Part shown: positions 1 to 64,000 of the stretch, piece after piece
How positions within the stretch are numbered: the first letter of the stretch is position 1
How the letters are laid out: each line of letters begins with the position of its first letter
Assembly (NCBI GenBank): GCA_002101205.1
Contig: LWTM01000067.1
Span: 1-64,000 of the forward strand
Direction: 5' to 3'
DNA: 64,000 nt
DNA from: Cycloclasticus sp. symbiont of Poecilosclerida sp. N
GTDB lineage: Bacteria; Pseudomonadota; Gammaproteobacteria; Methylococcales; Cycloclasticaceae
Notes under the pieces: model-generated
Seen by the model: only the letters and a program-made list of their open reading frames with translations
What the model was told of the DNA's origin: nothing
The model's database searches: none
Program-made: the position numbers and the translations under genes

Positions 1-1
1 G

Positions 2-253
2 AGCACGCCCAAGATGAACGCCGTCTGTGAGCGTTTCAACCGAACCATACAAGAACAGTTCGTCGATTATCACGAAGAGTTATTATTCACCGATTTAGCC
101 ACATTTAATGAATAATTGGCTGACTGGTTAGTGAAATATAACAGCATAAGGCCGCATAAAGGTTTAGAGCTAAAAACACCGATGCAGTATATTATTGAAA
201 ACAAACCACAGTGCAATATATGGTGGACTCATACAACTACTTGTTTACAATAA
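2..253 (+). pseudogene. IS481-like transposase, 3' fragment
   Basis: The frame from base 2 to the TAA at 251-253 reads as the end of an integrase-core (DDE) transposase. It has a NAVCERFNRTIQEQFVDYHE stretch, then LADWLVKYNSIRPHKGL and a WTHT near the end, as in IS481-type elements. A TAA at 113-115 interrupts the frame, so it is inactive. The 5' part lies outside the window. The fragment at 58953-59168 (minus) has almost the same peptide up to VDYHE, so two broken copies of one element occur here. Confidence 0.75.
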
Positions 254-334
254 AGATATAAATTATAATTGCTAAAGATACCCATTAAAATTTAACTTGA
301 CTACTCACCGCATAACTTTATCAAACACAACTGC

Positions 335-1063
335 ATGCCTTCTTGTGTAGATGAGAGTTACATAGGATCTATTATAAATGCTAAACTCTTAAACATGAAT
401 TATAATACCATCAGCAAACATGTAGATATTGTTCTTCTTGGTAGCTTTAATCCTGCGATATTCCACCCTGAGTGGTTTATAAAAAACAATATTATTGCTG
501 AGTGGGAATACACTCAAAAGGACATTTTATTTGTTCCCGATGTCACACGGGTATCTTTACCTAGCGAGCGATACCTTGCGGTTTTGCCCGATCAGTTTTC
601 CATAAGAGCTACGATGCCCAGTGATTTCCTTGGACTTCGAGATATAGTAACCAGTACATTCACGTTGCTAAAAGAAACACCAATCAATCAAATGGGGCTG
701 AACTATACAGCAGTATTCAAACTATCAAAAGATGATTGGGTTACCTTTGGTAAAAAACTTGTGCCTACAGAAGTGTGGACAAATTCAGCCAAATATTTTT
801 CAGAGCTAGATGATAAAAAAAAGGAACAAGCAGGCCTTCTCGCATTAACTATGCACTTACCAAGACCTGATGAACTCAATGGTTTCATCCTCTCTCGCTT
901 AAGAGTAAAGTCATTTGAAAACTATGAAATAATATTTGAGATAAACAATCATATTGAAATTGAAAACAAAGATGTATCACAAATGTTGAAGATTTTAGAG
1001 TCTTCTTGGGAAAAAAGTTTACTATTCGCAGAAACCTATATAGGTAACATTTTAAATGCCTGA
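335..1063 (+). CDS. Hypothetical protein, first gene of an unknown three-gene module
   Basis: 242 codons from ATG 335; the in-frame ATG at 395 (MNYNTISKHVDIVLLG) is an equally good start, since neither has a clear ribosome binding site. There is no signal peptide or membrane segment. The layout (an N-terminal beta-rich stretch with FNPAIFHPEWF, a central LLKETPINQMGLNYTAVF, then an FEINNH strand near the end) weakly recalls the sporadically distributed TIGR04255 family, but I cannot confirm that. It overlaps the next gene by 8 bases, so the two are probably translationally coupled. Function unknown. It sits directly after IS debris, consistent with an accessory location. Confidence 0.7.
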   Translation: MPSCVDESYIGSIINAKLLNMNYNTISKHVDIVLLGSFNPAIFHPEWFIKNNIIAEWEYTQKDILFVPDVTRVSLPSERYLAVLPDQFSIRATMPSDFLGLRDIVTSTFTLLKETPINQMGLNYTAVFKLSKDDWVTFGKKLVPTEVWTNSAKYFSELDDKKKEQAGLLALTMHLPRPDELNGFILSRLRVKSFENYEIIFEINNHIEIENKDVSQMLKILESSWEKSLLFAETYIGNILNA

Positions 1064-1715
1064 GCAAGCAATTAATACTTTTACAGAAGAGCAACTCTCC
1101 ATAGGAAATCAAACATGGGGCTCTCTTGATAGTAAGAAACTGGCTGAAGCACCCACTTTTCTTTACGAAAGAGATCCAAAAACAGTTTCTTTTGCCGCTG
1201 ACTTTGCTGAAACAATTATCAGTCACGCCCACGCCTACGCCCACGCCCACGCCCACGCCCACGCCCACGCCCACGCCCACGCCCACGCCCACGCCCACGC
1301 CGACACCCACACCCACACCCCTAATAAGCAATTTAAAAGCCTCAATAGTGTTCCTACCGAAACTAAAGACTACACAGAAGATTTAAAACAGGTATGGGAT
1401 GGCACTATAACTAGTGTCAGCAAGGACTCAATTAAAATCCGACTGGAAGACAAGATTAAGCCTGAAAACCCTGAAATAATAGTCGATGTATCAATTGACG
1501 AAATCTCAGAAAAAGATAGACCCCTCATTAAGGAAGGAGCCATGCTTTTTTGGCATATAGGATATAGAGAAGGAAACAAACATCCTAGAGAGCGTTTTTC
1601 TAAAATTTCTTTTCGCCGAATATTGGGATGGACAGATAAAGAAATAGAGGACGCTAATAAAATCGCAAAGGAGTACGAGAATTTCTTCCTCAACAATTCA
1701 CCTCACACAACCTGA
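1056..1715 (+). CDS. Hypothetical protein with a His-Ala repeat linker
   Basis: 219 codons from ATG 1056, overlapping the previous stop. Three parts are visible: an N-terminal stretch of about 55 residues, a low-complexity linker of about 32 residues made of alternating His-Ala (residues about 57-82) then Thr-His, and a C-terminal domain of about 115 residues. That domain has [41 protein letters not shown] and [15 protein letters not shown], which look like a small beta-barrel followed by a helix. The linker is coded by a perfect hexanucleotide array and might bind metal, but that is speculation. Family not recognised. The downstream MBL-fold frame begins inside its 3' end, in the +1 frame. 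Confidence 0.7.
1224..1301. repeat. Hexanucleotide microsatellite (CACGCC)13
   Basis: Thirteen tandem 6-base units of CACGCC; the third reads TACGCC. Degenerate CACACC units continue to about 1319. The array lies inside the 1056-1715 gene and codes for alternating His-Ala. Because the unit is 6 bases, slippage changes the protein length by two residues without breaking the frame. The other frames read Pro-Thr (plus strand) and Gly-Val (minus strand), which creates long spurious open frames. Confidence 0.97.
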
Positions 1716-2793
1716 CCCAAAGCAAGCCGAAATATCACTATTCGGCCCAGGGGTAGGGGAATGCATTGTTCTCCATATTGGCGAGGGAAAGTGGTTTATT
1801 ATCGATAGCTGCCGATGCCCTGAAACCAAAAAACCAATAGCCCTAAGGTACCTAAATTCTTTAGGCGTAAACGTTGAAGAAAACGTAGTAGGGATTTTAT
1901 TAACTCACTGGCATAAAGACCACATTGATGGTGCTTTCGAATTGTTCACATCATGTAAAAAAGCTATTCTTTACTTCTCTCAGGCTCTAAATTCACGTGA
2001 AATGTTTCACCTGTGCGCACTATATAATAAAGACATCACCGCTCACACCGATAAAGAAATTCGTGAATTCAAAAGTATTGTAGATTCAATTATCGTTTCC
2101 GGGAAAAAGGATAAGCTAATACCTGTTTCAGCTAATTACACTTTTTTTGACCATCGTAGTTCAGAACACTCTTCAGTTGACACAAGGATGGTGGCTCTTA
2201 CACCAAGTCCCGCATCAACGACAGAGGCCATCACACAATTCCCAATCCAACCCTCCCAAAACTCATACAGGTTAAGGCAAACCATAATAGGGAAGCAGAA
2301 CATTAATGCTGTTGCCATTTGGTTTGGCTTTGGAAATTGGTCTGCTTTATTAGGCTCAGACCTAGAACTGTCCACTGATAACAACAAAAGCTGGAAGTCC
2401 ATATTCAAAAGCCAAATCTACAAAAAACTAAGCCTATCAAAGTCATCACTATACAAAGTCGCACACCATGGAAGTAGGAATGGGCATCACGATGACATAT
2501 ACACGCAACTTTTAAGTGAGAACCCTATCGCTATTGCCACAGCTTACACTCCATCTAAACTCCCAGGAAAAAGGGACATTCATCGAATAAAAAACCACTG
2601 TTCAGCATTAACCGTGACTCGAGATGCAAACTCAAATACAAAATTAAAATTAGACTCTATGGTAGAGAAAGAACTAAAAGCCATTGAAAAAAATAGAACT
2701 GTGCTGAACGAGAAAATAGGGCACATTCAAATTCGTATAACTGACCAAGGAATCGTAACTTCAGGAGCAAGTGAAAGTTGTGTTGATTACTAA
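1648..2793 (+). CDS. MBL-fold metallo-hydrolase, third gene of module (start unresolved)
   Basis: The frame is open from 1648 to 2793. It holds a metallo-beta-lactamase fold: an N-terminal EISLFGPGVGECIVLHIG strand pair with FIIDSC, the metal site THWHKDHIDG (about 1903-1932), a later FGNWSALLGSD, and VAHHGSRNGHHDD with a further histidine. This resembles ComEC-type MBL hydrolases. No ATG, GTG or TTG precedes the N-terminal strand: the first usual start (TTG 1942) falls after the HxHxDH site and would delete it. Either a rare start is used, or the protein is made by a +1 shift from the previous gene at ACC TGA C (1710-1716), or the locus is mutated. Predicted hydrolase of unknown substrate. 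Confidence 0.7.
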   Translation, partial: RTLIKSQRSTRISSSTIHLTQPDPKQAEISLFGPGVGECIVLHIGEGKWFIIDSCRCPETKKPIALRYLNSLGVNVEENVVGILLTHWHKDHIDGAFELFTSCKKAILYFSQALNSREMFHLCALYNKDITAHTDKEIREFKSIVDSIIVSGKKDKLIPVSANYTFFDHRSSEHSSVDTRMVALTPSPASTTEAITQFPIQPSQNSYRLRQTIIGKQNINAVAIWFGFGNWSALLGSDLELSTDNNKSWKSIFKSQIYKKLSLSKSSLYKVAHHGSRNGHHDDIYTQLLSENPIAIATAYTPSKLPGKRDIHRIKNHCSALTVTRDANSNTKLKLDSMVEKELKAIEKNRTVLNEKIGHIQIRITDQGIVTSGASESCVDY

Positions 2794-2830
2794 ATAGCAC
2801 TTGAACTGTAGTGGTCAAGTAAATTTGGTC

Positions 2831-3117
2831 ACAGTAATGAACATTTTAGTAAAGCTATCCCAGTCAGCGAGCATATCTACGATTATGTGTTTACAGATTC
2901 AAAAGTAGAAACAGAATTTGTCAAAGAATTGGATACCAGTTCTGAGGGGGGGTGTTTATGCAAAGTTGCCGAGCGGGTTCTCAATACCAACACAGTTGGC
3001 AGCTATAACCCTGATTGGGCTATATCCTTTAAAGAGGGCACTGTTAAGCACGTTTACTTTATTGCTGAAACTAAGGGAACAACGAGTTCTTTGCAGCTTA
3101 AAGAAATAAAAATGTGA
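2831..3117 (+). pseudogene. Type III restriction enzyme (Res) C-terminal remnant
   Basis: The frame reads [28 protein letters not shown], slips after a G-run (about 2946-2953) into a frame reading [13 protein letters not shown], then returns to [12 protein letters not shown] and YFIAETKGT. This is the C-terminal nuclease domain of type III Res subunits, with the PDW...ETK catalytic pattern intact. Two compensating frameshifts and loss of the rest of the gene make it a relic. The left boundary near 2811 (GTAGTGGTCAAGTAAATTTGG) looks like an IS3-type terminal repeat. Confidence 0.7.
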
Positions 3118-3199
3118 AGATAAAAGGTGAATGCACCTAAGTTTGATATGTTTTACCGATGATATAGAGCTATTGTTCGTAATAGAAGCCAGTTTGTTG

Positions 3200-4573
3200 C
3201 TAGGGTTTATATTTTCCTAAATTTAACTCTTGCCATATCCATGAAAAATCATAATTATGTGCTTGAGAGTGTTGTGGGGAATGGTTTTCGAGGGTTTTTA
3301 GCCATTGAACCACCTCTTTGTGTAATGTTGGCTTGGCGGCGCATTCTCGTGGCGTTTTGTTGCCCAATGCAGGCACTGCCTGGTCTAGCGTTTTTGTATA
3401 ATGTTTGTCCATGTAGTCTTTGATAAGTGCTTGTCCTTCAGCGGTTTTATTAAAATTCATGTTGGGGTCTGCTGGACGGGTGTTATCTAATTGATTAAGC
3501 GGATTTTCGTGCACGGTCAGTGGTTTGCCTACGAGCTTGCCTAGCTCTTTACTAATCCATTGACTGCCTTTTTTCGCACGCTCGTTGGAGTTAACGTCAA
3601 GTTGCAAAGAGTCATTTTGTAAAAACAGCTGACCTAAAATGCTGGCCTGCTCGTTGTTGATTAGTTCATCAGCAGGGGCCGGGAGCCATGACCATACGAG
3701 TTCATCGTTGTTTCTGTCCAACTCTGGCAGGCTGTCTAGTTTTTGTGATATTTCTTTTACTGAAGCGATAAGCGGGAAACGTACTTTTGTTATTTGGATG
3801 GTGTCGCCGTCTCTGTTTTGAAAGCTTGGCACGGGGCGATTGAGCGATTCATACAGGTAAGTTACCCAAACGCTAAACATAACATTAGGTAACTCTAAGC
3901 GAGTCCCCTCAGCGTCCAGTTCTCCAGCATTAGAAGGTAATGACTCTAACAATCCGTCTTTTACTAATTGCTGGTAAGTGCTGGCGGTTTCTTTTTTAGC
4001 TCTATCTAATACGCGTTGCACTGTTGCTGCTTGCTCTGGCGGTAAGGGTAAAATTGAGCCGGTAAACAAGTATTTGTTATTCATTTTAATAACACGTGCG
4101 GCAAGGCAACTCCATTGGTTGATGGATTTAGTTGCTACTTTTTCTAAAATTCTGATGGGCTTTTCGGATGAACCATAGAGTCTAACATCGACATGAGAGC
4201 CAGCTTTAACGCTAGTTGCCTCCCATAGTCCAACGTCAGAGTCGCTAATAGCTTGCAAGTAGCGACGGCCATGAAGTGCTTCTCTCCAACCGCGACGCTT
4301 TAGATATTCATCAATACAGTTGAGCTTTTCATTGTCCCAAAGAACAGTTGCAAACTGTTCAAACACATAACCGAAAACCATATGCCAGTAACCTTGGGCA
4401 CGAATTTGTTCGGCTAAATCTTTGCCATCTATATTCAAATGCTGCGCAGGCAGCGCTAGCATTTGCTCGAACATTTCATCTAGTCGGTGTTGCCACTGTG
4501 TCTGCTGTTCAGCAAAATTGATTAAATTGCGTACAGCTTTGTCAATGTCTTTGCGATGCTTTTTGTTGCTCAT
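3200..4573 (-). CDS. Conserved hypothetical protein (457 aa)
   Basis: Full-length frame from ATG at 4573, transcribed divergently from ruvC. It is a soluble, acidic protein with no signal peptide. The C-terminal 80 residues (KHYTKTLDQAVPALGNKTPRE, then a KPTLHKEVVQWLKTLE helix and FSWIWQELNL) resemble the C-terminal helical tail of some SEC-C/YecA-like hypothetical proteins, with the pattern LxxxTPREAA...LL..LE. No catalytic motif is recognised. Codon use resembles the neighbouring core genes, so it is probably a native chromosomal gene. Function unknown. Confidence 0.75.
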   Translation of the reverse strand: MSNKKHRKDIDKAVRNLINFAEQQTQWQHRLDEMFEQMLALPAQHLNIDGKDLAEQIRAQGYWHMVFGYVFEQFATVLWDNEKLNCIDEYLKRRGWREALHGRRYLQAISDSDVGLWEATSVKAGSHVDVRLYGSSEKPIRILEKVATKSINQWSCLAARVIKMNNKYLFTGSILPLPPEQAATVQRVLDRAKKETASTYQQLVKDGLLESLPSNAGELDAEGTRLELPNVMFSVWVTYLYESLNRPVPSFQNRDGDTIQITKVRFPLIASVKEISQKLDSLPELDRNNDELVWSWLPAPADELINNEQASILGQLFLQNDSLQLDVNSNERAKKGSQWISKELGKLVGKPLTVHENPLNQLDNTRPADPNMNFNKTAEGQALIKDYMDKHYTKTLDQAVPALGNKTPRECAAKPTLHKEVVQWLKTLENHSPQHSQAHNYDFSWIWQELNLGKYKP

Positions 4574-4740
4574 GGGTGTGTGAATTTCTTAGCTTTTCTA
4601 TTGCGACCTACTATATCGTAAGTAGAGGCCAAGAAAAATGACTGTTTAGCGGATGGATATTTTCACTATATCGGCTACACTGATGGGAATACTTTTAAAA
4701 TTCCTTCGTCTAACGCGCGTTCTCGTTTATTATTATCTGC

Positions 4741-5235
4741 ATGCGTATATTAGGTATTGATCCTGGTTCAAGGGTGACAGGTTATGGTGTTATCGAGGTC
4801 ACAGGCCGACTTGTGAAGTACGTCGACAGTGGCTGTATTCGAACGGGCAAAGGCGCCTTACCTGACAGGTTGAAAAAAATATATTTAGGCGTGCAAGAAA
4901 TCAGTCAGCACCACCAGCCGCAGGAAATGGCTATAGAGCAAGTTTTTATGGGCCGTAATGCCGATTCCGCATTAAAGCTTGGACAGGCAAGAGCGGCGGC
5001 TATTTGTGCAGTATTTGAAGAGGAGGTCGCAGTTTTTGAATACGCGGCGCGGCAAATAAAACAAGCGCTGGTGGGTAAGGGTAGTGCGGATAAAACACAG
5101 GTTCAACATATGGTTAAAATTTTATTAAAACTTCAAGGCGATCCACAAATGGATGCGAGTGATGCTTTGGCGGTAGCGCTGTGTCACTTTCATACGGAGC
5201 AAACGAATCAAGCAACAAGACGGGGATCAGTATGA
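4741..5235 (+). CDS. ruvC: Holliday junction endodeoxyribonuclease RuvC
   Basis: 164 residues, close to the usual length. RuvC cuts Holliday junctions after RuvAB branch migration in recombinational repair. The RNase H-like active site is visible: Asp7 in [13 protein letters not shown], Glu in MAIEQVFMG, and the paired acids in [13 protein letters not shown]. It is the first gene of a ruvC-ruvA-ruvB operon; its TGA overlaps the ruvA ATG as ATGA at 5232-5235. Confidence 0.96.
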
Positions 5236-5831
5236 TAGGTTTTTTACGAGGAACGCTACATGAAAAGCTGGCTCCGCATGTGATTATCGATATCAATGGA
5301 GTGGGTTATGACGTTGAAACCCCCCTGTCTAGCTTCTTTAATTTGCCGGCGCAAGGTGAGCAAGTCTTTATCTTAACGCACCTAGTGGTGCGCGAAGATG
5401 CACATATTTTATATGGCTTTTTAACGGCGCAAGAGCGCGCGTTGTTTCGCAGTTTAATTAAGGTCAATGGCGTGGGTCCAAAGGTGGCGCTGGGTATTTT
5501 ATCGGGTGTAAGTGTCGATGATTTTTGCCTGTGGGTGAGTGGCGATAATGTAGCAGCGTTAGTGAAATTACCGGGTATTGGCAAGAAAACGGCTGAGCGC
5601 CTTATTATTGATATGCGTGACCGTTTGCCTGAAAAAACAAGTGCTTCCAGTAGTGGTTCAGGGGGAGGTCTAAAGCTGGCAATATCACCAGCAAAAGAAG
5701 CCGTTAGTGCTTTAGTATCACTGGGTTATAAACAAGCGGATGCTGAAAGACGTGTTCGTGCCGTGGCGGATAATGAGGCAAACAGTGAACAAATTATTCG
5801 TTCTGCATTACAATCAGCGATTAAGAAATAA
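5232..5831 (+). CDS. ruvA: Holliday junction branch migration protein RuvA
   Basis: 199 residues. RuvA tetramers bind the four-way junction and load the RuvB motor. [12 protein letters not shown] starts an OB-fold; two helix-hairpin-helix motifs follow ([16 protein letters not shown] and [16 protein letters not shown]); a flexible Ser/Gly linker leads to a C-terminal RuvB-binding domain ending in [12 protein letters not shown]. The start at 5232 is chosen because it gives the canonical N-terminus and four-base coupling with ruvC; the longer open frame from 5181 adds 17 non-family residues. Confidence 0.96.
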
Positions 5832-5843
5832 ACCTTCGTTACT

Positions 5844-6896
5844 ATGATAGAAAGTGATCGTTTAATTAGTTCGGATAATTTGCCTGATGACGAAGCGATT
5901 GATCGCGCTATTCGTCCAAAAACATTGTCGGATTATATTGGCCAGCCTGCGATTTGCGAACAGATGGACATTTTTATCTCGGCAGCGAAAGCTCGTTCAG
6001 AAGCCTTAGATCATGTGTTGATTTTTGGCCCGCCAGGCTTGGGGAAAACAACCCTAGCGCATATTATTGCCAACGAAATGGGTGCGAATCTACGTCAAAC
6101 GTCAGGCCCGGTATTAGAAAAAGCCGGTGATTTAGCCGCATTACTCACCAATCTTGAAGAAGCCGATGTGTTGTTTATTGATGAGATACATCGCCTAAGC
6201 CCAGTTATTGAAGAAATTCTTTATCCGGCAATGGAAGATTATCAGTTGGATATTATGATTGGCGAGGGCCCTGCGGCGCGTTCAATTAAATTAGATTTAC
6301 CTCCATTCACCTTAGTAGGTGCAACTACTCGTGCAGGCTTGCTAACATCACCGCTACGTGACCGCTTTGGTATTACTCAACGTTTAGAGTTTTACAATAA
6401 CGAAGATCTTGCGAAAATTGTGCAACGCTCAATGGAAATTTTGCTTCTAAAATCAGATGGCAAAGGGGCACGGGAAATAGCCGTTCGTTCACGCGGTACT
6501 CCACGGATTGCAAATCGGCTATTAAGACGCGTAAGAGATTATGCGGATGTAAAAGGTGACGGCGTTATTACGGCGGATATTGCTAATCAGGCGTTGTCTA
6601 TGCTTGAAGTTGATAAAAGCGGGTTTGATAAACTTGACCGCCGCTTATTAAGTATATTAATTGAAACGTTTGATGGTGGCCCTGTGGGTGTAGATAGTTT
6701 GGCGGCAGCGTTGAGTGAAGAGCGTGGAACGGTAGAAGACGTGTTGGAGCCATACCTTATTCAAAAAGGTTACATTATGCGTACGCCACGAGGCAGAATG
6801 GCGACACGCCATGCATATCAGCACCTAGGCTTAAAAATACCCACTAGCAGTCAAGTTGAAGCCGCGCCAGGTGATCTTTTTCCTGACGACGCCTAG
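5844..6896 (+). CDS. ruvB: Holliday junction ATP-dependent helicase RuvB
   Basis: 350 residues, normal length. AAA+ motor that drives branch migration with RuvA. Walker A is [12 protein letters not shown], Walker B is [10 protein letters not shown], sensor and arginine-finger regions are in [18 protein letters not shown], and the C-terminal winged helix ends [13 protein letters not shown]. It follows ruvA after 12 bases. Its expression is presumably tied to ruvCA; no LexA box was identified with confidence upstream of ruvC. Confidence 0.97.
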
Positions 6897-7240
6897 GCTT
6901 GAAAGAAATTCGAGAGCTTCAAATGGATTATTTGAAGCTATCAAGGTTTGATGACGAGCCATTAGTCATAGCCGAAGTGGTAGAAGTGAATCGCGTATTG
7001 TTCATCCACCAAGACCCCTGTATAACGTAGCGAGCGCAGGCAAGACACCAACAGTAGGTGCCTTAAACAACGCTGTATTGTCTAGCGCCGTAGTTATGCT
7101 GAGGTCTCTTTCCACCAATAGGTTGTGCGGATGCAATCGAATCATGGAATAATGAACAAAGCTGTAATAAAAGTGGCTTGTCTTTATGCGCACAGCATGA
7201 AAGTCAAAGCTATTCCAACCACGATAATTGAGCAACTAAC
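6897..7240. other. Gene-free stretch between ruvB and tolQ
   Basis: 344 bases with no convincing gene. In many gammaproteobacteria the Tol-Pal thioesterase gene ybgC lies here; it is absent. A perfect 10-base inverted repeat (AGCTTCAAAT 6915-6924, loop GGATT, then its complement 6930-6939) sits just after ruvB. It lacks a T-run, so it may be a processing or regulatory hairpin rather than a classic terminator. The tol promoter is expected in this stretch but was not resolved. Confidence 0.6.
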
Positions 7241-7942
7241 ATGACGACAGATTTATCCATTGTTCACCTAATAATGCAGGCGGGCCCGATTGTGAAATTC
7301 GTGATGCTCGTGCTTGCCATTGCATCTCTTGTTTCATGGGCATTTATATTCGCTAAGCAAAAAGAATTTAAATCAGCGCTTAAAGTGACCGATGCATTTG
7401 AAAAACGATTTTGGTCAGGCATAGCCCTTAATGAGTTGTCACGCCAAATTGGTTCTGACCGCTACGACAGGGATGGCATGGAAAGTATTTTTCATATGGG
7501 TTTCCAAGAATATAAGCGACTGAATGAGCAAAAAGGCATGGAGCCGATGCACGTAGTGGAAGGCGCTAGGCGAGCCATGCAAGCGCAATATAATCGAGAA
7601 ATGGATGAGTTAGACAGCCATTTGCCGTTCCTTGCAACGGTTGGCTCAACGAGTCCCTATGTTGGCTTGTTTGGTACGGTTTGGGGCATTATGAGTTCAT
7701 TCCAAGCGCTGGGCAATATGAAGCAAGCGACGCTAGCGTTAGTGGCTCCCGGTATTTCAGAAGCACTAGTGGCTACTGCGATGGGGCTATTTGCCGCGAT
7801 TCCTGCGGTTATTGCTTATAACCGTTTTTCAACAAACGCAGACCGTTTAGCAACGCGTTATGAAACCTTTATGGATGATTTCACAACGGTGTTGCAACGT
7901 CAGGCGCACATCAGCGTGAATGAGAAAGATAATAGTGCGTAG
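7241..7942 (+). CDS. tolQ: Tol-Pal system protein TolQ
   Basis: 233 residues; inner-membrane protein of the MotA/TolQ/ExbB family. With TolR it forms the proton-driven motor that energises TolA to keep the outer membrane attached during division. One N-terminal membrane helix (IVKFVMLVLAIASLVSWAFIFA), a cytoplasmic domain, then two helices around SPYVGLFGTVWGIMSSF and GISEALVATAMGLFAAIPAVIAY, the conserved family signatures. First gene of tolQRAB-pal-cpoB; overlaps tolR. Confidence 0.96.
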   Translation: MTTDLSIVHLIMQAGPIVKFVMLVLAIASLVSWAFIFAKQKEFKSALKVTDAFEKRFWSGIALNELSRQIGSDRYDRDGMESIFHMGFQEYKRLNEQKGMEPMHVVEGARRAMQAQYNREMDELDSHLPFLATVGSTSPYVGLFGTVWGIMSSFQALGNMKQATLALVAPGISEALVATAMGLFAAIPAVIAYNRFSTNADRLATRYETFMDDFTTVLQRQAHISVNEKDNSA

Positions 7943-8354
7943 TGCTAAGCGTCGCCCAATGAGTGAAATCAACGTTGTGCCCTATATCGATGTGATGTTG
8001 GTACTGTTGATTATCTTTATGATTACTGCGCCACTAATTCAGCAAGGTGTGGAAATTGACTTACCACAAGCGGCGGCAGAACAGGTTGATGATGATAATA
8101 ATTTACAGCCATTAGTCGTTAGTGTGGATGAGCGGGGCCGCTATTTTTTAGATGTGGGTGAAAATACAAACAAGCCCATAGCAGCAGATGTGTTGCAAAT
8201 TAGAGTCGCCGCAGTATTGCGTAATAAGCCTAAAACATCTGTGATGATTCGTGGCGATAAAAGCGTGGCTTATGGCGAAGTGGTGCGTGCAATGACAACA
8301 CTACAAGCGGCAGGTGTGCCGAGCGTTGGTTTGTTAACAGATCCAAATAATTAA
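7920..8354 (+). CDS. tolR: Tol-Pal system protein TolR
   Basis: 144 residues from ATG 7920; GTG 7935 or ATG 7959 would bring it nearer the usual short N-terminus, so the start is uncertain. ExbD/TolR family: one membrane helix in NVVPYIDVMLVLLIIFMITAPL carrying the conserved Asp that works with TolQ in proton conduction, then a periplasmic domain. The 5' end overlaps tolQ by 23 bases, indicating coupled translation. Confidence 0.95.
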   Translation: MRKIIVRSAKRRPMSEINVVPYIDVMLVLLIIFMITAPLIQQGVEIDLPQAAAEQVDDDNNLQPLVVSVDERGRYFLDVGENTNKPIAADVLQIRVAAVLRNKPKTSVMIRGDKSVAYGEVVRAMTTLQAAGVPSVGLLTDPNN

Positions 8355-8365
8355 GCTATCCGGTT

Positions 8366-9256
8366 ATGTTAGCGATATTAAAAAAGCACCCTCTAGCGTT
8401 TATTTTATCTGTTACTTTTCATCTGTTGCTAATAGGATTTTTTGTATTTAGTGCTGATTTTTTTGATGAGGAGGTTCAGGCAAGACCGTCCGTTAACATC
8501 GTTAAGGCAATGGTTATTGACGAGTCTAAGGTAAGGGCAGAAGCACAGAGACTAAAAAAACTAGAAAAGCAAAAAGCTCTACGAGAAAAAAAGCGGCTTG
8601 ATGATATAAAAAAGCAGCTGAATGATATCAAAAAGCAGCGCTTGGCTGAGGAAAAGAAAATAGCGGATGCAAAGAAGCAAGTAGCACTGAATAAGAAAAA
8701 ATTAGAAAAGCAAAAAAGGGTCGAAGCGGCGAAACAAGCCAAGCTTAAAAAACAGCAGGCGTTAGATAAAAAGAAAAAAGCAGCCGCAGAGAAAAAGAAA
8801 AAAGCAGCCGCAGAGAAAAAGAAATTGGCGGATGCTAAAAGAAACCAAGAGCGTTTAGCAAAAGAGCAAGCGGACAGGGAGCAGGACCTGCGTGCTCAAG
8901 CGGCCTTAGAAGAAAAGCAAATGCGTGCTCAAGCGGCCTTTGAAGAAGAGCAAAGACGTGCTCAAGTAGCTGTGGGAAGCTTTAGTAATTTAATTCGCCA
9001 AAAAGTTGAGCGTAATTGGATACAGCCAGCGGGCGACATTTCAGGTCTCAGCTGTGTTGTTCGTGTTCGTTTAATCCCGGGTGGCGAAGTGGTTGATGCG
9101 CAGGTTATTGAGTCAAGTGGTAATGCGGTTTTTGATCGTTCGGTGGAATTGGCAACAAGAAAAGCGGCGCCATTACCGTTGCCCAAGGACCCCAGCTTGT
9201 TTAACTATTTTAGAACCCTAGAATTTTACTTTAGACCAGGAGGGAACAAAGGATGA
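8366..9256 (+). CDS. tolA: Cell envelope protein TolA
   Basis: 296 residues. An N-terminal membrane anchor (LAFILSVTFHLLLIGFFVFSA), a long Lys/Ala/Glu-rich helical domain (about residues 55-205), and a C-terminal TonB-like domain with LSCVVRVRLIPGGEVVDAQV and SGNAVFDRSVELA. It spans the periplasm from TolQR to Pal/TolB. The helical region contains short DNA-level tandem repeats (AAAAAGCAGCCGCAGAG units near 8775 and CGTGCTCAAGCGGCCTT units near 8900). It is shorter than E. coli TolA (about 420), mainly in the helix. The stop overlaps tolB as ATGA. Confidence 0.93.
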   Translation: MLAILKKHPLAFILSVTFHLLLIGFFVFSADFFDEEVQARPSVNIVKAMVIDESKVRAEAQRLKKLEKQKALREKKRLDDIKKQLNDIKKQRLAEEKKIADAKKQVALNKKKLEKQKRVEAAKQAKLKKQQALDKKKKAAAEKKKKAAAEKKKLADAKRNQERLAKEQADREQDLRAQAALEEKQMRAQAAFEEEQRRAQVAVGSFSNLIRQKVERNWIQPAGDISGLSCVVRVRLIPGGEVVDAQVIESSGNAVFDRSVELATRKAAPLPLPKDPSLFNYFRTLEFYFRPGGNKG

Positions 9257-10551
9257 AACGAACCATTAAATCAGTTTTTTTTCTAAGCTTCATGTTGAGC
9301 TTCTCAGCGATGGGCGCAGCGTTAAAAATTGAAATTACGCAAGGCATTTCATCCGCTCAGCCGATTGCGATTGTGCCTTTTTCGAGCCAACAAATCCTTG
9401 GCGGATTAGCCGTTGATATTGCCCAAGTGGTGAGTGATGATCTGGCTCGTAGCGGCAGGTTCAAGCCCTTAGCTCGAACTGATATGTTGAGCAAACCCTC
9501 TACGTCTGAGCAGGTTAATTTTCGCAATTGGCAGGCGCTAGGGCAAGATAATTTAGTGATTGGTAAAGTGACACCAAATGTTAACGGCATGTTGGAAGTA
9601 CAGTTTCAATTATTTGATGTGTATAAAGGTGAACAGTTAATAGGATTTAGTATCCCAACGAGTCACTCGGGGCTTAGAGTGGCTGCGCACCGAATGAGTG
9701 ATTTAATTTATGAAAAACTTACGGGCCAAAAAGGGGCGTTTAGTACGCGGATGGCTTATGTAACCTCAATGCGTGATGTGATGGGTAAATTGGAATATAA
9801 AGTCCAGGTGGCCGATGCAGACGGTTATGGCACTAAAACAATTGTCACCTCAACAGAACCGATTATGTCGCCTTCTTGGTCGCCTCGGGGTGATAAAATA
9901 TCTTATGTTTCGTATGAAGGGGGGCGTTCTTCAATCTATACGCAAATACTTAAAACGGGTCAGCGTGAGAAGCTACGCTCGTTTAAGGGTATCAATGGCG
10001 CGCCATCTTGGTCGCCCGACGGGAGCCAATTAGCGTTAACCTTATCTAAAGCTGGCAGTGCTGATATTTATATCTATAATGTCATTAGCCGCTCATTTAG
10101 ACGTTTAACAAAAAGCTATGCTATTGATACAGAGCCGGATTGGTCGCCTGATGGTCGTCAAATTATTTTCACATCAGACCGTGGTGGCAAACCGCAGATA
10201 TATCGGATTTCTGTCGACGGAGGCGAGGCTGTACGTGTAACATTTGAAGGCTCGTATAATGCGCGTGCCAGTTATTCACCCGATGGAAAGCACATCACAA
10301 TGGTACACAGGGTGCAAGGCGAATACCGTATTGCCACCTTAGATTTGAAAACAGGTTTAACAAACATATTAACGGATGGGCGGTTAGATGAGTCGCCAAG
10401 TTATGCGCCAAACGGCAGTATGATTTTATATTCTACTAATGATGGCTTGAAATCCATATTGGCTGCGGTATCATCAGACGGCAAAGTTCGGCAAAAACTC
10501 AGGCTGCAAGGCGGAGAAGTAAGAGAGCCAGCATGGTCACCTTTTAAATAA
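9253..10551 (+). CDS. tolB: Tol-Pal system beta-propeller protein TolB
   Basis: 432 residues. A signal peptide (MKRTIKSVFFLSFMLSFSAMGA) is followed by the TolB N-terminal domain (PIAIVPFSSQQI) and a six-bladed propeller with repeated blade motifs such as SPSWSPRGDKISYVSYEGG, GAPSWSPDGSQLALTLS, EPDWSPDGRQIIFTSDRGG and ESPSYAPNGSMILY. It is periplasmic and binds Pal. Overlaps tolA by 4 bases. Confidence 0.97.
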   Translation: MKRTIKSVFFLSFMLSFSAMGAALKIEITQGISSAQPIAIVPFSSQQILGGLAVDIAQVVSDDLARSGRFKPLARTDMLSKPSTSEQVNFRNWQALGQDNLVIGKVTPNVNGMLEVQFQLFDVYKGEQLIGFSIPTSHSGLRVAAHRMSDLIYEKLTGQKGAFSTRMAYVTSMRDVMGKLEYKVQVADADGYGTKTIVTSTEPIMSPSWSPRGDKISYVSYEGGRSSIYTQILKTGQREKLRSFKGINGAPSWSPDGSQLALTLSKAGSADIYIYNVISRSFRRLTKSYAIDTEPDWSPDGRQIIFTSDRGGKPQIYRISVDGGEAVRVTFEGSYNARASYSPDGKHITMVHRVQGEYRIATLDLKTGLTNILTDGRLDESPSYAPNGSMILYSTNDGLKSILAAVSSDGKVRQKLRLQGGEVREPAWSPFK

Positions 10552-10572
10552 ACGACAAGTAGAGGAATAAAA

Positions 10573-11106
10573 ATGAAGACGTATCAAAAACTAATATTTA
10601 GCCTATTTCTATCTTCAGCCCTAGCGGGTTGCAGTATGTTTGGGGGTGGCGACGTGGGTGGAGGCACTAATGGCGGCGTTAATGGCGGCGCTAATGGCGG
10701 AGCGAGTACAGAGGGTATTGACGATAGTGACTACTACGCAGGTCATCCGTTAGATAACCCCTCTAGCCCATTATCAACCAAAGTTATTTACTTTGCATTT
10801 GATAGCACCACTGTTGAACCTGAATATGGCCCTGTTTTAGCCGCACACGGCGCATACTTGGCTGCGAACGCAGGTGTTTTTGTGATGGTAGAAGGCCATG
10901 CTGATGAGCGTGGAACGCGTGAATATAATGTGGCGCTTAGCGAAAAACGCGCTAATACAGTTCAAAATTTATTAAACCTTCAAGGCGCTGGCAGCAACCG
11001 AACAGAAGCTGTTGCACTCGGTGAAGAAAAACCTGTTGCTATGGGTCATGATGAATCAGCCTGGCATTTAAATCGTCGTGTTGAGCTTGTCTACCCAGCG
11101 CATTGA
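10573..11106 (+). CDS. pal: Peptidoglycan-associated lipoprotein Pal
   Basis: 177 residues. A lipoprotein signal ending in the lipobox LAGC (Cys19), a Gly/Asn-rich linker made from small repeats (GGVNGGANGG), then an OmpA-like peptidoglycan-binding domain: VIYFAFDSTTVEP, VEGHADERGTREYNVALSEKRA and the final RRVELVY. It anchors the outer membrane to peptidoglycan. RBS AGAGGAATAAAA lies just before ATG. Linked to tolB after 21 bases and to cpoB by overlap. Confidence 0.97.
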   Translation: MKTYQKLIFSLFLSSALAGCSMFGGGDVGGGTNGGVNGGANGGASTEGIDDSDYYAGHPLDNPSSPLSTKVIYFAFDSTTVEPEYGPVLAAHGAYLAANAGVFVMVEGHADERGTREYNVALSEKRANTVQNLLNLQGAGSNRTEAVALGEEKPVAMGHDESAWHLNRRVELVYPAH

Positions 11107-11861
11107 TTAGAAAACAAATACAAATAGTCGCCTTACTGCTAATGAGTGGGGCTGCTTCGGCAGCCCTACCGCCAGTTACCGATGGTGGTACCGAAGCAGC
11201 AGTTGCACAGGCATCGGCCAGCAGTATGTTGGGGATGTATAAGCGTCTTGAACAATTACAACGTGAGGTTCAGCAACTACGAGGTCAAGTGGAAGAGCAA
11301 ACGTACCGCATTGAAGCATTAAAAAAACGCCAGCGTGACTTGTATCTTGATATAGATAGACGTATTGCTCAGTTAAAAACGAGTAAAAAGGTAATACTTA
11401 CATCTACAAACGACAGTAATTCAGTGGTTGATGCAGCAAAAGGAATAATTTATCAGCCGATATCAACAACCACAGAACAAGATAAACTTGTCTACGATAA
11501 AGCATTACTTAGTTTAAAAGCAGGCCGTTACCAACAGTCGATCAGTGACTTTTCAAGTTTTGTTAAAAGCTTCCCAAATAGCGTATATTTCCCCAATGCG
11601 CTTTATTGGCTAGGGGAGGCAAGCTACGTGAACCGAGATTTTAAGCGGGCACTGGAAGAGTTTAATAAGCTAATTTCGCAACACGCAACCCATGTTAAAG
11701 CAAAAGGAGCCTTGTTGAAAATAGGCTTTATTCAATACGAAATCAAGCAATGGGAACAATCGCGTAAGACGCTAATAAAAGTTACAACGTCGTACCCGGG
11801 CACTACGGTTGCAGGGCTTGCACAAAAAAGACTGGATCGGTTGCGCCAAGAAAAACACTAG
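11103..11861 (+). CDS. cpoB: Cell division coordinator CpoB (YbgF)
   Basis: 252 residues with a TTG start at 11103 that overlaps the pal stop (TTGA). Signal peptide MIRKQIQIVALLLMSGAASA, then a coiled-coil trimerisation region (LEQLQREVQQLRGQVEEQ), then TPR repeats (YDKALLSLKAGRYQQSISDF and FPNALYWLGEASYVNRDFKRAL). It coordinates Tol-Pal constriction with PBP1B. TTG is preferred because no ATG gives a complete signal peptide. Confidence 0.94.
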   Translation: MIRKQIQIVALLLMSGAASAALPPVTDGGTEAAVAQASASSMLGMYKRLEQLQREVQQLRGQVEEQTYRIEALKKRQRDLYLDIDRRIAQLKTSKKVILTSTNDSNSVVDAAKGIIYQPISTTTEQDKLVYDKALLSLKAGRYQQSISDFSSFVKSFPNSVYFPNALYWLGEASYVNRDFKRALEEFNKLISQHATHVKAKGALLKIGFIQYEIKQWEQSRKTLIKVTTSYPGTTVAGLAQKRLDRLRQEKH

Positions 11862-11886
11862 TTTTTTAACGTCCGTTTTGATTGAT

Positions 11887-12534
11887 ATGTCCAAAGACAG
11901 CTTGCGCATTACTGAAATTTTTTATTCGCTCCAAGGTGAAGGGAAAACAGTGGGATTGCCAACCACCTTTATTCGCCTAACAGGTTGCCCACTGCGTTGT
12001 GGTTATTGCGATACAGAATATGCATTTTATGGTGGAAAGACGCGTTTAATAGAGGACATTGTTCAAGAAGTGAGCAGCTTAGGCGCGAAATATATTAACG
12101 TAACAGGTGGTGAGCCTTTAGCCCAGAAACGCGTGCATAACTTGATGAGCAAACTTTGTGATGCTGGGTATTGTGTTTCATTAGAAACTAGCGGCGCACT
12201 GAATATATCAGACGTAGACTCACGCGTTATAAAAGTACTGGATGTTAAAACGCCAGGCTCCAATGAAGTCGATAAAAACAAGCATTCAAACTACCAATAT
12301 TTAACGGAGCAAGATCAAGTTAAATATGTTATTTGTGATAAAGAAGACTTTCTCTGGTCAAAAGAGCATATGCAAAAACATCAACTAAATGATAAGTGCG
12401 AGGTGCTTTTTTCGCCTGTTCAAGGGCTATTAGAGGCAACGGAACTGGCAAACTGGGTGCTGGAAAATAAATTAGCTGTCAGGTTTCAAATCCAACTCCA
12501 TAAATATCTTTGGGGCGATGTGCCGGGCAAATAA
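11887..12534 (+). CDS. queE: 7-carboxy-7-deazaguanine synthase QueE
   Basis: 215 residues from ATG 11887. Radical SAM enzyme converting carboxytetrahydropterin to 7-carboxy-7-deazaguanine in queuosine synthesis. The cluster motif CPLRCGYC binds [4Fe-4S]; SLQGEGKTVGLPTTFIRLTGC and the NVTGGEPL motif are also present. A longer open frame begins upstream inside cpoB, but ATG 11887 (MSKDSLRITEIFYSLQGEG) gives the family N-terminus. Followed after 12 bases by queC, so the tol-pal operon probably runs into queuosine genes. Confidence 0.95.
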   Translation: MSKDSLRITEIFYSLQGEGKTVGLPTTFIRLTGCPLRCGYCDTEYAFYGGKTRLIEDIVQEVSSLGAKYINVTGGEPLAQKRVHNLMSKLCDAGYCVSLETSGALNISDVDSRVIKVLDVKTPGSNEVDKNKHSNYQYLTEQDQVKYVICDKEDFLWSKEHMQKHQLNDKCEVLFSPVQGLLEATELANWVLENKLAVRFQIQLHKYLWGDVPGK

Positions 12535-12546
12535 TATCTTAAAATC

Positions 12547-13224
12547 GTGACGAATAAAAAAGCAGTCGTCTTATTATCTGGAGGGCTCGACTCTGCCACA
12601 GTGTTAGCGATAGCCAAAGAGCAGGGCTATGCATGTTATACGTTGAGTTTTGATTACGGTCAGCGACATAAATCTGAATTAAAGGCGGCGGCTAAATTAT
12701 CCAAAGTGTTTGGTGTCACAGCGCATAAAACGATTAAATTGGGCATGGGCGAATTCGGTGGTTCAGCACTAACAGATGATGATATCGATGTGCCGATAAA
12801 AAAGGTTATAGGCATACCTGTTACCTATGTGCCTGCCCGTAACACAGTGTTTTTATCTATTGCCCTAGGCTGGGCGGAAGTACTGGGTGCAAAGGATATA
12901 TTTATTGGTGTTAATGCAGTGGATTATTCTGGTTATCCCGACTGTCGCCCAGAATTTATCAGCGCATTCGAGAGCCTAGCTAATTTAGCGACAAAGGCGG
13001 GCGTGGAAGGGAGTGGGTTCAAAATCCATACGCCATTAATTAATGACACTAAGGCGCAAATCATCCAAAAAGGGAACGCTTTAAACATTGATTATAGCGC
13101 AACTGTTTCGTGCTATCAGGCAACCATAAAAGGCGAAGCATGTGGTGTTTGTGAATCCTGTCGATTACGAAAACAAGGGTTCGAAAAAGCGAAAGCACAA
13201 GACCCTACTCGTTATAAAAGTTAA
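12547..13224 (+). CDS. queC: 7-cyano-7-deazaguanine synthase QueC
   Basis: 225 residues with a GTG start (GTGACGAATAAA). ATP-dependent ligase/amidase producing preQ0. PP-loop [30 protein letters not shown], and the C-terminal zinc site with [17 protein letters not shown] and the preceding SCYQ. Next step after QueE; the reductase that follows in the pathway, QueF, is at 26229-26627, separated by accessory DNA. Confidence 0.96.
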
Positions 13225-13310
13225 ACAAGTAGCTTCTTGTGAAATCAAAGGTTTAAAATATATTCGACTTGTTTTTTGGGCTTAATCAGGTATCATTCTC
13301 GCCTCTTGGA

Positions 13311-13386
13311 GGGTCGTTAGCTCAGCCGGTAGAGCACCGCACTTTTAATGCGATGGTCGCGCGTTCGAATCGCGCACGACCCACCA
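13311..13386 (+). tRNA. tRNA-Lys (UUU)
   Basis: 76 nt including an encoded CCA. The acceptor stem GGGTCGT pairs with ACGACCC; the D arm AGCTCAGCCGGTAGAGC is canonical; the anticodon loop CTTTTAA carries TTT; the T arm GCGCGTTCGAATCGCGC is perfect. A terminator follows at 13401. Accessory DNA starts right after, so the locus may mark an island boundary. Confidence 0.98.
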
Positions 13387-13400
13387 TCCAAACACTCAAG

Positions 13401-13425
13401 GCCAGCTTACATAGCTGGCTTTTTT
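13401..13425 (+). terminator. Terminator after tRNA-Lys
   Basis: Stem GCCAGCT / AGCTGGC with loop TACAT, followed by a T-run; 15 bases after the tRNA. Confidence 0.9.
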
Positions 13426-13440
13426 GTCTTTGTTTTTAAA

Positions 13441-13696
13441 TGGAATGGAAAGTCATCGGGCATTATTTGTGACATTATTCGAAGCGCGGGAGAAAACATC
13501 ATTTTGTCCCCAGAATAACGGTCAATGAAACCATCCCTTAGATATACCTTTGTTTTCTGAAGATATGTACAGGTTCGTCCTTTATTTTTAATGGTTCAAA
13601 TGGGAGTTTCGTCTTAATAATTTGTTTTGCATATTCAATATCTCCATTAGATATCGCAACGCATACTTCTTGAATTGTTTGATAGCTTTTTGCCAT
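13441..13696 (-). pseudogene. HNH endonuclease gene remnant
   Basis: On the minus strand ATG 13696 starts MAKSYQTIQEVCVAISNGDI, which runs to a stop at 13538. In a shifted frame the sequence continues as VYLRDGFIDRYSGDKMMF and PALRIMSQIMPDDFPFH, which I recognise as the N-terminal half of a family of HNH endonucleases. The HNH catalytic half is missing: the homology stops at the tRNA-Lys terminator. So there is one frameshift plus a 3' truncation. The ATG begins 15 bases after the attC site, the normal position for a cassette gene. Confidence 0.65.
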
Positions 13697-13710
13697 CGAT
13701 TAGTTTTTAA

Positions 13711-13794
13711 ATATAACGCCCAGCTCACTTGACGGCAAAAGCAGAGCGTAGCGAAACGGCACTTTTGGCGGTCAAGTGCAGTGCCTTGTTATGT
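13711..13794 (-). other. attC-like integron recombination site
   Basis: Read on the minus strand the site begins with ACATAAC (outer core, 13794-13788), continues TAACAAGGCACTGCACTTGAC, and ends GGGCGTTATAT (13711). The arms CACTTGACCGCCAAAAG and CTTTTGCCGTCAAGTG pair with one unpaired base, and a second pairing lies inside. The TAACAA...GGGCGTTA ends and bulged hairpin are the architecture of integron attC sites. The stop of the GFA gene (13789-13791) lies inside the outer core, as usual for cassettes. Confidence 0.7.
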
Positions 13795-14172
13795 TTCTTT
13801 GCTGAGATGTGCAAGTGTGTGTGCGTGTCCTTCCCAGTTTTTTCCATCAAATTTCTCTATTATTAAATCCATAGGTTGCAGATTCAAACAGCGAACATTT
13901 ATATCATATCCATCAGGATTAGAGCGCGGAATGTAAAATGATTTAATGCCACAAGTTTTACAGAATTTATGTTTGGCCTGTGCTGTTTTAAATGTGTATG
14001 TAGTTAAATTACCTTTTCCCTGTAATAATTTAAATTTTGATTTTGGCACAATCAAATGCAAGTATCCTGACTTTGAACAAATACTACAGTCGCAATCTTG
14101 GCAGGTGATCTTAATGGGCGCCTCTACTTCAAACTGTACTGCACCACAATGACAACTGCCTTTATATATCAT
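13789..14172 (-). CDS. GFA family (DUF636) zinc protein
   Basis: 127 residues from ATG 14172 (MIYKGSCHCGAVQFEVEAP); the longer frame to 14193 adds seven unlikely residues. The family includes glutathione-dependent formaldehyde-activating enzyme and CENP-V, with a zinc fold using CHCG, CQDCDCSIC and CKTCGIKSFYIPRSNPDGYDIN; all expected cysteines are present. The substrate is unknown, and most members do not act on formaldehyde. Its stop codon overlaps an attC-like site, so it looks like an integron cassette gene. Confidence 0.85.
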   Translation of the reverse strand: MIYKGSCHCGAVQFEVEAPIKITCQDCDCSICSKSGYLHLIVPKSKFKLLQGKGNLTTYTFKTAQAKHKFCKTCGIKSFYIPRSNPDGYDINVRCLNLQPMDLIIEKFDGKNWEGHAHTLAHLSKET

Positions 14173-14229
14173 TTGACGTAAAAAGAGCCACACGTTTCAC
14201 AGTCAGCCGCAAGCATTTGCTAGAGGCCA

Positions 14230-14538
14230 TTAACCACCAACTTTATTATATGCCAACTCAATGTACTGCTTGGCTTCTTCAAATTCTTCTGGTGTTGAGA
14301 TAGTGAGCTCAACTTCACCAATACCATAATGGCCAATTGTACTTACATCTCGATAACACTTTGGTGGCTCAAGAACCTCAAAAGGTTTAAGTTTGATAAA
14401 CAACTTAATATTTTTGCTTTTTGCTTCCATACATACGATATTTTTAGATGATTTATCCGCTATAATGTCGTGATTATGCTCTAAAGCATAGGGTTCACGC
14501 AATTGCCTTGTTTCTTTGACAATTAGATCAGACCACAT
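14230..14538 (-). CDS. DUF5655-like small protein
   Basis: 102 residues. Near the start NIVCMEAKSKNIKLFIKLKPFEV, then DVSTIGHYGIGEVELTISTPEEFEEAKQYIELAY. This pattern of a basic strand, a glycine-rich turn and a terminal helix fits the DUF5655 predicted transport/nuclease-associated family. It may be a detached C-terminal domain, since such domains often follow longer N-terminal parts. Function unknown. Confidence 0.55.
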   Translation of the reverse strand: MWSDLIVKETRQLREPYALEHNHDIIADKSSKNIVCMEAKSKNIKLFIKLKPFEVLEPPKCYRDVSTIGHYGIGEVELTISTPEEFEEAKQYIELAYNKVGG

Positions 14539-14541
14539 ATT

Positions 14542-14714
14542 CTACCCCTCAAGTAATTCGGTTGGTGTGCAAATGATAGGCGGTTCATCCTTCGAGTTTG
14601 CTTGCACCTCAATAAGCTCGGCATTAAGCCAGATATTTTGGGCTGTAACAAAATAAATGCATGCTTTTCGAGGTTAAGAATGCTTTTATTGCTGTCGAAT
14701 TCAAAACCACGCAT
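14542..14714 (-). pseudogene. BrnT-like toxin remnant
   Basis: ATG 14714 reads MRGFEFDSNKSILNLEKHA; after a one-base shift the sequence continues FVTAQNIWLNAELIEVQANS and KDEPP before a TAG at 14544-14542. This matches the first half of BrnT-family toxins (FEFDxNKSxxNxxKHGIDFxxAQxLW). It has a frameshift and no C-terminal half, and no BrnA partner is seen. Confidence 0.55.
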
Positions 14715-14734
14715 GAGTAAAAGGGAGAATGCTA

Positions 14735-14787
14735 AGTGTCAACAACGCCCGAAAACTGAACCACTCCATCAACTGAAAAATGATCCA
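14735..14787. repeat. IS21-family terminal repeat, solo copy
   Basis: Begins AGTGTCAACAACGCCCGAAA and continues to TGATCCA; it matches 15744-15796 over 53 bases with one difference, in the same orientation. The TGTCAACAACGCCC end is of IS21 type. Here no transposase follows: the repeat joins directly to a truncated antitoxin gene. Confidence 0.8.
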
Positions 14788-15017
14788 TGGACGAAGAGTT
14801 GAAGAATGAAGCTGAATCAATACCCAGATCCGTTGGTATAACGCCATCTGAAGCAATCAGAATGCTTTATAAGCAAATAGTTAACCGGCATGAGTTTCCA
14901 TTGGAGCTACGCACTCCCAATGCTGCAACATTAGCGGCCTTTGCCGAAGTCGATAATGATACAGGGGAGATTGAAACCTTTGCTTCATTTGACGAGTTAT
15001 TAAATGCGGACGATTAA
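14787..15017 (+). pseudogene. DinJ/RelB-type antitoxin, 5' truncated copy
   Basis: Reads MDEELKNEAESIPRSVGITP and PSEAIRMLYKQIVNRHEFPL. Nearly the same protein is encoded at 25576-25830, which has nine more N-terminal residues (MSGIARARM). In this copy the IS21 end replaces them, removing the original start and promoter. The remaining protein would lack the first strand of the ribbon-helix-helix, so DNA binding is doubtful. The partner toxin is truncated as well. Confidence 0.8.
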
Positions 15018-15084
15018 GCCATCTAATCAATTTAAAAAAGACCTTAAGCAAGTTAAAAAGAACCCGGAACGCAGCAAAGGCTAA
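15004..15084 (+). pseudogene. YafQ-type toxin, truncated copy
   Basis: 26 codons: MRTIKPSNQFKKDLKQVKKN then PERSKG and TAA. It matches the start of the full toxin at 25817-26098 but stops before every catalytic residue, hence inactive. The sequence after 15084 is unrelated. Confidence 0.8.
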
Positions 15085-15115
15085 CGTGTTTATGCTGGCA
15101 AACTTGATTTTTTTG

Positions 15116-15409
15116 TTATAACTCAACATTATCTGAACTCAGTAGTTGACGACTATTACGCAAAGTTAGTATTTTAATATCATGTTCAATTTTATAAATT
15201 ATGCGATAGCTACCAAAGATTATTTCTCGATAACTTGAGCCCAATAACTCAGGTACTTCACGCCCCATTTCAGGTTGTGAACCAAGCAATTCAGTACGGT
15301 CAAATATATCATTTACCCATTCTTCGGCAGCTGATGGTTTATCAAATGCGATAAATTTAGATGTTGTCTCTAATTTTTCTAGCGCTAAAGGGGACCAAAC
15401 TACTTTCAA
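15116..15409 (-). CDS. RelE/ParE family toxin
   Basis: 97 residues. MKVVWSPLALEKLETTSKFI, then AAEEWVNDIFDRTELL, PEMGREVPELLGSSYREIIFGSYRIIYKI: the typical ParE/RelE fold, with the arginines of the GREVPEL and YRIIYKI motifs. It lacks the catalytic set of mRNA-cleaving RelE, so a ParE-like gyrase poison is more likely. It overlaps the upstream antitoxin by 4 bases. Confidence 0.88.
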   Translation of the reverse strand: MKVVWSPLALEKLETTSKFIAFDKPSAAEEWVNDIFDRTELLGSQPEMGREVPELLGSSYREIIFGSYRIIYKIEHDIKILTLRNSRQLLSSDNVEL

Positions 15410-15687
15410 TTCTTAATGCGCTTCAAAATTTTTGATCGAGCATCTGAGTTAGATATACCTAGCCCAGCAGAAAGTTGAGCTTCAGCTTTTTGTACTTCTT
15501 CAAGCAGCTCGATCTTTTCTTGCATGGTTTCATACTCTGAAACATCAATAACTACAGCTACACCTTTTCCTCTTTGGGTAATAACAATTGGTCGCCTTGT
15601 TTCATTTATTTGTTTTATGAATGAAGCGGCACCAGCTCTAAAATCTGATAAGGGTTGAATATCTTGATCAAAATGAAGTCTACGCAT
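15406..15687 (-). CDS. Phd/YefM family antitoxin
   Basis: 93 residues. The N-terminal DNA-binding fold LSDFRAGAASFIKQINETRRP, IVITQRGKGVAVVIDVSEYE is characteristic of Phd/YefM, followed by a helical toxin-neutralising tail. It precedes the ParE-like toxin on the minus strand, antitoxin first with ATGA overlap. A palindrome just upstream (15702-15721) is the likely autoregulatory operator. Confidence 0.9.
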   Translation of the reverse strand: MRRLHFDQDIQPLSDFRAGAASFIKQINETRRPIVITQRGKGVAVVIDVSEYETMQEKIELLEEVQKAEAQLSAGLGISNSDARSKILKRIKN

Positions 15688-15701
15688 GATAATACCTTTA
15701 G

Positions 15702-15721
15702 TTGTACTCTATATGGTACAA
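15702..15721. promoter_or_regulatory. Palindromic operator of the Phd/ParE pair
   Basis: TTGTAC (15702-15707), eight bases, GTACAA (15716-15721): a perfect inverted repeat 14 bases before the antitoxin start, where Phd/YefM repressors typically bind. Confidence 0.6.
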
Positions 15722-15743
15722 ACTATAGTGCAAGCTAGGTGTT

Positions 15744-15912
15744 AGTGTCAACAACGCCCGAAAACTGAACCACTCCATCAACTGAAAAGTGATCCACTGT
15801 ATTTCATTTCATTGGGCTGATTAAGCCCGCTTGCTTCTTTTCTTTTAGGCGATAACTGTCTCCTTTAATTTGAACAATATGTGAGTGCTGTAAGTACACG
15901 TGCTGAGGTCTT
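15744..15912 (-). mobile_element. istB: IS21-family end with istB 3' fragment
   Basis: On the minus strand the frame RPQHVYLQHSHIVQIKGDSY ends in RLKEKKQAGLISPMK and a TGA at 15806-15804. This is the C-terminus of the IstB ATPase helper of IS21 elements. The 53-base terminal repeat (15744-15796) follows. istA and the rest of istB are missing. The RPQ-VYL coding segment recurs at about 58931-58945, and its first bases at 57496-57510. Confidence 0.75.
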
Positions 15913-15973
15913 GTAAAAAACGATATGTATGGCATATTATGGGGTGTGAGAATGATGAGCGGTAGGGTAAGAA

Positions 15974-16366
15974 ATGATAAAATTTGGAATTAAAGACCTA
16001 TGTGAGAGTGCGGAAAAACAAATCGAAAGCATTACGGTGGAAGAAGCGTTAAGCATATATAAAAACGACGATGTGGTAGTGATCGACATTCGGGATATAA
16101 GAGAGTTGTATCGTGATGGCAAAGTTCCAAGCGCTTATCATGCTCCTCGAGGAATGCTAGAGTTTTGGGTAGACCCAGACAGCCCATATCATAAACCCAT
16201 ATTTGTATCTGGCAAACGGTTGGTTTTCTATTGTGGTGGTGGAATGCGTTCCGCGCTTGCTACACAAACAGTACAGATGATGGGCTTGGAAAATGTATGC
16301 CATATTGAAGGTGGTTTTGCTGCATGGCGCAAGGCAAAATTTCCCATTGAGAACGTGGAAAAATAA
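15974..16366 (+). CDS. Rhodanese-like sulfurtransferase
   Basis: 130 residues; RBS GGGTAAG just before ATG. Single rhodanese domain: VEEALSIYKNDDVVVIDIRD, GKVPSAYHAPRGMLEFWVDP and the active loop VFYCGGGMRSALA with catalytic Cys. Cytoplasmic; probable persulfide carrier. A second rhodanese with a different loop is at 31356-31706. Confidence 0.9.
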   Translation: MIKFGIKDLCESAEKQIESITVEEALSIYKNDDVVVIDIRDIRELYRDGKVPSAYHAPRGMLEFWVDPDSPYHKPIFVSGKRLVFYCGGGMRSALATQTVQMMGLENVCHIEGGFAAWRKAKFPIENVEK

Positions 16367-16474
16367 AATGCTCTTGCAAAAGCGTTTTAGTGCAAGAGGT
16401 ATGAAAACTCGATAGAGTTTAATCAACACTGATGTAAGGTGCCCGTATATTTTATTTAGAAAAGTAGTTTTATT

Positions 16475-16921
16475 ATGTTTGACATTGGTTTTTTAGAGAT
16501 TTGTTTAATAACTGTAATAGCCTTGATAGTGATTGGGCCTGAAAAACTCCCTCGTGTTGCGTGTACAGTTGGTTTGTGGGCAGGTAAGGCGCGAGGCGTT
16601 ATACGAACAGTTAAATACGACATTGATGAACAAATTCGCATGGAATAATTGAAAGAATCAATGCAAAAAACAGTCTCTGTGGTCGAGAGCACGTTATCCG
16701 AATCAGTAGATAGTGTTGAAGGCTCTATAGAGAGGGTAGAATTCGCTTTATGTGAAAACGGTGATGTAGGATCAACAGTGCTAAACTCATTAGTGGACAC
16801 GGACTCAAACTTATTAGTGATGGGTGGATATGGTTCATCTAGGGTGCGTGAGCATGTTTTTGGCGGCGTGACAAGAACCATCTTAGAAAGCATGACGACA
16901 CCAGTTTGCATGTTAAACTAG
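16475..16921 (+). pseudogene. tatB-like 5' part joined to UspA 3' part, with internal stop
   Basis: From ATG 16475 the frame reads MFDIGFLEICLITVIALIVI then GPEKLPRVACTVGLWAGKAR: the membrane helix, Gly-Pro hinge and amphipathic helix of TatB. A TAA at 16646-16648 ends it after 57 codons, but the same frame continues as LKESMQKTVSVVES and then DSNLLVMGGYGSSRVREHVF, GGVTRTILESMTTPVCML, the C-terminal nucleotide-binding part of universal stress proteins. No tatA or tatC is nearby. A deletion joining two genes plus a stop is the simplest reading; the short TatB-like peptide may still be made. Confidence 0.65.
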
Positions 16922-16951
16922 CGAATAGCTAGCAAGTTGTAAGCAGATTAA

Positions 16952-16975
16952 AAGGCATTTTAGAGATGCCTTTTT
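16952..16975 (+). terminator. Terminator after the tatB/UspA frame
   Basis: AAGGCAT / ATGCCTT stem with loop TTTAGAG, followed by a T-run. Confidence 0.8.
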
Positions 16976-17191
16976 CATTGCCTCATGCCTGTCATAAAAC
17001 TCTAGCGTCAGTCATAGCTTATGCGAATTAAGCGATATTAGACTTTAGTCGTATAGGAGTGATTGTTCTCAAGTTGTTATAGTTTCATAGTGTGAATATT
17101 TTGCGACATAGAGGCAGTTCATATTGACAAACTAGCTGCATCATAAGAACCTTAAGGGTGCAGTAAATTGAATAAACTTAGGAGACGGGTG

Positions 17192-18550
17192 ATGACAGAT
17201 AAGAAGGAAAAGAAAATCTGGACGCGAAGAGACGTTCTGAAAGCAAGTGTTGGTGTAGCAGTTGCTTCCGCAACACCTATGTTCTTTATGAAAGATGCGT
17301 GGGCTGAAGAAGCTATTGGTAACTACCCTGTCAAAGGCAGCACGGTTAAATTTGGTTTTAACGTACCTCAAACCGGTGCATATGCCGATGAGGGTGCGGA
17401 TGAACTGCGTGGCTATAAATTAGCTGTAGAGCATCTAAATAATGGTGGCGGCATGTTGGAAACACTGAAGCCTTCTTCATTGAAAGGAAATGGTGTTCTA
17501 GGCAAAAAAGTAGAATACGTAACAGGTGATACACAAACTAACCCAGATGCTGCACGTACATCTGCACGCCGTATGATCGATCGTGATGGCGTCATCATGT
17601 GGTCAGGTGGGTCATCAAGTGCGACAGCTATTGCGCAACAATATTTAGCGCAAGAAAAAGGCGTTATCTTTATGAGTGCGTTAACACACTCAAACGACAC
17701 AACAGGTAAAGACAAACGTCGTTATGGCTTCCGCTACTTCTTCAATGCCCATATGACAGGTAAAGCGTTAGCGCCAGTATTGTCAAAAGCATACGGTAAA
17801 GATCGCCGCGCCTTTCATTTATCAGCTGATTACTCGTGGGGACATACCCAATTCGAGTCAATGAAAGACTTCACTGAGAAAGAAGGTTGGACAACGGTTC
17901 AAAACATCATGACACCGCTTAAATCAACTGACTTCTCAGCGTTCTTAACAGCAGTATTAAACTCTGATGCTGACGTATTGGTTCTTAACCACTATGGTAA
18001 GAATATGGTTAACTCCTTGTCACAAGCTGTTTCATTCGGCATGCGTGAGCTACAAAAAAATGGCAAAACAATGGAGATTGTTATTCCATTGTACAGTCGT
18101 TTAATGGCTCAAGGTGCTGGTATTGATAACGTTGAAGGCGTGTATGGCACAACATCATGGACTTGGAAACAGAAGGATGCGGGCTCACAAGTGTTTACTA
18201 ATGCGTTTACAAAGGTTCATGGCTTCCCACCATCACAGGCTGCGCACGTTGCTTATTGCCAAACACTTCTATATGCAAACGCATGTGAAATGGCAGGTAC
18301 TTTCTATCCGCCAGCAGTTATTAAAGCGCTTGAAGACTTTAAATTCTCAGGTACAGGTACAGGTGATACGCTATACCGTGGTGAAGATCACCAATGTATG
18401 CGTGATATCTTGGTTGTGCAAGGAAACTCTAAAGCTAAGTCATCCGGTAAATATGACTTGTTGAATATCCACGCGACTGTTAAAGCAGATGCTGTGGCGT
18501 ACCCAGTAAGTACATTTAAAGGTGAGCTTGGGCCTTACAAACCAGCTTAA
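17192..18550 (+). CDS. ABC transporter substrate-binding protein (LIV/urea/amide type)
   Basis: 452 residues from ATG 17192, with GGAG upstream; the TTG at 17168 is less likely. A twin-arginine-like signal (TRRDVLKASVGVAVASATPM, ending DAWA) is followed by a type I periplasmic binding protein: VKFGFNVPQTGAYADEGADE, WSGGSSSATAIAQQYLA and a C-terminal lobe. First gene of a five-gene operon with two permeases and two ATPases of the HAAT family. The substrate (branched amino acid, urea, amide or aromatic acid) cannot be read from sequence. A hairpin follows the gene. Confidence 0.88.
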   Translation: MTDKKEKKIWTRRDVLKASVGVAVASATPMFFMKDAWAEEAIGNYPVKGSTVKFGFNVPQTGAYADEGADELRGYKLAVEHLNNGGGMLETLKPSSLKGNGVLGKKVEYVTGDTQTNPDAARTSARRMIDRDGVIMWSGGSSSATAIAQQYLAQEKGVIFMSALTHSNDTTGKDKRRYGFRYFFNAHMTGKALAPVLSKAYGKDRRAFHLSADYSWGHTQFESMKDFTEKEGWTTVQNIMTPLKSTDFSAFLTAVLNSDADVLVLNHYGKNMVNSLSQAVSFGMRELQKNGKTMEIVIPLYSRLMAQGAGIDNVEGVYGTTSWTWKQKDAGSQVFTNAFTKVHGFPPSQAAHVAYCQTLLYANACEMAGTFYPPAVIKALEDFKFSGTGTGDTLYRGEDHQCMRDILVVQGNSKAKSSGKYDLLNIHATVKADAVAYPVSTFKGELGPYKPA

Positions 18551-18567
18551 AGTAAGTTGTAGAGATT

Positions 18568-18605
18568 AAGCATGGTTCTATGCAAATAGAGTCATGCTTT
18601 TTTTT
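18568..18605 (+). terminator. Intra-operon hairpin with T-run
   Basis: AGCATG pairs with CATGCT, with an inner stem TCTAT/ATAGA around GCAA, then eight or more T. It lies between the binding-protein gene and the permeases, where a leaky terminator gives excess binding protein. Confidence 0.8.
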
Positions 18606-18654
18606 AGATAAATAGGCTAGTCTGCATCCAGCGAAATTGGAGAGAGGGAGAATT

Positions 18655-19551
18655 ATGGTTAATAGTATATTTTTACAACTTCTAACAGGTTTGCAGTTAG
18701 GTGCACTTTATGTGCTTATCTCGTTAGGGCTAGCATTGATTTTCGGCACGTTGGGCGTGGTTAACTTCGCGCATGGCGCTATGTTTATGGTGGCAGCTTA
18801 TCTTGGCGTTGTCATTTCACAAGCAGAATGGGGCGGTTGGGGCGTGGCCATTGTGCTGGTTCCCATTATCTTGTTTGCGTTGGGTTTGTTGATGGAGCGA
18901 GGGCTTATTCGCTTTTTCTATGCCCGGCCACATACCGACCAAATTCTGGTTACCTTTGGGTTGGCGATTGTTTTACAAGAGACTTTTAAATGGTACTTCG
19001 GTGCCAATAACTTACCCTTCGCAACGCCAGATTGGGGTTCGGGGATAATGCGTTTGCATGACTACTTGCCTTTCTTAGAAGGCTTTGTTGCATATCCTAA
19101 GTGGCGATTAATTCTCACAGCGGTTTCATTGATTACAGTGGCAGGCTTATTTGCGTTATTACAATTTACAACCTTTGGCTTGGTTGTTAGAGCGGGTATG
19201 CGTGACTCAGAAATGCTAAGGCTGTTAGGCGTTAATATTTCACGGCGTTTTGCTATCGTATTTGCGCTGGGTGTGGGTATTGCCGGTATTGCTGGTGTGT
19301 TTGGTGGCCCGGTCACCCAGGTTGACCCTGGTATTGGCATGGTGTTCTTAGTGCCGTCCTTCCTTGTCGTGGTTATTGGTGGTATGGGCTCTTTGCCAGG
19401 CGCTGTGCTTGCTTCATTCCTTATCGGGCTGGCTATTAGTTTCACGGCGACGATACCTGCGCTAGCGAACATTATTGTGTATTTAATTGCGATTATAATT
19501 TTGTTATTTAGGCCGCGTGGTCTTATGGGTCAAAAAGGGGTGATGGAATGA
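18655..19551 (+). CDS. ABC transporter permease, LivH type
   Basis: 298 residues; start ATG 18655 with GAGGGAG upstream. About eight membrane helices, with the LivH signatures LQLGALYVLISLGLALIFGT, GVVNFAHGAMFMVAAY and GAVLASFLIGLAISF. Inner-membrane pore subunit. The stop overlaps the next start as ATGA. Confidence 0.92.
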   Translation: MVNSIFLQLLTGLQLGALYVLISLGLALIFGTLGVVNFAHGAMFMVAAYLGVVISQAEWGGWGVAIVLVPIILFALGLLMERGLIRFFYARPHTDQILVTFGLAIVLQETFKWYFGANNLPFATPDWGSGIMRLHDYLPFLEGFVAYPKWRLILTAVSLITVAGLFALLQFTTFGLVVRAGMRDSEMLRLLGVNISRRFAIVFALGVGIAGIAGVFGGPVTQVDPGIGMVFLVPSFLVVVIGGMGSLPGAVLASFLIGLAISFTATIPALANIIVYLIAIIILLFRPRGLMGQKGVME

Positions 19552-20522
19552 GTTCTGCAAATTCAGCTTTTTATAAAAAAGATTTGTTGCCCGTTGCGAC
19601 GTTTGCGGTTGTCCTGCTTACAATGCCATTTTGGTTTAAATTTATTGGTGGATACAGCGGCCTTGATACGAAAATAGTAATTTGGATTATTTTTGCTATT
19701 GGTTTCGGTATTTTGCTTGGCTATATGGGTTTTTTGTCCTTTGGCCATGCCGCATTTTTTGGAACTTCAGCCTATTTCACAGGGCTTATGCTGTTGCATT
19801 TTTCAGCAAATATTTTGCCCGCTATGGTTGTTGGAATAATTTCAGGCATTATCATGGCGTTTATTATTGGGTTTTTAACGCTGAAGCGAACCGGGATCTA
19901 TTTTTCGATTCTTACGTTAGCCTTCGGTGAAATGCTACACAGTATGGTGTTGTCGACGCTTCAGGATTACACCGGTGGTGATAATGGCTTAACAGGATTA
20001 CCAACACCAATGCTGTTTGGATTGAAAATGCAAGGCGATAATGTTTTTTACCTAACAGTGATTGTAGCAATTGTTATGTACTACATTGCACGTCGTATTA
20101 TTCGTTCTCCTTTTGGCTTGATGTTAAAAGCCATTAAGTCAAACCAAGTACGACTAGAATACACGGGGGTGAATGTAGCAAGGTATAAGTTATTAGGATT
20201 TGTTATCAGCGCTGTATATGCATCTGTTGCAGGCTCATTAATGATTGTTTATGAGCCTTATGTCGCATCGGAATTTTTGAGCTGGCATTTGTCGGGCCAT
20301 ATTGTGATTATGACAGTGCTCGGTGGCGTAGGTACACTATTTGGGCCGATGCTAGGTGCTGCTTTTATGTTGTACTTTGAAAATGTATTATCGGTAACGA
20401 TGGGTGAGCAATGGTTGCTGATACTTGGTGCTGTATTTATGTTAACGGTTATTTTCCTACCGGGTGGTTTCGTTGAAGGAGGTAGCAAAATAAAGAAAAA
20501 GTTAATGGGTGGGGATGAATAA
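19548..20522 (+). CDS. ABC transporter permease, LivM type
   Basis: 324 residues, around nine membrane segments. LivM signatures: GYMGFLSFGHAAFFGTSAYF, RTGIYFSILTLAFGEMLHSM, GGDNGLTGLP and GGVGTLFGPMLGAAFMLYFE. Pairs with the upstream LivH-type subunit; followed by the ATPase genes after 2 bases. Confidence 0.92.
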   Translation: MSSANSAFYKKDLLPVATFAVVLLTMPFWFKFIGGYSGLDTKIVIWIIFAIGFGILLGYMGFLSFGHAAFFGTSAYFTGLMLLHFSANILPAMVVGIISGIIMAFIIGFLTLKRTGIYFSILTLAFGEMLHSMVLSTLQDYTGGDNGLTGLPTPMLFGLKMQGDNVFYLTVIVAIVMYYIARRIIRSPFGLMLKAIKSNQVRLEYTGVNVARYKLLGFVISAVYASVAGSLMIVYEPYVASEFLSWHLSGHIVIMTVLGGVGTLFGPMLGAAFMLYFENVLSVTMGEQWLLILGAVFMLTVIFLPGGFVEGGSKIKKKLMGGDE

Positions 20523-20524
20523 CC

Positions 20525-21283
20525 ATGGCCATTTTAGAAATAAACAATGTATCAAAGAACTTTGGTGGTCTTGCTGCATTGGGTGATGTTAATTTATCGG
20601 TTGAAGAGGGTAGTATTCATTCTTTAATTGGCCCAAATGGCGCGGGTAAGTCGACTCTATTGAATGTATTGGTAGGCTTATTAGAGCCCGATGTGGGAAA
20701 CGTATTATTTAAAGGGAAGCCTGTTTTAGGGCAGACACCACACGAAATTAACCAAATGGGCTTGGCGCGAGTGTTTCAAACACCTGCAATCTTTGATGAC
20801 ATGAGTGTGTTAGAAAACGTTGCAATTGCAGCGTATGCTGCTAGAGATGGCGGGTTTGCATTTAACGTGTTTGAAACACCCGCGTCAGCTAAACCTTGTA
20901 TTGATCTTGCAAAACAAACGCTTAATGAAGTTGGTTTGTACGAGCAGCGTAAGAGGGTTGCGAATCAACTTTCTAGGGGAGATAAGCGCCGCCTTGAAAT
21001 GGCGATATGTTTAGCCCGTAAGCCAGACATGATGTTGTTAGATGAGCCGACAGCAGGTATGGCGCGTGCAGATACTGAAAATACTATTAAATTGTTACAA
21101 GATATTTCAGATAGAGGCGGCATTACTATGGTGATCGTTGAGCACGATATGAGCGTGGTGTTCTCGTTATCAAAATATATTAGTTGTTTGGCGCAGGGCC
21201 GAATTATTGCTGAAGGCGTGCCTGATGAAATGAGGGGTAATCCAAAAGTTATTGAAGCTTACCTAGGTACGGAGAGTGAATAA
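20525..21283 (+). CDS. ABC transporter ATP-binding protein, LivG type
   Basis: 252 residues. Walker A GPNGAGKSTLLNVL, signature LSRGDKRRLEMA (LSRGD in place of LSGGQ), Walker B MMLLDEPTAGM, switch His in IVEHDMSVVFSL. The LSRGD-type signature is seen in many HAAT-family first ATPases. Its stop overlaps the next start by one base. Confidence 0.92.
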   Translation: MAILEINNVSKNFGGLAALGDVNLSVEEGSIHSLIGPNGAGKSTLLNVLVGLLEPDVGNVLFKGKPVLGQTPHEINQMGLARVFQTPAIFDDMSVLENVAIAAYAARDGGFAFNVFETPASAKPCIDLAKQTLNEVGLYEQRKRVANQLSRGDKRRLEMAICLARKPDMMLLDEPTAGMARADTENTIKLLQDISDRGGITMVIVEHDMSVVFSLSKYISCLAQGRIIAEGVPDEMRGNPKVIEAYLGTESE

Positions 21284-21996
21284 TGAGTGACCAAGCATAT
21301 TTTTCTGTTACTGATTTACATGCATATTACGGTGAAAGCTACATTGTACAAGGCATATCCTTTGAGATTAAGGAAGGCGAGATTCTTGCATTATTAGGTC
21401 GAAATGGCGCAGGTAAAACAACGACGCTGAGTGCGATTGCGCGAATGCAAGACCCGCAAGTGCATAAAGGCACCATTACTTTAGACGGGCAAGATTTAAC
21501 AGGCATGAAACCATTTGAAGCCGCTCGTGCGGGTGTTCAATTAGTGCCAGAAGATCGTCGGATTATTCCTGGCATCACGGTTGAAGAAAACCTAAATATT
21601 GCGCAAATTTCAAAACCCATCGGTTGGGACTTGGAGCGTATTTATGATCGCTTTCCAAAATTAAGAGAGCGTCGTTTACAAGAGGGCGTTACATTGTCAG
21701 GTGGCGAACAACAAATGCTTGCAGTTGCTCGTGCCTTAGCGAGAGGTATCAAGGTTTTATTGCTTGACGAGCCGTATGAGGGCTTGGCACCGACTATCGT
21801 TAAAGAGATTGAAGGGATTGTTCGTGAAATTAAAGAAATGGGCATTACTACCATTATTGTTGAGCAAAATGCTGTCGCGGCGTTAAAGCTTGCCGATAAG
21901 GCAATCATCATGGAGTCAGGTGAAATTGTTTACACGGGAACGGCACAAGAAGTTCTAGGGGATAAAGGATTACGTGAGCAGTATCTTGCTATCTAA
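21283..21996 (+). CDS. ABC transporter ATP-binding protein, LivF type
   Basis: 237 residues. Walker A GRNGAGKTTTLSAI, signature LSGGEQQMLAVARAL, Walker B VLLLDEPYEGLAP, switch IIVEQNAVAALKLADKA; PEDRRIIPGITVEENL is typical of LivF. Last gene of the operon; a terminator lies at 22104. Confidence 0.92.
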   Translation: MSDQAYFSVTDLHAYYGESYIVQGISFEIKEGEILALLGRNGAGKTTTLSAIARMQDPQVHKGTITLDGQDLTGMKPFEAARAGVQLVPEDRRIIPGITVEENLNIAQISKPIGWDLERIYDRFPKLRERRLQEGVTLSGGEQQMLAVARALARGIKVLLLDEPYEGLAPTIVKEIEGIVREIKEMGITTIIVEQNAVAALKLADKAIIMESGEIVYTGTAQEVLGDKGLREQYLAI

Positions 21997-22103
21997 ATAG
22001 CACTTGTTAGGAGTGCATATTATTGCTCAGAGGAATAATATGTATGGTTTTATTAAGCGACATTTAGCTCGATTTTATTGCGGCGGCAGGTGATCGTAGA
22101 AAC

Positions 22104-22143
22104 AAAAAAACACCCCGCTATATTTTCTATCTGGGTGTTTTTT
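22104..22143 (+). terminator. Terminator after the ABC operon
   Basis: AAAAAACACCC and GGGTGTTTTTT form a perfect stem around 18 bases; A-run and T-run flanks could make it bidirectional. The rest of the 21997-22437 gap holds no gene I can support. Confidence 0.85.
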
Positions 22144-22430
22144 GCCTGCCATAATTCAGGAAAACAGTTTCATATGTTACTTTAGAGGGGAGGAGAAACT
22201 GGAGGATCAAGATAGTTTAATTTCTGCACTAATCAAAAGATCTGTAAGGGGAGTGATGGTAAACGGGTAGCTAAGGAGATTGCTGACCTATACCTGAGGC
22301 ATGGGTCGAGTAGACCGAGTGAGTGGTTAACTAAAATTCTCATGAATACCAAAAAGGTAAACCAACAGATTACAAAATAAAGAATTTTTAAACCAACCTC
22401 CTAGCAATAAACTCAAAAATGCTCTATAAA

Positions 22431-22447
22431 GTAAACCGTGAGTTTAC
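22431..22447. promoter_or_regulatory. Operator overlapping the abiEi start
   Basis: GTAAAC (22431-22436), CGTGA, GTTTAC (22442-22447): a perfect inverted repeat that encloses the GTG start. TATAAA at 22425-22430 could be a -10 box, giving a very short or absent leader. AbiEi proteins are known autorepressors that bind inverted repeats. Confidence 0.5.
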
Positions 22448-23214
22448 AAAAAGATAAAAAATTAAACAGTCTCCATGATTTACTACCTGAAGGGGTCGCT
22501 GTTCCTAGCCAATGGCTGCTTGAGCAGGGCTATTCCCGTCAGTTGGTACGTAAGTATGTTCAAGGTAATTGGTTAGCCCCCTTGGGGCGTGGTGTTTATG
22601 CGCGCCCACAATCAGCCGTCAATTGGCAAGGGCTTGTGCTGGGGATGCAACTGTTTGCGAAGCTTCCATTTCATCTGGGCGGTGTCTCATCGCTGAATAT
22701 TCAAGGCTATTCTCATTATCTCCCGTTGGGTGGTGAGCAGTATATCTGGCTCTGGGGCCGCAGTAGGGTGCCTGCATGGGTTGAAGCGGTATCGTTATCT
22801 GAGCAGCTGCAATTTAAAACAGTACAATTATTTGATGACAAGGCCTCTCATGTGGGTATGAGCTGCGTGCCGTCTGCTGTTCGTGATTTGTCGATAACTG
22901 TTTCTTCACCTGAACGGGCCATCATGGAAGTTTTATATGGGGTTGATGATGAACACAATTTTAATCATGCGGTGGAGCTGTTTGAAGGTTTAACAACGTT
23001 ACGCCCTCGGGTAGTTAATGAGCTGTTACAGCATTGTCAAAGTGTAAAAGTTAAACGGCTATTTTTATGGATGATGGGGCGATTTAGTTATTCCTGGACC
23101 AAGCGGGTCAATACGGAGCAGGTAGCTTTGGGCAGTGGTAAGCGAATGGTTGTGAAAGGGGGTAAATTAAATCATAAGTACTTAATTACTATACCGAGCA
23201 GTTTTGATGATTGA
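22438..23214 (+). CDS. AbiEi-type antitoxin (type IV TA, phage defence)
   Basis: 258 residues with a GTG start. The N-terminal winged helix (VPSQWLLEQGYSRQLVRKYV, then GVYARPQSAVNWQGL) and the C-terminal domain fit the AbiEi family, which represses its operon and counters AbiEii. The following gene overlaps by 8 bases. A hsdR-like start after the pair suggests it once lay beside a type I restriction system. Confidence 0.88.
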   Translation: MSLQKDKKLNSLHDLLPEGVAVPSQWLLEQGYSRQLVRKYVQGNWLAPLGRGVYARPQSAVNWQGLVLGMQLFAKLPFHLGGVSSLNIQGYSHYLPLGGEQYIWLWGRSRVPAWVEAVSLSEQLQFKTVQLFDDKASHVGMSCVPSAVRDLSITVSSPERAIMEVLYGVDDEHNFNHAVELFEGLTTLRPRVVNELLQHCQSVKVKRLFLWMMGRFSYSWTKRVNTEQVALGSGKRMVVKGGKLNHKYLITIPSSFDD

Positions 23215-24136
23215 TCGTAGAAATCCGTACTATCAGCATGTTTCGTTGTTGATCTCTCTTTTACCTTTGGTTGAAGAAGAGCGCTGTTTTGCTTTGAAGG
23301 GTGGTACGGCGATTAACCTGTTTTTTCAAGACTTGCCAAGGTTGTCGGTAGATATTGATTTAACCTATTTACCCGTTGAAGACAGAGAGACGTCGTTGGC
23401 AGGAATTGAGGCTGCATTAGAGCGAATTGGCGAGCGAATAACTTCTGTTCTAAAAGGGGCGCTAATAGAAAAAGCAAAGAGTGTGCAGGGCAATCTGCTT
23501 AAATTAATGGTTAGACGTCAAGGTGTAATGGTTAAGGTTGAGGTTTCTCCAGTTTTAAGAGGAAGCTTTTTAGAGCCGGTCTCGCTTGATTTGTCCCCCT
23601 CTGTAGAGGCGGTGTTTGCCTATACCAGTATGCAACTACTCGACTGGCATGAGGTTTATGCGGGTAAGCTTTGCGCGGCTCTCAACCGGCAGCTCCCTCG
23701 TGACCTGTTTGATGTGAATGTTTTACTGGAACAAGAGGGTATTACCGATGAGCTGATGGAGCTGTTTATTGTTTACCTGATTAGCGGCAATCGCCCGATA
23801 GCTGAAATGCTTGCGCCTAGAATGGTATCGCTTGAGGCATCATTTAATGCCCAATTTAAAGGCATGTTGTTAAAACAGATGAGTTTACAAGATTTAGAAA
23901 AGACGCGAGAGCAGTTGATTGAGACTGTTAACCGTCAGTTGACGGTTAAACATAAGCGTTTCTTACTTTCATTTAAAGCGATGCGGCCGCAGTGGAGCTT
24001 ATTAAGTTTAGAGGGAGCTGAGAAGCTGCCCGCTATCCGCTGGAAGCTTTTAAATCTGGGTAAAATGTCAAAACAAAAGCATCGGGCTTCGTTGGATAAG
24101 CTTGAGGCAGTATTAAACGGAGAGAATAATGTCTGA
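23207..24136 (+). CDS. AbiEii-type nucleotidyltransferase toxin
   Basis: 309 residues from ATG 23207 (the frame also has TTG just before). Nucleotidyltransferase motifs FALKGGTAINLFFQDLPRLS and VDIDLTYLP are intact, with YAGKLCAALNRQLPRDLFDV later, as in AbiEii, which inhibits growth by adding nucleotides to tRNA acceptor ends. Toxin of an abortive-infection system; the full length is preserved, so the pair looks functional. Confidence 0.9.
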   Translation: MIDRRNPYYQHVSLLISLLPLVEEERCFALKGGTAINLFFQDLPRLSVDIDLTYLPVEDRETSLAGIEAALERIGERITSVLKGALIEKAKSVQGNLLKLMVRRQGVMVKVEVSPVLRGSFLEPVSLDLSPSVEAVFAYTSMQLLDWHEVYAGKLCAALNRQLPRDLFDVNVLLEQEGITDELMELFIVYLISGNRPIAEMLAPRMVSLEASFNAQFKGMLLKQMSLQDLEKTREQLIETVNRQLTVKHKRFLLSFKAMRPQWSLLSLEGAEKLPAIRWKLLNLGKMSKQKHRASLDKLEAVLNGENNV

Positions 24137-24224
24137 GTACCAATTTGTTCAGCGGCCTTTGCTTACACAGCCCGGCAAGTTTTTTCGGAGTGGCAAAAAT
24201 AACATCAATCATCAAGTGCTTTAG
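24129..24224 (+). pseudogene. Possible hsdR 5' remnant
   Basis: ATG 24129 overlaps the toxin stop and reads MSEYQFVQRPLLTQPGKFF before unrelated residues and a TAG. MSEYQFVxRPxLxQL is the usual opening of type I restriction HsdR. Only about 15 residues match, so this is tentative. Confidence 0.4.
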
Positions 24225-24267
24225 TAAAAAATAAAATCAAACAGAAATTTGATATATACTCACAAGT

Positions 24268-24453
24268 ATGACAACTTTTAATGCTGGAGTTAACAAAACA
24301 AGATCTATAAACGCAGAAACTCTTGCTTTAATGAGCAAAGAAGATCGAGATAATATAGTTATTATAAAAATCATCCCTCCGACAATTGGCGGCGAAGGCT
24401 TTGGAAGGATTCTGATTAAAGATAAAGCCCCCGTATACAAGGTTACGCTTTAA
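24268..24453 (+). CDS. Small hypothetical protein
   Basis: 61 residues: MTTFNAGVNKTRSINAETLA, a hydrophobic-basic NIVIIKIIPPTIGGEGFGRI, then KDKAPVYKVTL. It is preceded by TATATACT, a possible -10. No family recognised. The next frame begins immediately after its stop (TAAATG), suggesting a two-gene unit. Confidence 0.5.
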   Translation: MTTFNAGVNKTRSINAETLALMSKEDRDNIVIIKIIPPTIGGEGFGRILIKDKAPVYKVTL

Positions 24454-24854
24454 ATGGATGATAAGCGGCTACAGCTACCCGCGACTTACCTATTGAGTCT
24501 GTTGAGCAACTTCTAAGCAATCAAGCACGGGAGCTGGAAATACGAGTAGAAGAGCTAGCCTTCAATAAGCAGCAAAATAACAACGTTTTTGAGTTTAGCA
24601 AGGTAGCTCTTGATGCAAAGCTTCAAAATGAAGCAAAGGGCAGGAAGCATTATAGGAAAGAAAGGCGTGATCGCTATATATTCATATCTGTAATAACTTT
24701 GATCATTACAGGTGCGATTATCACCTCATTACTTAACGGTGATAAAGACATGGCTATGGAAATAATAAAGGCTGCTATTTTCTTATCTGCTGGCGCACTT
24801 GGCGGATGGGGAGCGTCGAAGAGAAAAGCAATAGAAACTGATGCTGGCGAATAA
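24454..24854 (+). pseudogene. Membrane protein gene with 5' frameshift
   Basis: ATG 24454 reads MDDKRLQLPA and soon stops. A shifted frame, open from about 24466 to the TAA at 24852-24854, gives DLPIESVEQLLSNQARELEI, a charged coiled-coil-like region, then two membrane helices (YIFISVITLIITGAIITSLL and IIKAAIFLSAGALGGWG). One base change near 24465-24485 would join them. It could be a real protein with a sequencing error. Role unknown; it resembles small two-helix proteins of accessory regions. Confidence 0.5.
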
Positions 24855-25147
24855 AGAAATTAGCTGACGCAACGTTTTACCCATACCGCTCTTTCCCGCA
24901 CCTAGAGCAGATAAATATCTTAACGCCCTCTTGGTTAGTTTGAATTTGTACTCATGACTGAGTAGTTTGCACAGTAACTTACTAAACACTGAATACCACC
25001 ACTGTGCCAGTCACGATGCCCTTCATCTACTATACGCGTGCTTGTCTCCTTGTTTTTCTATTTCTGTTACCAACAATGCAAAACTGAGACACCTCAACGG
25101 TTGAAGAGTGAGCCACATGACTCACACTGATGTTTTTCATAAAGAGA

Positions 25148-25495
25148 AGTAGTGGCATAGTTAATTTGGCCACCTAATTAGAGGTGATATTATTTACCTC
25201 AAGATAAAAAGGTGAGCGCATGATGACAAGAAGCAGGCCGACATTCACCCCTGAGTTTAGGCTTGAAACAGCACAACTTGTTGTTGATCAGGGCTATATC
25301 GTTAAAGATGCAGCAGCGGCTATGGGCGTTGGTCAATCCACCATGGATAAATGGGTTAGACAGTTAAGAAATGAACGAAAAGGCATAGGTGCAACGCCTC
25401 TAACGCCTGATCAACGCAAGATACGTGAGCTTGAAAAGCGAATAAAACGCATTGAGATGGAGAAAGAAATCTTAAAAAAGCTACCGCTCTCTTAA
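25148..25495 (+). mobile_element. IS3-family element remnant: terminal repeat and orfA
   Basis: A terminal-repeat-like GTAGTGGCATAGTTAATTTG at 25148 precedes orfA at 25220-25495 ([32 protein letters not shown], coiled tail [20 protein letters not shown]). The A-run where orfA normally shifts into orfB is present (about 25471-25478), but orfB is missing: a toxin-antitoxin pair begins at 25576. The upstream stretch 24855-25147 has no supported gene. Confidence 0.8.
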
Positions 25496-25575
25496 TGTCC
25501 GACACGATGAATGGTTCACAGCGTGTCTCACCTGTGCTACAATCGTGATATTGATGTAATTGTGAAGGTATCCAA

Positions 25576-25830
25576 ATGAGTGGAATTGCTAGAGCAAGAA
25601 TGGACGATAATCTGAAGAATGAAGCTGAATCAATACTCAGTTCCATTGGTATAACGCCATCTGAAGCAATCAGAATGCTTTATAAGCAAATAGTTAACCG
25701 GCATGAGTTTCCATTGGAGTTACGTACTCCTAATGCTGCAACATTAGCGGCCTTTTCCGAAGTGGATAATGATATAGGGGAACTTGAGACCTTTGCTTCA
25801 TTTGACGAGTTATTAGATGCGGACGATTAA
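25576..25830 (+). CDS. DinJ/RelB-type antitoxin (intact copy)
   Basis: 84 residues: MSGIARARMDDNLKNEAESI, then GITPSEAIRMLYKQIVNRHE, with the ribbon-helix-helix N-terminus. AAGG lies before ATG. Overlaps the toxin gene by 14 bases. A 5' and 3' truncated near-copy of the pair is at 14787-15084. Confidence 0.9.
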   Translation: MSGIARARMDDNLKNEAESILSSIGITPSEAIRMLYKQIVNRHEFPLELRTPNAATLAAFSEVDNDIGELETFASFDELLDADD

Positions 25831-26098
25831 GCCATCAAATCAATTTGAAAAAGACCTTAAGCAGGTAAAAAAGAACTCAGTACGTAGCAAAGGTTTGGAT
25901 ATCCTCAGGAAAGAGATTATTCCAGCACTCTTGGAAAATGACACCTTAGACCGTAAGTTTCATGACCACAAGTTAAGTAGTGAGAGGCCTCCTAAGCGTG
26001 ATTACCACGTATTAAATGACTTGGTATTACTTTATTACGTGACGGATGAGCATTTGTTGCTATATCGGCTCGGAACGCATTCACAGTTATTTAGTTGA
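25817..26098 (+). CDS. YafQ-type mRNA endonuclease toxin
   Basis: 93 residues; RelE superfamily. The histidines and acid of YafQ toxins are visible: KFHDHKLSSE, KRDYHVLNDLVLLYY and the terminal RLGTHSQLF. Ribosome-dependent mRNA cleavage is inferred from the family. Full length, so probably active, next to its antitoxin. Confidence 0.9.
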   Translation: MRTIKPSNQFEKDLKQVKKNSVRSKGLDILRKEIIPALLENDTLDRKFHDHKLSSERPPKRDYHVLNDLVLLYYVTDEHLLLYRLGTHSQLFS

Positions 26099-26228
26099 GA
26101 ATGCTGATTTCTTTAATGAAATTCGGGGCAAATATTATGTGCCCAATAATGTGCTACACCTAGATGCTTATTGCTTTTTATAGGGTTTTGTGGGACGTGT
26201 ATATCTTGGTATAGGACACCGACTTAGG

Positions 26229-26627
26229 TTAGGGTGAGCTGTCCGTTTGATCGGAGGAAGGGCATACCCAGTTATCCGCTTTATGTTCAGCAACAACGGT
26301 TGTATAAACACCTCCACGAACATTAAATTCAGCCGATAGGCGCATAAAACGAGGTTCACAAGCGCTAACAAGGTCATCGAGTATTGAATTTGTCACGGCC
26401 TCATGGAATGCACCTTTATCGCGGTAAGACCACACATATAGCTTGAACGATTTAAGCTCAATACAGCTTTCGTTAGGCACATATTCAAGTGTGAGTGTGG
26501 CGAAGTCAGGCTGACCTGTCTTGGGGCATAAGCACGTAAACTCAGGCGTATTAATACGAATGGTGTAGTCGCGCTCTATGTTTGGGTTTGGGAAGGTCTC
26601 TAAACTTGTGTTTGGTTGAGTGCTCAT
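26229..26627 (-). CDS. queF: NADPH-dependent 7-cyano-7-deazaguanine reductase QueF
   Basis: 132 residues, the short (unimodular) QueF form. Reduces preQ0 to preQ1. The nucleophile Cys is in [12 protein letters not shown]; the [20 protein letters not shown] motif is the QueF fingerprint; [13 protein letters not shown] is near the end. Works after QueC (12547). Flanked on both sides by IS3 debris, so the surroundings were rearranged while the gene stayed intact. Confidence 0.94.
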
Positions 26628-26686
26628 GAATGTTTTTGTTAAGTGAAGTTGGCTATTTTACAACGAATTGAGATGTCACCACTTTC

Positions 26687-27506
26687 TTAGACAATTTCTA
26701 AATTCTCAAAATACTGCTTTTCATACTTCATCGGTGACAGCTCGCTATTATTACCATGATGTCGTTTAGGGTTGTAGAAAAACTCAATATAATCGAATAT
26801 TTCAGCTCGAACTTCTACTCGTGATTTAAATATTCGTCGTTTTATACGCCCCATTTTTAATAATAAAGAAGCTTTCAGCAACGGTATTGGCATGACAGTT
26901 GCCCCGGCAACTCAGACGGGTCTCAAGGTTGTTTTCACGTAAGAACTGTCGCTAACCGCGGCAGGTGTATTGAATATCTTGATCTGAATGAACAAGCACC
27001 TTCTGCTTAGGCTTCCTTCGCCATATTGCCATTAATAGCGCATCAATCACTCAGTCAGCTTTTAGGTCGGTTTTCATACTCCAGCTAACGACTTGCCGTG
27101 AAAACAAATCAATCACAACGCTCAGGTACAACTAGCCTTCATGAGTTCGTATGTACGTGAAATCAGTGACCCAGCCTTTGTTTAGGCGGTCATATTCAAA
27201 CGGCCTTTCTAATGTGTTGGGCGCAACATGGTTAATTTGGCCCCCTTTAGAGCTTCTGTGCCGCTTATAACCACGCATTGAACTTAGGTCAGCGCTGCGC
27301 ATGATGCGATAAACGCGATTTTGGCCACAGCTCTGTCCATCTTTTGTCGCAGTATTAGACTTTAGCCGCGCAAGGTGAAGGCCCTCGCACACTAAGGCTT
27401 TCCATAATTTACGCTTACCCCAAAGTGGAAAACGTTTTCTCAAATGCAAAACAGATTGTGATTGCCGGCGTATCCACTCCAGTTTCGCTGATGCTGAGGC
27501 CAACAA
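26687..27506 (-). pseudogene. IS3-family orfB remnant
   Basis: Minus-strand pieces in order: LEWIRRQSQSVLHLRKRFPL..GKRKLW, NRVYRIMRSADLSSMRGYKR, WVTDFTYIRTHEG (first catalytic Asp), LYLSVVIDLFSRQVVSWSMK, and the terminal FDYIEFFYNPKRHHGNNSEL..SPMKYE. Several stops and shifts break it. Orientation is opposite to the orfA remnant at 25220, so they come from different copies. Confidence 0.85.
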
Positions 27507-28165
27507 CTTTTTTATTCTAATCCTTGCCGGCCACGCTGTTTATATCGTTTAAGCTTCCCTCATGATATTTAGACTTAGACCCGTCTTTCGCTTTTAGGCA
27601 ATAGGCAACGTTAAGTCCTTGTGATGTCAGCGTGTCATATAATTCTAGCTTGTTTAGTTTATCAATCGCTAGGCTTGCGGCGCCGACTATTTTCCAACTA
27701 CGGTAGACGTTTTGCTAGCTTTTATCTGCATCGGCTAGACCTCTTTTATGTGCGATTGTGTTATCACAGAGACTACCTGTTTTTTATTCCTTGTGTCCTT
27801 GACGTGTTTGAGCCTGACCGGCACAACTGAAGTGTTCAAACGCATCGCTATTAGACGCGAATTTTACTTCAAAAATTTGCTCTGTATGGACCTTGTATTA
27901 CGATATAATTAAATGACCTACATAATGACTCTTTCACCTCCAAAATCGCTAAGACCCTTGCCATTAAAGGTTTCTTATGCACACCGTCATAGCAACTAAA
28001 TTTGCTACAACCAGATTTGTTGAGGCGCACTCACTATAAAACAACAGCAATCCGTAACCCTTTGTTTTATATGGATAATTATAAACTGCTTCATTTTGTT
28101 ACAATTTAAGGTAAAGCCTTTTCAAACGGGCGATTGAAGCCCTTATCAATAGACAATCCACACAT
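27507..28165. other. Gene-poor stretch upstream of priA
   Basis: About 660 bases with only short, unconvincing frames (e.g. 27621-27830, 69 codons, no RBS). Probably decayed mobile DNA at the left and priA upstream sequence at the right. No RNA gene recognised. Confidence 0.5.
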
Positions 28166-28188
28166 TTATCCACAGAAAATGTGGATAA
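28166..28188. promoter_or_regulatory. Two facing DnaA boxes
   Basis: TTATCCACA (28166-28174) and its exact complement TGTGGATAA (28180-28188) separated by GAAAA, in an AT-rich stretch 97 bases before priA. Both match the strong DnaA-box consensus. Confidence 0.65.
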
Positions 28189-28284
28189 GAATAAAACGTG
28201 TTTTAACTCATTAACTTAGCGTTTTTTTGTAGATTTTTTCAACGTTTTCAGGCTAACTAAAGGAAAACAAATATTGCACAAAAG

Positions 28285-30564
28285 ATGTCACGATTTTACT
28301 TAAATATCGCTGTTGACACGCCGTTACATATCGTGTTCGATTACTTGCCTCTGGCTCAATCAGAGCCTTCTGATTATGCACCTGGACAGCGCGTTATTGT
28401 CCCTTTTGGTCGGCAACAAAAAACAGGCGTAATTTTAGGCCTTTCATCCGAAACCAGTTTAAGCAAAAAACAACTCAAGCCAATTGCTCAACACTTAGAT
28501 AAGGACCCTTTGCTTTGTGAGCAAGACATTACTTTATATAAATGGGCCTCCGATTATTATCATCACCCCATCGGCGAAGTGTTTTCTCAAGTGCTACCCA
28601 AACAAGTCCGCGCAGGGAAGCCGCTTTGTATTGAAATGCAAAAGCTGTATGCAGTTTCCGCTGTGGGTCATGAAGTTGAAGAGTCATCTTTAAAACGCTC
28701 TCCAAGACAATTAGCGCTACTACAGCTTATCAAGAGCGCCGATAAACCAACAGACAAAAGTCTTTTTGATCACCTTGAGTGGGATTGGCGTGGGCCCTTA
28801 AAAAAGCTAACCGAAAAAGCTTGGGTTACTGTATCGCAAGAGCAGGCTTTGCCTTGCCATAAGGCCTCAGCGCCCAACTTTCAACCAAACCCCGAACAAC
28901 AAGCCGCTATTGATGCGATCATTCAATCACAAGGCTCCTTTCAAACATTTTTATTAGACGGTATTACTGGCAGTGGTAAAACCGAGGTCTATTTACAACT
29001 TATTCAACGCCTCATTGCAGAAGGGAAGCAGGTATTAATTTTATTACCCGAAATAACCCTAACACCCCAGTTAGCAAATCGATTTAAACAACGCCTTGCT
29101 GCGCAGATGGTTATTTCTCATTCAAAATTAAATGATTCGCGGCGTGCCCAAGCATGGTTACGACTAAAAGAAGGTTTTGCAAACATTCTGCTCGGCACAC
29201 GATCGGCTGTATTTACGCCCATGAAAAACCCGGGGATGATTATTTTAGATGAAGAGCACGACACTTCATTTAAACAACAACAGGGGTTTCGTTACTCGGC
29301 GAGAGACGTAGCCATTATGCGGGCGCGCAACTACAAAATCCCTATCGTCTTAGGCACAGCCACACCTTCACTCGAAAGCCTTCACAACGTTCAGCAGGGG
29401 CGCTTTACACACCTCGTTTTGCCTAAGCGTACAGCAGGCGCAGTGCAGCCAAGCATCAAGCTGATTGATTGTAAAAACCAACGGCTAGATAACCATCTAA
29501 GCGACAACCTCATTAAAGCCATCACGAAAACACTCGGCAGGGGAGAACAAGTGATTCTTTTCGTCAACCGTCGCGGCTTTGCTCCTGTGCTGATGTGCCA
29601 TAGTTGTGGCTGGGTATGCCAATGCTTGCGCTGTGATTCGCGCATGGTGATTCATAAAAACACCTACTTACATTCACCTAGCACAAGTTTAACTCGCGGG
29701 CACTACGGATCGAAACAGAAGGCTAGCACTTCGGTTGCGTCTGGTTTACTACGCTGCCATCATTGTGGCGCTGAACGCCGAGTTCCAGCGAACTGCCCTG
29801 ATTGCCAACAAGCCGAATTATTTCCACTAGGCATAGGAACCGAGCGCATTGAAGAAACATTAAGCGCACATTTCCCCAATATTCCCATTACACGAATAGA
29901 CCGTGATAGCACGCAACGCAAAGATGCTATGCAAGCGGTCATAGATAAAGTACACGAAGGCGGTGCACAAATTCTGGTAGGCACACAAATGCTCGCGAAG
30001 GGGCATCACTTCCCCAATGTCACGCTGGTTGGCATGGTCGATATTGATGCAGGGCTATTTAGCTGTGACTTTAGAGCCAGCGAGCGTACGTCACAATTAA
30101 TTACCCAAGTGGCGGGCAGGGCGGGACGCGAGAAAAAAAAAGGTCTCGTCTTAATCCAAACCCACCATCCACAACACCCTTTGCTAACCACCTTAATCAG
30201 TCATGGTTACGAGAGTTTTGCGAAAGACGCACTAAAAGAACGCGAGCAGGCACAATTGCCGCCATATCACTATCACGCTTTATTACGCGTCAACGCGATG
30301 GATGAGCAAGCCGTGCTTTCGTTTTTAAATAAAGTTAAACAACTTATTTCGACCATAGACACACGCCAAGTAAACATATTGGGGCCCGTTCCTGCACCGA
30401 TGCTAAAAAGAGCCGGTAGGTTTCGTTATCAATTGCTCATAGAAGCGTCGCAACGCAAAACGCGGCATCACTTCTTAAAAACACTCTTACCTGCCGTTGA
30501 GAAACTCAAGCTAGCTCGCAAAACACGCTGGTCTATAGACATCGATCCGGTCGACCTTTATTAG
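28285..30564 (+). CDS. priA: Primosomal helicase PriA
   Basis: 759 residues. Restarts stalled forks by loading the replisome. N-terminal 3'-DNA-binding domain, then helicase motifs LLDGITGSGKTEVYLQLI (Walker A), ILDEEHD, LGTATPSLES, and LVGTQMLAKGHHFP with VTQVAGRAGRE-like motif VI. The zinc-binding cysteines CHSCGWVCQCLRC and CHHCGAERRVPANCPDC are all present. About 30 residues longer than E. coli PriA, with an insertion near HSPSTSLTRGHYGSKQKAS between the cysteine pairs. The stop codon abuts a repeat. Confidence 0.96.
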   Translation: MSRFYLNIAVDTPLHIVFDYLPLAQSEPSDYAPGQRVIVPFGRQQKTGVILGLSSETSLSKKQLKPIAQHLDKDPLLCEQDITLYKWASDYYHHPIGEVFSQVLPKQVRAGKPLCIEMQKLYAVSAVGHEVEESSLKRSPRQLALLQLIKSADKPTDKSLFDHLEWDWRGPLKKLTEKAWVTVSQEQALPCHKASAPNFQPNPEQQAAIDAIIQSQGSFQTFLLDGITGSGKTEVYLQLIQRLIAEGKQVLILLPEITLTPQLANRFKQRLAAQMVISHSKLNDSRRAQAWLRLKEGFANILLGTRSAVFTPMKNPGMIILDEEHDTSFKQQQGFRYSARDVAIMRARNYKIPIVLGTATPSLESLHNVQQGRFTHLVLPKRTAGAVQPSIKLIDCKNQRLDNHLSDNLIKAITKTLGRGEQVILFVNRRGFAPVLMCHSCGWVCQCLRCDSRMVIHKNTYLHSPSTSLTRGHYGSKQKASTSVASGLLRCHHCGAERRVPANCPDCQQAELFPLGIGTERIEETLSAHFPNIPITRIDRDSTQRKDAMQAVIDKVHEGGAQILVGTQMLAKGHHFPNVTLVGMVDIDAGLFSCDFRASERTSQLITQVAGRAGREKKKGLVLIQTHHPQHPLLTTLISHGYESFAKDALKEREQAQLPPYHYHALLRVNAMDEQAVLSFLNKVKQLISTIDTRQVNILGPVPAPMLKRAGRFRYQLLIEASQRKTRHHFLKTLLPAVEKLKLARKTRWSIDIDPVDLY

Positions 30565-30570
30565 CCCCCA

Positions 30571-30665
30571 ACCCCCAGATAGAGACCTCTAAAACGAAGA
30601 AAGCCTTGGCTGTATAATGGTTAGCAACAAAACCCTCTATCACCCATTAGTTGCAACAACTCAAG
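30571..30665. repeat. Solo IS4-type terminal repeat after priA
   Basis: About 95 bases closely matching 44801-44895 in the same orientation, with the core GGCTGTATAATGGTTAGCAA identical. At 44.8 kb the repeat borders a broken IS4-like transposase; here no transposase is present. Both copies start within about 7 bases after a stop codon. Confidence 0.75.
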
Positions 30666-30829
30666 GCTTACGACTATCCTATCTTACTAAACTCGATACG
30701 ACGAACGGTCTTGTTATCGGGCTTGTCTTCTTAATAAAGAACAAAGCCATCACTCCATCGAGCTGTAACATAAGACCTTGTGTGCTGCTAAAGGTGGGTC
30801 TCAGTTTACCCGTTTTAGTTGGTTTTCTA

Positions 30830-30886
30830 ATCATACAAAGCATTCCAGCCCACCGCTAACGCGGCCGCCGAATTCTGGTGTTATGC
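30830..30886 (+). other. attC-like site, degenerate
   Basis: CATACAAAGCATTCCAGCC at the left, CGCGGCCGCCGAATTCTGG in the middle, GTGTTATGC at the right end. It lines up with 59580-59636 (CATTC, GCTGAATTCTAGCGTTATG), but its outer core is TCATAC rather than YYTAAC. A 46-codon frame starts 31 bases later. Confidence 0.5.
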
Positions 30887-30916
30887 TGAATTAAATTAAA
30901 CCAGGGCGCTAAAATA

Positions 30917-31057
30917 ATGAAATACAGGGATACAGATTATTTTAAAAATGAAGCTTTAAAAAACGAAGTTTTAAGAAATGAAGTTTTAAGAAAACGAAAT
31001 TATCTCGAAAAATACGGGTGTCTTGATATTATCAACAATCCTTTAAAGATTGAATAA
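30917..31057 (+). CDS. Small hypothetical ORF (46 aa)
   Basis: MKYRDTDYFKNEALKNEVLR then NEVLRKRNYLEKYG. It contains a short internal repeat (NEALKNEVLRNEVLR), is strongly helical and charged, and has no known family. It follows the attC-like site where a cassette gene would start. May be a fragment. Confidence 0.35.
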   Translation: MKYRDTDYFKNEALKNEVLRNEVLRKRNYLEKYGCLDIINNPLKIE

Positions 31058-31103
31058 CAAGGCAGTGTTGTTTCTAACCATGGTATTAAAACTGAATTAA
31101 GCG

Positions 31104-31262
31104 GAAGTCTTTTCTTCTGTTTCAATGAAACTTATGCTGGCGTGTGCAAGGATAGCTATTAGCCGTCTCACGCAGGCAATAAGGGCTACTTTTTTAGGTT
31201 TCCTTGCTACACTAACCTTAGTAAGATGAGCGTCCTCAAAGAACGCCTAACGCGTGACCCAT
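31104..31262 (-). pseudogene. IS110-family transposase 3' remnant
   Basis: The minus-strand frame AFFEDAHLTKVSVARKPKKV then ALIACVRRLIAILAHA matches the conserved C-terminus of IS110-type transposases (LVxxGKPKKVALxACMRKLLxIL). Nothing else of the element remains; 31263-31355 holds no gene. Confidence 0.65.
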
Positions 31263-31355
31263 GATAATTCACCTGAACAGTCAGTTGCAATATCGCATGA
31301 CGTTAGATAATCCGGCGTTAAATTTTCTCTTGCTTCGTTGCTGAACTCTTTGCGG

Positions 31356-31706
31356 TTAATCAATAATCTTTTTCACATCGTCAAACTTGGCAGTAATGGC
31401 GTATACATTGGCGTAGCCCATTTCTTCGAGCCTTGCAGCGGCTAAAGAGGCACGACCTCCAGCTGCACAATGTGTGATGAGGGTGATGTTTTCGTTATCG
31501 CAATGACGTTCTATTTTCATTTCTAATAGGCCGCGTGGAATATTAACTGAGCAAGTGAGTTTTGACTCCAGCGCTTCGGCGGGCTCGCGTACATCAAGCA
31601 TAAGAGTATTGTGGTTATTTTCTAGCATTTCTTTCGCTTGCTCGGGGGTGATGCAGTTGATGTGCTGCTGGGCTTCTGCAATAAACGCACTGGCGGGCTT
31701 TATCAT
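31356..31706 (-). CDS. Rhodanese-like sulfurtransferase
   Basis: 116 residues. ITPEQAKEMLENNHNTLMLD, VREPAEALESK, VNIPRGLLEMKI and the active loop THCAAGGRASLAAARLEEMG with catalytic Cys. Single-domain cytoplasmic protein, RBS AAAGGAG just before ATG. Divergent from the phyH-like gene. Confidence 0.92.
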   Translation of the reverse strand: MIKPASAFIAEAQQHINCITPEQAKEMLENNHNTLMLDVREPAEALESKLTCSVNIPRGLLEMKIERHCDNENITLITHCAAGGRASLAAARLEEMGYANVYAITAKFDDVKKIID

Positions 31707-31819
31707 ATTGAACTCCTTTCTAAATTATTTAATCGCACATTTAGTGCGGCTTACACTGGCTGTACAAATGTCGTGCTGATTGAATTCTAACACCTGTGTC
31801 GTGCAGGTATAATGGCTAG

Positions 31820-32611
31820 ATGGAAAAGCTTAAACAGATGCCCCTAAAAGAGACGTTAACTGATATGCAGTATCAGCAGTTTTTACGTGATGGCTTTGTA
31901 AAGGTGGCTGGTTTGGCGCCTGTTGATTTGTGTGAACGAATGAAAGTATTGGTTGATGAATCAATCGAACCTGCACTGGGTCCTTTAGAGTACGAGGCGG
32001 AAGTGAATTACTTAGGTGCGCCGAGCCATAGAGACAGTGAGGGTGGTGAGACACCACGCAGATTATTAGGTGCGTATGCGCGAGATGAAATTTTTCGCAA
32101 GTGGGCCCGTACATTAGACGTGGTGAAAACGGTTAAACAATTACTAGGCGCGACAAAGCTATTGCTGACACAGAACCATCATAATTGCATCATGACTAAA
32201 TTGCCGAAATTCAGCAGTGAAACGGACTGGCACCAGGATATTCGTTATTGGAACTTTGACCGGCCAGAATTAATAAATGTGTGGCTGGCGCTAGGCTCTG
32301 AGGTTGTTGAAAATGGTGGAATGCGATTGATTCCCGGTTCACACGAAATGGCGTTTGACCGTGAGCAATTAAATGCGGACTTATTTCTTCGAAAAGACTT
32401 ACCCGAAAATCAAGTGTTAGTAGAAACGGCTGTTGACGTTCAAATGAAAGCAGGTGATGTGCTGTTTTTTCATTGTCGAACATTTCATGCGGCGGGCGCT
32501 AATAAAACGAATAAGGCGAAATATTCAGTCGTGTTCAGTTACTATGCGGCGGATAACGCACCGATTGTGGGAACGCGTTCAGCACGTTTAGATGCTGTTT
32601 CTATTGATTAG
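31820..32611 (+). CDS. Phytanoyl-CoA dioxygenase (PhyH) family protein
   Basis: 263 residues. Fe(II)/2-oxoglutarate oxygenase fold: metal ligands in TDWHQDIRYW (His, Asp) and the distal His in FFHCRTFHAAGANKT, with Lys/Arg downstream for 2-oxoglutarate. Substrate unknown; family members hydroxylate lipids, small acids or secondary metabolites. Convergent with ubiX, 3' ends overlapping by 11 bases. Confidence 0.88.
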   Translation: MEKLKQMPLKETLTDMQYQQFLRDGFVKVAGLAPVDLCERMKVLVDESIEPALGPLEYEAEVNYLGAPSHRDSEGGETPRRLLGAYARDEIFRKWARTLDVVKTVKQLLGATKLLLTQNHHNCIMTKLPKFSSETDWHQDIRYWNFDRPELINVWLALGSEVVENGGMRLIPGSHEMAFDREQLNADLFLRKDLPENQVLVETAVDVQMKAGDVLFFHCRTFHAAGANKTNKAKYSVVFSYYAADNAPIVGTRSARLDAVSID

Positions 32612-33191
32612 ATGGACCTTGAAGCCCCTGCCAGCGAATGGTGTCGGGGGTGCTAATACCGAGTGACTCTAGAACGCGAGCAATCGTGTGGTTGACAATG
32701 TCATCTATCGATTTTGGTGAAGTATAAAACGCAGGGACGGGCGGGGCGACAATGGCGCCCATTTCTGATAGCGTTGTCATATTGCGTAAATGAATCAGGT
32801 TAAAGGGCGATTCGCGCACCATGAGTAGTAAAGGCCGCCTTTCTTTTAGCATCACATCAGCGGCTCTTGAAACAAGGTTGTCTGCAATGCCGTTGGCAAT
32901 GGAGGCTAGTGTTTTCATCGAACACGGTGCGATAATCATACCGTGAGTGATAAATGATCCGCTCGATAGAGTTGCCCCGATATCTTTTGGGTGATGGACA
33001 ACATCGGCCAATGAGGTGACCGCGGTTTTATCCAGACCAAGCTCGTGTTGCGCGGTTAGCGCACCAGCTGCAGAAAGAATTAAGTGGCTTTCAATGTCGT
33101 CAATAGTTTGTAGAATTTCAAGCAAGCGCGTGCCATAAATAGCGCCAGTAGCCCCCGTGATGGCGATGATGATTTTCTTTTTCATAGTCAT
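32601..33191 (-). CDS. ubiX: Flavin prenyltransferase UbiX
   Basis: 196 residues from the ATG at 33191 (MTMKKKIIIAITGATG); ATG 33185 is also possible, and the longer frame to 33227 is not needed. Makes prenylated FMN for UbiD decarboxylases in ubiquinone synthesis or aromatic acid metabolism. Motifs: ITGATGAIYG, SGSFITHGMIIAPCSMKTLA, NLVSRAADVMLKERRPLLLM and RESPFNLIHLRNM. No ubiD in the window. Confidence 0.95.
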   Translation of the reverse strand: MTMKKKIIIAITGATGAIYGTRLLEILQTIDDIESHLILSAAGALTAQHELGLDKTAVTSLADVVHHPKDIGATLSSGSFITHGMIIAPCSMKTLASIANGIADNLVSRAADVMLKERRPLLLMVRESPFNLIHLRNMTTLSEMGAIVAPPVPAFYTSPKSIDDIVNHTIARVLESLGISTPDTIRWQGLQGPSNQ

Positions 33192-33298
33192 TATTGATGT
33201 TGATTGTAGATTGACAGTATCGCCCAATATAAAGCTAAATTGCTTTTATTTCCAACTTCTACGAAACTGGTGCACATTGGATATAAAGCGAGAGAAAA

Positions 33299-33532
33299 AT
33301 GGGTGAGCGGGCGATTAGTTTAGTAGAAAAGAAATCTATCATTACAGATTTTCTTCAGCAATGTAACGCGTATAGCGATGGTATGCTGGAAAAATATCAA
33401 GCTCAGTTAGAATACGAAAGTACAAAACAGTCGGCGTTACAAAAAATTCACGATTGGACTGTTTACCGAAAGTTTAACGAACACGCAATAAAAGAATTAG
33501 AAAGTGCTGAACTAGATGGTTGGTTTAAATAA
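33299..33532 (+). CDS. Small conserved hypothetical protein (77 aa)
   Basis: MGERAISLVEKKSIITDFLQ, helical, charged, no membrane segment; ends AELDGWFK. GAGAGAAAA precedes the ATG. Coding composition resembles the core genes. No family identified. Confidence 0.55.
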   Translation: MGERAISLVEKKSIITDFLQQCNAYSDGMLEKYQAQLEYESTKQSALQKIHDWTVYRKFNEHAIKELESAELDGWFK

Positions 33533-33556
33533 AGGGTTTTAACGCTAAGAAAAGCA

Positions 33557-33574
33557 GAGCCGGTAAATAATTCC
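33557..33574. repeat. IS256-type end, solo
   Basis: GAGCCGGTAAATAATTCC matches the left end of the broken IS256 element at 35968-35985 (one difference), in the same orientation. Confidence 0.55.
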
Positions 33575-33634
33575 TTAGATTCAATTCGCAAGTGCAATTT
33601 TTAGAATGGATTATGCAAAGGTTTCATAGAATGA

Positions 33635-33766
33635 GTAAATGAAATTCTTACTGTAAAAAAAGACGGCAAAGACGCCACCGCTTTAGACGCTAAAACAGAT
33701 AAAATGGTCTATCAACTCTACAACCTAAGCACCGCTGAAATAAAAATCATTGAGGATAAAAAATGA
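33635..33766 (+). pseudogene. Restriction-methyltransferase C-terminal remnant
   Basis: The frame VNEILTVKKDGKDATALDAK then TDKMVYQLYNLSTAEIKIIE ends in TGA at 33764-33766, overlapping the TPR gene start. The Q-x-D-x-LVYxLYGLTxEEIxIVE pattern is the terminal helix pair of Eco57I/type IIG-like methylase-restriction proteins. Only the tail remains. Confidence 0.5.
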
Positions 33767-35763
33767 GTAAAGAAGCAGAGATTTTTTTCAAACAAGGCAA
33801 TGCTTATTTTGAAGCAGGAGAATTTGGTCTTGCCATTCTGAATTACAACCAAGCTATTAAATTAGACCCCAAGAATGCCGTTGCTTTTAACAATCGTGGG
33901 TTGGCTTATGCCAAGAAAGGTGAATTTGACCGTGCCATTCAGGATTACGACCAAGCTATTAAATTAAACCCTGAATATGCCGATGCTTTTAGCAATCGTG
34001 GGTTGGCTTATGCCGACAAAGGTGAATTTGACCGTGCCATTCAGGATTGCAACCAAGCTATTAAATTAAACCCCAAGAATGCCTATGCTTTTAACAATCG
34101 CGGGATGGCTTATGCCAAGAAAGGTGAATTTGACCGTGCCATTCAGGATTACGACCAAGCTATTAAATTAAACCCTGAATATGTCGATGCTTTTAACAAT
34201 CGTGGGTTGGCTTATGCCGGCAAAGGTGAATTTGACCGTGCCATTCAGGATTACGACCAAGCTATTAAATTAAACCCTGAATATGTCGATGCTTTTATCA
34301 GTCGTGGGGCGGCTTATGCCAACAAAGGTGAATTTGACCATGCCATTGAGAATTACAACCAAGCTATTGAATTAAACCCCAAGTATGCTGGTGCTTTTAA
34401 CAACCGTGGGGTAACTTATGCCAAGAAAGGTGAATTTAATCGTGGCATCGAAGACTTTGACCAAGCTATTAAATTAAACCCTGAATATGCCGATGCTTTT
34501 AGCAATCGTGGGTTGGCTTATGCCAGCAAAGGAGAACTTGACCGTGCCATCAAAAGTTTTGACCAAGCTATTAAATCAGCCCCAAAGTATGTTGGTGCCT
34601 TTAACAATCGTGGGTTGGCTTATGCCAACAAAGGTGAATTTGACCGTGCCATTCAGGATTACAACCAAGCTATTGAATTAAACCCCAAGGATGCCGTTGT
34701 TTTTAACAATCGTGGGTTGGCTTATGCCGACAAAGGTGAATTTGACCGTGCCATTGAGGATTACAACCAAGTTATTGAATTAAACCCCAAGGATGCTGAT
34801 GTTTTTAACAATCGTGGGTCGGCTTATGCCGGCAAAGGAGAATTTGACCGTGCCATTGAGGATTACAACCAAGCTATTGAATTCGACCCTGAATATGCCG
34901 ATGCTTTTAACAATCGTGGGTTGGCTTATGCCAAGAAAGGTGAATTTGACCGTGCCATTGAGGATTACAACCAAGCTATTGAATTAAACCCCAAGGATGC
35001 CGTTTTTTTTAACAATCGTGGGTCGGCTTATACCGGCAAAGGTGAATTTGACCGTGCCGTCCAGGATTGCAACCAAGCTATTAAATTAAACCCCAAGGAT
35101 GCTAGTGCCTTTAACAATCGCGGGGCGGCTTATGCCAACAAAGGTGAATTTAATCGTGGCATCGAAGATTTTGGCCAAGCTATTATATTAAACCCTGAAT
35201 ACGCCAATGCTTTTAGCAATCGTGGGTTGGCTTATCGCAAAATAGGAAAAGAACAAAAGGCAATAAAAGATTTTAAAAAAGCAAATAATTTAGACCCGAC
35301 TGTTATTCCAAAGAAGCAAGTTGAAGAAACAGAAAAGAAGACTAAAGAAGTCCAAGGCTTTCAAGGTATTTTGACAGACTTAAAAACCGAGTATGAAAAA
35401 GATGAGGAGCGGTGGTTTGGGGCAAGCATTGTTTTTACTGTGCTTGTTTTGTTTGGTTTAGGGGTTTTAACCTTTTGCTATAACGAAGATTATAAAATCT
35501 CATATCCTCTCTATATTTTTTCATCAGTCATCACTTTTGTTGTCATTCGCCAATATACCAATGCCAAACAACTTCGGATTGAAGCCAGTAACCGCTTGGC
35601 AATGGCAAAAATGTTTGAAAAAATACAAGAAACCAAAGACAATCCGCACTACCAAGATTTTATACCTAAAATAATCGATAGCATCACTTACTCAATGTAT
35701 AAAAACCACAAAGAATCAAGGGTGAAACCTATTGAAGAAATAAAATCAATGTTCGAAAAATAG
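33763..35763 (+). CDS. Large TPR-repeat membrane protein
   Basis: 666 residues. About 15 consecutive 34-residue tetratricopeptide repeats (residues about 3-515) of the form AFNNRGLAYAKKGEFDRAIQ, DYDQAIKLNPEY. A charged linker follows, then two membrane helices (ASIVFTVLVLFGLGVLTF and YIFSSVITFVVI) and a cytoplasmic helical tail of about 80 residues. No enzymatic domain, so probably a membrane-tethered scaffold. The 102-base DNA units are close to identical, making the gene prone to repeat-number change. It lies between IS256-type ends, with no operon partner; start ATG with AGGATAAAAA upstream. Confidence 0.88.
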   Translation: MSKEAEIFFKQGNAYFEAGEFGLAILNYNQAIKLDPKNAVAFNNRGLAYAKKGEFDRAIQDYDQAIKLNPEYADAFSNRGLAYADKGEFDRAIQDCNQAIKLNPKNAYAFNNRGMAYAKKGEFDRAIQDYDQAIKLNPEYVDAFNNRGLAYAGKGEFDRAIQDYDQAIKLNPEYVDAFISRGAAYANKGEFDHAIENYNQAIELNPKYAGAFNNRGVTYAKKGEFNRGIEDFDQAIKLNPEYADAFSNRGLAYASKGELDRAIKSFDQAIKSAPKYVGAFNNRGLAYANKGEFDRAIQDYNQAIELNPKDAVVFNNRGLAYADKGEFDRAIEDYNQVIELNPKDADVFNNRGSAYAGKGEFDRAIEDYNQAIEFDPEYADAFNNRGLAYAKKGEFDRAIEDYNQAIELNPKDAVFFNNRGSAYTGKGEFDRAVQDCNQAIKLNPKDASAFNNRGAAYANKGEFNRGIEDFGQAIILNPEYANAFSNRGLAYRKIGKEQKAIKDFKKANNLDPTVIPKKQVEETEKKTKEVQGFQGILTDLKTEYEKDEERWFGASIVFTVLVLFGLGVLTFCYNEDYKISYPLYIFSSVITFVVIRQYTNAKQLRIEASNRLAMAKMFEKIQETKDNPHYQDFIPKIIDSITYSMYKNHKESRVKPIEEIKSMFEK

Positions 35764-35967
35764 ACAGCCATCAACACCACGTATTAGAAACCAAAATTGA
35801 TATTAATGGTTAATGAAATAAGGGCGGATGATAGATTAAAAAGGAGTCTTGGCCATTAAACAATGGCGTAAAAAGCAAAATAGTATTTATCAAGGCAAAA
35901 CAAAAGAGCAAAGAGAAAGTATAAGAGGCGAAAATAGTGTCAGAAGAACGCATACTACTGTAGGGGC

Positions 35968-36712
35968 GAGCCTGTAAATAATTCCGTGTAAGCGTTCATT
36001 TGTTTACACATAACATTTCAGCCTCTCTTCGTGAGGGATGATAACCTGATTCATGGCGTTTGAGCATTGCCTTATCGGTAAAGTCCATTTTCTGCCGGCC
36101 GCATCAATCGTTAAGAAAGTGATTTTAAAAGAACAGTTATCGTGATTAAAAATTTTACAATTTTGGTGGGTTTACGAATCACTGAGTTTAAAGACTCAAT
36201 AGTATGGGCCGTGTAAATGGTTTTTCTTATCGGTTCTAGGTAGACGAACAAGGTGGCGGTATTTCCCCAGTGATTACGCCGTGATCTAGCAACAGTAGAA
36301 GATTTGTTTTGTCACTTTCTTTCGAACTCATCTAAGGCAAACAAGGCACCATCTTCGGTCACTGACTGATAAATCTGCTTTAAATCGGTCTTATGGGATA
36401 TTAAGATCAATCTCCCCATGGTTGCCTTTTATCTTTTTAGAGCCATAGCCATTGCGACAGTTGCCTGTGTTGTCGCCTTGTGAACTATGCTTGCTATAGC
36501 CTAAATGTGCGTCCATTTTCGCGCCTAAAGTTGCTTCTACCGTCATCTTTAACAAGGATGCAGATAAGTCCGCCAAGTATTCCTGTGCTTTGATGCCTTG
36601 AGCCCAATCAATGGCGAAGGACTTTAGTTTTGCTTGTGTTATCGTGCTCATATTATTCTCCGTTTAGGGGGTTATAAAACACAAGCATTTACACGTTTTA
36701 ATTTACAGCCTC
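35968..36712 (-). mobile_element. IS256-family element, internally deleted
   Basis: Minus-strand transposase 5' part at 36391-36651 (KMTVEATLGAKMDAHLGYSK, then GNCRNGYGSKKIKGNHGEID). After a deletion the 3' part is recognisable in 36000-36390 (ALFALDEFERK, YTAHTIESLNSVIRKPTK) with stops. Ends GAGCCTGTAAATAATTCCGT (35968) and, inverted, TTTAATTTACAGCCTC (36712). Not active. 35764-35967 holds nothing supported. Confidence 0.85.
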
Positions 36713-36849
36713 GAAAAGCAGTCTAAGTTGTATGCCTCAACATTTCTCATTCGTAGTAAAATGTTAGATTGTAATCATCACAAAAAGCCACGACGGGTTG
36801 CACATAATAATGAATGTAATCTTTTGTTCGGCCAATGCGGGAATTTTAA

Positions 36850-37578
36850 ATGAAGGGCACTTATTTAGGCCAAGTTAGGTATTCGGCACCCATAAGCGAG
36901 GGGATTATCTTACTCAAGATAAGCTTACTAGAGCCCAAGGTGGTTGACTTTAAAGCGGGTCAATATTTGGCTGTTTTGCTACCTGAGTCCGGTAAACAGG
37001 CGTATTATTCGATAGCCTCTTCACCCAACAAAAAGAACGAAGTGGAGTTATTGGTTAAAGAAGATAAGCTGGGTGCTGGTTCGTCTTATTTATTTAGCTT
37101 ATCTGTCGGCGACTCTATTGAGTTAATGATGCCAATGGGCGAGGCCTTTATTCGTGATAAAAGCCAGAGAGACGCCGTTTTTGTTGGTGGGGCATCGGGT
37201 GCGAGTTATGCTCGTTCGATGATCCACTATTTAGATGAATCTGGTCAGTTAGAACATCGACGAGTGCACTACTTTTTAGGTGTACGTGAAGCGGCTGAAT
37301 TGATGGAGCTAGAGTATATGTATCAGCTGACTGAAAAGCATGCAACATTTCACTTTTATCCTGTGGTGTCTGACCCAAAGTGCTGGAATGGTTATACAGG
37401 GCCGATTACAGGTGTTGTTGATACCGTTTTACCTAATGACTTATCGGAGTGGGAGGCGTATGCAGCGGGTTCGCCAGAGATGGTGAAGGCGTTGGCTACT
37501 TTGCTTATATCGAAGAAAGGTTTGACGGCGGAACGTTTCTTTTCAGACCTTTATACTCCTGAGGACAGCGAAAGCTAG
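36850..37578 (+). CDS. FNR-type NAD(P)H-flavin/ferredoxin reductase
   Basis: 242 residues. FAD-binding barrel with GQYLAVLLP and the YYSIASSP flavin motif, then an NAD(P) domain with AVFVGGASGASYARSMI, and AYAAGSPEMVKAL near the end. It lacks an N-terminal [2Fe-2S] domain, so it resembles Fre/LuxG or a stand-alone oxygenase reductase. Electron partner unknown. Confidence 0.85.
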   Translation: MKGTYLGQVRYSAPISEGIILLKISLLEPKVVDFKAGQYLAVLLPESGKQAYYSIASSPNKKNEVELLVKEDKLGAGSSYLFSLSVGDSIELMMPMGEAFIRDKSQRDAVFVGGASGASYARSMIHYLDESGQLEHRRVHYFLGVREAAELMELEYMYQLTEKHATFHFYPVVSDPKCWNGYTGPITGVVDTVLPNDLSEWEAYAAGSPEMVKALATLLISKKGLTAERFFSDLYTPEDSES

Positions 37579-37842
37579 GGTTTGGTTAAGCTAATACCTA
37601 GTTTAGTAGACGATGAACTCAATCAAAGAGTTCGAGAACTCAGCATCACGACTGCGCTTGCCAATACAGTCTTGTTTCAAGCGTCTAATTTTAGTGTCTT
37701 GTCTGCGCTCGTTACGTTATGCAGAGGCCCCGGTTTACCAAAATAACAATTGCAGGCAATTAAGTTGGCTCGCTCATTGGCTTGAGAACAAGTATCATAG
37801 TAACTTACACATCTATTTTAAAAACCATAAGGATTTAATATT

Positions 37843-38367
37843 TTGACTGATATTGAAAGACAGAATTCATATAACCGAGAAGAGCTATTGACTTGTGGTC
37901 GTGGCGAATTGTTTGGACCAGGTAATGCGCAGCTTCCAATGCCCAATATGTTAATGATTGATCGAATTGTTTCGATTACTGAAAACGGTGGGGCGGCAGG
38001 CAAAGGTCAAATTATTGCAGAATTAGATATTACGCCTGACTTATGGTTTTTTGATTGCCATTTTCCAGGAGACCCAGTGATGCCAGGTTGTTTAGGGCTT
38101 GATGCTATGTGGCAACTGGTTGGCTTTTTCTTAGGCTGGAAAGGTGGTTTAGGTAAAGGCCGCGCATTAGGCGTAGGGGAATTAAAATTTATCGGACAGG
38201 TGTTACCAAAAGCTAAGAAAGTCACTTATAAAATTGATTTAAAACGCGTTATCATGAGGAAACTTGTTATGGGTATTGCTGATGCTGTGATGGAAGTGGA
38301 TGCTAAAGTGATTTATCAAGCGAAGGATTTACGCGTAGGTTTATTTACGTCAACTGAAAATTTCTAA
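37843..38367 (+). CDS. fabA: 3-hydroxydecanoyl-ACP dehydratase/isomerase FabA
   Basis: 174 residues with a TTG start at 37843 and AAGGA upstream. Makes trans-2- then cis-3-decenoyl-ACP, the branch point to unsaturated fatty acids. Active-site His in [20 protein letters not shown] and the following Asp; [10 protein letters not shown] near the N-terminus. fabB follows after 12 bases, the classic fabAB pair. The 37579-37842 gap has only a weak 77-codon frame. Confidence 0.96.
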
Positions 38368-38379
38368 GTAGGCATTATT

Positions 38380-39597
38380 ATGAGGCGTGTTGTTATTACA
38401 GGTATGGGTATCGTTTCATCACTCGGTAGTGATGCGAGTTCAGTGGCTAATTCTCTTAAGACGGGGAAATCAGGCATTAGCTTTGTTGAGGCATACAAAG
38501 AAAAAGGTTTTCGCAGCCATGTCGCTGGTGTGCCAGATATTAACTTAGACGAATTAATTGACCGAAAAGTGCGTCGTTTTATGGGTGATGCTGCGGCTTA
38601 TGCTTATGTGTCTATGCAACAGGCAATTGACGGTGCAGGCCTTAGTGAAGGAGAGGTATCTAACCCTAAAACGGGTTTAATTATGGGTTCAGGCGGCGCG
38701 TCAACAAAGAACGTTGATAGTGCGTTGAACATCCTTGAGAACAAAGGTATTCGCCGCGTTGGCCCTTATATGGTCCCCAGGACAATGAGCAGTACAGTGT
38801 CTGCTGGGCTTGCGACGCCGTATAAAATTAAAGGAGTTAATTACTCTATTACTTCTGCGTGTGCGACCAGTTCACATTGTATTGGTAATGCAATGGAGCT
38901 TATTCAATTAGGTAAGCAAGACCGTGTTTTTGCAGGTGGTGGTGAAGAAGAACATTGGTCGTTAACGATGATGTTTGATGCTATGGGCGCATTATCTAAA
39001 AAACGTAACGAAACGCCTGAACAAGCCTCTCGTGCATACGATGCGGACCGGGATGGTTTTGTTATTGCAGGTGGTGGCGGTACGGTTGTAGTTGAAGCGT
39101 TAGACGTTGCTTTGGCACGTGGTGCGAAAATTTATGCTGAACTGGTGGGCTACGGAGCAACATCCGATGGTTCCGACATGGTTGTACCGTCTGGTGAAGG
39201 GGCAATGCGTTGTATGCAGATGGCGATGGAAAATGTAGATACGCCCATTGATTATATTAATGCGCATGGGACCAGTACGCCTGTGGGTGATATGGCTGAG
39301 TTAAAAGCTGTGAAATCTGTGTTTGGTGATGATACGCCACCGATTGGCTCAACAAAGTCTTTGTCAGGCCACTCTTTAGGCGCGGCTGGGGTCCACGAGG
39401 CTATTTATTGTATGCTAATGATGAAAGATAATTTCATTACAGCGTCGGCCAATATTGATAATTTAGATGAAGCAGCTGAAGGTATAAATATTGTTCAAAA
39501 AACTCAAACGGACGCGACATTGAATACAATTATGTCGAATAGTTTCGGTTTTGGTGGAACGAATGCAACTTTGGTCATGAAACGCTACGAAGCATAG
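38380..39597 (+). CDS. fabB: 3-oxoacyl-ACP synthase I FabB
   Basis: 405 residues. Condensing enzyme for unsaturated fatty acid elongation. Catalytic Cys in [16 protein letters not shown], histidines in [12 protein letters not shown] and [26 protein letters not shown] at the C-terminus. Same operon as fabA. Confidence 0.97.
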
Positions 39598-39626
39598 TCA
39601 TTTAAGACGAGCACACATAAAAAAGC

Positions 39627-40229
39627 TTACTTAATGGCTAAAAGCTCCATTTCAAAAATCAGTGTTTCGTTTGCACCGATGTCTCTGCCGGCGCCTTGCG
39701 CACCGTAAGCAAGTTCAGAAGGAATAAATACTTTCCATTTAGAGCCAACAGGCATTAGTTGTAAGGCTTCTTGCCAGCCTTGAATTACGCCATTAACTGG
39801 GAATGTAGCTGGCTCGCCACGTTTGATTGAGCTATCAAAAATAGTACCGTTAATTAGGCTACCTTCGTAGTGAACATCAACAGTGTCGGTTGCTGTTGGT
39901 TTGTTGCCATTACCTTCGGTCAGAACAATGTATTGGATGCCGCTATCTAAGGTTTGAACGCCATCTTTGCTCGAATTTTCAGCTAAGAACTTAAGCCCTT
40001 TTTCTGAATTACCTAGTTGGGCTTGGCTTGCTTTAGCTTGCATTGCTTTTTTGAAATTTTCAATAACAGCATGCATTTCTTCAGAGCTTAAAGCGCTTTC
40101 GTCGCCGTTTAGGCTGTGTGTTAAACCTAAAACAAGCGGTTCTGTTTCGACGTCTAGCTTGTCTTGTAAAATACCGTTGCCGATTTGTTGTCCCATTGTG
40201 TAGCTTAATTTTTGCTTTTCAGTTTCCAA
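39627..40229 (-). CDS. fklB: FKBP-type peptidyl-prolyl isomerase FklB
   Basis: 200 residues. N-terminal dimerisation helices (QKLSYTMGQQIGNGILQDKL, ALSSEEMHAVIENFKKAM) and a C-terminal FKBP domain (TVDVHYEGSLINGTIFDSSI, GWQEALQLMPVGSKWKVFIP, LIFEMELLAI). No signal peptide is seen, so cytoplasmic FklB is preferred over periplasmic FkpA. Convergent with fabB. Confidence 0.92.
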   Translation of the reverse strand: METEKQKLSYTMGQQIGNGILQDKLDVETEPLVLGLTHSLNGDESALSSEEMHAVIENFKKAMQAKASQAQLGNSEKGLKFLAENSSKDGVQTLDSGIQYIVLTEGNGNKPTATDTVDVHYEGSLINGTIFDSSIKRGEPATFPVNGVIQGWQEALQLMPVGSKWKVFIPSELAYGAQGAGRDIGANETLIFEMELLAIK

Positions 40230-40357
40230 GGTACTGTCCTGTTGGTGAGGTTGGATTTGCGTAGGGTGTGGACCACTAAACGATAAAAAAGCGTTATTCT
40301 ATAATAAGAGCGGCTTGTGAACCAGCTTATAGGTGAATGATCGCCAGGCAAGCAGAC

Positions 40358-40567
40358 TTATGTATTAAAGATTAGGCGTATGCGGCGTTTAGGCGTGAAT
40401 ATCAATAATGTTATCGATAATACGCCAGCAATTTGTGCCACTTTGGCTGATATTTGAACTTGTGTTTGCACTTGCTTTAAACCGACGAGGTCTTTGGTGT
40501 TGTCTTTACTGGGCTTTTCACCACTGAATTGCTCGTCGATAGCAAGCCGCTGATTCGCCTCGTTCAC
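40358..40567 (-). CDS. Possible small membrane protein
   Basis: 69 codons from GTG 40567, with one hydrophobic helix near the end (IAGVLSITLLIFTPKRRIRL). The frame stays open upstream and TATAAT lies at about 40660 on the minus strand, so a longer version could start further up. No family; the 40230-40712 gap otherwise holds nothing supported. Low confidence. Confidence 0.3.
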   Translation of the reverse strand: MNEANQRLAIDEQFSGEKPSKDNTKDLVGLKQVQTQVQISAKVAQIAGVLSITLLIFTPKRRIRLIFNT

Positions 40568-40712
40568 TTGAGTTAAATCTTTATTGGTGCAGGAAAAGCC
40601 GCTTGGCTTACTGTCCGAACGTTCATATGACTGCTTTATATAGTTATTGCACCTAAATTATAGTAAACAAGCTGCCTCTTAAGCTGTGAGGTTGAGTGCA
40701 CTATAAGGGGCT

Positions 40713-42980
40713 TTACGTTATATTTTTTTGTTCGGCTGAGCATAACGCCGTCATATTTAGTATTCGACGGACAGATGCTAAAGGTTTTAATATATGGACG
40801 GGCTTATTCATGCCCAGCAAAATTGGCCCAATGGTGACGCCGTCACTCAAAATACGTAGCAGATTGAAGGAAATGTTGGCGGCACCTAGGTTGGGGAATA
40901 TAAACAGGTTTGCTTCACCATTTAGTTTTGAATGACTAATGAGTTCTTTTCGTAAGTTTTCGAGTAAAGCGGCGTCGGCCTGCAATTCACCTTCAACCTC
41001 AATTTCAGGATGGTTTGTGTGAAGCATTTGTATGGCGGAGGCCATTTTTTGTGCCTCTTCATCCGAATTACTACCAAAGTTAGAGTGAGATAGCATGGCT
41101 GCTTTAGGTGTGATGCCAAAGCGTTTTATGTACTCGCTTGATTGCAATGTCATGGCAACTAGTTCCTCAGCGCTAGGATTGCTATTTACCATGGTGTCAC
41201 AAAAGAAATAAACACCTTTTTGTATCGATATGGCGTTTAGTGCGGCAACCGTCTTGGCGCTGGGTTTTTTGTCTAAAATACCTGTGATGTGACCTAGGTG
41301 TCGATGATAGTTTCCAACCATGCCACAAATCATTGCGTCGGCTTTGCCAAGTTGAACGAGTAGAGAGGCAAGAACTGTGTTTTTAGTACGCACATAATTT
41401 TCTGCCAATGTGCGAGAGACGCCTTCGCGGTTTTTCATACGGAGGTATTCGGCCACGCACTCACGGAAATGAGGATTGTCCTCAGGTTCGATAATTTCCA
41501 CATCATTTTGCATAGAAAAAGTAAGTCCTAAGCGCTTAATGTAACGGGCAATATTTTCCTTTCGACCAATTAATATGGGTTTTGCCAATTCAGCGTCAAG
41601 GACCTCTTGAACGGCACGAAGAACTTTTTCGTTTTCCCCCTCAGCATACACAACACGTTTAGGTGTTAACTTTGCACGTTCAAATATAGGTTTCATTAGC
41701 ATGCCTGAACGGTAAACGTAACGCTCTAGCGAGGCTTTGTATTGACTGAAATCAGCGATAGGTTTGGTTGCCACTCCGCTGTCCATCGCGGCTTTAGCAA
41801 CAGCAAGAGGTATATCGATAATCAGATTTGGATCAAAAGGTCGAGGGATGAGGTATTCAGGGCCAAAAACGGGTGCCTGTCCAGCATAGTTATCGTTATC
41901 GTTATTGGCAATTTTTTGTGCAAGTGACGATATGGCGCGAATGCACGCGAGTTTCATTTCTTCATTAATGGTTGTTGCTCCCACATCCAATGCGCCTCTG
42001 AAAATGTAAGGGAAGCACAGAACATTATTCACTTGGTTTGGGTAGTCTGAACGACCTGTAGCGATAATGGCGTCGTCTCTTACGGCTTTAATTTCTTCAG
42101 GGAGGATTTCAGGTATTGGGTTCGCTAAGGCGAAAATAATGGGCGATGGAGCCATGCTTTTCACCATGTCTTGAGTCATCATACCCGCACGAGAAACGCC
42201 TAAAAATATATCTGCACCAACAGTCGCTTCAGCTAAAGTGCGTTTATCCGTGTCAGCAGCATATCTTTTTTTGCGGCCATCCATGCCACGTGCCCGACCT
42301 TTGTAAATAATTCCTTGGCTGTCGCTTACAAGAATATTTTCTTGTTTAAGCCCCATTTTTACTAACATATCCAAGCAGGCAATACCTGCAGCGCCTGCGC
42401 CAGAGGCAACGAGCTTTACGCTTTCAATTTTCTTATCAGCCACTTTAAGACCATTAATAATGGCGGCAGAGGTAATAATGGCGGTGCCATGCTGGTCATC
42501 ATGAAAAACGGGGATGTCCATTCGTTCGCTGAGTTTTTGTTCAATAAAAAAGCACTCAGGTGCCTTAATGTCTTCAAGGTTTATTCCACCGAAAGTGGGC
42601 GCTAGGCTCGCGACAATATCGACAAATTTATCGGGGTCTTGTTCATCAATTTCTATATCGAAAACATCAACACCGCCAAACTTTTTAAACAGAACGCCTT
42701 TACCCTCCATAACCGGTTTTGATGCAAGGGGGCCGATGTCACCTAAGCCTAAAACAGCCGTACCATTCGTAATAACGGCCACCAGATTACTGCGTGATGT
42801 ATAACGAGCTGCGGCTGATGGGTCTTTTGCTATTTCAAGGCAAGGCTCAGCAACTCCAGGGGAGTAAGCTAATGCAAGATCGGTTTGATTGCTCAGTGGC
42901 TTGGTAGCAACGACTTCAATCTTCCCGGGCCTTGGGTGTTCGTGATAGTAAAGTGCATTTCTAATGAATTTTTCGGACAT
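40713..42980 (-). CDS. maeB: NADP-dependent malic enzyme MaeB
   Basis: 755 residues from the ATG at 42980 ([20 protein letters not shown]); the longer frame adds 15 non-family residues. Converts malate to pyruvate and CO2. N-terminal malic enzyme ([55 protein letters not shown]) to about residue 425, then a phosphotransacetylase-like regulatory domain ([20 protein letters not shown] to the end). Supplies NADPH and pyruvate, useful for growth on acids or hydrocarbons. Confidence 0.95.
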
Positions 42981-43097
42981 AAGATTTAAGCAGTGTCTAG
43001 CGTGATTAGGAGTAGTGGGGGGCATTATACGTTAAACTAAGCGGTGATTCTTGAGGACTTCAGGCGGAATTCAAATTTTTCATGCAGGACAAGACGA

Positions 43098-44027
43098 ATG
43101 AAAGCACTTGAAATAAAGCAATTAGAGAAATGCTATGGCAATGGTTTTGTTGCGCTAAAAGGCATTGATTTGGATGTGCACGAAGGCGATTTTTTTGCAC
43201 TATTGGGGGCGAATGGGGCGGGTAAGTCTACAGCGATAGGCATTGTAGCCTCACTGGTGAATAAAACGTCTGGCTCAGTGCGGGTTTTTGGGCATGATTT
43301 AGATAAGGAGCCCGAAGCGGTAAAGCGCTGCATTGGTTTAGTGCCGCAAGAATTTAATTTCAATCAATTTGAAAATGTTTTCGACATTGTGGTCTCGCAA
43401 GCAGGCTATTACGGGATTGCGCGGGGGAAAGCGTTAGAGCGCGCTGAAATTTGCCTGAAGCAGTTAGATATTTGGGATAAGCGTGCTGAAGCGTCGAGAA
43501 TGCTATCGGGTGGGATGAAGCGACGGTTAATGATAGCTCGCGCTTTAGTCCATGAGCCTAAATTGCTTATTCTTGACGAGCCTACAGCCGGTGTTGATAT
43601 TGAAATGCGCCGTTCGATGTGGGCTTTTTTTAAGAAAATAAATGCCGCAGGAACGACGATTATCTTAACGACTCATTACCTGGAGGAAGCCGAGAGCTTG
43701 TGTCGTCATATAGCCATTATTAACAAAGGTGAGGTGATTGAGAATACCGATATGAAGGGCTTGCTTGAAAAATCAGTGGAAGAAGTGTTTGTTTTAAATT
43801 TAGAAAACCATGTTGAAAAAGTCCCTGATATCCCAGGTTGTACGATCTGTGTTGTTGATGAAACGATTTGGCAAGTCAGTGTACGTAAAGACACGGGGGT
43901 TCATACTCTTTTTAATGAGCTGAATAATTTGAATATAAAGGTGACGGGTATTCGTAATGAATTTAATCGGCTTGAGCAGTTTTTCCTCAAGCTAGTAGAA
44001 AGCAAAAAGGATGAGATTGGTGTTTAG
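43098..44027 (+). CDS. ABC exporter ATP-binding protein, YadG type
   Basis: 309 residues from ATG 43098. Walker A LLGANGAGKSTAIGIV, signature LSGGMKRRLMIARALV, Walker B LLILDEPTAGVDIEM, switch TTHYLEEAESL. ABC-2 type exporter ATPase. Overlaps the permease gene by 17 bases. Substrate unknown. Confidence 0.92.
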   Translation: MKALEIKQLEKCYGNGFVALKGIDLDVHEGDFFALLGANGAGKSTAIGIVASLVNKTSGSVRVFGHDLDKEPEAVKRCIGLVPQEFNFNQFENVFDIVVSQAGYYGIARGKALERAEICLKQLDIWDKRAEASRMLSGGMKRRLMIARALVHEPKLLILDEPTAGVDIEMRRSMWAFFKKINAAGTTIILTTHYLEEAESLCRHIAIINKGEVIENTDMKGLLEKSVEEVFVLNLENHVEKVPDIPGCTICVVDETIWQVSVRKDTGVHTLFNELNNLNIKVTGIRNEFNRLEQFFLKLVESKKDEIGV

Positions 44028-44793
44028 AAAAGAATATCTTATAGCGTTACAAACGATCATGTATAAAGAGATGCGCCGCTTTTTACGAATTTGGGTGCAG
44101 ACATTATTGCCCTCAATTATTACCACTATCTTGTATTTCTTGATATTTGGAACATTGATCGGATCTAGAATCGGCAAAATGAAGGGTTATGACTATATAG
44201 AGTTTATTGTGCCGGGGTTAATTCTTATGGCCGTTATAAGTAACTCGTATTCGAATGTGGTGTCGTCTTTTTACAGTTCAAAATTCCAACGTAACATAGA
44301 GGCAATGTTAGTTGCGCCTATGCCTGGGTGGATTATTTTGCTCGGTTACTTATCCGGTGGTGTGCTAAGAGGCTTGATTGTCGGTGTGTTGGTGACGATA
44401 GTTGCACTGTTTTTTACGGATTTACACATCGCGCACCCTTTCATGATGATCGTGGTGTTTTTATTGACAGGAATTTTGTTTTCCTCAGCAGGCTTTATTA
44501 ATGCGGTTTATGCAAAAAGCTTTGATGATATTTCGATTGTTCCGACCTTTGTACTAACGCCATTGATCTATTTAGGCGGGGTGTTTTATTCAATAGAGAC
44601 GTTGCCACCGTTTTGGCAAAACGTATCTTTGTTGAACCCCGTGTTGTATATGATTGACGTGTTTCGTTACAGTGTTTTAGGGGAATCTGACATCCCTTTG
44701 CAATATGGGTTTCTTGTTATTGCACTGCTTGTCATATCGCTGTTAGCCATCAGTCTAAGATTACTCAAGCTAGGTGTTGGTATAAGAGACTAG
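44011..44793 (+). CDS. ABC-2 type permease, YadH type
   Basis: 260 residues, six membrane helices. FLRIWVQTLLPSIITTILYF, then YIEFIVPGLILMAVISNSYS, and a C-terminal YLGGVFYSIETLPPFWQNVS with LLNPVLYMIDVFRY: the ABC-2 signature. Pairs with the upstream ATPase. The TAG stop abuts the 95-base repeat also found after priA. Confidence 0.92.
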   Translation: MRLVFRKEYLIALQTIMYKEMRRFLRIWVQTLLPSIITTILYFLIFGTLIGSRIGKMKGYDYIEFIVPGLILMAVISNSYSNVVSSFYSSKFQRNIEAMLVAPMPGWIILLGYLSGGVLRGLIVGVLVTIVALFFTDLHIAHPFMMIVVFLLTGILFSSAGFINAVYAKSFDDISIVPTFVLTPLIYLGGVFYSIETLPPFWQNVSLLNPVLYMIDVFRYSVLGESDIPLQYGFLVIALLVISLLAISLRLLKLGVGIRD

Positions 44794-44800
44794 CGACCCT

Positions 44801-45480
44801 AATCCCTAAATAGAAACCTCTAAAACGAAGAAGCCCTTGGCTGTATAATGGTTAGCAACAAAACCCTCCATCACCCATTGAGTGCAATAACTCAAAAAAG
44901 ACCAAGGACAGACCACAGTGGCGCTCAGTTTAAGCCTTCTTAGTGGGATATTTACTTCGACGTCTTATCGCCTTCATTTCATGTCTGAGCGCGGTTAACA
45001 AGGCAAAGGGCTTCGTTTAATAGCTCTTCGCTCGCTTCTCCTATGCCTTGTAGGCACCATGTTTTTGCCAATAGAATCGTCAAGAAGGGCCATTAACCGG
45101 GCGCTGCGTTGATAACTGATTTTCGCCTGATTTAGGCACGGTTCCCATTGCCGGTGTTTTGCAACGTAAAATATCCACACCCATGGTTGTCTTTATGCCT
45201 CTAAAGAACAACTCGACGCCCCAGCGTTGCAAGGAAAAGGTCAGCCAACTCATTAGCGGGGTATTGCTTTGCATCCAACAAGGCAGTGGCGATATGAAAC
45301 GAGGTTACTCTAAACCCGGGCTGTTGAACGGCGACTTTAATCTGCTGCAGTAATCATTTTTCTGGCAAGCTCCCGGACCCTCCTAGCAATAACTGGAACG
45401 TCGATTTCTTACCGGCTTTTCCCAGTGGATGAATAGATCATCAAGCTCTAGTACTTTGACAGCCTCTGATGTACAGACAG
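44801..45480 (-). mobile_element. IS4-family element remnant
   Basis: Terminal repeat 44801-44895 (near-copy at 30571-30665), then minus-strand transposase pieces: GFRVTSFHIATALLDAKQYP, ELADLF, VELFFRGIKTTMGVDILRCK then TPAMG, where the Glu is in the IS4 YREK-like block. Frameshifts and stops throughout. The stretch to rapA (45538) has no other gene. Confidence 0.75.
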
Positions 45481-45538
45481 GTCAAGCGATGACACGGTTT
45501 TTTGAACACGGCCCAAGCCCGGTCGCTATGCTGAGATC

Positions 45539-48382
45539 TCAGGCGACTAACATGACCCGTATGGCGTCCCATTTGAATGTCGCGCGTTTTAGATGAGACT
45601 CCATGTCTTCAATCAACGCTTTTTGCTGCGTAATTTCAATATCACGAATGTTTAAGTTAACCTTGGCCAACGCGCTCAGTCTTTCTAAACTTGCTAATTC
45701 ATGTTGCCGCATATCAGAAACACTTTCACTGACTAACATCTCTTGTTGTTCGATAAGCATTTTCTCAGCCTTATCAATCAACCGTTTAATCGCGTCTTTA
45801 CCATGCTCGATAATATTTAACGCGACCGATTTTTTTACGAACGTTATTCTTGATTCAACGTGCTCAGGTTTCAATATATTCGTCATATCTAAACCATTAG
45901 AGCCGACGACAACCCGTTGTATTGTTTTTGGCAAATAGCGGTGCAATTTCAGCCGCTTTGGCGCGGGGCAATGCGTGGTGAAAATGGCTTCTAAAACCAA
46001 TGTTCCAGCCGCCACCGGCGGTAAAGAGATAGTGCAAAAAGTGGCATTGCCAAACTCGCTGTTAATAATATGTTCCATCGCCGCTGTCACCAGGGGGTGT
46101 TCCCACGTGAGGAAATGAAAGTCTTCTCTCGATAGCGCTATCTTGCGATTAAAGGTCGCCGTTAAGCCGTCCTCCGTTAAACCTAGCAGGTCTTGTGCCT
46201 GCATATGCCCCGTTGGCTTTATAATAATGCTATCCTCACTGTGGTATTGCTGCTCAATACCAAAGCTCTCGAACACCTCCTCCATGTAATTCGATAATTC
46301 AAGCTGGCTGGAGGACAGGCTAATTTCATCCACTATTGCCCTCGCCTCCGCTTTTCTATAAGAATTAAGTTCCAACATTAAGTCTCGGCCTGCGTGCATA
46401 TCTTCAATACTTTTCGCCATTAAAGTAGCGGTTTTTTCGATGATAGCGTCAAACTCTTCATCACTACTGTCATCCAATAAAGCGTCTTTTAAATCAGCCT
46501 TTACTACGCCATACACATAGTGGCCCGTTGAACAAACCCGACTAAAGGCGTTAAGTCCCTTATCGTACCAACGCATAAGCCGTTGTTGCGCAGAGCCATC
46601 AATGCAAGGCACATGAATATGCACTGTATCGGTTTGTCCTATTCTATCTAAACGGCCGATACGCTGTTCTAATAAATCAGGGTTTAACGGTAAGTCAAAA
46701 ACAATTAAATGGTGCGCAAACTGAAAGTTACGCCCTTCGCTGCCAATTTCTGAACATATAAGAATTTGTGCGCCATCATCCGTATCAGCAAAATAAGCAG
46801 CCGCTCTATCACGCGCAACCAAACTCATGCCTTCATGGAACACGGCGGATAAAAATATCGTGCGCATTTTTAAATACGTCTGTAGGTCTTGCGCCGTTTG
46901 CTGCTGAGCACAAATCAATAAAACTTTTTCGTCCTTATGCGCGTCCAACCAATCCATCAACCAAAGTACCCGTGGGTCTTCATTCAACCAGTTCTCGCCC
47001 AGTCGCACTTCCGGCAATAAAGCGTTGATCAGCGCGATATTGTTATCTAATTCAAGCTCAAGCTCAATATCTAAGGCAGGTAGAAGGTGCGTATGTAGCT
47101 GTCTTGATGAGAACACATCAATGTTTTCACGGGTGTTTCTAAATAATGCACGCCCCGTGCCATGGCGATCTAATAAGGCATCAATCAGCGTTTGCACACT
47201 CGCCTGTTCAGCCGTTAGCGTTTGCTCGCCTAATAGAGTCGCTAAGGATTTTTTTAGCGCCGTATCAGACAAAATATCTTCGACTGATTTCGCGTCTAAC
47301 AGCTGTTTAATTAGCGCATTGATGCGTTGATAACCCGATTGCTGTTCGTGAAAGGCCGCCAAATCGTAATAGCGGTCGGGGTCAAGCAAGCGTAAACGGG
47401 CGAAATGACTAGTAACGCCCAACTGCTCTGGTGTTGCTGTTAATAACAATAAACCGGGAACCTGTCTCGCTAAGGCTTCAACACATTGGTACTCTTTGCT
47501 GACATTATCTTCATTCCAAAATAGGTGATGTGCCTCATCAACAATCATTAAGTCCCAATTCGCTGAAACCGCTAAGGCATGATAGTTTTCGTTTTCTGAT
47601 AAGAAAGAAAGCTGACACAGCACCAATTGTGCGGTCTCAAAGGGGTTGATGTCACCTTCTTCTCGAATGGCGTCACAACGCTCTTGGTCTAAAATAGTAA
47701 ACGATAAATTGAATCGGCGTAAAAGCTCCACTAGCCATTGATGAATCAACGTATCTGGCACAACAATCAATGCCCGCTCAATAGACCCCGTGAGTAATTG
47801 TTGGTGCAAAATCAAACCCGCTTCAATCGTCTTACCCAATCCAACCTCATCCGCTAATAGGACACGAGCTGCGCTACGTTCCGTAACTTTTTTAGCAATA
47901 TAAAATTGATGCGGCAATAACTGCACACGCGGGCCGGCAAACCCATAACTGGTGAATTGATCTAATTGGCGCTGAAAAGCTAAGGTTTTTAAACGTAAAT
48001 CAAACAGTTTATTTTTATCCAACTGCCCCGTAAACAAGCGACTTTGTGGTTTGCTAAACGCAGCCACACTATCTAAATCAACCTCATGCAGCACCGTTTC
48101 TTCGCCGTGCTCATCCAGGCAAAGGTACATCATGCAGTGCTTATGCTCTTGAACTTGACTGACTGTTAACGTATGGCCCTCAACATGACGAACTGAGTCC
48201 CCAACGCTATAAACAACGCGGCTTAACGGCGCATTATCTAAGGCATAAACACGCGTCTCTTTAACCGCCGGGAAAAAAACAGTTATATGCCTGCCTTCAA
48301 GAGACTCAACTACACCCAGGCCCAATTCGCTTTCTGAGTGGCTAACCCAACGCTGCCCTGCTTGAAAAATTTGCTGACTCAT
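45539..48382 (-). CDS. rapA: RNA polymerase-associated helicase RapA
   Basis: 947 residues from ATG 48382. Swi2/Snf2 ATPase that recycles RNA polymerase. N-terminal Tudor-like domains (GQRWVSHSESELGLGVVES), motif I LLADEVGLGKTIEAGLIL, DEAHH, and C-terminal motifs LICSEIGSEGRNFQFAHHLI with QRIGRLDRIGQT. Normal length. Monocistronic. Confidence 0.96.
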   Translation of the reverse strand: MSQQIFQAGQRWVSHSESELGLGVVESLEGRHITVFFPAVKETRVYALDNAPLSRVVYSVGDSVRHVEGHTLTVSQVQEHKHCMMYLCLDEHGEETVLHEVDLDSVAAFSKPQSRLFTGQLDKNKLFDLRLKTLAFQRQLDQFTSYGFAGPRVQLLPHQFYIAKKVTERSAARVLLADEVGLGKTIEAGLILHQQLLTGSIERALIVVPDTLIHQWLVELLRRFNLSFTILDQERCDAIREEGDINPFETAQLVLCQLSFLSENENYHALAVSANWDLMIVDEAHHLFWNEDNVSKEYQCVEALARQVPGLLLLTATPEQLGVTSHFARLRLLDPDRYYDLAAFHEQQSGYQRINALIKQLLDAKSVEDILSDTALKKSLATLLGEQTLTAEQASVQTLIDALLDRHGTGRALFRNTRENIDVFSSRQLHTHLLPALDIELELELDNNIALINALLPEVRLGENWLNEDPRVLWLMDWLDAHKDEKVLLICAQQQTAQDLQTYLKMRTIFLSAVFHEGMSLVARDRAAAYFADTDDGAQILICSEIGSEGRNFQFAHHLIVFDLPLNPDLLEQRIGRLDRIGQTDTVHIHVPCIDGSAQQRLMRWYDKGLNAFSRVCSTGHYVYGVVKADLKDALLDDSSDEEFDAIIEKTATLMAKSIEDMHAGRDLMLELNSYRKAEARAIVDEISLSSSQLELSNYMEEVFESFGIEQQYHSEDSIIIKPTGHMQAQDLLGLTEDGLTATFNRKIALSREDFHFLTWEHPLVTAAMEHIINSEFGNATFCTISLPPVAAGTLVLEAIFTTHCPAPKRLKLHRYLPKTIQRVVVGSNGLDMTNILKPEHVESRITFVKKSVALNIIEHGKDAIKRLIDKAEKMLIEQQEMLVSESVSDMRQHELASLERLSALAKVNLNIRDIEITQQKALIEDMESHLKRATFKWDAIRVMLVA

Positions 48383-48588
48383 CAACGACGCACTCCAACC
48401 TGCACATAAAAGGGCGTCGAATGATAAGGCTGATTGCCTTTGCTCGCAATCACAATTCGTTTGTTTAGGTTGCTGCCTTTAAATAATTTCCAGTATCAAG
48501 ATGATCGCCGCCGTTTAACATGGTTTTTATTAGCGGCCGCAAGAGCCTATAGCGCCTGTCCATATCCATAGTTAAAATTAGTATTAAT

Positions 48589-49246
48589 ATGCGCCGTGAT
48601 ATTCCAAGTGACGTTAAGTTTTGTCAAGTAAAACGTGAAGGTGATAAATGGTTTATTGTGTTTATCGTAACAATGAGGAAAAATGCAAAAAGAGCTGTCA
48701 TGCGCTGTAAGCGAAAAGAAGTCGTCGGCCAGGGCCTTAACTTACAGCACAAGGCGCAGGCTGTGTACGCTATCGCTATAACCCTAAGCAGATTATTGTT
48801 GATAGCAATGAGGCGCAGGCAGCTGACCCTCAATATCTTGCGAAAAACAAGCCGGTATTAATTCGGCAACAAAGACGTTTAAGTAAGCAAGTAAACGGCT
48901 CAAAGAACTTGAGCAAACAAGCGTTAAACGCCCAAAGGGCTTATGGCAAGGTGGCTAGATCTAGAAAGGACTTTTTTGATAAAATGGGCCTTAATTATGC
49001 ACTTAATAATGATTTAATCTGTTTGGAAGACTTAAATATTGCCGCTATGGCAAGATATAACGGCCGTATGGTTCAAGGCACTGGCTGGGCTACGCTTAAG
49101 AGTACGCTTAGGCGTATGATTGAGCATAAAGCTGAACGGTATGGATGTCATGTATCCATCATTAGTCTGTGGTTTCCAAGCGCTAAGAAATGTTCGTCTT
49201 GCGGCAATAGAGCTAAGAAAGACATATCGGATAGAGACCATCAATT
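48589..49246 (+). pseudogene. IS200/IS605-type TnpB remnant
   Basis: Spread over two frames: VKFCQVKREGDKWFIVFIVT, then LIRQQRRLSKQVNGSKNLSK, KVARSRKDFFDKMG, DLICLEDLNIAAMARYNGRM, GWATLKSTLRRMIEHKAERY, and the zinc loop CSSCGNRAKKDISDRD. TnpB is an RNA-guided RuvC-like nuclease; the N-terminal frames are broken and the final catalytic part after DRD is replaced by foreign sequence. Confidence 0.8.
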
Positions 49247-49406
49247 TTTATGGACTACAAATAGTAAAGACAGACAAACTGGCGAGCCTTTTTTAAACAC
49301 TTCATTTAATCTATTAGAACAGTGGGGATATAAGTTCTATACTATGATCACATGGAATAAAAATACTGGGTATTCCCCTGGTTTCTCTTTGAAAAAAATA
49401 AAATGA
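49230..49406 (+). pseudogene. MT-A70-like adenine methyltransferase fragment
   Basis: The reading frame of the TnpB remnant continues as FLWTTNSKDRQTGEPFLNTS then NLLEQWGYKFYTMITWNKNT, GYSPGFSLKKIK. This matches the LWTTNxxL...WGFKYxTxxTWxKN block of MT-A70 methyltransferases, without the catalytic DPPW. Fused in frame to TnpB by rearrangement; the stop overlaps the hdc start. Confidence 0.5.
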
Positions 49407-50548
49407 ATCAAAAATTACCTACTTTAAGCAAAATTCGCAAGAAACAACTAAAAGATTTTTTAGACTTTTTGGAAAGTGAATCCGTGCATTTTATGGGCTA
49501 TCCTTGCTCAGGAGTTTACAATTACGATGAATTACTGCCGTTATTGCGTTATTCAATTAACAATATTGGAGACCCTTATTTGCCGAGTAATTATCATTTG
49601 AACACACACAGTTTTGAGTGTGAGATTTTGAGTTACTTTAAGCGACTTACCCATGCTAAAGAGCCAACTTGGGGCTATGTTACCAATGGTGGGACTGAGG
49701 GTAATTTGTATGGACTGTATGCCGCTAGAGAGCGATTTAATAATCAGGCAGTTGCTTATTATTCGGAGGATTCGCATTACAGCATTAATAAAAACATGCA
49801 CTTGTTAAATTTAAACTCAAAATCAGTGGCCACTACCGACAATGGCGAGATCGATTATCAAGCGTTTGAAAAATGGCTCATTAAGGATAAGGCGAAAAAA
49901 GTAATTATTAGCGTTAATTTGGGTACAACCATGAAAGGGGCGGTTGATGATGTAAGCAAAATTAAAGCGATATTTAAAAAATTAGCCATTAACGAATATT
50001 ATATTCACGCAGATGCGGCTTTTTTTGGTATGGTTTTGCCATTTTTACGCCCTAAAGTTGCCTTTGGTTTTGAAACAGGGATTGATAGTATCGCTATTAG
50101 TGGGCACAAAATGATCGGCTCGCCAATTCCATGCGGAATTTGTCTAGTGAAAGAAAAATACGTCCATAGACTTACTCGCGATATTGAATATATTGGCACT
50201 TTGGATAAAACCATAACAGGGTCTCGTAACGGCATTACACCGATGTTTTTGTGGTATTTTGTAAATACCAGTACCGAAAAAACCATCAGCAAACACGTGC
50301 AAAAATGTTTTGATAACGCTGACTATATTTTACAAAAATTCAAAGCGCTCAATATTAATGCTTGGCGTAATCCACACTCTTTTATTGTCGTATTTGATAA
50401 ATGTGCGCCTAACTTATTGAGCCGTTGGCAAATTGCTGTCAATGGGAATAATGCTCATATTATCCCTATGCCACACATTAATCGTGAAATTATTGATGAC
50501 TTTTTTAATGATTTAATTAAAGAGGGACAGACTGTAGAGGTCAACTAA
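49403..50548 (+). CDS. hdc: PLP-dependent histidine decarboxylase
   Basis: 381 residues, the size of gram-negative Hdc. Removes CO2 from histidine to give histamine. PLP fold of group II decarboxylases: TNGGTEGNLYGLYAARE, HADAAFFGMVLPF, the Lys in ISGHKMIGSPIPCGICLVKE, and TGSRNGITPMFLWY. The Hdc call rests on the SGHKMIGSPIPCGI block. ATG overlaps the preceding stop (ATGA). It stands alone between IS605 and IS1595 remnants and is AT-richer than its neighbours, so it was probably acquired. A role in siderophore synthesis or acid resistance is possible, but no partner genes are nearby. Confidence 0.85.
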   Translation: MNQKLPTLSKIRKKQLKDFLDFLESESVHFMGYPCSGVYNYDELLPLLRYSINNIGDPYLPSNYHLNTHSFECEILSYFKRLTHAKEPTWGYVTNGGTEGNLYGLYAARERFNNQAVAYYSEDSHYSINKNMHLLNLNSKSVATTDNGEIDYQAFEKWLIKDKAKKVIISVNLGTTMKGAVDDVSKIKAIFKKLAINEYYIHADAAFFGMVLPFLRPKVAFGFETGIDSIAISGHKMIGSPIPCGICLVKEKYVHRLTRDIEYIGTLDKTITGSRNGITPMFLWYFVNTSTEKTISKHVQKCFDNADYILQKFKALNINAWRNPHSFIVVFDKCAPNLLSRWQIAVNGNNAHIIPMPHINREIIDDFFNDLIKEGQTVEVN

Positions 50549-50671
50549 AACGGTAAGGTTTCTACACCACCTTGAGTGATCCCTGTCTTTTTTGTATGGG
50601 CTTTTTTCATTAAGCTGGCCGTTTGCGCATTTCAGAAAAATTGTTAGGGCACTGATGTGGAAAGGCCGATA

Positions 50672-50955
50672 TCAATAGCGTTATTCATTGTGATGGTTGG
50701 CGCGGTTATCATGGGCTTGTCGATTTTGGTTATACGAAGCATTTTAGAGTGAATCAGGGCCAAAACGAGCTGTTAGAGGCACGAGTCTCATATCAATGGA
50801 ATTGAGTCGTTCTAGGCCATGCTAAAACACGATGGGCGAAGTTTAAAGGAATGTTTAAAGGTATGCTCAATTTACACCTTAAACAGTGAGAGTTTAGATT
50901 TAATAACCGAGAGCAAGGCCTATTCACAATATTGTGCTCAAAATGTTCAAGGACA
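50672..50955 (+). pseudogene. IS1595 (ISXO2-like) transposase 3' remnant
   Basis: Frames read HCDGWRGYHGLVDFGYTKHF RVN, INGIESF, then GHAKTRWAKFKGMFKGMLNL and FRFNNREQGLF, the end of ISXO2-type transposases, with at least one shift and a stop. The rest of 50549-51042 holds no gene. Confidence 0.7.
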
Positions 50956-51042
50956 AGCCGTTTAACTTGTCATAACCATATTCTAATTACTGTTAGAAAA
51001 AGGTATAGTACAAAGCGATGATGAATTTTATTGGAGGGGTAG

Positions 51043-52662
51043 ATGTCGAATATGCAAAGTTATGACGAGGTTAAAGCGAATTTCAAATTAGAGACACCGG
51101 AGCTGTATAATTTTGGTTTTGATGTCATTGATAAACGCGCAGATGAGGCGGATAAGCTCGCTTATATAGAAGTAGATGGCTCAGGCGAAAATATCAAGCG
51201 TTACAATTTTAGCGATTTACGCGACGTTTCTAATCAGTTTGCCAATGGATTACTGGGTTTAGGCGCTAAAAAAGGCGGCCTTGCTTTCGTGATGATCCCC
51301 CGAATAGGCGAGTGGTATTCAGTGATGATTGCTTGCTGTAAATTAGGCGTGGTAACAATGCCTGGCACTAACTTGTTAACGCCCAAAGATATTGAATACC
51401 GTATTAACCGGTCTAAAGCCTCTATGGCGATTGTAACGGCAAATAATGCCGACAAAGTGGACGCGATAAAAGCTAATTGCCCAACGCTTAAAACATTGAT
51501 TGTTATCGGTGAAGAGCGGGAGGGTTGGCATACATTTAAACAGCTAACCGAGGGCTTAAGTACAACGCTGGATAAAAGCCAATTAGCGCCAAGCAAAGCG
51601 TCCGATTTAATGATGATTTATTTCACATCTGGCACAACCGGTATGCCGAAAATGGTGCCGCGAGATAATGCCTATGCATTAGCGCATACGATTACTGGCA
51701 AGTATTGGATGGATCAGAAAGAAAAAGATATTCATTGGACACTATCCGACACAGGCTGGGCAAAAGCCGCATGGGGTATGTTGTACTCACCGTGGCAAAT
51801 GGGCGCGGCCATGGTGTTATTCGATGGCTCAGGCTTTGATGCAGAGTTACATTTAAATTTAATTAAAAAACTGGGTGTCACCACTTTTTGTGCACCACCA
51901 ACAGTATACCGCGTGTTCGCACAAATGGATTTATCCGCCTATGACTTGAGTTCCATTCGGCATGCGATCGGTGCTGGAGAACCGTTAAACCCCGAAGTAA
52001 TTAAAGTATGGAAAGATGCGACAGGCGCGGATATCTACGACGGCTACGGGCAAACAGAAACCATTAACATTGTTGCCAATTACCCGTGTATGCCAGTTAA
52101 GCCCGGTTCAATGGGCAAACCTGTTCCAGGTGTTAATGTGCAAATTGTGGACGAAGACGGAAACATTTGCGCGGTAGATTCAGTGGGTAGTATTGCTATT
52201 GAAATTACTGATCCATTACAACCGGGGATGTTCCCAGGTTATTGGGAAGACGCCGAAGCAACCGCTAAGTGCTTCACAAACGGTTGGTATCACACCGGTG
52301 ATAACGGCATGATGGACGAAGACGGTTACTTCTGGTTTATCGGTCGCTCGGATGACATTATTACCTCATCAGGCTACAGAATCAGTCCATTTGAGGTTGA
52401 AAGCGCTTTATTGGAACATCCTGCCGTGCTGGAATCTGCCGCTATTGGCAAACCCGACGAAGCGCGTGGTGAAATTGTTAAAGCATTCATTATTTTGGCA
52501 GAAGGCTATGCAGGAAGCCCTGAGCTAACTAAAGAGATTCAAAATTTTATGAAACAACACACCGCGCCGTATAAATATCCGCGCGAGATCGATTACGTTG
52601 AATCATTGCCGAAAACCATCTCGGGCAAAATTAGACGTATTGAATTAAGACAGAATTGCTAG
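51043..52662 (+). CDS. Acyl-CoA synthetase (AMP-forming)
   Basis: 539 residues; strong RBS GGAGGGGT. Activates a carboxylic acid to its CoA ester. Motifs: [16 protein letters not shown] (P-loop), [50 protein letters not shown] and the catalytic Lys in [13 protein letters not shown]. Resembles medium/short-chain acyl-CoA synthetases. Ten bases before icmF, so its likely substrate is a short or branched acid such as isobutyrate or butyrate (inference). Confidence 0.92.
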
Positions 52663-52672
52663 GAGTAAGCCT

Positions 52673-55600
52673 ATGTCAGCAGTAAAAGAAACCGTCATTG
52701 ATCCAACAAAAATACCTAAGTACAAAGCTAAGAATCACGTTCGTTTCGTAACAGCTGCTAGCTTGTTCGACGGGCACGATGCAGCCATTAATATTATGCG
52801 CCGTATTCTTCAGTCTACGGGTGCGGAGGTTATTCACTTAGGACACAATCGTTCAGTGCAAGAAGTGGTGAACGCGGCTATTCAAGAGGATGTACACGGT
52901 ATTGCCATCAGCTCTTACCAGGGCGGTCATGTTGAATACTTCAAATACATCATCGACCTTTTAAAAGAAAAAGGAGCATCGCACATCAAGATTTTTGGCG
53001 GCGGCGGCGGCGTGATTGTGCCGGAAGAGATTGCGGAGTTACACGCCTACGGTGTGTCGCATATTTTCTCTCCGCATGATGGTCAAAGCATGCAGTTGCA
53101 AGGCATTATCAATGAAATGATTGAAACATCAGATTACGATTTAGCAAAGGCTAAAATCCCTAATATTTCTGATGATTTAACAGCGAATGAATATAGCAAA
53201 TTAGCCCGTTTAATTACCGGCTTGGACGAGGGAACTGTTTCGAATAAACAGCTAAAAGAACTCTCAGCAAGTGCGGCTAAGGTTGCTAAAACACCGGTGC
53301 TAGGCATCACAGGTACAGGCGGCGCGGGTAAATCGTCATTAACCGATGAATTGATTAGACGCTTTACTCTAGAATTAAGCGATTTAAAAATCGCGATTAT
53401 TGCGATTGACCCAACGAAGCGTAAAACAGGGGGCGCATTGCTTGGCGACCGTATTCGTATGAACGCGATTAACCACCCAAATATTTATTTCCGCTCCATC
53501 GCAACGCGTAACACGCAGGGCGAAGTGCCCGCAGCATTGCCCAACATTATCAATGCTTGCAAAGTGTCAGGTTTTGATTTAATTATTGTAGAAACGCCAG
53601 GTATTGGCCAAGGCGACGCGGGTATCGTGCCGTATGTCAATACATCTATGTACGTGATGACACCAGAGTTCGGCGCCGCCAGTCAGCTTGAAAAAATTGA
53701 TATGTTGGACTTTGCCGATTTGGTGGTTATTAATAAGTTTGATCGCAAAGGCAGTGAAGATGCCTTCCGTGATGTGCGCAAACAATATCAGCGTAACCAC
53801 GAATTGTTTACAACGTCGATGGAAGATATCCCTATCTATGGCACTATCGCGTCTAAATTTAATGACGACGGCGTAACCGCATTATATCAAGGCCTATTAA
53901 AAACCTTTGGAAGTAAAAAATTGAATACCTGGGAAGGCGAGTTTTTCGCCCCCGTTGAGGCCAAGCGCTCGACAACAAGCACATCGATTATTGCCGCAGA
54001 ACGTCAACGCTATTTGGCTGAAATTGCCGAAACAGTGCGCGATTACCACAAAACAATTAAAGAACAAGTCACCCTTGCACGAGAACGTCAGCAGCTTCAA
54101 GAAGCGCAGCGCATGTTGGGTGATGATGTCGTCGTAGAAGATGCATTTAGTAAACAAATAGAAAAACGTGAAAATGCGTTAGACCCGCGTTGTAAAAGCC
54201 TTCTCAAAGTGTGGGAGGGGATTAAAACGGCGTATAAAAAAGATACTTACCTCAATAACAGCCGAGGCAAAGAATTTACGACGAATATCGCAACTTACTC
54301 ATTATCTGGCACGCGTATTCCTAAGGTCTCAACCCCAGTATTTGAAGACGATGGTGAACAATTACGTTTCTTGCTTAAAGAAAACGTACCAGGTAATTTC
54401 CCATTTACCGCTGGCGTGTTTGGCTTTAAACGTGAAGGTGAAGACCCCGCGCGTATGTTTGCAGGCGAGGGCGACCCGTTCAGAACCAACAGACGTTTCA
54501 AATTACTGTCTGAAAACTCAGATGCGACGCGCTTATCAACCGCGTTTGATTCGGTCACGCTTTACGGAAATGACCCCGGTGTACGCCCTGATATCTACGG
54601 CAAAGTTGGTAACTCTGGTGTGTCTATCGCTACACTAGATGATATGAAAGTGTTGTTCGATGGCTTTGATTTATGCGCGCCAACTACCTCAGTATCGTTA
54701 ACCATTAACGGCCCTGCGCCAACATTATTGTCCTTTTTCTTAAATGCAGCGATTGATCAGCAATGCGTTAAGTTTGAAGCAGAAAAAGGCCATTACCCTA
54801 CAGAAGAAGAGCGCAACGAAATTAAAGACTGGGCGCTTGCGAATGTACGGGGCACAGTACAAGCGGATATTCTAAAAGAAGATCAAGGTCAAAATACCTG
54901 TATTTTTTCGACCGAATTCAGCCTTAAAATGATGGGCGATGTTCAGCAATACTTTATTCAGAAAAAAGTGCGTAATTTTTATTCAGTTTCTATCTCTGGC
55001 TATCACATTGCAGAAGCTGGCGCGAACCCCATTTCACAATTAGCCTTCACCCTGTCGAATGGTTTCACCTACGTAGAAACCTATTTATCACGTGGTATGC
55101 ACATTGATGATTTTGCCGCGAGCCTATCGTTCTTCTTCTCTAACGGTATGGACCCTGAATATACGGTTATGGGACGTGTGGCACGCCGGATTTGGTCTGT
55201 GGCGATGCGCTTTAAATATGGCGCCAATGAGCGGGCGCAAAAATTGAAATATCATATTCAAACATCAGGCCGCTCCTTACACGCGCAGGAAATGGACTTT
55301 AACGACATTCGTACCACCTTGCAGGCGCTTATCGCGATTAACGATAACTGTAACAGCTTGCATACCAATGCCTACGACGAAGCGATTACTACACCTACAG
55401 AAGAATCTGTGCGTCGTGCCATGGCGATTCAGCTGATTATTAATAAAGAATACGGTTTAGCGAGAAATGAAAACTCATTACAAGGCTCGTTTATAGTGGA
55501 TGAGTTAACGGATCTGGTGGAAGAGGCCGTTCTACGTGAATTCGAACGCATTTCAGACCGAGGCGGTGTATTAGGGGCGATGGAAACGGGCTACCAACGT

Positions 55601-55948
55601 GGCAAAATTCAAGATGAATCAATGAACTACGAAATGCTTAAGCATACTGGTGAACTACCTATTATTGGCGTGAACACGTTTAAAAACCCAAACGAGGATG
55701 GCGCTGTAACAACTATAGAACTGGCGCGTTCAACAGAGGAAGAAAAACAAAGTCAAATGAGCCGCTTAAACGCTGTTCATGCGGCGAACAAAGAAAAAGC
55801 GACCCAAGCCATCAAGGAGTTACGCGCAGCGGTTCAGGCTAATGAGAACGTCTTTGAAGTGCTCATGGAGGCCGGGCGTTATTGTTCACTCGGGCAAATA
55901 ACCGATACCTTCTTTGAAGTCGGCGGGCAATATCGACGTAATATGTAA
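52673..55948 (+). CDS. icmF: Fused isobutyryl-CoA mutase IcmF
   Basis: 1091 residues. Adenosylcobalamin enzyme interconverting isobutyryl-CoA and butyryl-CoA (some members act on pivalyl-CoA). N-terminal B12 domain with LFDGHDAAI (the DxHxxG-type loop) and [13 protein letters not shown]; a MeaB-like G-protein chaperone domain with [18 protein letters not shown] and VINKFDRKG; a C-terminal mutase domain with [20 protein letters not shown]. All three parts are complete. Forms an operon with the acyl-CoA synthetase. Confidence 0.95.
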
Positions 55949-56095
55949 AGTAGTAAATATATGCTAACAATTCAATAAGCCCCATTGTACGGCTTATTAT
56001 GTTACCTCTTGACATTAACGTTCATCAATCTAGGATAGTACGTTCGGCTTAATCGTAAGCCGATTATCAATAATCACAATAACAGGAGAGCTAAC

Positions 56096-56422
56096 ATGCC
56101 CGCAGTAAAACTAATCGTTGCATACCCAACACCAACAGATATCGAAGCATTTGAAAAAAGATATGTCGAGGAGCACGTTCCAATGGCCGTAGAAAAGCTA
56201 GGTGGAAAAACAAAACTAGTAGCAACAAAAATCCTTTCAATGGCTGACGGTTCGGATGCCCCTTACTACAGAGTTGCAGACGTGCATTTCCCATCAATGG
56301 AAGCGTTAAACGCTTGTGCTGTATCGCAAGGCGGTCAAGAAACGATTGCTCATGCAATAGAAATCTCAAGCGGTGGTCCGCCATTGTTTATGGTTGCAGA
56401 AGAAGAAGTTTTCGAGTTTTAA
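56096..56422 (+). CDS. EthD family protein
   Basis: 108 residues, ferredoxin-like dimeric barrel. MPAVKLIVAYPTPTDIEAFE, RYVEEHVPMAVEKLGGKTKL, YYRVADVHFPSMEALNACA. EthD was named from ether (ETBE) degradation loci; relatives accompany many catabolic pathways. AGGAGAG before ATG. Its place after icmF fits a catabolic role, but its own promoter region (55949-56095) separates it. Confidence 0.88.
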   Translation: MPAVKLIVAYPTPTDIEAFEKRYVEEHVPMAVEKLGGKTKLVATKILSMADGSDAPYYRVADVHFPSMEALNACAVSQGGQETIAHAIEISSGGPPLFMVAEEEVFEF

Positions 56423-56435
56423 AGAATTCATCAAG

Positions 56436-56462
56436 AAGCCCTGCATTTCGCAGGGTTTTTCT
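56436..56462 (+). terminator. Terminator after the EthD gene
   Basis: CCCTGC / GCAGGG with loop ATTTC and a T-rich tail. Confidence 0.85.
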
Positions 56463-56522
56463 TTTTAATCGGGGACAGACCACGATTAAAGAAAGGAAGG
56501 TTTATTGCTAAGGAGAGCAAAA

Positions 56523-56740
56523 ATGCCAAGACAATCACGTGTAGTCGTACCCAATTGTCCCATTACATATCATTCAGCGCGATAACAACCGTAAGCGTGT
56601 TTCTATAGCGACGATGATTATCAAATATACCCCGCTGGTTAATGGAATATGCCGAATAAACCGAAACACACATACGCCCTGATGGCGAACCATGTTCATT
56701 TATTTAGTCAACCCTTAAAAACCTAAACCAAAAACCACCC
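56523..56740 (+). pseudogene. REP-associated transposase (RAYT/TnpA_REP) remnant
   Basis: ATG 56523 with AAGGAGAGC upstream reads MPRQSRVVVPNCP, then through shifts DDDYQI and YALMANHVHLF with the HxH of the Y1 transposase fold. Several stops. 56741-56825 holds nothing supported. Confidence 0.7.
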
Positions 56741-56825
56741 CTATCAGCTTAAAAACGGCTAAATTCTATTTGATTTTAGCCCTTTACCCATTACAACAAA
56801 AAACCAATAGTTTTTTAAGGGCTGA

Positions 56826-56887
56826 CTCATTATTCGAAAGCAAAACAGGCGCCGCTTTGAATTGTCCGCTAGAGTTATTTGTTAAAC
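56826..56887. other. Possible attC-like site, incomplete
   Basis: GTTAAAC at 56881-56887 fits the GTTRRRY core (or its complement RYYYAAC read on the minus strand), directly after the stop of the DUF4326 gene. Inside, GCTTTGAATTG and GCTAGAGTTAT recall the 59.6-kb site (GCTGAATTCTAGCGTTAT). The second core is not clear and orientation is ambiguous. Confidence 0.35.
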
Positions 56888-56888
56888 G

Positions 56889-57491
56889 CTACTTTCCATC
56901 ATCCCAGCTGTTTAAATAATTAGCCAATACATCGCCATGACAGCGTTGTGGGTTACAAAAACAGCCAAGTCGTTTTCCTGCTAGTTTATAGATTTCAGAT
57001 TTCCCATGGTTTGCAAGAAAACCATGATCAAAGTCATATTTATACTTCCTTATGGCTTCATCTCTATCATCACCATTTTCGTACATTGAGTATGGGTTAC
57101 CCCAACGTGATCCACGTCCGATATACTCGTAAAGTGTTGATTCCTTATTGTTTTTATATTGCGGTTCATTTTTTATATTTATTACACGCGTTATTGCAAT
57201 TTTAATTATCCTTAATGGGGTATTTGAATTTTCTACTACTTTTATTTCTTTAGGGAATTCTTCACCATCATCAAATATGATTGCATGCGTAATATCTTTA
57301 ACATTCCAATTAGATTTTCTTATCAAATCCGCATTTGTATTATCATTTAAGTATGCGTCAATGAAACCGTTTGGATCATCAGGGTAAATCACTGAGTAAT
57401 TATCAGTCTTTTCGATAATACGAGAAACCTTTCTACTGAACTTACTGAAACATTGTAAGTTAGGTGGGTAAAGAATTAGAATATTATTCAT
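56889..57491 (-). CDS. DUF4326 domain protein
   Basis: 200 residues. The N-terminal half (MNNILILYPPNLQCFSKFSR, then an NADLIRKSNWNVKDITHAII region) looks like a small alpha/beta fold of unknown type. The C-terminal half is DUF4326: YEYIGRGSRWGNPYSMYENG, DDRDEAIRKYKYDF and LAGKRLGCFCNPQRCHGDVL, with a Cys/His cluster that could bind metal. Such domains are common in phages and accessory DNA; no reaction known to me. The stop touches an attC-like core. Confidence 0.7.
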   Translation of the reverse strand: MNNILILYPPNLQCFSKFSRKVSRIIEKTDNYSVIYPDDPNGFIDAYLNDNTNADLIRKSNWNVKDITHAIIFDDGEEFPKEIKVVENSNTPLRIIKIAITRVINIKNEPQYKNNKESTLYEYIGRGSRWGNPYSMYENGDDRDEAIRKYKYDFDHGFLANHGKSEIYKLAGKRLGCFCNPQRCHGDVLANYLNSWDDGK

Positions 57492-57524
57492 ATCGAGACC
57501 TCAGCACGTGCTGACAGTGCCTGC

Positions 57525-58760
57525 GCCGGCGGTGTAACCCAACAAATCCGCATTAATTTTGTTATAATGCATCATGCAAAAATCATTCTCAACACAGTCC
57601 AACCTCTTCTTTTCAACCGCTGACTTAGACCACCCTATTATTCATAGTCTTGATGACACAGAAGCCTTGTTGGAATGGTCTGAAATAGAAACATTGTTCA
57701 CCTCAATCTATGCTTCTAACACAGGGCGTCCCGTTACCCTTTACTGACGCTATTTCGAAGCTTGCTGCTTGGCGTATGGTATCAACTATCCGATGTGCAG
57801 TTGGCCCAGTGTTTATACAGGGACTTATTGTTCCGTAAATTCTGCCGTTTGGAGCTTGGTGGTGACGTTCCAGAAGCATCGACTATAGGGCGGTTTAGAA
57901 CGCAGTTGGTTGAACACGGTCTATGGGGCCGATTGCCAGGTGAGACCAATTGTCAGCTTGAAGTAAAAAACATCATCATGAAAGAGGGTCGCATTAATAT
58001 TATTGACAAGGTGAATGGCGCAGTTAGAGAAGGTGCCCTGGGGCACGCAACACCGATAGAGGCCGCACAGTCTGGTGCAGGCAATGGCAAAGATGGAAAG
58101 CCGACAAAAGACCCTGACGCGGGTTGGCGTGTTAAGAATGATAGTCGGGGTAACAAAAAGTCCACCTATGGTTTTTCTGTTCATACCGGTGTTGATGAAG
58201 ATGGCTTTATTCACCGTCAAAGTGTAACGCCAGGTAATGTTCACGATTCTCAAGAGCGTGACACCTTATTGTTAGGTGGTGAGAGTGCACTGTATGCGGA
58301 TGCTGCTTATAGCTCACAACAGACCTGAGATAAGTTAGCTAAGTTCGGCATGGCCGATCAAGTGCAACACAAGGGGTGTCGAGGTAAACCTTTATCAGAA
58401 CAAGAGCAGGCCCGCAACAAAGCCATTGCGGTCACTCGAGCAGGTAGTGAGCGACCCTTTGCCACGTATAAGAGACATTATCGGCTTGCCAGAACACGAT
58501 TTATGGGGCTGGGCAAAAATGCAACCGTTTATGGTTTAGCTGCCATGGCTGCGAACATTCGCAAAGGAGCTAAGTTCTTAACGCTCTACGGTATACAGAG
58601 CCAAGTTATGCGGGGTAACTGTGTCAAAAATCAGGGAAAAGCACTGAAAACAGGAATGAAATCAATTTAACGCATTAAATGACCTAAAAACAGCGTAATT
58701 GACGGAAAAATAGGAGCGGCCTCATGAAGGTGGATAAAGTTGTTGGTTACACCTCCGGCA
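57525..58760 (+). mobile_element. IS5-family element, inactive
   Basis: Terminal inverted repeats GCCGGCGGTGTAACCCAACA (57525) and TTGTTGGTTACACCTCCGGC (58740-58759). Transposase from ATG 57574 (TADLDHPIIHSLDDTEALLE) is shifted near 57735-57760, continues LLGVWYQLSDVQLAQCLYRD and GGDVPEASTIGRFR, then STYGFSVHTGVDEDGFIHRQ and TPGNVHDSQ, is cut by TGA at 58326-58328, and resumes AVTRAGSERPFATYKRHYRL to about 58670. Two lesions make it inactive. The short direct repeats expected at insertion were not seen. Confidence 0.85.
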
Positions 58761-58763
58761 CAT

Positions 58764-58920
58764 GTACCGCCGGCGCTAGCACTGTCAGCGCTAGCGCCTC
58801 CGGTCAGCGCCGGCGGTGCACGCGTGCTGCCTGCGCCGGCGGTGTAAGTACAAGCGTAGCGGGTGCTGCGACCGCAGGGAGCCCTGCGGCCAGCGGGAGC
58901 GCTGTCATGTCCTGTAAGGA
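58764..58920. repeat. GC-rich palindromic patch
   Basis: ACCGCCGGCGCT (58766-58777) and its exact complement AGCGCCGGCGGT (58806-58817) enclose nested GCGCTAGC palindromes. TGCCTGCGCCGGCGGTGTAA (58828-58847) repeats 57518-57537 exactly, i.e. the flank plus IS5 end. Much richer in GC than its surroundings. No gene. Confidence 0.85.
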
Positions 58921-58952
58921 AAGCATAAGGGTAAGTACACGTACTGAGGTCT

Positions 58953-59168
58953 CTATTCGTGATAATCGACGAACTGTTCTTGTATGATTCGGTTGAAACG
59001 TTCACAGACGGCGTTCATCTTGGGCGTGCTTGGGTACGTCCAAAGATGCGTTATATGCGCATCGGATAACAAGGAAACAAATTCGCCCTTGAACTCACTG
59101 CTGTTGTCGGTAAGGAAGTAAGAGAGGAATAGCCAAACACATACTTCCCCATGTTCCATAATAGCCAC
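58953..59168 (-). pseudogene. IS481-like transposase internal fragment
   Basis: Reads SYFLTDNSSEFKGEFVSLLS (second catalytic Asp), ITHLWTYPSTPKMNAVCERF, NRIIQEQFVDYHE, then joins the istB-like RPQ-VYL piece. Same element as bases 2-253. Both ends missing. Confidence 0.75.
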
Positions 59169-59628
59169 TTCAGAGGAGTCCTATCTGAATCAAAAAGAGC
59201 AGAATATGATGAAGCTGTGCAGTTATTAGCACTTAGTCAAATTAGCTTAAAATCATTATTTGCTGAAGGCGCCGCAGGCATGGGTAATGTAAAAAGCAAA
59301 ATGAAGGATGCCACACGTGGAAAACTGCAAAACAAATTATTGCAAATGCTAACGTAATGAAATTAGAGAGAGAACAAAAGAAAAAACAGAATGGCATCTT
59401 GCGCCAAATATGCTCACTGATTGGGGCAAAGTTGATTCACCTGAAGGGGCTATATTTGCTGTTGCCGTTGAGCGCATAGATGGCGCAGACGGCAAAGCCA
59501 TTTTATCGGTTAATGAATTTGATGGAAGAGAACAAAAAAGGCTATTAGAATTAAAGAAAAGTATAATATCAACTAAAACACTTAACAAATCATTCTCGCC
59601 GACCGCCAACGTGGTCGCTGAATTCTAG
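59151..59628 (+). pseudogene. Broken hypothetical gene before attC
   Basis: Frame one (59151-59357) reads VLSESKRAEYDEAVQLLALS and ends LLQMLT. Frame two (59353-59628) reads EKTEWHLAPNMLTDWGKVDS, PEGAIFAVAVERIDGADGKA and stops at TAG 59626-59628 inside the attC. They probably were one protein before a shift near 59350. No family recognised. Confidence 0.45.
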
Positions 59629-59636
59629 CGTTATGT
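59580..59636 (+). other. attC-like integron recombination site
   Basis: 57 bases: outer core ACTTAAC (59580-59586, fits RYYYAAC), then AACAAATCATTCTCGCCGAC, a short loop, GTGGTCGCTGAATTCTAGCG and GTTATGT (59630-59636). The order TAACAAxxCATTCxxGCCGAC ... GCxxAATTCxAGCGTTA closely follows the short attC of aadA-type cassettes as I remember it. The stop of the preceding frame lies inside it. Confidence 0.75.
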
Positions 59637-59699
59637 GTTTTAGCGGATTCCAGCACAAATGGTATAATTCGTCTTTAATTTTTTCAAAAAGTGTTTTTG

Positions 59700-60542
59700 A
59701 TGATGGAATGTGAACAAGATCATATGGCAAAGGCTATTAAAAGCGTTATATCAGAATTAATGGAGGGCGTTATGGATAAAGTGCTTGTCCGGGACCCATT
59801 CATCAAAGAAAAACATCATTCAGCTAAACCTCTTTATGCTGCATTAGTTCCTGATGAAATATTTAAAGGTTCACATTTCGAGAGAAGGTTTGTTACCCCG
59901 TTTGGTGGCGTTTGGGAAAAGCTCGCTAGCGTAGTCGCTATAGAAACTCATAAACATTGCGAGATGGGTTCTACTATTACAGGGACAGTAAGTAGTGAGA
60001 GCTTAAGACGAATCCAAGAAGTCCTAAATAGGTTAGAACATAAAGAAAAAGGAAAGGAAAAGGTTAAACCTGATTGGGCAAAGGAACTTGAATACATACA
60101 GGCAGGAGGTGGGGAATTAATATCAACCTCTGTTGTTTGTGATATTTTTGTTGATCGCGCTAAAACAGGTAAAAAATATGCTTTTGAACTAAAAGCTCCT
60201 CTGCCTAATAGTGACCAAACCAAAGTTAGCAAAGAAAAGCTTTTTAAGCTTTTGGCTATGCGACCTAAAAAAGTAGATTTTGCTTTTTATGCCTTACCTT
60301 ATAACCCCTACGGAAAGAAAGAAGATTACACGTGGAGCTTCCCCTTAAGATGGTTCAATATGCAAGAAGACAAATCTGTTTTAATAGGCGATGAATTCTG
60401 GGAATTAATTGGCGGAGAAGGTACTTATGGAAAGTTTATTAAAGAAGTGAACCTTTTAGGAAAAGAATACAAAGACCGAATTTATAAAGAATTTTTAGGC
60501 ATTGAAGCACCGGAATACCTTGATGAAGGAGATCTTAAATAA
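59700..60542 (+). CDS. TdeIII-like type II restriction endonuclease
   Basis: 280 residues from ATG 59700 (GTG 59691 and ATG 59724 are alternatives); TATAAT at 59663-59668. PLYAALVPDEIFKGSHFERR then TPFGGVWEKLASVVA fits the TdeIII family, whose type member is reported to cut GGNCC. The catalytic site is CDIFVDRAKTGKKYAFELKA (D...ELK, a PD-(D/E)xK variant). The TAA overlaps the methyltransferase start (TAATG), so the two are coupled. Promoter inside the segment just after attC. Confidence 0.8.
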   Translation: MMECEQDHMAKAIKSVISELMEGVMDKVLVRDPFIKEKHHSAKPLYAALVPDEIFKGSHFERRFVTPFGGVWEKLASVVAIETHKHCEMGSTITGTVSSESLRRIQEVLNRLEHKEKGKEKVKPDWAKELEYIQAGGGELISTSVVCDIFVDRAKTGKKYAFELKAPLPNSDQTKVSKEKLFKLLAMRPKKVDFAFYALPYNPYGKKEDYTWSFPLRWFNMQEDKSVLIGDEFWELIGGEGTYGKFIKEVNLLGKEYKDRIYKEFLGIEAPEYLDEGDLK

Positions 60543-62140
60543 TGCGTGTAAAAAAATCATGTTTTTCATTTATAGATCTTTTTTCAGGCATAGGGGGGTT
60601 TAAAATAGCCTTAGAAAATAATGGTGGGGAAAGTTTAGGTTTTAGTGAAATAAATAAAGATGCCATTGCGTCTTATTGTGAAAATTTTACTGAAAGTCAT
60701 ATGAATAATTTTGGTGACATTACTAAAATTAAAGACCTCCCTCCACATGACTTATTAACAGCAGGTGTTCCATGTCAGAGCTGGTCTATTGCAGGTAGAA
60801 ACTTGGGGTTTGATGATGATAGAGGACAACTTTGGAATGATACCGTCTATTTACTTCAACAGTCAAAACCCAAAGCATTTATTTTTGAAAATGTAAAAGG
60901 TCTGGTTGACCCAAGAAATAAAAATAATCTTTTATACATCTTAGATAGAATTAAAGAGGCTGGGTATTATGCAAACTATCATATTATCAACTCTCAGGAC
61001 CATGGTGTTCCACAAAGCAGAGTACGGGTTTATATTATAGGCTTTAGAGATAAGGAGTATTTTAATAAATTTCATATTCCTCTAACGTCTAATGAGAAAA
61101 TAAATCTTGCAGATATTTTGGGTATTGAAACACCAAATATCCCACCATTAAAAGAGAATTTACAACAAGATTTGTTTGCTGAGCCCATCCCTGTAAAGTC
61201 TATGAGCTTATCTAGTAAAAATGGTCTAAATGATTATTTCTTATTCAATGATTTACGAAATGGCAATACAACTATTCACTCATGGGATATTATAAAAACG
61301 AGTAAAAGACAAAAAGATATTTGCTATCTTCTTTTGAAAAATAGAAGAAAAAGTGCTTATGGTAGATTAGATGGAAACCCTCTTTCACTTGATCATTTTC
61401 AATCCATTGATTCGACAATTTCCATAGAAGAGTTAAATCAACTGGTTCAGCTTAAAATTTTAAAAACCGAAGAGTATTTATTTACTCTAAACAATAGTTA
61501 TAAAGCTGAGCTATCTGAAATAGAACAAAAACTGTTTGAATATATAAATAAAAACCAATTTGTAATTGATGACCTTAAAGTAAATCGAGAATTAAAACGC
61601 AATACAATGCCCATTTTAAAAACGATTGAAAGCCTAAAGAAAAAGGGGGTTATTAAGTGTACTGAGATTCGCTATGAATTTAAAAATACAAAAATTAGCA
61701 CGGGACTCTTTGGGGTAAACAGGATATTTTTACCCAGCTCTGATATATTTCCTACATTAGTTGCAAGTAACTCTAATGACTACATTACTTTAGAAACTCT
61801 AACCCCTACGAATATAGACGATTATAAAAAGAAGTTTATTGAAGAAGTCTATAAAACAGGGAAATATCGAAAGATCACAAAAAGTGAAGCTTGCTTAATA
61901 CAAGGTTTCCCTAAATCTTTTGCATTGCCAGAATCGAGGGCAAGGTGGATGAAACTTATAGGTAATAGTGTTTCAGTTCCTGTCATAGAGGCTCTGTGTA
62001 AAGCGATTTTAGACACCGGTGTGTTTAAACAAGAAGAAACACATCAAAAAAACCCCCAGCAGACAGCCATAAGCGGCACGCCTTTTGCTGCAAAGGTCGC
62101 ACCACTTACGTCTGCCGCTGATTTTGGCGTTATGTTTTAA
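60542..62140 (+). CDS. DNA (cytosine-5) methyltransferase
   Basis: 532 residues, longer than the usual 330-420. Motif I FIDLFSGIGGFKIALENNGG, motif IV GVPCQSWSIAGR with catalytic Cys, motif VI FENVKGLV, motif VIII QSRVRVYIIGFR, motif X LIGNSVSVPVIEAL. An insert of about 150 residues (FLFNDLRNGNTTIHSWDIIK... to ...LKKKGVIKCTEIRYEF) sits before the target-recognition region and has a winged-helix look; this could carry autoregulation (inference). Protects host DNA from the coupled endonuclease. Confidence 0.93.
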   Translation: MRVKKSCFSFIDLFSGIGGFKIALENNGGESLGFSEINKDAIASYCENFTESHMNNFGDITKIKDLPPHDLLTAGVPCQSWSIAGRNLGFDDDRGQLWNDTVYLLQQSKPKAFIFENVKGLVDPRNKNNLLYILDRIKEAGYYANYHIINSQDHGVPQSRVRVYIIGFRDKEYFNKFHIPLTSNEKINLADILGIETPNIPPLKENLQQDLFAEPIPVKSMSLSSKNGLNDYFLFNDLRNGNTTIHSWDIIKTSKRQKDICYLLLKNRRKSAYGRLDGNPLSLDHFQSIDSTISIEELNQLVQLKILKTEEYLFTLNNSYKAELSEIEQKLFEYINKNQFVIDDLKVNRELKRNTMPILKTIESLKKKGVIKCTEIRYEFKNTKISTGLFGVNRIFLPSSDIFPTLVASNSNDYITLETLTPTNIDDYKKKFIEEVYKTGKYRKITKSEACLIQGFPKSFALPESRARWMKLIGNSVSVPVIEALCKAILDTGVFKQEETHQKNPQQTAISGTPFAAKVAPLTSAADFGVMF

Positions 62141-62189
62141 AACGAGTAATTCATGAGCCAGATTTTTGCAACACTTCTCACAGGCATGA

Positions 62190-62612
62190 TTGATAGCTGG
62201 CGTCACATCATGGGTAACTATCCCGTTATCGCTGAGGCAATTTCGCACACAAAAATGGTGGGGGATGAAGGCAGACGCTTATACTAAAATTTTGGATGCC
62301 CTTCATAAATCAAAGAAATTCTCAAACGAACATTTGCAAGCAATGTGTAAAACAAAAGAGGTTTTTGAGGAAAGAGATAAGGCATTGCGGAAACTATCTA
62401 AAGATTCACATGAAAAACTATTAAGAGCCGTTGATGTAGGCGCCTTTCTTCTATGCGAAGAAGCTGTAGATGTTTTGAAAGATTACGAGCGTCAAACTGA
62501 TGATTTACATAAATCTGAAACTTGGCTTGAGTATATTGATGCTGTCAATACCATTAATCACCGCACACTAACAAACCTCATGCTAATTGCACGGAAGGAT
62601 TTAAAGCAATAA
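62190..62612 (+). CDS. Hypothetical protein, N-terminally altered
   Basis: KWWGMKADAYTKILDALHKS, the central NEHLQAMCKTKEVFEERDKA and KLLRAVDVGAFLLCEEAVDV, RTLTNLMLIARKDLK. A known type of accessory protein usually has a membrane helix before the KWWxxKxxAY block; here the N-terminus (from 62190) is not hydrophobic, and a separate frame from ATG 62154 (MSQIFATLLTGMIDSWRHIM) precedes it, so the 5' end is probably mutated or fused. Stop TAA (62610-62612) touches an attC core. Confidence 0.55.
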   Translation: MIAGVTSWVTIPLSLRQFRTQKWWGMKADAYTKILDALHKSKKFSNEHLQAMCKTKEVFEERDKALRKLSKDSHEKLLRAVDVGAFLLCEEAVDVLKDYERQTDDLHKSETWLEYIDAVNTINHRTLTNLMLIARKDLKQ

Positions 62613-62613
62613 A

Positions 62614-62676
62614 ACATAACAAAAACATCAAAGCGGCGCGCTAAAAGGCGCGTGCGTCTTATATAAAACGTTAAGT
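62614..62676 (+). other. attC-like integron recombination site
   Basis: ACATAAC (62614-62620), AACAAAAACATCAAAGC, the hairpin GGCGCGC-TAAAAG-GCGCGTGC, then AAAACGTTAAGT with GTTAAGT (62670-62676) a perfect GTTRRRY core. It starts at the stop codon of the preceding gene. With the site at 59580 it brackets the restriction-modification genes. Confidence 0.6.
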
Positions 62677-62717
62677 GGGAAATCACAGTATCCACCCAAA
62701 CTGAATTTGAGTCTAAT

Positions 62718-62764
62718 AGGGGATTATAAAACACAAGCATTTACTCGTTTTAATTTACAGGCTC
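62718..62764. repeat. IS256-type terminal repeat, solo
   Basis: 47 bases matching 36666-36712, the right end of the IS256 remnant, with three differences; same orientation, no transposase nearby. Confidence 0.8.
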
Positions 62765-62820
62765 AACTCATTTGGTAAGTTATGCATTGTTGGTAACAGA
62801 GGTCTCTCATAAAGTGTTTT

Positions 62821-64000
62821 TTATAATGCGGGCAATTGCATATTGAATGTTTCATCTGTTTCGGTGCCGTTTTGAGACTCGGCTTCAGTGAGCTCTAATT
62901 GCTTAAGCATATCGATATATTGCCGGATATTTGTAACATAGGTCACCGCTTCATTTCCACGAGCATAGCCGTGCTTTGTTTGTTTGTACCACCGCTTTTT
63001 TGCTAAAAGTGGTAAGCGCTCTTTAACGTCAACCCATCGATCGGGATTTGCGCCTTGTTTTTGGGTTAATATCCTGGCATCTTCCAAATGACCTAGGCCA
63101 ATATTGTACGAGGCTAGTGCCATCCATGTTCTGTCGGGTTCAAAAATGCGCGCAGGAATTTTTTGTAAGCGCGTTGCCAAATAGTGCGCGCCACCATCAA
63201 TGCTTTGCTGGGGGTCAAGTCGGTTTTCAATCTGCATTTGCTTTGCGGTGTTCCGTGTCAGCATCATAATGCCGCGCACACCAGTAGGCGATACAGCATG
63301 ACGATTCCAGTGAGACTCTTGGTAAGCGACAGCGGCTAATAAAGTCCTATCGATTCCGTATTTTTCAGCCGATTGATGTAGAAAAGGTTTTAAAGCCTGT
63401 AGCCGGCTATTGAAATGCCGTCTAAACGTACAAATCCCCACGTAATTTAAGTGCTTCGAATAGCCGAAATGTTTATCTTGCAATTGCTTTAATACGCCTG
63501 TTTGTTTGAGATCAGAAATAAATTTCACGGCTTCATCGTATAGGCTATGGTCGTCACTTTTAGGGAATGCCCAAGCAATTTGTTCCGGCTCGGAAATACT
63601 AAAGGCAACGTTTAGTTCTGGGAAGCGACTGCGAAAAATTTCAAATTGATTCGAATCGGTAATCGTGTAATCAAGCAAGCCATTGTTGACCATTTCAACT
63701 AGCGTTAGAACGTCAGTGTTATATGCTTCAACCCAAGATAAATCAGAGCCATTTTTTTTTAGTCGGCGAAGGTTTTCAGCATGACTGGTTCCTGCAAGCA
63801 CCTCAAAAAACGAGTCCGCAAGGTATTTAATGGATTTTGGACGACGAGTCCTATAGTGATAAACAAGCTGCTGTGTTACCTCGTAGTAAGGGGGGGTGAA
63901 TTGTAAGATTTGTTTGCGCTCAGGGGTGACGCTCAACCCCGCAGCAGCAAAATCAGCTTTGTTTTCACTCGTAAACTGTAAGATGTCGTGGAATTGTTCA
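62821..64000 (-). CDS. mltF: Membrane-bound lytic transglycosylase MltF-like (5' end outside window)
   Basis: The minus-strand frame is open to the window edge, starting here at EQFHDILQFTSENKADFAAA. N-terminal part: a bacterial solute-binding domain type 3 (LSVTPERKQILQFTPPYYEV, LVEMVNNGLLDYTITDSN). C-terminal part: an SLT domain with catalytic Glu in AAVAYQESHWNRHAVSPTGV, RGIMMLT, then YNIGLGHLEDA and NEAVTYVTNIRQYID. Cleaves peptidoglycan to 1,6-anhydro ends; MltF is an outer-membrane lipoprotein, but the signal is not in view. Confidence 0.93.
   Translation of the reverse strand, partial: EQFHDILQFTSENKADFAAAGLSVTPERKQILQFTPPYYEVTQQLVYHYRTRRPKSIKYLADSFFEVLAGTSHAENLRRLKKNGSDLSWVEAYNTDVLTLVEMVNNGLLDYTITDSNQFEIFRSRFPELNVAFSISEPEQIAWAFPKSDDHSLYDEAVKFISDLKQTGVLKQLQDKHFGYSKHLNYVGICTFRRHFNSRLQALKPFLHQSAEKYGIDRTLLAAVAYQESHWNRHAVSPTGVRGIMMLTRNTAKQMQIENRLDPQQSIDGGAHYLATRLQKIPARIFEPDRTWMALASYNIGLGHLEDARILTQKQGANPDRWVDVKERLPLLAKKRWYKQTKHGYARGNEAVTYVTNIRQYIDMLKQLELTEAESQNGTETDETFNMQLPAL

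Follow-up and report, generated by a model that had tools for sequence, protein, structure and literature searches.

Defence systems are frequent cargo of integrons (PMC12409362), and restriction-modification (RM) systems in particular are stated to be known as integron cassettes in a passage of PMC9892861 that cites Buongermino Pereira 2020 and Ghaly 2021; an RM review (PMC12707154) cites Vaisvila 2001, a paper on a super-integron. According to the part of a review that deals with the work of Darracq, Littner et al. (PMC12409362), type II RM systems usually have a reduced size when they are carried by integrons. A functional integron integrase (IntI) can mobilise CALINs, which form a defined class, in trans (PMC12444791). 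As to the host genus of the present DNA, taken to be Cycloclasticus, the literature search yielded no paper devoted to its integrons, and these appear to be little described.

In the present study a segment of a 64-kb window (the whole stretch of DNA that was analysed) was investigated, in which an earlier note had placed an RM system between two attC-like sites. As in known RM integron cassettes, the restriction and modification genes stand together and point toward attC; unlike the reduced type II systems reported in the passage mentioned above, however, both RM proteins are unreduced and match non-integron relatives in approximate length. We consider it very probable that the segment is a small integrase-less array, in which the remnant of an upstream cassette, attC site A, a TdeIII-like RM operon, a damaged site B, a small ORF and attC site C follow one another, and that the RM operon was captured as a cassette. 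Both RM cassettes and CALINs have been described before, and the segment is a good example of them, not a new mechanism; it enlarges the view of integrons as anti-phage stores by a two-gene RM cassette that is near-complete and unreduced.

Genes and attC sites of the segment

The following features were found (window positions, strand):
59160-59625 (+): remains of the upstream cassette gene(s), comprising 59160-59354, a DUF6694-like fragment, and 59356-59625, a frame whose stop lies inside A
59580-59636 (+): attC site A, R'' 59580-59586 ACTTAAC, R' 59630-59636 GTTATGT
59631-62129 (+): putative RM cassette, 2499 bp, between the R' cleavage points of A and B as placed by the GTT core
59660-59668 (+): weakly supported extended -10-like element TGGTATAAT ahead of the endonuclease gene
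59691-60542 (+): intact ORF for a TdeIII-like type II restriction endonuclease of 283 aa, counted from GTG 59691
60542-62140 (+): DNA cytosine-5 methyltransferase, intact ORF
about 62041-62135 (+): site B, damaged attC-like, R''-like ACATCAA 62041-62047, L'-R' arm CCGCTGATTTTGGCGTTATGT 62115-62135
62130-62670 (+): putative second cassette of 541 bp, bounded by the R' cores of sites B and C, contains the third ORF
62190-62612 (+): third ORF, 140 aa from TTG
62614-62676 (+): attC site C, R'' 62614-62620 ACATAAC, R' 62670-62676 GTTAAGT
62717-62766 (+): end of a dispersed insertion-sequence-like element, at the junction with mltF

The DUF6694-like fragment matched PF20404 with an E-value of 7e-4, under the curated cut-off, and the position of the adjoining stop codon within an attC is usual for cassette genes. 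Between A and C, the TdeIII-like endonuclease and the C5 methyltransferase claimed in the earlier note were recognised by PF09520 (7e-70, homology beginning near residue 13) and PF00145 (5e-79, with the HhaI/HaeIII methylases as relatives in the PDB), and a PF09520 endonuclease with an adjacent DNA methylase makes a TdeIII-family type II RM system. Because both genes are intact, the pair is most likely an ordinary type II RM system that still works, in which the methylase would protect and the endonuclease would cut unmodified DNA; its presence may make the array costly to lose. The promoter-like TATAAT said to follow the first site was indeed located at 59663-59668, with TG before it, but as a promoter it is weak: the consensus scan called none at 59660-59668, and the region displayed no promoter excess. 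The third ORF, whose stop codon (62610-62612) was described as touching the second site and lies one base from it, may be truncated at its start or carry a frameshift there, with ATG 62153, in a different frame, as a possible true start. No Pfam or PADLOC family was found for it, and a distant homologue occurred in one other of 369 genomes of the class.

The attC sites were investigated with two structural models. The first (R1) was trained on attCs from plasmid class 1 integrons and from IntI loci of other gammaproteobacteria, with no member of the host genus; in its training alignment 91% of cells pair, compared with 24-41% in slid controls, and the covariation score was 0.41, compared with at most 0.09 for slid structures. 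With filters off, R1 gave A as the top match in the window (18.6 bits) and C as the third (12.8 bits); it missed a strong long site at 13711-13794, so that this list is incomplete. Since R1, without the genus, was weak on A and C, a second model (R2) was built from 96 R1 matches in other genomes, congeners included and this genome left out. At E<=10, the covariance model R2 reported exactly three matches in the 64 kb, namely a minus-strand site at 13711-13794 (47.1 bits), C (35.2 bits, E 3e-5) and A (27.7 bits, E 0.0012). The check by a structural attC model, which had been asked for, thus came out in favour of both sites with a model trained outside this genome, and the ACTTAAC...GTTATGT and ACATAAC...GTTAAGT cores were present in the same orientation, as claimed.

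Both sites display the architecture of attC, with inverted cores RYYYAAC ... GTTRRRY, pairing between the L'' and L' arms, and bases that stay extrahelical when the strand is folded; the R' of A is one position off GTTRRRY, as is the case in other attCs of the genus. C, for which the genus alignment has 15 members, shows 90-91% identity over 58-60 bp to attCs near intact IntI in two congeners, and more distant copies of its type were found in others of the genus. A, which forms the end of the upstream cassette and the start of the RM cassette, has siblings in the same genome (C73:85709-85765, C71:24124-24180). A and C are real integron attC sites, far above chance, and are predicted from their sequence to be IntI recombination substrates.

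Elsewhere in the window, the site at 13711-13794 is a strong solitary attC about 330 bp from a tRNA gene (13311-13383), and an A-type attC with a damaged R'' arm lies at 30829-30886 (+). A first structure-only attC scan was rejected as too permissive (60 matches vs 35-54 in shuffles), a second heuristic scan served solely to gather training sites, and an Rfam search returned nothing but a tRNA. Xer/dif modules were set aside as the identity of the sites on general knowledge, dif sites being much shorter and without attC-like architecture.

The earlier note had seen no integrase, and this was borne out: the contig carries no integrase match, and a complete IntI was not found in this genome, in which just decayed fragments, all on contig C77 and two of them with stops, were detected. 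Other weak IntI matches were ordinary tyrosine recombinases, which were also matched in genomes without integrons. An intact IntI could be absent from the incomplete assembly (77 contigs, 98% complete); within the genus, 13 of 18 members had an IntI match above the cut-off. About 18 attC sites are spread over many contigs of this genome. Of a complete integron, with its functional intI and adjacent attI, IntI fragments only are present, and the array, with an A-C distance of 3.0 kb and one of its three sites (B) damaged, is a CALIN.

On contigs C53, C71, C73 and C76 (L187, L182, L132, L127, L183) several different attCs continue at the R' point into one identical sequence, TTAGTACTCTAAATTTTCC. 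Three of these share more than 100 bp past it, one linked stretch encodes a small helix-turn-helix-like protein, and the joined stretches are possibly a repeated cassette.

Site B and the number of cassettes

Site B, which the earlier note had missed, is located at the 3' end of the methyltransferase ORF, ahead of the third ORF. Its right arm is intact, of the genus type and almost the same as that of several attCs in this genome (CCGCTGATTTAGGCGTTAGT, CCGCTTATTTTGGCGTTAGAT); it is unique in the 64-kb window, where 0 were expected, and scored 8.3 bits by itself with R2. The left arm aligns, with small indels, with the genus-type ACATAACAAAAAAA...CCAGC..GAC, and the bottom strand of B folds with -22.9 kcal/mol (z -3.9 vs shuffles). 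Of the two cores of an attC, R' is present with its arm, whereas R'' reads ACATCAA where the family has ACATAAC, so that its AAC core is absent.

Because this damaged attC-like site stands between the methyltransferase and the third ORF, a single three-gene cassette is unlikely as the origin, and the segment is best read as two cassettes by origin, a TdeIII-like RM cassette of 2.5 kb and an ORF cassette of 0.54 kb. As in gene cassettes, gene(s) point toward a single attC between R' cleavage points, which were placed by the cores; taken alone, the RM cassette is closed by the damaged B. In the congener arrays L062 and L063 neighbouring attCs are spaced by about 0.3-1.8 kb, and 2.5 kb is therefore large for a cassette.

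The alternative, in which the 3.0 kb from A to C are a single three-gene cassette and B is a mere methylase tail with a terminator-like hairpin, was judged unlikely. It would fit that neither R1 nor R2 found B as a full attC, that the R'' core is lacking and that a terminator-like hairpin overlaps the site. However, the near identity of the right arm to attCs of this genome, which is not expected in 64 kb, and the alignable left arm argue against it, as does the position of B just past the end of methylase homology and just before a separate small ORF. On the reading as two cassettes, these may now be mobile only as one 3.0-kb A-C unit, because B is without its R'' core. Of the earlier proposal of a three-gene cassette of 3 kb, the RM system between attC sites was thus retained and the single cassette was abandoned as the likely origin, although it could describe what moves today.

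Most relatives cease to resemble the methyltransferase from roughly residue 500-505 onward, and its last 30 residues or so are therefore attC-derived, read from B; the loss of the R'' core may have let the frame run through the site. Possible, if rather doubtful, is a further scenario, in which decay of the middle attC would have fused two cassettes into a composite that is mobile only as a whole, with the RM system as an addiction module holding a relic array in an integrase-less genome. The damaged B offers a test case for such cassette fusion through attC decay.

The operon outside integrons and its present setting

In one genome scan 45 relatives of the endonuclease were found in many phyla (57-83% identity, the four best homologues 79-83%), and the endonuclease-methylase pair occurs without attC borders in Thiotrichales, Methylococcaceae, Mariprofundaceae, Campylobacteraceae, Cytophagales and others. 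In the closest relatives the methyltransferase follows the endonuclease in the same order as here, and DNA homology spans window positions 59713 to 62051/62054. The TdeIII-family operon of Methylococcaceae GLR68 (L139), for instance, has this gene order outside integrons, with 83% identity for the endonuclease and 73% for the methylase. R2, applied to 421 kb flanking relatives of the cassette genes, gave one match, and no attC was found near these relatives bar that on an Anaerolineae contig. On this contig (L169) an attC-like site of 25.7 bits at 2599-2670 lies 2.3 kb upstream of an endonuclease relative. Plasmid and viral collections contained no endonuclease relatives.

The relatives outside integrons thus lack the attC borders, whereas here they are present, and the occurrence of the operon in unrelated bacteria without such borders argues that it was captured; the availability of the operon in both states makes for a clean capture comparison. 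Relatives without the borders had been named beforehand as what would refute a cassette. Such relatives do exist, but capture is not refuted by them, homology ending near the cassette ends. Among the relatives, at the distances searched, the RM operon was not found in another integron, and cassette transfer was not seen directly. We infer the following course of events. An RM operon from outside integrons would have become a cassette whose terminal attC is of the genus type, and an integron integrase would have recombined this cassette into the array. Later the integrase gene of the host would have decayed, B would have lost its R'' core, and a rearrangement by insertion sequences would have left the array beside mltF, from where only an integrase acting in trans could move it, preferably as the 3.0-kb unit from A to C.

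With regard to the last of these steps, mltF directly abuts a convergent lipase gene in the five relatives inspected, whereas here mltF (window 62820) and the lipase gene (on another contig, G000:C77:182078-182770) are apart, and one dispersed repeat has a copy beside each of them. This repeat, the element end at 62717-62766, has 7 further copies or part copies in the genome, one of them about 77 bp from the lipase gene. On the other side of the segment, transposase remnants (57762-58670) and a repeated end (58953-59111) were found. Most likely, the array came to rest beside mltF via an insertion-sequence rearrangement. That A and C merely resemble attC by chance and that insertion sequences or another kind of transfer brought in the RM operon, with no link to an integron, is strongly disfavoured and highly improbable: RM operons move by many routes and insertion-sequence debris lies on both sides of the segment, but the scores of A and C, the identity of C genus-wide, the siblings of A, the shared orientation and the placement of each site after an ORF end all stand against it. 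Near the RM cassette, on the minus strand of the window (56889-57491), lies an ORF with a minimal SLOG domain and DUF4326.
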